In this document: one piece after another, positions 1-33,735 of the stretch
Numbering within the stretch: the stretch's first letter is position 1
Layout of the letters: every line of letters starts with the position of its first letter
From: Bacteroidota bacterium
GTDB lineage: Bacteria; Bacteroidota; Bacteroidia; Flavobacteriales; Flavobacteriaceae
Length of the DNA stretch: 33,735 nucleotides
Assembly: GCA_947450355.1 (NCBI GenBank)
Contig: CANFVB010000009.1
Location: forward strand, 1-33,735
Direction: 5' to 3'
Position numbers and translations under genes: made by a program
The notes under the pieces: generated by a model
What the model saw: only the letters and a program-made list of their open reading frames with translations
Database searches by the model: none
Told to the model about the DNA's origin: nothing

Positions 1-437
1 ACTGCAAAATTTACTAACATTGGTTTGAATGATATTACCGTTTCTTCGATTTTTTTAGTGTAAACCTGTTTTCCCGACTTTTTTTCATAATCCAAAGTAG
101 CATTTAAGTTTGAAACCAATTGATTGACATTTTCAACTGTTAGATATTTGGTTATTAAACCTAGATTGTTCAAATTTTCTGGCTTTGACAAAACTAAATT
201 CAATTCCAAAACTGGTGATACTGCTTTATAAAATTCAAAATAAACTTTATCATCTTCTGTAGAACTAGCAATTAACGGTTCTACTTTTGATAAAGTTGCT
301 TTATATTCCGCCATATCTGCATCCGAAGTTTTCTCCCTCGCATATATTTTTTTAAGCGTTTTTAACTCGTCTTTTTGAGCATAAGTTACTACAGAAAGCA
401 ACATTGCTGATACAATTAGTATTAATTTACTTTTCAT
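1..437 (-). CDS. TPR-like/hypothetical secreted protein, C-terminus truncated by window edge
   Basis: Minus-strand reading from ATG at 435-437 gives MKSKLILIVSAMLLSVVTYAQKDELKTLKK..., a signal peptide followed by helical sequence, open to the window edge; immediately downstream of gyrA on the same strand. Confidence 0.7.
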   Translation of the reverse strand, partial: MKSKLILIVSAMLLSVVTYAQKDELKTLKKIYAREKTSDADMAEYKATLSKVEPLIASSTEDDKVYFEFYKAVSPVLELNLVLSKPENLNNLGLITKYLTVENVNQLVSNLNATLDYEKKSGKQVYTKKIEETVISFKPMLVNFA

Positions 438-456
438 AATTCAATTTTATTATTAT

Positions 457-3087
457 TTATTCTTCACTATCGTCGTCAGATTCATCGTCAGAATCCGCAT
501 CATCGTCTTCGGAAACTTCATCATCGTCATCATCGTCATCATCAGTAGCGCCTTCTTCATCTTCAAGAATTTCTAGTACTGGTTTCACTCTTTCGATAGC
601 TTCTACTTCAATAACATTTCCATCTTCATCAAGAACTTCTTCAACTACATCGTCTTTCATTACTTTAGTTACAGCGGCGATGGAATCATTTCCTTTAATG
701 TTAATCAGTTTCACACCTTGTGTTGCACGACCCATTACTCTCAAATCCTCAACTGCCATTCTAATGGTCAATCCAGATTTGTTGATAATCATTAAATCAT
801 CGGCATCAGTTACAGCGTTAATAGAAATTAATTTACCTGTTTTCTCAGTGATATTAAGGGTTTTCACTCCTTTTCCACCACGATTGGTAATTCTATATTC
901 GTCAATGCTTGAACGTTTTCCATAACCATTTTCTGCAACAACAAGTATTTCACTACTCATATCATTCACAGAAACCATTCCGATTACTTCATCAGATTCA
1001 TCTCTTAATGTAATTCCACGAACTCCAGAAGCTGTTCTTCCCATTGGACGGGTTTTGCTTTCTTCAAAACGAACCATTTTACCAGATTTAACCGCAATCA
1101 TAATTTGACTGTTTCCATCTGTTAATTTTGCTTCCAATAATTCATCACCTTCTTTAATAGTAATTGCGGCAACTCCATTTACACGAGGTTTAGAATATTT
1201 ATCAAGTGACGTTTTCTTAACTTGACCTTTCTTAGTCACCATTATAAGGTTGTGGCTATTTGTATATTCTTTATCTTTTAGATCTTGTGTACAAATAAAT
1301 GCTTTCACTTTATCATCACTTTCAATGTTGATTAAGTTTTGTAAAGCACGTCCTTTTGCGGTTTTGCTACCTTCTGGAATTTCATAAACACGCATCCAGA
1401 AACATTTTCCTTTTTGAGTGAAGAACATCATATATTGGTGGTTTGTTGCCACAAACATATGTTCTAAGAAATCTAAATCTCTTGTTCCCGCACTTTTTTG
1501 CCCAACTCCTCCTCTATTTTGTGTTTTGTATTCTGTAAGATTTGTACGTTTAATATAACCAGCGTGAGAAATTGTAATTACTACATTTTCATCGGCAATT
1601 AAATCTTCAATACTTACATCGCCACCTGAATATTCAATTACAGAACGACGCGCATCTCCATATTTATCACGGATTTCTACAAGTTCCTCTTTGATTAAAG
1701 CAGTTCTTAAATTTACATCTGCAAGTAATCCTTTCAAATGTTCGATTAATTTCATCAATTCATCATATTCAGCTCTCAACTTATCTTGTTCAAGACCTGT
1801 TAACTGACGCAAACGCATTTCTACGATAGCACGAGATTGAATATCTGATAATTTGAATCTTTCAACTAATTTTTCTCTTGCTTCTTCTGTGTTTTTTGAA
1901 CTTCGGATTAAAGCAATTACTTCGTCAATATTATCAGAAGCAATAATTAATCCTTCTAAAATATGCGCTCTTTCTTCAGCTTTACGCAATTCAAATTGTG
2001 TTCTACGAACTACAACTTCGTGACGGTGCTCGATGAAATAGTGAATCATATCCTTCAAATTCAACATTTGCGGACGCCCTTTCACCAAGGCAATATTATT
2101 TACACTAAAAGAAGATTGTAATTGTGTAAATTTATAAAGTGTATTCAAAACCACGTTTGGCGTAGCATCTCTCTTTAATATATATACAATTCGCATTCCG
2201 TTTCTATCCGATTCATCACGGATATTCGCAATACCTTCAATTTTTTTGTCATTAACTAAATCAGCCGTTCTCTTAATCATATCGGCTTTATTCACCTGAT
2301 ATGGAATTTCTGTTACAATGATAGATTCTCTTCCGTCAACCTCTTCAAAGTTCACTTTAGCTCTCATTACAATTCTTCCACGACCCGTTTTGAATGCTTC
2401 ACGAACACCTTCATAACCATAAATTATTCCTCCAGTTGGAAAATCTGGGGCTTTAATATGATTCATCAATTCGTCAATTTCAATGTCGGTATTGTCTAAA
2501 TATGCCAACGTTCCATTGATAACTTCCGTTAAATTGTGCGGTGGCATATTGGTAGCCATACCAACAGCAATTCCCGTAGCTCCGTTTATTAACAAAGTTG
2601 GAACTCTTGTAGGCATTACTTTTGGCTCATATAAAGTATCATCAAAATTCAATTGAAAATCAACAGTTTCTTTTTCGATATCTGCCATAATCTCTTCCGA
2701 AATCTTACGCATTCTCGCTTCAGTATAACGCATTGCTGCAGGACTGTCGCCATCAACAGAACCAAAGTTACCCTGTCCGTCAACTAATAGATAACGCATA
2801 CTCCATTCTTGAGCCATACGAACCATCGCATCATAAACAGAAGTATCTCCGTGTGGATGGTACTTTCCTAAAACTTCTCCTACAATTCTTGCAGATTTTT
2901 TATGGGCAGATTTTGAGGTAATCCCCAATTCGTGCATTCCAAAAAGTACTCTTCGATGTACAGGTTTCAAACCGTCTCTAACATCTGGAAGTGCTCGTGA
3001 TACAATTACCGACATCGAATAATCGATGTAAGCTGTTTTCATTTCATCTTCTATGTTAATAGGAATTAACTTTTCTCCGTCAGACAT
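457..3087 (-). CDS. gyrA: DNA gyrase subunit A
   Basis: 876 aa; [51 protein letters not shown], catalytic region [10 protein letters not shown], GyrA C-terminal repeats, acidic tail. Confidence 0.98.
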
Positions 3088-3353
3088 ATTATATAGTTAT
3101 ATTAAAAATTATTTTGTTTCAAAAAATCCTGCTAATATAGTCTTTATAAAATATTTTTAATGCAAATTCGTACACAAATTTAGATGATTTATTAACAAAT
3201 TTATCAGACAATAAAGTTGATAAATTAATTCTCCATTTCTCTTTCATTATAAGATATTTTTTTGTCATTTAGCTGACATTACTTACATAGTAGGTATGAT
3301 TTTTGTATTTATTACAAATATTCACTAAATTTACAATAAGCAATAAGAACAAT

Positions 3354-5906
3354 ATGGATGATAATTTTTCACCAAGAGTAAAAGATGTAATAACGTACAG
3401 TAAAGAAGAAGCCTTTCGATTAGGTCACGACTTCATTGGCACAGAACACTTAATGCTCGGTATCTTGAGAGATGGCAACGGAACAGCCATTGATATTTTG
3501 AATAATTTATCAATTGATTTGGATTTTTTACGTAGAAAAGTAGAAATCCTAAGCCCCGCCAATCCAAGGAATGAATTCAACAATGAAAAGAAAAATTTAC
3601 ATCTTACCCGTCAAGCGGAAAGAGCATTAAAGACAACTTTTCTTGAGGCTAAAGTGTTTCAAAGCACCTTAATTAGTACGGCACACTTACTTTTGTGCAT
3701 ACTTCGAAATGAGAATGATCCAACAACCAAGCTGCTTAACAAGTTAAAAATTGATTATGACACAGCTAAAGAACAATATCTAAATATGACACCAAATAAT
3801 ATTGAAGGTGAATTCTTAGAAAATTTACCAAGAGCCGAATCTTATAATGAAGATTCAGGACAAGATGACAGTCTAAAAGGCGATAGTTTTAATAATCCCG
3901 CCAATAAATCAAACAAAAAATCCAAAACCCCTGTTTTAGATAATTTTGGGAGAGATTTAACAGAAATGGCCGAAGAAGGAAAATTAGACCCTGTAGTTGG
4001 TCGTGAAAAAGAAATCGAGCGTGTTTCTCAAATTTTGAGCCGCCGTAAAAAGAACAATCCATTGCTAATTGGAGAGCCTGGAGTGGGAAAATCTGCTATT
4101 GCAGAAGGTCTTGCTTTGCGAATTATCCAAAAGAAAGTGTCTCGAATTTTGTTTAACAAACGTGTGGTAACACTTGATTTAGCTAGCCTTGTTGCAGGAA
4201 CGAAATACCGTGGACAGTTTGAAGAACGTATGAAAGCTGTAATGAATGAATTGGAAAAGAATGACGATATTATTCTTTTCATTGATGAAATTCACACTAT
4301 TGTTGGTGCCGGCGGAGCAACTGGTTCTTTGGATGCTTCCAATATGTTTAAACCCGCCCTTGCCCGTGGAGAAATTCAATGTATTGGCGCAACAACATTA
4401 GACGAGTACCGACAATATATTGAAAAAGATGGTGCTTTAGAACGTCGTTTCCAGAAGATAATCGTCGAACCAACTTCTGTTGAAGAAACGATTACTATAT
4501 TAAATAATATCAAAAATAAATACGAAGACCATCATAACGTAACTTATACAGACGAAGCAATTGAGGCGTGTGTGAAATTAACAAACCGATATATGTCGGA
4601 GCGTTTCCTTCCAGACAAAGCCATTGATGCGCTTGACGAAGCAGGTTCTCGTGTTCATATTACCAATATTGAAGTGCCAAAACAAATTTTGGAATTGGAA
4701 CGTCAATTGGAAGAAGTTCGTGAACTGAAAAATTCTGTTGTTAAAAGACAGAAATATGAAGAAGCCGCAAAACTTCGTGATGATGAAAAACGCATCGAAA
4801 AAGATTTGGCAATTGCCCAAGAACAATGGGAAGAAGATGCCAAAAACAATCGTATTTTAGTTACCGAAGATAATGTTGCCGATGTGGTTTCTATGATGAC
4901 AGGAATCCCTGTAAATCGTATTGCACAAACTGAAAGTAACAAATTAGCTAGACTTCCTGAACTTATTCAGGATAAGGTAGTTGGACAAAACGAAGCGGTG
5001 ATGAAAATCGCACGTTCTATTCAACGAAATCGTGCGGGATTGAAAGATCCAAACCGACCAATTGGTTCCTTCATTTTCTTGGGACAAACTGGTGTTGGAA
5101 AAACACAATTAGCCAAAGTTTTAGCCAAAGAATTATTCGATTCTGAAGATGCTTTAGTACGAATTGATATGAGTGAATATATGGAAAAATTCGCGATTTC
5201 AAGATTGGTTGGAGCACCCCCAGGATACGTTGGCTATGAAGAAGGCGGACAATTAACCGAAAAAGTTAGAAGAAAACCGTATTGTGTTGTATTATTAGAT
5301 GAAATTGAAAAAGCGCATCCTGATGTTTTCAATATGATGTTGCAAGTTTTAGACGACGGTTATTTAACCGATAGTTTGGGTCGCAAAATCGATTTTAAAA
5401 ACACGATTATCATTATGACTTCTAATATTGGTGCGCGCCAACTGAAAGATTTCGGTCAGGGCGTAGGTTTTGGAACAGCTGCTAAAATTTCGCAAGCCGA
5501 TGACAATTCGAAAAGCATCATTGAAAACGCACTTAAAAAAGCATTTGCACCCGAATTTCTTAATAGAATTGACGATGTAATTGTTTTCAATGCCTTAGAA
5601 AAACACGATATTGATTTAATTATCGAAATCGAATTGAAAAAATTATACGCAAGAGTTAAAGAATTGGGCTACAATCTTAATTTGTCCGATAGTGCCAAAG
5701 CGTTCATTGCTGAAAAAGGATTTGACAAACAATTTGGTGCCAGACCACTAAAAAGAGCCATTCAAAAATATGTTGAAGACGCTCTTGCAGAAGAAATTAT
5801 TACAAATAAAATTAGTTCAGGAGACGAGATTTATATGGATTTGGACGAATCTTCGCAAGAATTATTCGTGAATGTGAAAAAAGCACCAGAACCTACAAAT
5901 CAGTAG
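3354..5906 (+). CDS. clpC: ATP-dependent Clp protease ATP-binding subunit, ClpC type
   Basis: Start MDDNFSPRVKDVITYSKEEA (internal ATG at 3354 of the listed ORF); Clp_N repeats, two AAA+ modules (GEPGVGKSA, GQTGVGKTQ), UVR-like middle region. Confidence 0.93.
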   Translation: MDDNFSPRVKDVITYSKEEAFRLGHDFIGTEHLMLGILRDGNGTAIDILNNLSIDLDFLRRKVEILSPANPRNEFNNEKKNLHLTRQAERALKTTFLEAKVFQSTLISTAHLLLCILRNENDPTTKLLNKLKIDYDTAKEQYLNMTPNNIEGEFLENLPRAESYNEDSGQDDSLKGDSFNNPANKSNKKSKTPVLDNFGRDLTEMAEEGKLDPVVGREKEIERVSQILSRRKKNNPLLIGEPGVGKSAIAEGLALRIIQKKVSRILFNKRVVTLDLASLVAGTKYRGQFEERMKAVMNELEKNDDIILFIDEIHTIVGAGGATGSLDASNMFKPALARGEIQCIGATTLDEYRQYIEKDGALERRFQKIIVEPTSVEETITILNNIKNKYEDHHNVTYTDEAIEACVKLTNRYMSERFLPDKAIDALDEAGSRVHITNIEVPKQILELERQLEEVRELKNSVVKRQKYEEAAKLRDDEKRIEKDLAIAQEQWEEDAKNNRILVTEDNVADVVSMMTGIPVNRIAQTESNKLARLPELIQDKVVGQNEAVMKIARSIQRNRAGLKDPNRPIGSFIFLGQTGVGKTQLAKVLAKELFDSEDALVRIDMSEYMEKFAISRLVGAPPGYVGYEEGGQLTEKVRRKPYCVVLLDEIEKAHPDVFNMMLQVLDDGYLTDSLGRKIDFKNTIIIMTSNIGARQLKDFGQGVGFGTAAKISQADDNSKSIIENALKKAFAPEFLNRIDDVIVFNALEKHDIDLIIEIELKKLYARVKELGYNLNLSDSAKAFIAEKGFDKQFGARPLKRAIQKYVEDALAEEIITNKISSGDEIYMDLDESSQELFVNVKKAPEPTNQ

Positions 5907-5927
5907 TTTTAACTACTCTATAATACT

Positions 5928-5962
5928 AAAACCCGCCTTGTTTCATAGCAAGTCGGGTTTAT
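5928..5962 (+). terminator. Rho-independent terminator after clpC
   Basis: AAACCCGcCTTG-tttcata-GCAAGtCGGGTTT followed by ATTATTTATA, 22 bp after the clpC stop. Confidence 0.75.
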
Positions 5963-6165
5963 TATTTATAAATGTTTCTTTTTTTTGAATCGAATTGTCC
6001 CCGAATTTTTGCTATTGCAATTCCCGCTTTCGGCTATATCTCTTCGCTTCGCTGCGAGGATAACGCCTTAATCGGGGCTAACGGAATAATTGTTTTGATG
6101 ATTTTTATATTTTGGAAAACAAAGCCATTATTGAATATTTAAAACTACATATAAAAATAAATAAA

Positions 6166-6226
6166 GTCTGATGTTTGTCAGACAAAGCGACCCAATTTTG
6201 GGTTGATAAGTCTGACTTTGTCAGAC
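6166..6226. repeat. Three consecutive short palindromes
   Basis: GTCTGAtgttTGTCAGAC (6166-6183), ACCCAATTTTGGGT (6190-6203), GTCTGACtttGTCAGAC (6210-6226). Confidence 0.7.
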
Positions 6227-6400
6227 CTATTTACAAGTTGGCGGTCAGTTGTGCCGAAATTACGCAGAAGACAACATTACGAAATGAAGTATTTGTTTCC
6301 GCAAAGAAAATATCCAAGTAGAAACGTGAAAATTAGATTTTGTCAACAGAAACTTGAAAGTTGTAGAAATTACTAAATGAAACTTTAATAAGTACAAAGA

Positions 6401-6625
6401 ATGAAATATATTCAAGATGAAAATACAGAAACATTAATTGTTACTTTCATTGTTTTTGTGATAATTTGCTTTTTAACTATTAAATGGGATATGTATGAAA
6501 CTAAACAATGTGAAATAGAAGGAGATTATCGCGATTTTTTATCAATATTTAGATTACGCGCTATAGTAGTAATGATACTAATTGGGATTTTTTCTATCTT
6601 ACAGGAACTATATAAACGATATTGA
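6401..6625 (+). CDS. Small hypothetical membrane protein
   Basis: 74 aa with two hydrophobic segments (LIVTFIVFVIICFLTI, AIVVMILIGIFSIL) and normal composition; no repeat content. Confidence 0.55.
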   Translation: MKYIQDENTETLIVTFIVFVIICFLTIKWDMYETKQCEIEGDYRDFLSIFRLRAIVVMILIGIFSILQELYKRY

Positions 6626-6752
6626 AAAATTGAAATTATGCTTATGAAAAATATTTTGAGATAGCAAAATTTAACCAATTGAAAAGTGAAATCGGAAACT
6701 AAATAAAGAAAAGTGAAAATTTACAATTCTATTGCAATTTCGACAGAAAAAA

Positions 6753-7446
6753 CCCAGATAGTGCGGATATGTTCCGTTTCGACAGCGCGGATTTTTAATC
6801 CGTGCCCAAAAAGACAAGAAAAAATAATTGTGATGAAACTGCCTCGTTCCTCGCAATGCTATTCTAACACGATTACGGATGCGACAACTAATTGCCATTG
6901 CTAATAAAATAAAAATAGAATCTGAAATAAATTCAGATTGACAAAACAAAGGTTAAATATCCGACCTCTCGGATATGTCCCACAACGCATAGGGCATTTG
7001 ACCAGATGGCTCGGATATGTTCCGTTTCGATAGCGCATTCTATGATAAAAAACAAGAAAAAATAATTGTGATGAGACTGCCTCATTCCTCGCAATGCTAT
7101 TCTAACACGATTACGGATGCGACAACTAATTGCCCTTGCTAATAAACTAAAAATAGAATCTGAAATAAATTCAGATTGACAAAACAAAGGTTAAATACCC
7201 AGATGGCTCAGATATGTTCCGTTTCGATAGCGCGGATTTTTAATCCGTGCCCACAAATACAAGAAAAAATAATTGTGATGAGATTGCCGCGTTCCTCGCA
7301 ATGACATTCTAACACGATTACGGATGCGACAACTAATTGACCTTGCTGATAAAATAAAAATAGAATCTGAAATAAATTCAGATTGACAAAACAAGGGTTA
7401 AATATCCGACCTCTCGGATATGTCCCACAACGCATAGGGCATTTGA
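6753..7446. repeat. Three tandem copies of a ~200-250 bp composite intergenic repeat
   Basis: Copies begin at about 6753, 7002 and 7198. Each has CCAGATrGyTCrGATATGTTCCGTTTCGAyAGCGC..., ACAAGAAAAAATAATTGTGATGA, CGTTCCTCGCAATG, CTAACACGATTACGGATGCGACAACTAATTG and AATCTGAAATAAATTCAGATTGACAAAACAA. The 44-nt TATCCGACCTCTCGGATATGTCCCACAACGCATAGGGCATTTGA follows copies 1 and 3. Confidence 0.9.
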
Positions 7447-7500
7447 ACCTTATATACTAAATCTAATTTGCTTGTGTTCGGCAGAGGGGCATCCAACAAG

Positions 7501-7673
7501 AAATCGATCGTCGGCAGGTTGGATATTCAGTATCCGAGGAGAAATCAATCATCGGCGGGTCAGATACTCAGTATCCGAGGAGAAAACGATTGTCGGCGGG
7601 TTGGATACTGAGTATCCGAGGAGAAATCAATCGTCGGCAGGTTGGATACTCAGTATCCGAGGAGAAATCAATC
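7501..7673 (+). repeat. 41-bp tandem repeat array 1 (4 full units plus 9 bp)
   Basis: Unit starts at 7501, 7542, 7583, 7624 (partial at 7665), exactly 41 bp apart. Consensus AAATCAATCGTCGGCAGGTTGGATACTCAGTATCCGAGGAG. Confidence 0.95.
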
Positions 7674-7709
7674 CCCAGCTAGTGCGAGCGTCGCTCGTAC
7701 CCACAAAGA

Positions 7710-7850
7710 TAAACCCAGACCACTCGGATATGTCCCCTCAACGGATTGGGCGGATTTTCAATTCGTCCCCACAAAGGCAAGAAAAAAAGAGTGGTTTTAA
7801 TGTTAAATTAAGAATCTGAAATAAACTCAGATTGACAAATCGAAGGTGAA
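7710..7850. repeat. Degenerate fourth copy of the composite repeat, downstream of array 1
   Basis: aaacccagaccactcggatatgtcccctcaacg...gggcggattttcaattcgtccccacaaaggcaagaaaaaa...AATCTGAAATAAACTCAGATTGACAAA matches the composite repeat's module order. Confidence 0.65.
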
Positions 7851-7944
7851 ATTCAGATTTTTCCATATAACCGAATTAACGATTAACCGAAGAAACCATT
7901 CCCTACTTTGATAAAGTTCTTATGAAAATATAAACGTGAATTGG

Positions 7945-8040
7945 TAGCCCCGATAGAAGCGATATCCCACGCTTTTGGGCGTGGATACAGCGAATAGCGG
8001 GTAGAATCGTGAGTTGAAATTGAAAAGTTGTGCTCCTAAA
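7945..8040 (-). repeat. TAGCCCyGAT...GCTCCTAAA structured element, copy 1
   Basis: TAGCCCCGATAGAAGCGATATCCCACGCttttggGCGTGGATACAGCGAATAGCGGGTAG...GCTCCTAAA; 24 bp 3' of the dctA-like stop. Confidence 0.65.
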
Positions 8041-8064
8041 AAAATAAAAATAAGCTACTTGAAA

Positions 8065-9321
8065 TTAGTCTTTTTCTTCCCATTTTCCAACTACAGAAGT
8101 TGCCAAAGCATTTCCTAAAACATTGGTTCCACTGCGGAACATATCGCAAAAATGGTCGATTGGAAGGATTAATGCAATGCCTTCAATGGGAATTTTGAAC
8201 ATTCCACAAGTTGCAGCAACGACCACCAAACTCGCTCTTGGAACTCCTGCAATCCCTTTGCTGGTGAGCATTAGAACAAAAAGCATGGTGAATTGTGTTG
8301 GTAAATCCAAAGAGATTCCATACGCTTGAGCGATAAAAATGCTCGCAAAAGTCATGTACATCATACTTCCGTCGAGGTTGAAGGAATAGCCGAGGGGCAG
8401 CATGAACGAGACGATTCTGTCTTTTATGCCAAAACGTTCTAGTTCTTCGGTTAGTTTTGGAAATACCGCTTCGGAACTTGTGGTGCTAAAGGCGATAACG
8501 ATTGGGCTTACTATTCTTTTTAGCAAAATACTCATTCTTGATTTTAGGAAAATGTATCCTACCAAAATCAAAACAAGCCAAAGTGTTGAAATTCCGACTA
8601 AAAAGGAACCGAAAAATTTGGCGTAGGTAAATAATAATTCGTTGAAATCTCGAATAGCAAAAACTCCCGCAATGGCTCCAAAAACTCCTATTGGGGCGAA
8701 TTTCATTACATAATTTACCATTTTCAAAACGATGTGCGATAATTTATCTAAGGCATTTACAACTGGTTTTGAATTGTCGCCAATTGCGGCTGCTGCCAAT
8801 CCAAAAAAGATAGAGAAAATTACGATTTGTAGGATTTCATTTGTTGCCATTGCTTCCACAATACTTTTAGGAATAATGTGTTCGATGAAGTTTTGTGCTG
8901 AAAATGCTTGTGTTTTCTCGGTAACTTCGCTTGCTGTGGTTACGTCGATATTGGATAAATTCAATCCTTCGCCTGGTTTCAAAACATTTACCCAAAACAT
9001 TCCAATTAATAATGAAATAAAGGACGCTGTAAAAAACCAACCCATTGCTTTTCCTCCAATTCTACCCACAGATTTGATGTCGCCAAGTTTTGCAATTCCA
9101 ACGACTAATGTTGAAAATACCAAAGGCGAAATAATCATTTGCACCAATCGGATGAAGATGGTTGCGAGTAATTTGATGTAGCCACTAAATTCTTTTGCAC
9201 CGCTTTCAGTGAGGTTGTTGTGAATTATGATTCCAAGTATTCCGCCTAAAAGCATTGCGATTAGGATTTGAAAGGTTAGGTTTCCTTTTAGAGATTGTTT
9301 TTGAGATTCGGGATTGTTCAT
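8065..9321 (-). CDS. Dicarboxylate/amino acid:cation symporter (DAACS, DctA/GltP family)
   Basis: 418 aa; KGNLTFQILIAMLLGGILGIIIHN, VGIAKLGDIKSVGRIGGKAMGWF, AFSTTSSEAVFPKLTEELE, SFNLDGSMMYMT, LTSKGIAGVPRASLVV. Confidence 0.93.
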   Translation of the reverse strand: MNNPESQKQSLKGNLTFQILIAMLLGGILGIIIHNNLTESGAKEFSGYIKLLATIFIRLVQMIISPLVFSTLVVGIAKLGDIKSVGRIGGKAMGWFFTASFISLLIGMFWVNVLKPGEGLNLSNIDVTTASEVTEKTQAFSAQNFIEHIIPKSIVEAMATNEILQIVIFSIFFGLAAAAIGDNSKPVVNALDKLSHIVLKMVNYVMKFAPIGVFGAIAGVFAIRDFNELLFTYAKFFGSFLVGISTLWLVLILVGYIFLKSRMSILLKRIVSPIVIAFSTTSSEAVFPKLTEELERFGIKDRIVSFMLPLGYSFNLDGSMMYMTFASIFIAQAYGISLDLPTQFTMLFVLMLTSKGIAGVPRASLVVVAATCGMFKIPIEGIALILPIDHFCDMFRSGTNVLGNALATSVVGKWEEKD

Positions 9322-9341
9322 ATTAAATTGGATTTTTGTGA

Positions 9342-9486
9342 TAGCCCTGATAAAAGTGGAAATTATTTTTTAAGAAAACGGCAATTTTTGTTAGAGTAAA
9401 AAAGCGACTTTAGAAGCTCTTTTTACTTGTTACAAAAATGCTGTTTTTGAAAAATGATTGCAACGGAAAGCAGGATTAGCTTCTAA
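9342..9486 (-). repeat. TAGCCCyGAT...GCTTCTAA structured element, copy 2 (long internal hairpin)
   Basis: TAGCCCTGATAAAAGTGGAAAT...long imperfect hairpin...GATTGCAACGGAAAGCAGGATTAGCTTCTAA, ending 5 bp before the aroC stop on the + coordinate. Confidence 0.75.
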
Positions 9487-9491
9487 TAAAA

Positions 9492-10553
9492 CTATTGATA
9501 AATTTTGTTAATTAAATAGAAATCAGCGAGTACAATTGCTGCCATAGCTTCAACGATAGACACTGCACGGGGAAGCACACACGGATCGTGACGCCCTTTT
9601 CCTTGTAATTCGACGATATTCCCTTGATTGTCTAAGACTTCTTGTTTTTGGATTAAAGTGGCGACGGGCTTGAAGGCAACACGGAAATAAATGTCCATTC
9701 CGTTCGAGATTCCGCCTTGAATTCCCCCTGATAAATTGGTTTTTGTTGTACCATCAGGATTGTATAAATCGTTGTGATCGCTGCCTTTCATTTGTGCGCC
9801 ACAAAAACCGCTGCCATATTCAAAGCCTTTCACGGCATTGATTGAAAGCATTGCTTTGCCTAAATCGGCGTGTAATTTATCGAAAACGGGTTCGCCTAAA
9901 CCCAACGGAACATTTTGTAAAACGCAGGTAATTGTTCCTCCAATAGTATCGCCTTGTTTGCGAATATCGCGAATAAGTTCTTCCATTTTTGCCGCAGTTG
10001 CCTCGTCCGGACAACGAACAGGATTGGATTCGGTTTTGGAAAAATCCAAATCTTGATAAGGTTTATCTAAGAAAATAGTTCCTACGGAAGATACAAAAGC
10101 ATTGATTTTGATGTTGGGAAGCAACTGTTTTGCAACTGCTCCCGCCACTACTCTACTGGCAGTTTCGCGAGCTGAGCTACGGCCACCACCACGATAATCG
10201 CGCAAACCATATTTTTTTTCATAGACATAATCGGCGTGACTAGGACGATACGTATTTTTTATATCTGAATAATCATCCGATTTTTGATTGGTATTTGGAA
10301 TGATAAAACCGATAGAAGTTCCCGTGGTTTTACCTTCAAAAATACCTGATAAAAATTGTACCTCATCATCTTCTTTTCGTTGCGTTACAATTGCCGATTG
10401 ACCAGGTTTTCTGCGGGTCATTTCGTATTGAATAGCATCGAAATCCAAAGTTATTCCTGCGGGACAACCATCTATAATTCCACCCAAAGCGTCTCCGTGG
10501 GATTCGCCAAAAGTGGTTAATTTAAAGAGTGTTCCAAAACTATTTCCTGCCAT
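9492..10553 (-). CDS. aroC: Chorismate synthase
   Basis: 353 aa; [68 protein letters not shown]. Confidence 0.97.
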
Positions 10554-10639
10554 AACTTGTTGTTTGAAACAAATATAAGTTTAAAAGTTAAAACTGTAAA
10601 AGTTTCCGGCAGAAAGTTATTAAATGAATGATTTTAGGA

Positions 10640-10825
10640 TTAATCCTTCACGCCTAATTTGGTTAAGATATCATCCATCAAACACCATTTGGTTAGGGAA
10701 GATTGTAATAAATTGGCTCCCACAAATACGGTAAACCACAACCAATTTTGGTTTACATAAATTGATAAAATGATGCTTATCAATATAAAACTTCCTGCGA
10801 TTCCTCTAACGATTCTATTTTTCAT
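10640..10825 (-). CDS. DUF2892/YgaP-type small membrane protein
   Basis: 61 aa: MKNRIVRGIAGSFILISIILSIYVNQNWLWFTVFVGANLLQSSLTKWCLMDDILTKLGVKD. Confidence 0.8.
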   Translation of the reverse strand: MKNRIVRGIAGSFILISIILSIYVNQNWLWFTVFVGANLLQSSLTKWCLMDDILTKLGVKD

Positions 10826-10832
10826 AATGTGT

Positions 10833-10860
10833 CATTGCGAGGCACGAAGCAATCTCGTCC
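10833..10860. repeat. CATTGCGAGGcACGAaGCAATCTCGT repeat fragment
   Basis: Same family as the CATTGCGAGGAACG module (reverse strand) in the 6.7-7.4 kb composite repeats. Confidence 0.6.
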
Positions 10861-10921
10861 TCTTATTTAGATTATTAATTTGATTTATTTTCCGAAGCTT
10901 TGCTTCGTTTTCTTTTTTTTG

Positions 10922-11062
10922 ACACAGATTTCACAGATTTTCACAGATTTTTGACTTTTTTAAATTTATCGAAGCAAAATATTTTTATTTCCCCGAATTT
11001 TTGTCACATTTTTTTTAGATTTTCTATTAATTGAATCTGTGGAAATCTGTGAAATCTGTGTT
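10922..11062. repeat. Inverted repeat ACACAGATTTCACAGATTTTCACAGA / TCTGTGGAAATCTGTGAAATCTGTGT
   Basis: Near-perfect ~26-nt arms separated by ~90 bp between two minus-strand genes. Confidence 0.85.
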
Positions 11063-11110
11063 AAAATTTACCATTACCTTTTATGGCTTTGTCCCGAGAT
11101 ACTTTATTTA

Positions 11111-11416
11111 TTAATTTGATTTTTCTATATTCAATGAAGCCAAATGGATGTGCGACATCGATTCTTGTTGCTCATTAAATGTTTTGACCAATTCGAAAAC
11201 GGCATCTACATTTTCCTTTTTTACAAAGGCATAAAACAAAATCGATTCGTTGATATTCATTTCGGATGCAAACCAATTGCTTTCCATCGCTTCTTCTGAT
11301 AAATCCTTGAATCCTTTTACTTCTTTGAAACTAAAGGTCTTTACCTCCCCTTTTTTAAGGATTTTCAACACATCTTTTTCAAATTCTTTGATTGCTGTTA
11401 TGATAAGTAGTTTCAT
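11111..11416 (-). CDS. Hypothetical ~100-aa soluble protein linked to the RND operon
   Basis: MKLLIITAIKEFEKDVLKILKKGEVKTFSFKEVKGFKDLSEEAMESNWFASEMNINESILFYAFVKKENVDAVFELVKTFNEQQ...; alternating strand/helix pattern. Confidence 0.7.
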   Translation of the reverse strand: MKLLIITAIKEFEKDVLKILKKGEVKTFSFKEVKGFKDLSEEAMESNWFASEMNINESILFYAFVKKENVDAVFELVKTFNEQQESMSHIHLASLNIEKSN

Positions 11417-11495
11417 ATATTTTTTGTTTAAGGTTTAAGGTTCAAAGTTTAGGTTTAAGGTTCTGCAACTTTAAACCTTAGACTTTAAACTATTT

Positions 11496-14400
11496 TTATT
11501 TTTCCCATTTTTTACGCTCCGTTATGTAATATATAATTGGCACCACTAATAAGGTTAATATTGTTGAAACTACAGCTCCAAACACTAACGAAATAGCCAA
11601 TCCTTGAAATATCGGGTCAAATAATATGATCGAAGCTCCAATAACTACCGCTCCCGTTGTCAATAAAATTGGTGTAGTTCTTACCGCTCCCGCTTCAATA
11701 ATTGCACGTTTCAAAGGAACTCCTTCATTCAATCGGATTTCGATAAAATCAATCAGCAATACCGAATTTCGAACCATAACTCCAGCCAAAGCAATCATTC
11801 CAATAAAAGAAGTGGCTGTAAAAAACGCACCCAATAACCAGTGTCCAAATACAATTCCGATTAACGATAATGGAATGGCAAGCATCATCACAATTGGTGT
11901 TTTGAAGTTTTGAAACCAACCCACAATCAGCATATAAATAATTACGATTACGACCATAAATGCCACACCCAAATCACGGAAAACTTCCAAAGTAATTTGC
12001 CATTCTCCATCCCATTTTACGGTGAAATCACTTTCATCTGAAGGTTGTTCCATATATAATTCATTGACTTTGTAGCCTTTTGGAACGTTCATTTTAGCCA
12101 ATTTCTCGTTCATTCCCAAAATAGCATAAACAGGACTTTCTAATCCACCAGCCATATCAGCCGTTACATAAACCACGCGTTTTTGATCTTTTCTGTAAAT
12201 GGTTTTCTGTAAAGTATCAATTTTTACTTTTACCAAATCACTCACGGGAATCATATTTCCTTGGCTTCCTTTTATTTTCAAATTTTGAATGTCTTGCAAG
12301 CTCGTTTTGTCTTTATCGTCAAGCGAAAGTACAATCCCAACATTGTCATTTGAATTTTCGTCATACAAATTTGAAACAGGATATTCTTTTAGTAAATACG
12401 TTAAGTTTCCAACCACTTGCTGCGGTGCAATACCGTTCAACATCGCTTTTTCCTTATCAACTTCTAATTTATATTCTGTTTGATTGTCTTCAACCATCCA
12501 ATCAATATCAACAATATCAGATGTTTTTTCCAAAATATCTTTCACCTGATGGGCTACTTTTATCTGATCTTTATAATTAGGACCGTAAATTTCAGCTACC
12601 AAAGTGGATAAAACAGGAGGTCCTGGCGGAACTTCGATAATTTTTACATTTGCACCATATTTCTTAGCAATCTTCTGAATTTCAGGACGCATCTCTTTTG
12701 CAATTTGGTGACTTTGCATTTTTCTTTCGTCTTTATGCAATAAATTTACCTGAATATCAGCCATATTACTTCCCCCACGCAAATCATAATGACGCACTAA
12801 TCCGTTGAAAGTAATCGGTGCCGATGTCCCAATATAATTCTGATAATCTACCACTTCGGGTTTAGTCGATAAATACTGTGCAATTTCTTTAGTCACCGCC
12901 GCAGTTCGTTCTAAAGTAGTTCCTTCGGGCATATCAACCACCACTTGGAATTCGTTTTTATTATCGAATGGCAACATTTTTACCACAACCGATTTAGTGA
13001 AAAACATCGTCACAGAACCTATCAGTAACAAAACAGTAATTCCTAAAAGAACACGTCTTTTCATACTACTTTCCAAAAAGGGATGCTCTAATTTATTGTA
13101 TATTTTGTAAATCCAACTCGTTTCTAAACCTTCGGCTACTTTATGTTCTTGCGATTCTTTTTCCTGTAATAAATGATACCCCAAATAAGGCGTCACGGTC
13201 AAAGCCACAAACAAAGATAAAATCATTGCAATCGAAGCACCAATCGGCATCGGACTCATATAAGGTCCCATCATTCCTGACACAAACGCCATTGGAAGTA
13301 TCGCTGCAATAACGGTAAATGTTGCTAAAATCGTTGGATTTCCTACTTCATTTATCGCATAAATTGCTGCTTGTTTAAACGGCAATCGCTTCATTTTGAA
13401 ATGACGGTGCATATTTTCGGCAATGATAATACTGTCATCGACCACAATTCCTACCACGAAAACCAAGGCAAAAAGTGTAATTCTATTTAGCGTATATCCC
13501 AATAAATAATAAGCAAATAAAGTCAAAGCAAATGTCAACGGAACAGAGAAAAACACCACCAATCCACCGCGCCATCCCATAGCTAACATCACCAAAAAGG
13601 TAACGGCAATAATGGCAATTCCCAAGTGCAGTAACAACTCTCCTACTTTATCCGAAGCCGTTTCTCCATAATTACGTGTCACTTCTACGTGAACATCATT
13701 TGGAATTAAACTCTTCTTTAATTGCTCAACTTTATCAATAATTTTAGCTGAAATTTTCATCGCATCAGCCCCTTTTACTTTTCCTATCGAAATCGTAACT
13801 GCTGGATATTCTGATTTAGCGGTTTTGAATTTTTCATTCGCTTTTCCGTATCCAAAAGACACATAACTTCTTGGTGTCGAAGCACCATCTTCAACCTTTG
13901 CCACTTGTTTTAAGTAAACGGGTCTGTTTTTATTCACCCCAACAACCAAGCTTTCCACATCTTCCGAAGACGATAAAAACTTCCCTGTGGTAACCAAATA
14001 TTCTTGGTCGTTTTTCACAAAACTACCCGACTGAGAACTTCCGTTATTCGCCTGAATCATTTGCATAATTCCCAAAGCATCCACGCCATTTTCGGCCATT
14101 TTATCTTTGTCAAGAATCACTTTTAGTTCTCTATTTCGACCACCAATTTCTCTGGTAATGGCAACGTCTTTTACTTTCTCTACTTCCGAAGTTACTTCTT
14201 CCGCAATTTGACGCAACTGAAAATCGTCCATTTTATCGCTCCAAAGTGTAATTCCAAGCATTGGAACATCATCAATCGAACGCGTTTTTACCACTGGTTT
14301 GTAAACGCCTTTTGGAAACATATCTTCGTGTTTCGCCAATTCGTCATACAATTTCACATACGAACGCTCCACGTCTTGTCCCACAAAAAACTGAACAATC

Positions 14401-14687
14401 AACATCGCCTGACCGTTCATAGCCATCGTATGCACGTGCTCCACGCCTTTTATATTCGAAATAATTTTCTCTAAAGGCTTCGCAACACGACTTTCCACTT
14501 CACTCGGACTCGCTCCTGGATAACCCACCATTACGTCGGCCATCGGAACAATAATCTGTGGCTCTTCCTCTCTCGGAATCAAAAATGAACTATAAACTCC
14601 AATAATCATCAAACCAACCATCAATAAAATGGTTAATTTCGAATTGATGAAAAACTGTGCAATTTTACCTGATATACCTTCTTGCAT
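11496..14687 (-). CDS. RND efflux permease (AcrB/CusA-like)
   Basis: 1063 aa; N-terminal TM, FLIPREEEPQI, VGYPGASPSEVESRVAKPLE, FALVFVVGIVVDDSIIIAENM, two large periplasmic loops. Confidence 0.95.
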   Translation of the reverse strand: MQEGISGKIAQFFINSKLTILLMVGLMIIGVYSSFLIPREEEPQIIVPMADVMVGYPGASPSEVESRVAKPLEKIISNIKGVEHVHTMAMNGQAMLIVQFFVGQDVERSYVKLYDELAKHEDMFPKGVYKPVVKTRSIDDVPMLGITLWSDKMDDFQLRQIAEEVTSEVEKVKDVAITREIGGRNRELKVILDKDKMAENGVDALGIMQMIQANNGSSQSGSFVKNDQEYLVTTGKFLSSSEDVESLVVGVNKNRPVYLKQVAKVEDGASTPRSYVSFGYGKANEKFKTAKSEYPAVTISIGKVKGADAMKISAKIIDKVEQLKKSLIPNDVHVEVTRNYGETASDKVGELLLHLGIAIIAVTFLVMLAMGWRGGLVVFFSVPLTFALTLFAYYLLGYTLNRITLFALVFVVGIVVDDSIIIAENMHRHFKMKRLPFKQAAIYAINEVGNPTILATFTVIAAILPMAFVSGMMGPYMSPMPIGASIAMILSLFVALTVTPYLGYHLLQEKESQEHKVAEGLETSWIYKIYNKLEHPFLESSMKRRVLLGITVLLLIGSVTMFFTKSVVVKMLPFDNKNEFQVVVDMPEGTTLERTAAVTKEIAQYLSTKPEVVDYQNYIGTSAPITFNGLVRHYDLRGGSNMADIQVNLLHKDERKMQSHQIAKEMRPEIQKIAKKYGANVKIIEVPPGPPVLSTLVAEIYGPNYKDQIKVAHQVKDILEKTSDIVDIDWMVEDNQTEYKLEVDKEKAMLNGIAPQQVVGNLTYLLKEYPVSNLYDENSNDNVGIVLSLDDKDKTSLQDIQNLKIKGSQGNMIPVSDLVKVKIDTLQKTIYRKDQKRVVYVTADMAGGLESPVYAILGMNEKLAKMNVPKGYKVNELYMEQPSDESDFTVKWDGEWQITLEVFRDLGVAFMVVIVIIYMLIVGWFQNFKTPIVMMLAIPLSLIGIVFGHWLLGAFFTATSFIGMIALAGVMVRNSVLLIDFIEIRLNEGVPLKRAIIEAGAVRTTPILLTTGAVVIGASIILFDPIFQGLAISLVFGAVVSTILTLLVVPIIYYITERKKWEK

Positions 14688-14692
14688 GATAA

Positions 14693-14730
14693 TAGCCCCC
14701 TAACCCCCAAAGGGGGAATTGAACGGGGTG
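14693..14730. repeat. TAGCCCCCTAACCCCCAAAGGGGG palindromic repeat
   Basis: tagccccctaaCCCCCaaaGGGGGaattgaacggggtg in the gap between the HlyD and RND genes. Confidence 0.8.
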
Positions 14731-14756
14731 ATTTTATAAGTTAATACTAATTTAAT

Positions 14757-15881
14757 TTACAATTTTTGTGAACTCTCGTCTCCCTTCCCTTCGGGAAGGG
14801 CTGGGGATGGGATTACCTTCACTCCGTTATACAACTTCCCATCTGCTGAAACAATATAATTTTCCATAGCCGATAATCCTGATAAAACTTCCACCTGACT
14901 ACCAAAAGTTTTTCCGATTCGCAACCATCTCAAAATAGCAACATTCCCTGTTCCTACAGTATAAATCCCAGATAATTGTCCTTGTTTTACCAAAGTAGTT
15001 TCGGGAATTAAAACCATTTCATTTGATATAGTTTCCACTTTATTAGCCACTGGAAATTGAACATTTACAAACATTCCTGACAAAATAGAAGCGTCTGTTT
15101 TATCTAAATTAATTTTCACTAAATATTGTCCTCCTGTATTCGTAGCCGACGAACTTACTTCGCTTACTTTTCCGTTTACATTTTTATTTGAAGATTTTAC
15201 CAATACATTCACGGCCATTCCTTTTTTGATAGTAGCAATATCATTTTCCGAAACCATTGCTGTAACTTGCAATCTCGAAGCGCCTTCAACACTTACTAAA
15301 GGCATTCCAGGATTCGCCATATCACCTTCTTTTACAAAAGTATTGGTCACCACTCCAGAAAACGGAGCTGTAATATTCGAATACGAAAACTGTGCAATCA
15401 CTTCGTTACGCATTTGCTTTGCTCCTTCTAAACCCGCTTTTGCCATTTCGTAACGCGCCGTCATATCGTCCAATTCTTTTTGAGAAGCACTTTGTTGCTT
15501 GAACAAATTCACAAATCGATCGTAATCTTTTTTAGCATTGTTATACCCAGCAGTGGCTTGCAAAATACTAGCATCTACTTGTGCTTTTTTAGCTTGCAAA
15601 TCAGAATTATTGATGCTTACTAATAATTGTCCCGCATTGACTTTTTGTCCTACTTGAACGTGAATTTTTGTTACAAAACCCATCATTCTAGTACTTAAGT
15701 TGGCACTGTTTTCGGCTTCAATTTTTCCACTTGCCGTTACAAAAGGACTGTTATTGTTTTCTGAAATCCCACTTACTTTTACAGCAATTGCAGGTTCATT
15801 TACTAAAGCTTCTTTGTTTTCCTTTCCGCAGGCAACTAATAAAAGGGAAGAAATTGTGAGTATTGTGATTATTTTTTTCAT
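14757..15881 (-). CDS. RND efflux periplasmic adaptor (HlyD/MFP family)
   Basis: 374 aa, lipoprotein signal SLLLVACG, VTASGKIEAENSANLSTRMMGFVTKIHVQVGQKVNAGQLLVSI. Confidence 0.93.
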   Translation of the reverse strand: MKKIITILTISSLLLVACGKENKEALVNEPAIAVKVSGISENNNSPFVTASGKIEAENSANLSTRMMGFVTKIHVQVGQKVNAGQLLVSINNSDLQAKKAQVDASILQATAGYNNAKKDYDRFVNLFKQQSASQKELDDMTARYEMAKAGLEGAKQMRNEVIAQFSYSNITAPFSGVVTNTFVKEGDMANPGMPLVSVEGASRLQVTAMVSENDIATIKKGMAVNVLVKSSNKNVNGKVSEVSSSATNTGGQYLVKINLDKTDASILSGMFVNVQFPVANKVETISNEMVLIPETTLVKQGQLSGIYTVGTGNVAILRWLRIGKTFGSQVEVLSGLSAMENYIVSADGKLYNGVKVIPSPALPEGKGDESSQKL

Positions 15882-15908
15882 ATTTTTATTTGTTTTGTTG
15901 GTTCTTAT

Positions 15909-15982
15909 CCTGCAAGGTCTTTTTTTGACCTTGTAGGTATCGTTTTGTTCTCATACCTACAAGGTTTTGGAAACCTTGCAGG
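15909..15982. repeat. Nested palindromic repeat CCTGCAAGG...CCTTGCAGG, copy 1
   Basis: CCTGCAAGGTctttttttgACCTTGTAGGTAT-cgttttgttctc-ATACCTACAAGGTtttggaAACCTTGCAGG. Confidence 0.85.
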
Positions 15983-15995
15983 AGAGGAGAAATGC

Positions 15996-17309
15996 TTACT
16001 TCGTTAAAAATTGTAAATACTGTTGTGTAAAATTATATTCGAAAACCGCCTGTAAAAATTCCAATTCTTTTTGAGCCGTTTGAGTTTCTGATTGCAATAA
16101 ATCGGTAGTTTTTTCTAATCCTTGTGTAAAACGATTGCTGCGAATTCGGTACGCTTCTTGCGATTGTTCCAAAGCCAATTTCGAAAGATTCACTTTGTTT
16201 TCGGCATCTTTCAAAAGACGATTGGTTTTGTTTAATTCCAATTGGCTTTGCGATTTATATTGATGCATTTCGATTTCCGACTTTTGGAATTCTGCTTTGG
16301 CTTTTTCCATTTTTCCAATCGATTTATAACCATCAAACACATTCAATGACAATTGCATTCCAACCAAATAACCTTTTGCAGCAGTTCCAAAAAGGGTTCT
16401 GTCATACAATTCATAACTACCAAAAGCATTCAATCTCGGCAAGAAATTCATTTTGCTGGAAACATACATTTTCTGGTAGGCTCCAGAAGATTTCGACATC
16501 GCTTGGATGTCTTTCCTATTTTCTGAAAGTGTGGTGTTTATAGTTTCCGTTACAATCGTATTTTCTAATTCCTCAAGAGGTTTGTAGATCTTATTCGTTG
16601 GATCTTCATTCAATAGAACCGCTAAATAATCCGAGGCGTTTTGCACGTTACTTTTGGCATATTGCAACTGATTTTTAATTTCATTTACACGAACCTGAAC
16701 CGACAACAAATCAGTTTTCTGAAGGATTCCTTGCTTGAAATAGTTTTCAATCAGTTTCAAATTGGCATCAGCCGTTTTATTTGCTTTTTCTAAAACTTTT
16801 ACCGCTTTATAACCCAATTGCAATTGCATAAAAGCCTTATTTACTTCTAATTGCAAATATTCTTTGGTACGTTCTGTTTGCAATTGATAGGCTTCCATTT
16901 TAAATTTAGCCGCTTGTCGTCCATACAAACCATCTACATTAATTAAGGGTTGTAAAACTTCAATTTTAGTAGCAAAGTTCTTGGTTTTGGCAGGATCATT
17001 CAATAACGCAGGATTAAAATCCGATGCCGAAAGAATTTCTTGATTCAGTTTAGAACCAAAAGCCATCAAAGGATTTGTAGTTGACATTGCGGTGTGCGAA
17101 GCAGAAATAGTAGGCAAAAAAAGTGCGTTCGATTGTCTGTAATCCGCTTGTGCCGATTTTAATTCCTGATTTGCAATCTTGATTTGCAAGTTTTTATCGG
17201 AAGCTTTTTGCCAAATATCTTTCTTGGAAATAGCCAACGTATCTTGACCAAAACCCAAAGTCGATATAGAAATAGTTCCTAAAAGCAATAGTACATTTAA
17301 TTTCCTCAT
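15996..17309 (-). CDS. TolC-family outer membrane efflux protein
   Basis: MRKLNVLLLLGTISISTLGFGQDTLAIS...; outer-membrane-factor helices. The upstream ORF Met at 17336 overlaps the candidate -7 element TATCTTTG (17334-17341), so 17309 is preferred. Confidence 0.9.
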   Translation of the reverse strand: MRKLNVLLLLGTISISTLGFGQDTLAISKKDIWQKASDKNLQIKIANQELKSAQADYRQSNALFLPTISASHTAMSTTNPLMAFGSKLNQEILSASDFNPALLNDPAKTKNFATKIEVLQPLINVDGLYGRQAAKFKMEAYQLQTERTKEYLQLEVNKAFMQLQLGYKAVKVLEKANKTADANLKLIENYFKQGILQKTDLLSVQVRVNEIKNQLQYAKSNVQNASDYLAVLLNEDPTNKIYKPLEELENTIVTETINTTLSENRKDIQAMSKSSGAYQKMYVSSKMNFLPRLNAFGSYELYDRTLFGTAAKGYLVGMQLSLNVFDGYKSIGKMEKAKAEFQKSEIEMHQYKSQSQLELNKTNRLLKDAENKVNLSKLALEQSQEAYRIRSNRFTQGLEKTTDLLQSETQTAQKELEFLQAVFEYNFTQQYLQFLTK

Positions 17310-17333
17310 AATTGTTTTATCTGAATTATAAGG

Positions 17334-17377
17334 CAAAGATATATTAGCAAATAAAGGTGCACAGTAACAAGTGTTAC
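17334..17377 (-). promoter_or_regulatory. Candidate promoter: GTAACA-AG-TGTTAC palindrome (17364-17377) plus TAnnTTTG -7 element (17334-17341)
   Basis: A 21-nt motif CACAGTAACAAGTGTTACATA (17360-17380) recurs upstream of the SQR-like gene with one mismatch and the same spacing to TAnnTTTG. Confidence 0.6.
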
Positions 17378-17426
17378 ATAAGGAAATATTTTTTAAAAGA
17401 AATTAAATTCAACATAAACCAGTAAC

Positions 17427-18551
17427 CTAATTTACTTTTTTATAACTCCAAACCGCAATTCCATTCAAGGCAAAAGCATAGAAAACAATTATGAAAAACG
17501 GTCTTGAAATATCCGAAAACGTAGCACCTTTCAGCATAACCATTCTGATAATTTCCACAAAATACCGGATTGGATTTAGCAAAGTTAAATTTTGTGCCCA
17601 AACTGGCATACTTTCAATTGGTGTGAATAATCCGCTCATCAAGATGAAAACCACCGAGAAAAACCAAGCTATAAACATCGCTTGTTGTTGCGTGTCGGAA
17701 TGGTTGGAAATGATTAATCCAATACCAAGAATTACCAATAAATAAACCGCAGTAAAGAAATAAATCAAGCCAATGTTTCCTAATATAGGAACGCTGAAAA
17801 CAACTTTGGCAATAATTAAACCCACAGTCAAAATGACTAATCCCAAAACCCAAAACGGAAACAATTTCCCAACAATGAATTGGTATTTCTTGATGGGCGT
17901 TACATTGATTTGTTCTAAAGTGCCAATTTCCTTTTCGCGAACGACATTCATAGACGATAAAAAAAGTGTGAGCATAGTAACCAATAACACCAAAATTCCA
18001 GGAACCATAAAGGTTTTATAATTCAGTGTATTGTTGTACCAAAAGGAAGGAATCGTAACAATAGTAACTGGTCGCACGTAATCGACTTCGTTGTATTGAT
18101 ACAATTGGGTTTGGATTTTTTGATTAAAACCATTTATGATTTGCGAAATATACACATTCTCCACTCCTGCCGCAGCTCCGTCAATGGCGTTAATGCTTAC
18201 GGATAAATTGGTTCCGTTTTCTTTGATTAAATCGCGTTCGAAATGATTTGGGATTTCAAGAATGACATCGACTTTTCCGGTTTGCATTTGAAAATCGGCT
18301 TCTTTTTTAGAAGGAAAACTTTCGATGATATTGAAATAATTAGAGGCTTGGAATTTCGAGATTAATTCTCTGGAAGCCGCAGAATGGTCGTTATCGATAT
18401 AGGAAAACTTAATGTTTTTGATTTCAAAACTGGCGGCATTCGATAAAATTAGCAATTGCAATAAAGGCAATACAAATATAATAGGAAGCATTGCTTTATT
18501 TCTAAAGATTTGGCGGAATTCCTTTTGGACGATGAAGCGTATTGTTTTCAT
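17427..18551 (-). CDS. ABC-2 type transporter permease (YbhR/YbhS-like)
   Basis: 374 aa; FIVQKEFRQIFRNKAMLPIIFVLPLLQLLILSNAASFEIKNI, VREKEIGTLEQINVTPIKKYQFIVGKLFPF. Confidence 0.93.
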   Translation of the reverse strand: MKTIRFIVQKEFRQIFRNKAMLPIIFVLPLLQLLILSNAASFEIKNIKFSYIDNDHSAASRELISKFQASNYFNIIESFPSKKEADFQMQTGKVDVILEIPNHFERDLIKENGTNLSVSINAIDGAAAGVENVYISQIINGFNQKIQTQLYQYNEVDYVRPVTIVTIPSFWYNNTLNYKTFMVPGILVLLVTMLTLFLSSMNVVREKEIGTLEQINVTPIKKYQFIVGKLFPFWVLGLVILTVGLIIAKVVFSVPILGNIGLIYFFTAVYLLVILGIGLIISNHSDTQQQAMFIAWFFSVVFILMSGLFTPIESMPVWAQNLTLLNPIRYFVEIIRMVMLKGATFSDISRPFFIIVFYAFALNGIAVWSYKKVN

Positions 18552-18563
18552 AATTTCTGTTTT

Positions 18564-18642
18564 CCTGCAAGGTTTCCGAAACCTTGTAGGTGTTTTTGAA
18601 TCTTTATTTTATACCTACAAGGTTAAAAAAAAACCTTGCAGG
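18564..18642. repeat. Nested palindromic repeat CCTGCAAGG...CCTTGCAGG, copy 2
   Basis: CCTGCAAGGTttccgaAACCTTGTAGGTg...ATACCTACAAGGTTaaaaaaAAACCTTGCAGG; same architecture as 15909-15982. Confidence 0.85.
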
Positions 18643-18662
18643 ATATTTATTCCGGGATTTCA

Positions 18663-18746
18663 TAGCCCTGATTGCAGTGAAAATCCTTTTGGTTTTTTCT
18701 TTAAAAACCAAAAGATTGTAACGGAAAGCAGGAAATAGCTCCTAAA
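18663..18746 (-). repeat. TAGCCCyGAT...GCTCCTAA structured element, copy 3
   Basis: TAGCCCTGATTGCAGTGAAAATC-CTTTTGGTTTTTtctttAAAAACCAAAAG-ATTGTAACGGAAAGCAGGAAATAGCTCCTAAA; ends 2 bp from the stop codon of the 18749 CDS. Confidence 0.8.
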
Positions 18747-18748
18747 AA

Positions 18749-19855
18749 TCATTCTAATCTTATTTTATATTTTTTGATGCTTATGGCGATGAAAAAAACC
18801 GTCATTCCGATAAGAATTAAGGTCTCTTTCCAGATTACATTTAGCGTTGCTCCCTTGAGTAATATGGCTTTGATGATGATGATGAACCACTTGGCGGGGA
18901 TAATATTACTCATAATTTGCAAGGGCAGCGGCATACTGGAAATGGGGAAAATGAAGCCTGAAAGTATGATTACGGGCAGCATTAATCCCATTAAAGAGAG
19001 CATCATTGCGGTTTGTTGCGAATTGGAAACGGTCGAAATTAAGATGCCCAAAGAAAGTGCCGTGGTGATGAATAAAACGCTTTCGAAAGCCAATAGAAAC
19101 AGGTTTCCTTCGACGGGCATTTTGAACACAAAAAAGCCTAAAAGTAGGATGATTGCGGCGTTGATTATGGACAAAAAGATGTATGGAAATACTTTTCCGA
19201 TGATGACTTGAAACGGTTTTATGGGCGAAACTAAAAGGACTTCCATCGTGCCTAATTCTTTTTCGCGGGTGATGGAAATGGACGTCATCATTGCCGAAAC
19301 GAGCATCAAAATTATGGTCATTACTCCGGGAACAAAGGTGAAAACGCTTTTTAATTCGGAATTGTAATAGAGCTGGGTTTGCGTTTGTATTTGGTGACTT
19401 GGCGTGTTATTTTTATTGATTTCTTGGGTGTAATTCAGCAAAATTGCATTGATGTAATTGGTGATTGTATTGGCAACATTTGGATCTGTAGCGTCTGTAA
19501 TGACTTGGATTTTAGCTTGTTTTTGCGTTTGCATATTTTTGATAAAATCTTTTTCAAATACCAAAACGGCTTTTACTTTTCCTTTTTTGAAAACACTTTC
19601 GATTTGGTTTTCATTGGTTATCGCTTCATTGATTTTAAAATAGTTGGAAGCACTTATTTTAGCAATAACTTTATGTGTTTCGGAATCCTGAGATTTATCC
19701 AAAATGGCAATATTTACGTTGTTGATTTCGTTTGTAATGGCGAAACCAAACAACATAATTTGGGCAATTGGCATTCCAAAAAGGATGAACATAGTTCGTT
19801 TATCACGAAAAATGTGATAGAATTCTTTTGTTACAAAACCGATGAATCTTTTCAT
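18749..19855 (-). CDS. ABC-2 type transporter permease (YbhR/YbhS-like)
   Basis: MKRFIGFVTKEFYHIFRDKRTMFILFGMPIAQIMLFGFAITNEINNVNIAILDKS...; start at the internal Met (19855) matches the paralogue's N-terminus. Confidence 0.93.
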   Translation of the reverse strand: MKRFIGFVTKEFYHIFRDKRTMFILFGMPIAQIMLFGFAITNEINNVNIAILDKSQDSETHKVIAKISASNYFKINEAITNENQIESVFKKGKVKAVLVFEKDFIKNMQTQKQAKIQVITDATDPNVANTITNYINAILLNYTQEINKNNTPSHQIQTQTQLYYNSELKSVFTFVPGVMTIILMLVSAMMTSISITREKELGTMEVLLVSPIKPFQVIIGKVFPYIFLSIINAAIILLLGFFVFKMPVEGNLFLLAFESVLFITTALSLGILISTVSNSQQTAMMLSLMGLMLPVIILSGFIFPISSMPLPLQIMSNIIPAKWFIIIIKAILLKGATLNVIWKETLILIGMTVFFIAISIKKYKIRLE

Positions 19856-19906
19856 TTTTTTATTTTTTAACCACAAAGACACAAAATCTCGAAGGTTCTT
19901 TTTATT

Positions 19907-19928
19907 CCCCCTTCGGGGGTTAGGGGGC
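19907..19928. repeat. CCCCCTTCGGGGGTTAGGGGGC palindromic repeat supplying a stop codon
   Basis: CCCCCttcGGGGG hairpin; the TAA stop of the 19920 CDS lies inside it. Confidence 0.8.
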
Positions 19929-20660
19929 TTCCACGTTTCGTGCTAATTTCAGAAAAACATCGTTCATAGACGCCACATTATACTTGGTTTTTAAGTTTTT
20001 TGGCGAATCAAGAGCTTCAATAACTCCTTCGACCATAATGGAAACGCGGTCGCAATATTCGGCTTCGTCCATATAATGTGTAGTCACAAAAATGGTAGTT
20101 CCTTTATTGGCTTCGGCATAAATCATTTCCCAAAATTGTCGTCTGGTTATTGGATCCACTCCGCCTGTTGGCTCATCTAAAAAGACGATTTTAGGCTCGT
20201 GCAATAAGGCAACCGAAAAAGACAATTTCTGTTTCCAACCCAATGGTAGCGAACCTACCAATTTATCAATTGCATCTTCAAGTCCTAATTCCGACACCAA
20301 TTGTGCTGTTTTTTCTTTGATTCTTGCTTTGGATAATCCATAAATTCCTCCAAAAAAAGAGATATTTTCTTTAATTGTTAAATCGTCGTACATCGAGAAT
20401 TTTTGACTCATATAACCAATGCTTCTCTTGACCATTTCGGTATTGGTTTTTACGTCAAATCCTGCTACCAATGCTTCACCAGAAGTAGGTTTTGAAATCC
20501 CAATTAGCATTTTCATAGCCGTCGTTTTTCCAGCACCATTGGCACCCAGAAAACCAAAAATCTCTCCTTTATATACCTCAAAAGAAATACTATTAACAGC
20601 CGTAAAACTGCCAAATTGCTTGGTTAAATTTTGTACTTCTATTATTTTTTCTTTGTTCAT
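19920..20660 (-). CDS. ABC transporter ATP-binding protein (YbhF C-terminal-half-like)
   Basis: Walker A GANGAGKTT, Walker B IVFLDEPTGGVDP, switch TTHYMDEAEYCDR; signature region LPLGWKQK instead of LSGGQ. Confidence 0.93.
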   Translation of the reverse strand: MNKEKIIEVQNLTKQFGSFTAVNSISFEVYKGEIFGFLGANGAGKTTAMKMLIGISKPTSGEALVAGFDVKTNTEMVKRSIGYMSQKFSMYDDLTIKENISFFGGIYGLSKARIKEKTAQLVSELGLEDAIDKLVGSLPLGWKQKLSFSVALLHEPKIVFLDEPTGGVDPITRRQFWEMIYAEANKGTTIFVTTHYMDEAEYCDRVSIMVEGVIEALDSPKNLKTKYNVASMNDVFLKLARNVEAP

Positions 20661-20683
20661 TTTGTAAACCTAAAAGTTTATTT

Positions 20684-20777
20684 AACACAGATTTTCCTGA
20701 TTTTCACAGAATATAAATCGATTATTTTTCTATTCGATTCAACAAATAAATCTGTGTGAATTTGTGGAATCTGTGTT
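20684..20777. repeat. Inverted repeat AACACAGATTTTCCTGATTTTCACAGA / TCTGTGTGAATTTGTGGAATCTGTGTT
   Basis: Long imperfect arms in the gap between the two ABC ATPase genes. Confidence 0.8.
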
Positions 20778-20783
20778 TACTTT

Positions 20784-21680
20784 TTACAAATCCATAAATA
20801 TATCTTCAATTGTTGGGTTTGAAACCCGAATTTCGATTTCTTTATGTTCTTGTTGTTCCAGATAATTTCGCAAATTTATTGGATTAAAGTTATCATTTTT
20901 ATCAATATAATGAATGTATTCTCCAAAGGCAAAAACGCTGTATTGACTTGGATAATTCTTCAAATCCTGAATCAATTGATGCGTATTTTTGGCTTTTATA
21001 TCGTAAATTATTTTCTTGTAATCCTTTATAATAGTTGCTGGTTTGTCGATTTTTAAAATGGATCCTTTCTGAATTAAAGCAATTCGATCGCATAAAGCCG
21101 CCTCATCCATATAAGGTGTAGAAACTAAAATTGTGATTCCTTTTTCCTGTAATCGCTTGAGCATAATCCAAAATTCTTTTCGAGAAACGGGATCAACGCC
21201 CGTGGTGGGTTCGTCCAGAAATAAAACGGTTGGTTTGTGAATCAAAGCGCAACACAAAGCCAATTTCTGTTTCATTCCACCCGAAAGCGCTCCTGCCCTT
21301 CTTGTTTTGAAAGGCTCAATTTGAATGTAAATGTCCTTGATTAAATCATAATTTTCTTCAATCGTAGTTCCAAAAATGGTTGCGAAAAAGTTTAAGTTTT
21401 CTTCCACAGTCAAATCCTGATACAAAGAAAATTTTCCTGGCATATAGCCCACGGAATTCCGAATGGATTTATAATCCAAAACCACATCAAAACCCGCAAC
21501 AGTTGCTGAACCTTCATTGGCAAGCAAAAGCGTGGTGAGAATCCTAAAAATGGTAGTTTTCCCCGCTCTGTCAGGACCAATCAATCCGAACAATTCACCT
21601 TCTTTTACTTCAAAAGAAATGGAATCAATGGCGCTGATTTTGTTGTAGGATTTTGATATGTTATGGACTTTAATGCTCAT
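20784..21680 (-). CDS. ABC transporter ATP-binding protein (YbhF N-terminal-half-like), non-canonical Walker A and H-loop
   Basis: GLIGPDRAGKTTIFRIL, LSGGMKQKLALCCALIH, VLFLDEPTTGVDPVSRK, TILVSTPYMDEAALCDR. Confidence 0.93.
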   Translation of the reverse strand: MSIKVHNISKSYNKISAIDSISFEVKEGELFGLIGPDRAGKTTIFRILTTLLLANEGSATVAGFDVVLDYKSIRNSVGYMPGKFSLYQDLTVEENLNFFATIFGTTIEENYDLIKDIYIQIEPFKTRRAGALSGGMKQKLALCCALIHKPTVLFLDEPTTGVDPVSRKEFWIMLKRLQEKGITILVSTPYMDEAALCDRIALIQKGSILKIDKPATIIKDYKKIIYDIKAKNTHQLIQDLKNYPSQYSVFAFGEYIHYIDKNDNFNPINLRNYLEQQEHKEIEIRVSNPTIEDIFMDL

Positions 21681-21728
21681 ATTTAATATGATTTAATCAT
21701 AATTTCAATCATTTTTCCTTGGAAACCC

Positions 21729-21786
21729 TGTCAGATTGAGCGCAGTCGAAATCAATCACTTAGTCTCGACTGCGCTCGACTTGACA
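21729..21786. repeat. Inverted repeat TGTCAGATTGAGCGCAGTCGA / TCGACTGCGCTCGACTTGACA
   Basis: 21-nt arms with a few mismatches around aatcaatcacttagtc. Confidence 0.85.
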
Positions 21787-21795
21787 AAAAGACAA

Positions 21796-22671
21796 TTATT
21801 TAATCCACATTTCAGCTGGCATTCCTATTTTTAAGGTTCCATTGTTTTTTACTTTCACTTTTACAGCATACACTAAATTCACTCGTTCTTCCTTAGTTTG
21901 AATCACTTTTGGCGTAAATTCAGCCGATGAAGATATCCAAGAAATCGTTCCTGAAAAGGACTTCATTTCTTTATCCGAATCAATTTTTACGGTTACATTT
22001 TGACCTACTTTTATTTTTGATAATTGGGTTTCGCTTATGTAAACACGCAAAGTCATTTCAGAAATATCTGCAATTTTATAAAGTGGTTTTCCAAAAGCTG
22101 TCACTTCATTTGGTTCCGCATATTTGGCTAAAACCGTTCCTTTTATAGGATTGATAATTTTACTTTTTTCGATTTGATCGCTAATTTTTTCGATTTGAAC
22201 ATCAATCGTTTTTATCTCGTTTAGGATTGGTGCATTTTGAGTTTCTACACTTTGTATTTGTTCCATTAAAACATTTACTTTACCAATGATTTCGTCTACT
22301 TGACGTTTTGTAGCTGCATTTTCGACAAACATATTTTGGATTCTATTTTTCTCAATCAAAGTAGTTTTGAGCTGTTCTTGCAAAACACTTCTTTGCGATA
22401 TTACGTTTTTAGATTTCGAAAAAACAGTGCTTTTTGAAGCAATTAATTGCTGTTTATTGAAATACAATTGGGTTGTATCAACCAAACCAACTTGGATTTT
22501 AGGTTCGAGAACAGCACCTTCTTCGAGATTTAAATATTCGATATTTCCATTGGCTTGTGACGAAATAGTAACTTCGGTAGCTTCAAAATTTCCGTAACCA
22601 TCGGCTTTGTCGTTGTTTTTATTACAAGAAAATAGACTTGCAAGCATTAGGAATGTGATTATTTTTTTCAT
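21796..22671 (-). CDS. HlyD/EmrA-type periplasmic adaptor of ABC exporter (YbhG-like)
   Basis: 291 aa, lipoprotein signal ASLFSCNK, GYGNFEATEVTISSQANGNIEYLNLEEGAVL, PIKGTVLAKYAEPNEVTAFGKPLYKIADIS. Confidence 0.92.
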   Translation of the reverse strand: MKKIITFLMLASLFSCNKNNDKADGYGNFEATEVTISSQANGNIEYLNLEEGAVLEPKIQVGLVDTTQLYFNKQQLIASKSTVFSKSKNVISQRSVLQEQLKTTLIEKNRIQNMFVENAATKRQVDEIIGKVNVLMEQIQSVETQNAPILNEIKTIDVQIEKISDQIEKSKIINPIKGTVLAKYAEPNEVTAFGKPLYKIADISEMTLRVYISETQLSKIKVGQNVTVKIDSDKEMKSFSGTISWISSSAEFTPKVIQTKEERVNLVYAVKVKVKNNGTLKIGMPAEMWIK

Positions 22672-22696
22672 ATTATTTCATTATTTTGAGTTTTTA

Positions 22697-22787
22697 AATA
22701 TTCCAACGGTTGAAACCGTTGGTTATGGTTGGAAATGCAATGCTTTTTTTCAATATTCCAACGGTTGAAACCGTTGGTTATGGTTGG
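22697..22787. repeat. Two identical 36-nt palindrome-bearing repeats
   Basis: AATATTCCAACGGTTGAAACCGTTGGTTATGGTTGG at 22697-22732 and 22752-22787; core CCAACGGTTgaAACCGTTGG. Confidence 0.95.
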
Positions 22788-22816
22788 TAATAAATAATAT
22801 TTAGTTAGCTACATTA

Positions 22817-24094
22817 CTAATTGGTTCCCGCTTTGGGGGTTACGGGGCTTCCCTTTGTTACTTGATAATTCGCTTTCGCCAAAGCCAATTGAATTACATG
22901 TAGTTTTTGATTGGTTTTTGATTCGTATAAATTCGTCAATTCTACCAAATATTCCGAAGAAGTTGTTACCCCGTTTTTTAATTGCTCGTCAGCCGATTTA
23001 ACAACATATTCGCGTAAATCTATAATATCAGAATCTGTTTTTAAGATACTTTCTGTTTTACTAATTTCGTTTTCCATTTCTTGCAATTGCAAGTTGTTGT
23101 TTAGCAAAAATGTTTCCTTTTCTGTTGAAACGATGTCTGCCGAAACCGAAAGCACTTGTTTTTCGATCTTGGATTTATTCCAATCAAACACATTCCAATT
23201 GGCTTTTAAACCTACCATATAAAAGGTTTGAAATGAATTATCCAACATATTCAAACCTGGATTTCCGAAACCTGCCTGACCAAAAGCATTTATTTTTGGT
23301 AAATTATTTTTAGAAATTACCTCTTTTGAAACTTCAATTTGTTCGTTTTGCAAATCGAATAATTTTAATTCTGGACGATTTGTATCTTTTGAATTTTCAT
23401 TAAGAAAAATGGGTTCCTCTAAAATTGTATTTTCATCAAAAGTATAGAAAGTGAGCGTCGCTAAATTTTCTAAAAATCGTTTTTTATCAAATTGTATTTC
23501 AATAAGTTGTTGCTTTATTTTTAAATTTTCCGCTTCTAAAACTTTCTCCGATGCAGGAAGAATAGCACCGAATTTAACTCCCGATTTTACTTCTTTAATT
23601 TTGGTGTTTAATTGATCTTGCTTTAAAAGTAAAATCGCTTTTCGTTCCTGAACCAACAAAATCGAAAAATACAACTGATTAATTTTGGTTTTAATTTGGT
23701 ACAAATTCACGGCAACTTGTTGTTGTTGCGTTTTGGTTTGCGATTCTTTAAGTTTGGAATTGACATCAATCATTCCGCCGTTGTACAACAATTGATTGAT
23801 ATCCAAAGTCGCTCGATATTGATCTTTATTCAATGGCGTAACATTTGGCAAAGGAATTGGCAAACCCGTAACCGCTGATTGATACGTTGCTTGTGCATTC
23901 AAATCAATTTTAGGAAGTTTTCCTTTGTTGAGCGACTCGATTTCAAAACCTGATTTCTGCTGTAATAACTCTGTTTGTTTGGCTATTGGATAATTTTTAT
24001 TTGCCAAAGCATAACAATCGTCTAACGATATTTTTTGCTGCGCATTGGCAAAAGAAACCAAAAACAAACAGATTATTTTAAATGTATTTTTCAT
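22817..24094 (-). CDS. TolC-family outer membrane protein of ABC efflux system
   Basis: 425 aa; signal peptide [50 protein letters not shown]. Confidence 0.92.
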
Positions 24095-24110
24095 TTTAAA
24101 CTTTTTTTAG

Positions 24111-24151
24111 CCACAGATTCACAGATTTTTTTTTAATCTGCGAATCTGTGG
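24111..24151. repeat. Hairpin CCACAGATTCACAGATTttttttttAATCTGCGAATCTGTGG
   Basis: Near-perfect inverted repeat abutting the TetR stop codon. Confidence 0.85.
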
Positions 24152-24745
24152 TTAATTTTTTATCGAATTAATTATTTGTTCTGCAATCGTCGTTTTTCGT
24201 TCTTCCATCATTTCGTTAAATTCAGAATCCGAAATTTGAATCATTCCCTTCATCATCACTTGTGCAGCAAATGGAAATACGGTCATTGAAAAAATATCCA
24301 GCAAAAGCTGTTTTGGATGAATCGGTTTTATTATTCCTTCAGCAATTTCTCTTTCTATTTGCGAAATCAAAATGGCTGGATTTGGTCTGTTTTCATTTTT
24401 CATAAAAGACATTACAAACTCAGGATTGTTGTTCATTTCCTGAATTATGAATTGTGGCAAATACGGATTGAGAATCACAAATGAAATATAACTATGCGTA
24501 AACTTTGTGATTTTATCAAAAACAGAATCTTGAGAATTAAAAATATCGTTGATTTGTGGCGCTAATTGACCAAAGGCATTCATGAAAATCGCTTTAAAAA
24601 GCAATTCTTTATTTTTAAAACAATAATGCAACATCGCCTTATTAATTGCCGCTTCATCGGCTATTTCCTGCATCCTTGCACCTGAAAAACCTTTTCTTTG
24701 GAATACAATTCGAGCAGCGTTAAATATTTTTTCTTCCGTTGTCAT
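24152..24745 (-). CDS. TetR/AcrR family transcriptional regulator
   Basis: 197 aa; TTEEKIFNAARIVFQRKGFSGARMQEIADEAAINKAMLHYCFKNKELLF. Confidence 0.95.
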   Translation of the reverse strand: MTTEEKIFNAARIVFQRKGFSGARMQEIADEAAINKAMLHYCFKNKELLFKAIFMNAFGQLAPQINDIFNSQDSVFDKITKFTHSYISFVILNPYLPQFIIQEMNNNPEFVMSFMKNENRPNPAILISQIEREIAEGIIKPIHPKQLLLDIFSMTVFPFAAQVMMKGMIQISDSEFNEMMEERKTTIAEQIINSIKN

Positions 24746-24753
24746 TAATAACT

Positions 24754-24778
24754 AACTATTTGGTTTAACCATTTAGTT
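24754..24778. promoter_or_regulatory. Candidate TetR autoregulatory operator
   Basis: AACTATTTGGTT-t-AACCATTTAGTT, 12-nt arms with 10/12 symmetry, 9 bp upstream of the tetR start. Confidence 0.55.
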
Positions 24779-24832
24779 AACAAAGATAAATAAAAAAAGT
24801 ATTCCGCAATGAAATACTTTTAGAATTGTTTA

Positions 24833-24982
24833 TTAATTTTTTGTTTCTTGTATTTCTCGTGTTCCTCCGTGTCCGAAAGCTACCACGCTCAATATTTTTA
24901 CATTCAAAAACAAGAACATAAAAAACTGAATGAAAGGATTATGCATTACAAATTTCTGTAATCGCGTTATTTTTTTTGCCAT
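24833..24982 (-). CDS. Small hypothetical membrane protein (49 aa)
   Basis: MAKKITRLQKFVMHNPFIQFFMFLFLNVKILSVVAFGHGGTREIQETKN; absent from the ORF track, probably below its length cutoff; follows the SQR-like gene on the same strand. Confidence 0.5.
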   Translation of the reverse strand: MAKKITRLQKFVMHNPFIQFFMFLFLNVKILSVVAFGHGGTREIQETKN

Positions 24983-25035
24983 GATATTTTATTTAAGACT
25001 AATTTTTAAAGGATAATTATAAAACTAAACCTAAT

Positions 25036-26496
25036 TTACTCCGGAATTAACCACCAAAATGGTTTCATTTTAGCTTTATAAATAAAGGCATAATGCAATA
25101 CTAATTTTAGCCAATGCCCCGCCAATCCTATTTCTCCGAAGGTTTTATTTAAATCTCTTCCGCCAGTATTTTTAAATCTGACATAATCAGGAACAATTGG
25201 ATACGTGGTAATACTAACCCCACTTCCTTCTGTCATTCCAAAACCTGCAGATGCAATACAAGCCGCTCCCATATTTCCCATCGAACCTTTATGATGCAAT
25301 GAAATACTTCCCGATTTTATAGAATCAATAATGTTATCGGCAACTAATTTTGCAGTTATTCCGGAAGGCATTCCTGTTCTTGGTGGTGAAGGAAATATAT
25401 CAGTCCCGTTTTTACTTTTTCTGGGTTTTGAAATAGAATGTGGCGGTGCAAAAGCAATTCCAGGTGCAAAAATATTTGAATAACTTGGATTTTGATACGT
25501 TTCAGGTCAATCTTGAACCGTCCAATCTTCATAGGGTTTTGGTGAATAATCTGCATCTACAATCATAAAACCTTTGAATAATTTGTCTGTAATATCAATA
25601 TTATTTTTGTCAAAAGCTTTAAATCCGTGTCCTGAAAAAGACGGAATTAGCATTGCAAAATCAAAATTTTCAGTTTTAAATTCCCCTTCTAAATTTTCAT
25701 AATGCACTATTCCTTCTTCAACTTTATTAACTCCAGCACCTAAAATCCATTTTATTCCTCTATCTTCAAATAGCATTTCCACCATTTCACTTGACTTCAT
25801 AATAGCATCACCATAGGTTAAAAGCATACCGTCCATGCCAAAATCACCCAATTCATATTCGTTAGAAATCCAAGTAATATCGACTTTGTCTCTAACTCCA
25901 AATTTAACGAGTTCTTTTTCAACATTTAGAATGTATTCAAATGCAGCACCTTGACAGGTTGCTTTTGCGTGACCTGTTCCAATAAGTATTTTTGCTTTTT
26001 GAGTAGTTTTTTTTAATTTATTTATGAGTTCGTGCAATGCTTTTGAGGCGTGTTCTGCGTGATCGTAAGTACAAACAGAATAGGTTTTATTAGTTCCTGG
26101 AAGTAATCCTTCGGTTAAATCGAAAGCTAATTTTGGACCTGTTGCATTGATTAAATAATCATACGTTATCATTTCTTGTTTTCCAATAGCATCTCCAAAA
26201 ACCCCTTCTACAAGAACGTAAGGTCTACTTTCTTTGGTGTCGCCTTCTGGGTGGAACGAAACAACTTTGGCTTGCTTATAGCCAATTCCTTTCCTTTTAT
26301 ACAATGGCTCTAATGGAAAAATGACATCTTTAGATTTCATTCTACCAATTCCTACCCAAATATTTGATGGAACCCATTGGTAATTCCTATTTGGTGAAAC
26401 GACTAATACTTCGTGTTCGTTAGATAATTTTCGTCTCAAATGTGCGGCTGCAGTATGCCCAGAAATTCCTGCTCCTAAAATTACTATTTTTGACAT
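25036..26496 (-). pseudogene. Sulfide:quinone oxidoreductase-like NAD(P)/FAD protein interrupted by an in-frame TGA at 25507-25509
   Basis: ORFs 25507..26496 and 25036..25371 are in one frame. Bridging codons read ...PYEDWTVQD-[TGA]-PETYQNPSYSNIFAPGIAFAPPHSISKPRKSKNGTDIFPSPPRTGMPSGITAKLVADNII... with only one stop. N-terminal FAD motif VILGAGISGHTAAAHL. Confidence 0.85.
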
Positions 26497-26515
26497 TTTG
26501 GTAGATTTAATTACT

Positions 26516-26559
26516 CAAAATTAATAATATTTTTAGTATCCCACAGTAACAATTGTTAC
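26516..26559 (-). promoter_or_regulatory. Candidate promoter: GTAACA-AT-TGTTAC palindrome (26546-26559) plus TAATTTTG -7 element (26516-26523)
   Basis: CACAGTAACAATTGTTACATA (26542-26562); spacing to TAnnTTTG identical to the RND operon site. Confidence 0.6.
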
Positions 26560-26577
26560 ATATAGAAAATCAATAAA

Positions 26578-26613
26578 AAAACGGGATTCATTTTGATGTG
26601 AATCCCGTTTTAA
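26578..26613 (-). terminator. Rho-independent terminator downstream of glutamine synthetase III
   Basis: AAACGGGATTCA-ttttga-TGTGAATCCCGTTT with A/T tracts. Confidence 0.8.
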
Positions 26614-26631
26614 ATTTATACTCCTCGCCTA

Positions 26632-28821
26632 CTATTTCGTAAACAATAATTCTCTGTATTTTGTCAAAGTCCAAATTTCATCATCAACCAAAAGCTCTAA
26701 TTTATCGCAATGGTCTCTGATGATTTCAAAATAAGGTTTTACTTTATTGCAATAGGCTTCCGCCATTTCTAAAGCGTCCGTAAGCACATTTGCATTTCTT
26801 CTTGCATCAGTCATTTCCTCAACTTTTGAATTGATACCTTCTATATGCTTTGAAATTTCTTTGATTAATCGGATTTGTTCTTTGGCAATGTTCTCGAAAT
26901 CAGAGCCAAAAATTTCTTTCAGCCCTTTTACATTTTCTATCAAGGTATTTTGATACCTAATGGCTGTTGGAATCACATGATTTTGAGAAATATCTCCCAA
27001 AACACGTCCTTCGATTTGGATTTTCTTGGTGTATTCTTCTAATTCAATTTCATATCTGGCTTCCACTTCCACCTGATTCATAATTCCCATTTCTGAAAAC
27101 AAATCCAATGCTTGCTTAGAGGCTCTGGCTTTCAATGCTTCTGGAGTAGTTTTTGAATTACTCAAACCTCTTTTGGCCGCTTCAATTTCCCAAGCTTCGC
27201 TATAACCATCGCCTTCAAAAAGAATTTTCTTAGATACTTTAATATATTCTCTCAAAACATTGAAAATAGCATCGTCTTTCTTCATTCCTTTTGATTCAAT
27301 CAACCCATCAACTTCAATTTTGAAATCTTTCAATTGTTTGGCAACAATCGTATTCAAAGTTGTCATCGCATTAGAACAATTTGCAGAAGAACCAACGGCT
27401 CTAAATTCAAATTTATTTCCTGTAAAGGCAAATGGTGATGTTCTATTTCTATCGGTATTGTCCAAAAGCACATCTGGAATTTTACCCACTACATTCAATT
27501 TTAAATCTGTTTTCTCTTCTGGCGATAATTTCCCCGAAGTAACGCCTTCTAATTCCGCTAAAACTTTCGTTAATTGTTCTCCAATAAAAACAGAAATAAT
27601 TGCTGGTGGTGCTTCATTCGCTCCTAATCTATGGTCGTTACTGGCAGTTGCAATCGCACCTCGCAATAACGCTTCATAATCATTTACTGCTTTTATTGTA
27701 TTAATAAAGAAAGTCAAAAACTGCAAATTGCTCATTGGCGTTTTGCTCGGACTTAATAAATTTACACCTGTATCCGTTGCCAATGACCAGTTATTGTGTT
27801 TTCCAGAACCGTTTACGCCTTTAAAAGGTTTTTCGTGCAACAATACTTTCAAATCGTGACGCTCGCCTACTTTGTGCATGACATCCATCAACAAACAATT
27901 GTGATCTACAGCCAAATTTGTTTCTTCAAAAATGGGTGCCAACTCAAATTGATTGGGTGCCACTTCATTGTGACGCGTTTTTACAGGGATTCCAAGCAGC
28001 ATACATTCTTGCTCCAAATCTCTCATGAAAGTTAAAGCACGTGTTGGAATTGACCCAAAATAATGATCGTCTAATTGTTGTCCTTTGGCAGAAGTATGAC
28101 CAATTAATGTTCGTCCTGTCATCATTAAATCGGGACGTGAATTTGCCAATGATTTATCAATCAAGAAATATTCTTGCTCCCAACCCAAAGTGGCGGTTAC
28201 TTTCTTTACATTTTTATCAAAATATTTACATACATCTGTAGCCGCATCATCCATAGCAGACAGAGCACGCAATAACGGAATTTTATTGTCTAATGCTTCT
28301 CCTGTGTAGGAAATGAAAACGGTAGGAATACACAAAGTCGTACCATATATAAATGCAGGAGAAGTTGGATCCCAAGCTGTATATCCTCGGGCTTCAAATG
28401 TATTTCTGATTCCTCCATTTGGAAAACTCGAAGCATCTGGTTCTTGTTGTACCAATTGCGCCCCACCAAATTTTTCTACAGGATCACTTCCATCGTAGGA
28501 AGTTTCAAAAAATGCATCGTGTTTCTCGGCTGTAGTTCCGGTAAGGGGTTGAAACCAATGCGTATAATGAGTTACGCCTTTTGATAACGCCCATTCTTTC
28601 ATTCCCATGGCAATGTAATCGGCTAATTTTCTATCGATTTTTGTACCAAATTGAACCGCATCTTTAACAGCCTTATGTGCATCAGAAGTCAAAAACTGCT
28701 TCATCGCCTTGTCATTGAAAACATTAGAACCGAAAATATTCGATTTTCTATCGGTCTCTTCAAATTTGATTAAACTTCTGTTGGAAGCTTCATTTAATGC
28801 TTGAAAACGTAAATTTGCCAT
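26632..28821 (-). CDS. glnN: Glutamine synthetase type III (GlnN family)
   Basis: 729 aa; EVAPNQFELAPIFEETNLAVDHN, HEKPFKGVNGSGKHNNWSLATDTGVNLL, NRTSPFAFTGNKFEFRAVGSSAN. Confidence 0.95.
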   Translation of the reverse strand: MANLRFQALNEASNRSLIKFEETDRKSNIFGSNVFNDKAMKQFLTSDAHKAVKDAVQFGTKIDRKLADYIAMGMKEWALSKGVTHYTHWFQPLTGTTAEKHDAFFETSYDGSDPVEKFGGAQLVQQEPDASSFPNGGIRNTFEARGYTAWDPTSPAFIYGTTLCIPTVFISYTGEALDNKIPLLRALSAMDDAATDVCKYFDKNVKKVTATLGWEQEYFLIDKSLANSRPDLMMTGRTLIGHTSAKGQQLDDHYFGSIPTRALTFMRDLEQECMLLGIPVKTRHNEVAPNQFELAPIFEETNLAVDHNCLLMDVMHKVGERHDLKVLLHEKPFKGVNGSGKHNNWSLATDTGVNLLSPSKTPMSNLQFLTFFINTIKAVNDYEALLRGAIATASNDHRLGANEAPPAIISVFIGEQLTKVLAELEGVTSGKLSPEEKTDLKLNVVGKIPDVLLDNTDRNRTSPFAFTGNKFEFRAVGSSANCSNAMTTLNTIVAKQLKDFKIEVDGLIESKGMKKDDAIFNVLREYIKVSKKILFEGDGYSEAWEIEAAKRGLSNSKTTPEALKARASKQALDLFSEMGIMNQVEVEARYEIELEEYTKKIQIEGRVLGDISQNHVIPTAIRYQNTLIENVKGLKEIFGSDFENIAKEQIRLIKEISKHIEGINSKVEEMTDARRNANVLTDALEMAEAYCNKVKPYFEIIRDHCDKLELLVDDEIWTLTKYRELLFTK

Positions 28822-28941
28822 AAAAATTGATATTGAATTTAATAAGTCATTGCTATTGATTGCAAATATATAAAAATGTCTAAAAACAAACCGCTACAAA
28901 TTGTGAAATCAGTCATTTAATACGATAAAAAACAACTTTTT

Positions 28942-29010
28942 AAAATTTTACCCCCTAAAAAATACAATTTTACTAAAAATAATGACTCAATTGAAAATTT
29001 AACCCCCTAA
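28942..29010. promoter_or_regulatory. Direct repeat AAAATTTWACCCCCTAA x2 in the divergent glutamine synthetase intergenic region
   Basis: AAAATTTTACCCCCTAA (28942-28958) and AAAATTTAACCCCCTAA (28994-29010), 52 bp apart. Confidence 0.55.
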
Positions 29011-29035
29011 TTTTAGGTACTTATTATTTTTATTA

Positions 29036-29043
29036 TACTTTTG
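29036..29043 (+). promoter_or_regulatory. TACTTTTG (TAnnTTTG) -7 element for class II glutamine synthetase
   Basis: Matches the Bacteroidota consensus, 31 bp upstream of the start codon. Confidence 0.55.
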
Positions 29044-29074
29044 TACTTTAATTGATAATTTAATCTCTGTTACC

Positions 29075-30088
29075 ATGGCAAAAATAAAGTTAGAGTACAT
29101 TTGGTTGGACGGATACGAGCCAACTCAAAATTTAAGAAGCAAAACTAAAGTTGAAGAACATGCAAATTTTCAAGGAACTTTAGCTGAAATCGGAAATTGG
29201 TCTTTTGATGGATCTTCAACAAAACAAGCCGAAGGCGGATCTTCAGATTGTTTGTTAGTTCCTGTGGCAATCTACCCAGACCCAACTCGCATCAATGGCT
29301 ATTTAGTAATGACCGAAGTTATGAATGCCGATGGTACGCCACACGCTTCAAACGGTAGAGCAACTATTGACGATGATGGTGATTTTTGGTTCGGATTTGA
29401 GCAAGAATATTTCATCATGGACACCAAAACTTTATTGCCATTAGGATTTCCAATTGGCGGTTACCCAGCGCCACAAGGAATGTACTACTGCTCAGTAGGT
29501 GGAAAAAATACTCACGGAAGAGCTTTAGTTGAAGAACACGCAGATTTATGTATCGAAGCTGGAATCAACTTTGAAGGAATTAATCAAGAAGTAGCTTGCG
29601 GACAATGGGAATTCCAATTGTTTGCTCAAGGTGCTAAAAAAGCAGGTGACGAAATTTGGGTTGCCCGTTATTTATTAGATCGTTTAACCGAAAAATACGG
29701 TTACTATATAGAATACCACCCAAAACCATTGGGAGATACCGATTGGAATGGTTCAGGAATGCACGCTAATTTCTCTAACGAAGTTTTGAGAACGTGTGGA
29801 GACCAAGCAACATACGAAAAAATATGTGAAGCGTTCCGTCCTGTAACTGCAGAACACATTGCGGTTTATGGAGCTTATAATGACCAACGTTTAACAGGAA
29901 AACACGAAACTGCATCGATTCACGATTTCTCTTATGGGGTTTCAGACAGAGGATGTTCGATCCGTATTCCGTTAATGACCGTTCAAAAAGGTTGGAAAGG
30001 TTGGTTAGAAGACAGACGTCCAGCATCAAATGGCGATCCTTACAAAATTGCTGCACGAATTGTAAAAACTGTAAAATCAGTTCTATAA
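29075..30088 (+). CDS. glnA: Glutamine synthetase type II (eukaryotic-like GSII, short form)
   Basis: 337 aa; AEIGNWSFDGSSTKQAEGGSSDCLLVPVAIYPDP, GFEQEYFIMD, GQWEFQLF, DWNGSGMHANFSN. Confidence 0.94.
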   Translation: MAKIKLEYIWLDGYEPTQNLRSKTKVEEHANFQGTLAEIGNWSFDGSSTKQAEGGSSDCLLVPVAIYPDPTRINGYLVMTEVMNADGTPHASNGRATIDDDGDFWFGFEQEYFIMDTKTLLPLGFPIGGYPAPQGMYYCSVGGKNTHGRALVEEHADLCIEAGINFEGINQEVACGQWEFQLFAQGAKKAGDEIWVARYLLDRLTEKYGYYIEYHPKPLGDTDWNGSGMHANFSNEVLRTCGDQATYEKICEAFRPVTAEHIAVYGAYNDQRLTGKHETASIHDFSYGVSDRGCSIRIPLMTVQKGWKGWLEDRRPASNGDPYKIAARIVKTVKSVL

Positions 30089-30117
30089 TACACGCTGCTA
30101 AACAACTACAACAATCA

Positions 30118-30150
30118 AAAGTGCTTTCAGAAATGAAGGCACTTTTTTTT
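30118..30150 (+). terminator. Rho-independent terminator after glnA
   Basis: AAGTGCTTTCA-gaa-ATGAAGGCACTT followed by a T tract. Confidence 0.8.
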
Positions 30151-30286
30151 ATATAGCCATTCCACATAATATTTATACATTGGAACTCCTACAAAAACGA
30201 GAACAAAATCTGATACTGTTGTGATTTTTTTTTCCGTTGCGAGTTCTCCCTTCTGGGATTAAGGGGTTGGTGTCTCGGCTAAAGAG

Positions 30287-30778
30287 AAATCAATCGTCGG
30301 CAGGTTGGATACTCAGTATCCGAGAAGAAAACAGTTGTCGGCAGGTCGGATACTCAATATCCGAGGAGAAAACGATCGTCGGCGAGCTAGATACTCAGTA
30401 TCCGACCAGAAATCAATCGTCGGCGGGTTGGATACTCAGTATCCGACCAGAAAACAGTTGTCGGCAGCTCGGATACTCAGTATCCGACCAGAAATCAATC
30501 ATCTAAAGGTCAGGTGCTTAGTATCCGAAGAGGAATCAATCATCTGCGGGTTGGATACTCAGTATCCTAGGAGAAAACGATTGTCGGCGTGTTGGCTGAG
30601 GGTCATCCGACCAGAAAACGGTCGTCGGCAGCTCGGATGAGGGTCATCCGAACAGAAATCAGTCGTCGGCAGCTCGGATGAGGGTCATCCGACCAGAAAT
30701 CAATCGTCGGCAGTTCGGATGAGGGTCATCCGAACAGAAAACGGTCGTCGGCAGGTTGGATGACCCTTTTCTGAACTC
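30287..30778 (+). repeat. 41-bp tandem repeat array 2 (12 units, no indels, two dyad-core classes)
   Basis: Unit starts 30287, 30328, 30369, 30410, 30451, 30492, 30533, 30574, 30615, 30656, 30697, 30738, all spaced 41 bp. Cores GGATACTCAGTATCC (most of units 1-7) and GGATGAGGGTCATCC (units 8-11, variants included); unit 12 diverged. Confidence 0.96.
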
Positions 30779-30823
30779 AAACAAATAAATTTGAAAAAGG
30801 CTTTTTCGATTTATAAAAATTAG

Positions 30824-30844
30824 AATCTGAAATAAATTCAGATT
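30824..30844. repeat. AATCTGAA-ATAAA-TTCAGATT hairpin module
   Basis: Same 21-nt hairpin as 6919-6939, 7157-7177 and 7364-7384 (variant at 7813-7833), each followed by GACAAA. Confidence 0.9.
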
Positions 30845-30894
30845 GACAAATCTTGGGTAAATTTTGAAATGATAAAATAAACTCAAAAACACCG

Positions 30895-31935
30895 CTACTC
30901 TACTACTTCGTGGGATTTCGAGTAATTGCGCCATTTTTCAATACAATCCTGCATATCTTGTGGCAATTCGGTATCAAAACGCAGCATTTCGCCCGTAGTA
31001 GGATGAACAAACCCTAAAGTCTTGGCGTGCAAGGCTTGACGCGGCAAAACCTTGAAACAATTGTCAATAAATTGTTTGTATTTTGTAAAAGTAGTTCCCT
31101 TCAAAATTAAATTTCCACCATAACGCTCATCGTTAAAAATAGGATGTCCAATGTGTTTCATGTGCACACGAATTTGGTGCGTACGTCCTGTTTCTAATAT
31201 ACAAGAAACCAACGTTACATAGCCAAAACGCTCCAAAACTTTATAATGCGTAACGGCGTGTTTTCCAATGGTAGGATCTTCAAAAACCGACATTTGCATT
31301 CTGTCTTTTACGTGTCGTGCAATATTTCCTTCAATCGTGCCTTCATCTTCTTTGACAGTTCCCCAAACCATAGCAACATATTCTCTTTCGGAAGTTTTAG
31401 CTTCAAATTGCTTTGCGAGGTGCGTCATTGCCGCTTCGGTTTTTGCAATTACTAAAAGTCCTGTGGTATCTTTATCAATTCGATGCACCAATCCTGGTCG
31501 TTCGCTGCTATTCATTGGCAAATTCTCAAAATGATACGCCAACGCATTCACTAAAGTTCCCGTGTAATTTCCGTGTCCCGGATGCACTACAAAACCTGCT
31601 GGTTTGTTAATGAGCAACAACGTATCGTCTTCATAAACTATATCAAGCGGAATATTTTCTGGGTCAACACGGTTTTCAAACGGTGGATGTGTCAGCATAA
31701 TCCGAACAATATCCAAAGGTTTTACTCTGTAATTTGATTTTACGGGAACATCATTCACATAAATATCGCCAGCTGTAGCGGCATTCTGAATTTTATTTCG
31801 AGTCGCATTTGGAATCAAATTCATCAAAAACTTATCAATCCTTAAAAGCAATTGCCCTTTAGGAACATCAAATCTAAAATGCTCAAATAATTCCTCTTCA
31901 ATCTCGTCAATCTCTGTATTCTGATTATTGTCCAT
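30895..31935 (-). CDS. rluD: RluA-family (RluD-type) pseudouridine synthase
   Basis: 346 aa; S4 domain then INKPAGFVVHPGHGNYTGTLVNAL, LVHRIDKDTTGLLVIAKT, TGRTHQIRVHMKHIGHPI. Confidence 0.94.
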   Translation of the reverse strand: MDNNQNTEIDEIEEELFEHFRFDVPKGQLLLRIDKFLMNLIPNATRNKIQNAATAGDIYVNDVPVKSNYRVKPLDIVRIMLTHPPFENRVDPENIPLDIVYEDDTLLLINKPAGFVVHPGHGNYTGTLVNALAYHFENLPMNSSERPGLVHRIDKDTTGLLVIAKTEAAMTHLAKQFEAKTSEREYVAMVWGTVKEDEGTIEGNIARHVKDRMQMSVFEDPTIGKHAVTHYKVLERFGYVTLVSCILETGRTHQIRVHMKHIGHPIFNDERYGGNLILKGTTFTKYKQFIDNCFKVLPRQALHAKTLGFVHPTTGEMLRFDTELPQDMQDCIEKWRNYSKSHEVVE

Positions 31936-32527
31936 TCGGTGTTGTTGTGCTTAAACTGTCAATTTGTTCTTCATATCCTACATTTCCATCTCCAAGAACC
32001 AAATCAATTTTGGATGATTTAAAGATTTTATCACCCGGATTCAATTTTTTTCCGTTGCAATGCATTTCCATAACCATATCTTTTCCAATATAAGGTTTGT
32101 AAGTAATTTCTCCTTCTTCAAGTCCCAACGATTTTAATGTTGGCACCGCTTGTCGGTATGTTTTTTCTATTAAATTTGGAATTCTCACCATCGTAAAACC
32201 AGAAGAATTTATCTTAATATAAACTTTTCTATTTTTCTTAACTCGTGCGCCTGGCATCGGATCTTGTTCTACAACAGTGTGTTTTGGATACCCCGGATTA
32301 TAATCTACGCTGTCTAAAAGCACATAATCCAAATTCAAATCATCCAATTTTTCTTCCACTTGCTCTTCGTTCAATTTACTAAGGTTTGGAACCGTAATTT
32401 CATTCCCGTGATCGGTCGTAAAGGTCAGCCAATGCATAAACAAATAGCCCAAAACAAACAGAATTGTTAATGCTACAAATACCTGAACCAAAAAAACTTT
32501 ACTCTTTAAATATTCCTTCAAAGTCAT
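31925..32527 (-). CDS. PASTA domain-containing membrane protein
   Basis: 200 aa; N-terminal TM, repeated PASTA segments (ITVPNLSKLNEEQVEEKLDDLNLDYVLLDS..., RIPNLIEKTYRQAVPTLKSLGLEEGEITY); overlaps the rluD start by 11 bp. Confidence 0.9.
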   Translation of the reverse strand: MTLKEYLKSKVFLVQVFVALTILFVLGYLFMHWLTFTTDHGNEITVPNLSKLNEEQVEEKLDDLNLDYVLLDSVDYNPGYPKHTVVEQDPMPGARVKKNRKVYIKINSSGFTMVRIPNLIEKTYRQAVPTLKSLGLEEGEITYKPYIGKDMVMEMHCNGKKLNPGDKIFKSSKIDLVLGDGNVGYEEQIDSLSTTTPNGQ

Positions 32528-32631
32528 ATACTTCTATTTATTGCAAAGATATAAAAATTGTAAAGGGAACTTGATTACAGTCGTGAAATTAGTTCCTAAA
32601 TATTAATATCCTATTGAATTTACTTTATTTT

Positions 32632-33735
32632 CTAACCAAACAAATCTTCCTCAATCATAAAGCTATTCAAGAACGCTACTGATTTTTGAATATCATAATG
32701 TAGAATTCGATCTTCTTTTACAAAAGGAACTTCTTCACGATACGATTTTAAGAACATTTCAATAAAATCACTTGACTTTAATGGTCTTCTAAATTCAATA
32801 GCTTGAGATGCATTCATTAATTCAATAGCAAGAATTCGCTCTAAATTATCCATAACTCGAAGCGCTTTCGTTGCTGCATTTGCTCCCATACTCACGTGAT
32901 CTTCTTGACCATTGGAAGAAACAATACTGTCAATACTGGCGGGTGTTGCCAATTGTTTGTTTTGACTTGCAATACTTGCAGCGGTATATTGCGGAATCAT
33001 AAATCCAGAATTTAAACCTGGATTATCAACCAAAAACGCAGGGAGATTTCGCAATCCTGAAATTAATTGATACGTTCGTCTTTCAGAAATACTTCCTAAT
33101 TCTGCTAATGCAATGGCCAGAAAATCTAAAGAAATTGCCAAAGGTTGTCCGTGGAAATTACCACCGGAAAGTATCTGATCACTTTCTATAAATACGTTTG
33201 GATTATCGGTAACTGAGTTGATTTCGGTTTTAAAAACTTTCTTAACATAATCAAGGGCATCTTTTGACGCACCGTGAACTTGAGGAATACAACGGAAAGA
33301 ATACGGATCTTGAACATGAGTTTTCGGTTGTGCTATAATCTGGCTTCCCTCTAAAAGCGCATTCACACGATTTGCAGTAACAATTTGCCCTTTGTGAGGT
33401 CTGATAAAATGAATTAACTCGTTAAAAGGCTCTTGACGTCCATCAAATCCTTCCAAAGAAATTGTGCCAATTAAATCCGCTAAATAGGAATATTTACTGG
33501 CTTTTATGAGAATATGTGTTCCATAAGCACTCATAAATTGCGTTCCATTTAGCAATGCCAATCCTTCTTTAGATTGCAAAATAATTGGATTCCAACCAAA
33601 ATGTTCCATCACCACAGAAGTTGGTACTTTATTTCCGTTAAATACCACTTCGCCTTCTCCTAAAAGTGGCAATGATAAATGGGCTAAAGGCGCCAAATCA
33701 CCTGATGCTCCAAGTGAACCTTGTGTATAAATTAT
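32632..33735 (-). CDS. hutH: Histidine ammonia-lyase, N-terminus beyond window edge
   Basis: Frame continues upstream of the listed ORF: IIYTQGSLGASGDLAPLAHLSLPLLGEGEV with the Ala-Ser-Gly MIO triad; NPNVFIESDQILSGGNFHGQPLA, QEDHVSMGANAATKA. Confidence 0.94.
   Translation of the reverse strand: MIYTQGSLGASGDLAPLAHLSLPLLGEGEVVFNGNKVPTSVVMEHFGWNPIILQSKEGLALLNGTQFMSAYGTHILIKASKYSYLADLIGTISLEGFDGRQEPFNELIHFIRPHKGQIVTANRVNALLEGSQIIAQPKTHVQDPYSFRCIPQVHGASKDALDYVKKVFKTEINSVTDNPNVFIESDQILSGGNFHGQPLAISLDFLAIALAELGSISERRTYQLISGLRNLPAFLVDNPGLNSGFMIPQYTAASIASQNKQLATPASIDSIVSSNGQEDHVSMGANAATKALRVMDNLERILAIELMNASQAIEFRRPLKSSDFIEMFLKSYREEVPFVKEDRILHYDIQKSVAFLNSFMIEEDLFG

Follow-up and report, generated by a model that had tools for sequence, protein, structure and literature searches.

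Tandem repeat arrays of constant 41–42 bp period associated with DUF6261 genes in Bacteroidota

The stretch of DNA analyzed here (the window, 33,735 nucleotides from a member of the Flavobacteriaceae) carries between glnA and rluD a tandem array in which the length of the repeated unit is kept while its bases change. The question is what holds the length. An earlier note on this DNA proposed that the phasing of the array is selected, either through a protein bound at about every fourth helical turn or through a repeating chain of RNA hairpins. The array is not alone. A second one lies in the window (Table 1), its 41-bp unit recurs in about ten more arrays elsewhere in the genome, which is Flavobacterium-like (G000), and arrays of the same period stand upstream of the genes of one protein family.

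Table 1. The two arrays of the window and the features next to the glnA–rluD array.
Feature	Coordinates	Strand	Basis or remark
Second array, four full A-units, 3' end lost	7499..7673	+	TRF; 41-bp unit as in the glnA–rluD array
glnA (glutamine synthetase), upstream neighbor, outside the system	29075..30088	+	Pfam
Intrinsic terminator of glnA (hairpin)	30117..30146	+	
Seven A-units	30285..30571	+	41 bp each; dyad core GATACTSAGTATC
Four B-units	30572..30735	+	41 bp each; core TGAGGGTCATCC
Terminal C-unit	30736..30776	+	GGATGACCCTTTTCTGAAC
Conserved 36-bp tail	30777..30812	+	TCAAACAAATAAATTTGAAAAAGGCTTTTTCGATTT; also after the C-unit at other arrays
rluD-like pseudouridine synthase, convergent neighbor, outside the system	30895..31935	-	Pfam

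Organization and turnover of the arrays

The glnA–rluD array consists of 12 units at exact 41-bp steps from 30285 to 30776, for which TRF reports a period of 41 bp, 11.6 copies and 0% indels. The number of units and the step are as first described, but the array starts two bases to the left of the 30287 given before. The units had been taken for a single type drifting in sequence, with the divergence spread along the unit, and neither description holds. There are three types, A (units 1–7), B (8–11) and C (12), and the GGTTGGATGACCCT of the C-unit is close to what the B core reads as its reverse complement. Among 78 A-units from this genome and from a relative, G014, variation falls mostly at about 11 positions (6, 8, 11, 18, 21, 22, 23, 30, 37, 40 and 41), which behave as two-state mosaics, and next to none is seen in the dyad core GATACT-S-AGTATC. 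The self-complementarity, claimed before as a dyad in the repeat, is real: folding z of the array is about −9.4 and −9.6 on the two strands relative to dinucleotide shuffles.

Two other kinds of element were seen in the window. An Rfam scan of it returned only two Flavo-1 RNAs (RF01705, at 7942–8008 and 18660–18739), neither within the array; one is about 270 bp past the array at 7499. A 27-bp dispersed inverted repeat, AATCTGAAATAAATTCAGATTGACAAA, has five copies (6919, 7157, 7364, 7813 and 30824), which flank both arrays where none would be expected by chance.

The array does lie, as the note had placed it, between the terminator of glnA and the convergent 3' end of rluD, and arrays L021 and L028 are also found between convergent 3' ends. 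This would suit a terminator or a transcription insulator between convergent genes. We consider that role highly improbable, given that glnA has a terminator of its own, that other arrays are upstream of or between co-directional genes, and that the gene-linked arrays described below are upstream of promoters. The glnA–rluD setting is incidental. The array there is one among many dispersed copies, and the array tied to a gene sits elsewhere, upstream of the gene for a DUF6261 protein.

The genome is a draft of 226 contigs, several of which end within arrays. Where the 3' end is intact, the arrays mostly run from A-units through B-units to a single C-unit; in one exception, a B-unit stands among the A-units. 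A C-unit terminates L021, L022, L025, L026, L029, L030, L065, L066 and L067 in this genome and G014, and is absent from L027, L028 and the array at 7499. At most of the arrays in this genome with an intact 3' end, the C-unit is followed by the 36-bp tail, which in L026, L029 and L030 is tandemly repeated two to three times. Strict unit length holds throughout the glnA–rluD array but not everywhere: there is a single 40-bp step in this genome (in L026), all others being 41 bp, and a few 38- and 40-bp steps interrupt the 41-bp period in G256, another genome of the genus. The arrays of G256 keep the A core and the order of A before B; the spacer and the B core differ.

Further elements recur near some of these arrays. 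A GC-rich dispersed element (GGGCGTGCCCC...CCGCTGCTATCC...) often precedes them, as in the 5' flanks of L021, L066, L064 and L069, and occurs in this genome, G014 and G256. At L022:2623-4002, at a distance of about 670 bp from an array of two units, we read by eye a protein start resembling Cas9 (MTKILGLDLGTNSIGWAIVEN), which is an isolated case.

Three orthologous sites can be compared with G014. The glnA–rluD site there (L067) has 3–4 units, of types B and C only, in place of 12. The second window site has 9 units (L065, eight A-units and a C-unit) in place of the 4 at 7499, and a third site has 16 in place of 9. Since the counts differ at all three, unit number turns over while the step stays fixed. 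One of the findings that the note had said would count against it, presence as polymorphic VNTRs, is borne out as far as unit number goes, yet the period does not vary with that number. The markers CTAAAGGTCAG and TCTGCGGGT occur in units 6–7 of the glnA–rluD array and otherwise only in units 7–8 of the array that is linked to DUF6261 on contig C201. These shared marker units indicate copying between arrays, in one direction or the other. Copied DUF6261 promoter sequence is found in two places before some other gene or its remnant: after a solo A-unit at L025:1655, and trailing the G014 glnA array (L067, after 3189).

Linkage of the arrays to DUF6261 genes

A spaced-dyad pattern, which has fixed spacing built into it and is not alone evidence of a constant period, finds arrays in 7 of 400 genomes of the genus with several matches in each; the reversed pattern gives single matches only. 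The spacers are different in each of the seven. In five of them, one array is immediately upstream of a gene of about 250 aa belonging to DUF6261 (PF19775), and a sixth (G395) also has a DUF6261 gene, for a total of 6/7. The family is rare in the genus as a whole, being present in 4 of 150 sampled genomes. The genome of the window has a single DUF6261 gene, with its linked array on contig C201 (L027/L102). G014, an 88% complete MAG, has arrays and no match to DUF6261.

The relationship also holds when approached from the gene. PF19775 genes were picked regardless of repeats from the genus, from the phylum and from one DUF6261-rich family of genomes, giving 91 ORFs that take in four array-led genes (G256, G304, G306 and G420) and one split locus counted as two ORFs. 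When 60 lags were compared in the 600 bp upstream, the strongest was 41 (32 ORFs) or 42 (45 ORFs) in 77 of the 91, where about 3 are expected. All 61 cases with at least 40 matches of 60 are at lag 41 or 42; 14 of the 91 ORFs are without the period upstream. The downstream flanks of the same genes have no 41/42-bp peak, and among 68 other ORFs serving as a control there are 3 with an upstream lag of 41 or 42, none strong. One family of genomes supplies most of the 91, and the presence of the signal in 11 of 15 protein clusters formed at 45% identity answers the question of kinship only partly. Three further loci examined blind gave lags of 42, 41 and 43, and a fecal contig filed as phage that carries DUF6261 gave 41.

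The unit sequences upstream of these genes are unrelated, which bears out, on a much wider scale, the claim that length is kept while bases change. In ten DUF6261 genomes tested, each has its own repeat sequence, and most have copies of it elsewhere (for example, at three more sites in G756); G824 and G092 have no dispersed copies.

It is conceivable that the length persists solely through the copying of units from one another by unequal recombination, in which case the arrays are neutral satellites and their linkage to DUF6261 is hitch-hiking. The unit numbers at orthologous sites vary as such an account would have it, and the mosaic units imply constant homogenization. We nevertheless find it very unlikely, for arrays of unrelated sequence in different genera share 41–42 bp upstream of DUF6261. 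Since the same period recurs with unrelated sequences across genera, local copying cannot set it independently.

The median distance from the end of a gene-linked array to the ATG is about 78 bp. At 23 of 62 loci, an exact box TANNTTTG, the Bacteroidota promoter element, is found between the array and the gene, compared to 4.6 in shuffles. The array is therefore often upstream of the promoter, and this favors an action at the level of DNA. The same result weakens the chain of RNA hairpins offered in the note. Under that explanation, the arrays would be transcribed, and DUF6261 would bind or process the hairpin chain. Self-complementarity is strong on both strands of the window array, and it is common across the arrays, again on both strands, with a mean z of −2.7 versus −0.86 in flanking DNA; moreover, transcription of the 52-bp tandem repeats in Bacillus coagulans has been reported (PMC8161180). 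However, at many loci, the box leaves the array outside the leader of that mRNA, the self-complementarity is no stronger on one strand than on the other, and RNA hairpins do not require units set exactly four helical turns apart. We think a role as RNA quite doubtful. The dyad was also considered as a defining feature and rejected, because the consensus dyad is significant in no more than 18 of the 76 arrays linked to a gene. A dyad spacing of half a unit (20.5 bp) is suggestive in some units.

The DUF6261 protein and what it may do

The sequence of DUF6261 gives few hints of function. It has no recognizable DNA-binding domain in Pfam or NCBIfam and no match to transposase, nuclease or HUH families. 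The median pI is 7.8, the C-terminus is not basic, and there is no membrane segment. Against solved structures, there were weak profile matches only, the best (E 0.019) to ALIX protein, which we do not trust. A search of the open-access literature, with most subscription journals outside its scope, located no functional study of the family, and the link to the arrays is the first lead on it.

A viral origin was entertained and set aside, since IMG/VR has neither a match to the array pattern nor a DUF6261 relative, and the only "phage" record with a relative, MT837725.1, resembles by eye a fragment of a Bacteroidota chromosome. That record (L185, 6.3 kb, "Bacteriophage sp.") has ORFs resembling a vsr endonuclease, a methylase, an HU-like protein and DUF6261.

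The reading we prefer starts from the linkage, which holds both from array to gene (5/7 and 6/7 versus 4/150) and from gene to array (77/91). A length of 41–42 bp is four turns of the helix, and protein binding at every fourth turn is our best guess for what is selected. DUF6261, or a complex containing it, would bind the units as DNA. The units would then all face the same side of the helix, which would place length under selection and leave the sequence needing only to co-evolve with the protein. The array linked to the gene would serve the autoregulation of DUF6261. Further copies would be extra loading sites, or by-products, and would spread by recombination between arrays. We give about an even chance to this reading as a whole, under which the glnA–rluD array would be one of the dispersed copies of the repeat cognate to the genome's single DUF6261 gene, with units that serve DUF6261 or a partner as phased binding sites like those predicted upstream of the DUF6261 promoter.

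More generally, DUF6261 and the arrays point to a protein-plus-repeat system that has not been described. With somewhat less than even confidence, we suggest that its two parts are a small soluble protein, polymerizing or loading on phased arrays, and the 41–42-bp arrays themselves, which DUF6261 would maintain and spread. If the cell benefits, the role might be in organizing the nucleoid, in regulation or in genome defense.

The arrangement might instead be RAYT/REPIN-like. DUF6261 would act, or once have acted, as an enzyme copying or moving the units, the arrays being non-autonomous elements and the upstream array one that is kept beside the enzyme gene. Single-copy RAYT genes replicate REPINs (PMC8049555). 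In the present case, the gene is rare and adjoins its own repeat, copies particular to each genome are scattered through intergenic DNA, the arrays have a polarity with their 3' end and tail conserved, and marker units are exchanged between arrays. Yet the protein lacks any transposase, nuclease or HUH match, the copies are few (0 to about 12), neither target-site duplications nor empty sites have been established, and transposition does not require a fixed period of 41–42 bp. We regard such an enzyme as unlikely. A RAYT or other Y1 transposase acting as the partner was rejected: this genome has three Y1 matches, two of them above the cut-off, and all are on contigs without array matches (the Y1 genes being on C15 and C52).

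Comparison with known repeat systems

The arrays are not CRISPRs, as had been said at the outset. There are no identical repeats alternating with unique spacers, every column of the 41-bp unit being repeated, and the linked gene is DUF6261 rather than cas. With ordinary VNTRs they have copy-number polymorphism in common, but they also have a link to a gene family and a period that is fixed across taxa.

The iterons of Rep and the parS sites of ParB are tandem or repeated sites adjoining the gene for their cognate binding protein. The present arrays are alike in having repeated DNA sites in helical phase beside the gene of a protein predicted to bind them. They differ in that DUF6261 has no replication or partition signature and no match in plasmid records by tblastn.

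REPINs and RAYTs (PMC8049555, PMC8266576) also consist of palindromic intergenic repeats that are genome-specific and dispersed, with a single partner gene. Here, dispersed cognate intergenic repeats are likewise found, but they are direct tandem arrays of fixed period at few sites, and the linked gene encodes PF19775 instead of a Y1 (HUH) transposase. The dispersed non-coding satellites of Leptospira interrogans (PMC6749651) are similar in that a single genome carries related tandem arrays in many of its intergenic regions; the parts of that account consulted report neither a period fixed across species nor a linked gene.

The nearest likeness is to the bacterial tandem repeats of constant size and variable sequence described by Subirana and Messeguer (PMC8161180), who found only lengths of 20–21 and 52 nt and proposed protein binding or small RNA without an identified partner. 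Those repeats and ours are non-coding, of constant length and species-specific in sequence, with several arrays per genome, a unit number that varies between strains and units that are partly self-complementary. Ours differ in being 41–42 bp long, in occurring in Bacteroidota and in being tied to the DUF6261 family; our literature search, short of most subscription journals, turned up no paper on arrays of this length in Bacteroidota. Constant length with unrelated sequence is found at 41/42 bp in 77 of the 91 ORFs, and the length is outside the two published sizes, which makes the 41–42-bp arrays a variant rather than members of those classes. Repeats of this kind have been called enigmatic because they have no known reader. 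Because those described here go with a single gene family, what selects their length can be put to the test with ordinary genetics and binding assays.

Follow-up and report, generated by a model that had tools for sequence, protein, structure and literature searches.

The window, that is, the whole 33,735-nt stretch of DNA analysed here, carries a tandem array at 30285-30776 in which 11 full units and a terminal unit follow one another at a spacing of exactly 41 bp, as laid out in the unit table. It lies between a glutamine synthetase gene (29075-30088, plus strand) and an RNA pseudouridine synthase gene (30895-31935, minus strand). The window holds a second array of the same kind, and both are intergenic. 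The features are as follows.

7478-7498: half-unit before the second window array
7499-7662, plus strand: second window array, four class I units, one with centre base G replacing C
30203-30284, plus strand: left flank, ACAAAATCTGATACTGTTGTGATTTTTTTTTCCGTTGCGAG...GGGG, with similar sequence to the left of three other arrays (L057, L062, and L063)
30285-30776, plus strand: array of 41-bp tandem units, seven of class I, four of class II, and one terminal
30285-30571, plus strand: class I block, units 1-7, dyad GGATAC-TCA-GTATCC
30572-30735, plus strand: class II block, units 8-11, dyad GGMTGA-GGG-TCATCC
30723-30770, plus strand: terminator-like stem, GGGTCATCCGAAC ... GGTTGGATGACCC, then TTTT
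30736-30776, plus strand: unit 12, an inverted class II half, with the end GGATGACCCTTTTCT
30736-30812, plus strand: conserved right end, the terminal unit and the tail ACTCAAACAAATAAATTTGAAAAAGGCTTTTTCGATTT, 90-99% identical among seven arrays of the genome

Each unit consists of AGAAAWCRRTYGTCGGCRGGTY, the core, and GANN, and the array closes with the inverted half-unit GGTTGGATGACCCTTTTCTGAAC. The terminator-like stem is formed by the last class II unit paired with this inverted terminal half-unit; a stem of this design, placed at that same end, is found in most other arrays of the window's genome (G000) and of a close relative (G014). Two further kinds of repeat can be seen in the window. 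Another dispersed palindrome, AATCTGAAATAAATTCAGATTGACAAA, has several copies (6913-6945, 7346-7390, 7812-7845, and 30820-30855), and degenerate direct repeats some 450 bp long, in which GCGGATTTTTAATCCG motifs occur, lie at 6700-7450, left of the second array; part of this repeat region is also present in G014 (L061).

The two-class pattern, first read from the sequence in the original prediction, was confirmed by the unit table, by shuffles (the window matches the unit pattern 13 times, 100 shuffled versions not once), and by a reversed control pattern (a genome count of 65 for GGATN7ATCC, against 4 for the control). The table also bore out the arrangement of class I on the left (units 1-7) and class II on the right (units 8-11), the reading of unit 4 as GGTTGGATACT-C-AGTATCCGACC at 30426-30448, and the changes between the classes at pairs 5/11 and 6/10 of the core. 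The accompanying statement that pairing is preserved between the classes holds for these two pairs. It does not extend to pair 7/9, which is lost in class II (T-A to G.G), or to unit 8, GGCTGAGGGTCATCC, which has a C.T mismatch at pair 3/13; this mismatch is frequent in class II, and the form that carries it is the majority form genome-wide (17/29). Changes to a single arm occur in units 2, 3, and 6 of the window. At core position 8 of class I, the base is G in 42 units, C in 37, and T or A in 4, mixed in most arrays, which suggests flipping of the palindrome centre or the spread of two alleles.

The original prediction took the two paired changes as covariation in support of a functional hairpin or cruciform. 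Inside the repeat family of the window, this failed, with double changes not above shuffles in either class. For the 75 distinct units of class I, the observed double-change value was reached by 499 of 500 shuffles, and for the 28 distinct units of class II by 408 of 500; double-changed sequence pairs numbered 54 against a shuffle mean of 251 in class I, and 11 against 21 in class II. At pair 23/37, one arm changes and the other does not follow (G-C 38, G.T 31, A.C 13, A-T 1). Among 112 non-terminal units, the classes differ by one block of seven adjacent columns, with no intermediates and no unit joining one arm of each class. Since the tests within each class are null and the block has no intermediates, the two "compensatory" pairs are a single event, the replacement of one block. 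Palindrome-directed copying, which the prediction had allowed for, could account for this event taken alone.

The extent of the family was assessed with a covariance model derived from the units of the window and run genome-wide, after which the matched loci were read. G000 (an assembly of 2.3 Mb in 226 contigs, 84% complete) has 90 units, spread over 13 arrays or single copies, and G014 has 33 units in four arrays. Among 400 sampled congeners, further matches were confined to G028, with a divergent array of the same spacer and period and no palindrome, and G364, with a lone terminal unit. The unit pattern was found across all GTDB genomes only in the MAG Jr-23apr18-44, apart from two single chance-like matches, and not at all in viral contigs; Rfam gave no match above the gathering score, and no similarity to the array was found in plasmid or phage DNA.

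The arrays of the family have the right end in common, and in several the left flank is shared too. A run of class I, then class II, then the terminal unit is seen in the window array, L052, L053, L055, and L060 (the last in G014); L057 and L058 have class I followed by class II, and the contig ends before a terminal unit is reached. Over 311 bp, the window's class I block also shows about 89% identity to an array that lies upstream of a DUF6261 gene in the same genome (G000:C201), and both contain the rare TCTAAA unit. The recurrence of the class I-then-II order, seen in six G000 arrays and in one from G014, together with this identity, makes local block expansion, proposed earlier for the window, not the simplest account.

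Next to this glutamine synthetase gene in G014 there are only three class II units and the terminal unit, and the right flank there matches G000:C201, not the RluD side; the difference in flanks reflects either a rearrangement through the arrays or an assembly join, both assemblies being fragmented. The glnA site in the relatives G002 and G003 has no array, and because synteny breaks down past the glnA terminator, a target duplication cannot be read there. Inverted GGGTCATCCGACC / GGTCGGATGACCC lie at the array ends, and no transposase with inverted ends of this type was found among the loci read. Some neighbours of the arrays should be recorded here. The roughly 380 bp past the array in L054 (3730-4112) and L052 (4553-4929) are about 87% alike, exceeding the usual flank. 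A protein whose start is Cas9-like (MTKILGLDLGTNSIGWAIVE) adjoins a short array in L051 (4620-6965). Paralogous small secreted-type proteins (MKKLILISLLSF...) are encoded behind arrays or single units in L055 (4300-4794) and L062 (3835-4326), and the segment upstream of their genes resembles that of the DUF6261 gene.

One might read all this as a passive minisatellite or MITE-like element that expands by slippage, has its palindromes perfected by template switching, and has the DUF6261 neighbourhood merely as a place where arrays start or persist. Copy number does differ between orthologous arrays (eight repeat units plus the terminal unit at L050 of G000, 15 plus the terminal unit at L060 of G014), blocks are exchanged, the arrays have left and right flanking segments as in BrickBuilt, and the class I/II difference is one block event. 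We nevertheless consider this reading unlikely, and the distribution of arrays around DUF6261 genes is one of two things that it leaves unexplained.

In G000:C201 (L059), the DUF6261 gene (1675-2433; PF19775, E 2e-29) has the array 121 bp upstream, and in G028 (L064) the gene (2312-3079) has its array 88 bp upstream, with the units in the opposite orientation relative to the gene. A survey of genus and phylum samples gave 31 DUF6261 loci in total, the gene being rare (17/400 congeners, 5/248 in the phylum sample). Arrays were called with Tandem Repeats Finder at a period of 38-46 bp between -650 and the ATG. By this measure, an array is present at most 650 bp upstream of the start in 22 of the 31 loci, always with a period of 41, 42, or 43 (mostly 41), and autocorrelation alone reveals a lag of 41-42 in three of the other nine. 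Leaving aside G000 and G028, the two loci that first showed the link, an array is present in 20 of 29; once the link held in these other loci, a stand-alone MITE, our first idea, was dropped as the lead. Elsewhere in the same loci, no array of period 38-46 bp was found in 84 kb, and 119 kb of control loci gave a single 42-bp row, which falls within a long coding-type repeat of 21 bp. Arrays of period 41-43 bp are thus regular companions of DUF6261 genes.

The DUF6261 loci come from several families, with one outside the class (G479). From species to species the units differ in sequence, and most are unrelated to one another. It is this keeping of a 41-43 bp period by unrelated units, upstream of one rare gene family and in several families of the phylum, that a passive element does not explain. 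Arrays also occur away from the gene. When 13 other DUF6261 genomes were each searched with their own units, eight (G233, G281, G283, G297, G336, G372, G397, and G403) had cognate arrays without an adjoining DUF6261 gene, and in G014 (an assembly 88% complete) arrays are present and the gene was not detected. An unrelated second tandem repeat of 43 bp (22 bp) lies at L201 (1729-1827), 300 bp from a dispersed 41-bp array.

Palindromes, intergenic sites, and dispersal within a genome are also traits of classical REP elements moved by a RAYT (TnpA_REP) transposase, which would here be tandem by chance. We regard this as very improbable: the GTAG tag is absent from the column composition of 123 units, the unit's CGTC is separated from the stem by 8 nt and not directly adjacent, the units are ordered head to tail and not as inverted dimers, and the gene linked to the arrays is PF19775/DUF6261, not a Y1 (HUH) tyrosine transposase.

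The protein itself gives few leads. Profile searches found no known DNA- or RNA-binding domain in DUF6261, comparison with Pfam, NCBIfam, PADLOC, and PDB sequences gave no convincing match beyond DUF6261 itself, a PDB sequence search with the DUF6261 profile returned no homologue of a solved structure, and the gene was found in no plasmid record, phage record, or viral contig. In the open literature, one paper names DUF6261 in an unrelated context, and no account of a matching 41-bp repeat was found; subscription journals fall outside this coverage.

A tandem array upstream of a gene, with a conserved monomer length, divergent sequence, and variable copy number, is among the listed features of type III toxin-antitoxin loci (PMC5086642), and DUF6261 loci match each of these. 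Transcription of the array could then yield a repeat RNA, ending at the inverted terminal unit, by which DUF6261, a toxin of a new family, is restrained, with the dispersed arrays serving as spare antitoxin loci. A long terminator-like hairpin made of a unit and its inverted copy is indeed found at the gene-proximal end of the array in L151, L152, L155, and L159, as it is at the end of most G000 and G014 arrays, and the plus strand of the window family has more G.T than A.C pairs. The hairpins give the RNA alternative genuine support. Set against these are the terminator-like ends, present in only 4-5 of the 22 loci, the lack of a convincing toxin or defence model matching DUF6261, the absence of the gene from plasmid and phage records, the variable orientation of the units relative to the gene (G028 against G000), and the eight of 13 genomes with arrays lacking an adjoining DUF6261 gene. 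In several loci, inspection by eye also showed promoter-like TAnnTTTG motifs in the stretch that separates the array from the gene, and the two may therefore be transcribed separately. On balance, we think it improbable that these are type III loci. Two candidate indicators of strand were rejected: the G.T excess, as RNA proof, is weak, being dominated by two columns, and folding of the whole array gave z = -9.5 for one strand and -9.3 for the other, favouring neither.

The dyad is not peculiar to the window family. Across 22 consensus units, palindromes are in excess over dinucleotide (Euler) shuffles, the test relied on here (Fisher p = 3e-4), although most of the units are individually unremarkable; a swap-based shuffle, probably under-mixed, gave p = 0.38, and a mononucleotide shuffle gave 0.003. 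The array unit of G028 has no palindrome and is a counter-example to a universal one. In a subfamily whose proteins carry LEFGQ/LEAGQ in the alignment, the dyad is AGAYRC NNN GYRTCT, its variants differing in both arms together (GATAC..GTATC against GACGC..GCGTC), and L162 carries GATACTCAGTATCC, which is the class I core of the window from its second base on. Among 36 distinct dyads from the arrays of seven species, 90.3% of cells are paired, and 25 cells are double-changed against 9.4 in shuffles (0/500 reached the observed value; slid controls gave 1-4); these dyads were picked by eye for palindromes and represent few independent lineages. The paired arm changes across species lend support, short of proof, to a maintained dyad.

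A second class switch is found in G233. L192 has eleven units of AGACGC..GCGTTT (A) followed by five of AGATAC..GTATCY (B), and L193 has eight A units followed by six B; the two classes are identical at 21/26 positions of the spacer and at 7/15 of the dyad. This is the pattern of the window in another species, with two dyad classes in blocks, a shared spacer, and other arms. Its recurrence is the second point that a passive element leaves unexplained. The covariation argument for a functional dyad, which fell inside the window family with its one block event, thus regains ground from the paired changes in the arrays of other species and from the switch in G233.

We put at about even the chance that DUF6261, or a partner, recognises the dyad-bearing arrays of its own genome, the two forming a two-component system. 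The proposal starts from units that differ between species, a frequent short interrupted dyad, paired arm changes in one subfamily, dispersed arrays, and shared blocks. In such a system, DUF6261 or its partner would bind the dyads of its own genome's arrays, and a period of about 41-42 bp, or some four turns of the DNA helix, would bring each site round to the same face of the helix as the one before. A near-constant period combined with free sequence points to a physical constraint, and since the period is near-constant at about four turns, we prefer a DNA-binding platform over RNA, with DUF6261 as the obvious candidate. The two classes would represent dyad types that coexist in blocks, and new arrays and mixed blocks would arise through recombination or copying between arrays. 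The window array would be a dispersed member of a family whose parent copy adjoins DUF6261 at G000:C201. More tentatively, and at somewhat less than an even chance, the protein may read the dyad (as DNA on one helix face, or as RNA) with a repeat "dialect" evolved by each genome, dyad types such as GATAC..GTATC may be conserved across species and exchanged as blocks, and the class switch in the window may be a change of recognition type.

A protein family of unassigned role thereby gains a candidate nucleic-acid partner, and the pairing of DUF6261 with the repeat suggests an undescribed partnership across Bacteroidota. To our knowledge, repeats that keep a near-constant period while their sequence is free, that lie upstream of one gene family, and that recur elsewhere in the genome are otherwise seen only in part, in type III toxin-antitoxin loci and in REP/RAYT.

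Four known systems invite comparison. BrickBuilt, a MITE with a 23-nt minisatellite in Porphyromonas gingivalis (PMC4596501), is likewise intergenic, has distinct left and right flanks, belongs to a Bacteroidota genome, changes copy number between strains, and has a narrow host range; the arrays described here differ in a period of 41 and not 23, a dyad in the unit, and a link to a protein family, and the terminal inverted repeats of known transposons were not found at the arrays in the loci read. The ToxIN/TenpIN/CptIN systems (PMC5086642) share tandem repeats upstream of a gene, conserved length, divergent sequence, and, at some loci, a terminator-like hairpin. By sequence (fold lying outside the comparison), however, DUF6261 is not an endoribonuclease of the ToxN/TenpN/CptN type, its genomes have extra gene-less arrays, the terminator is often missing, promoter-like motifs lie between the array and the gene, and no plasmid or phage copies were found. 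CGTC-tagged REPs (PMC3733652) are also short palindromes, and CGTC is present in our unit, but here the stem is about 6 bp with a 3-nt loop as against 8-9 bp and 4-5 nt, the tag is non-adjacent, and the units are in tandem, head to tail. With REP/REPIN and RAYT (PMC3116915, PMC2817692), the likeness is that of a rare gene flanked by its cognate repeat and of species-specific palindromic repeats dispersed in the genome, whereas DUF6261 is unrelated to the HUH transposase, the units are head to tail with a 41-43 bp period and no GTAG, and there are tens of copies in few arrays. The arrays do not show the full set of defining features of REP/RAYT, type III loci, BrickBuilt, or CGTC REPs. Their behaviour would be comparable to that of REP sequences with a RAYT gene, the protein being unrelated, and the DUF6261-array system may be likened to REP/RAYT or to a type III locus while being, by the tests run, a member of neither.
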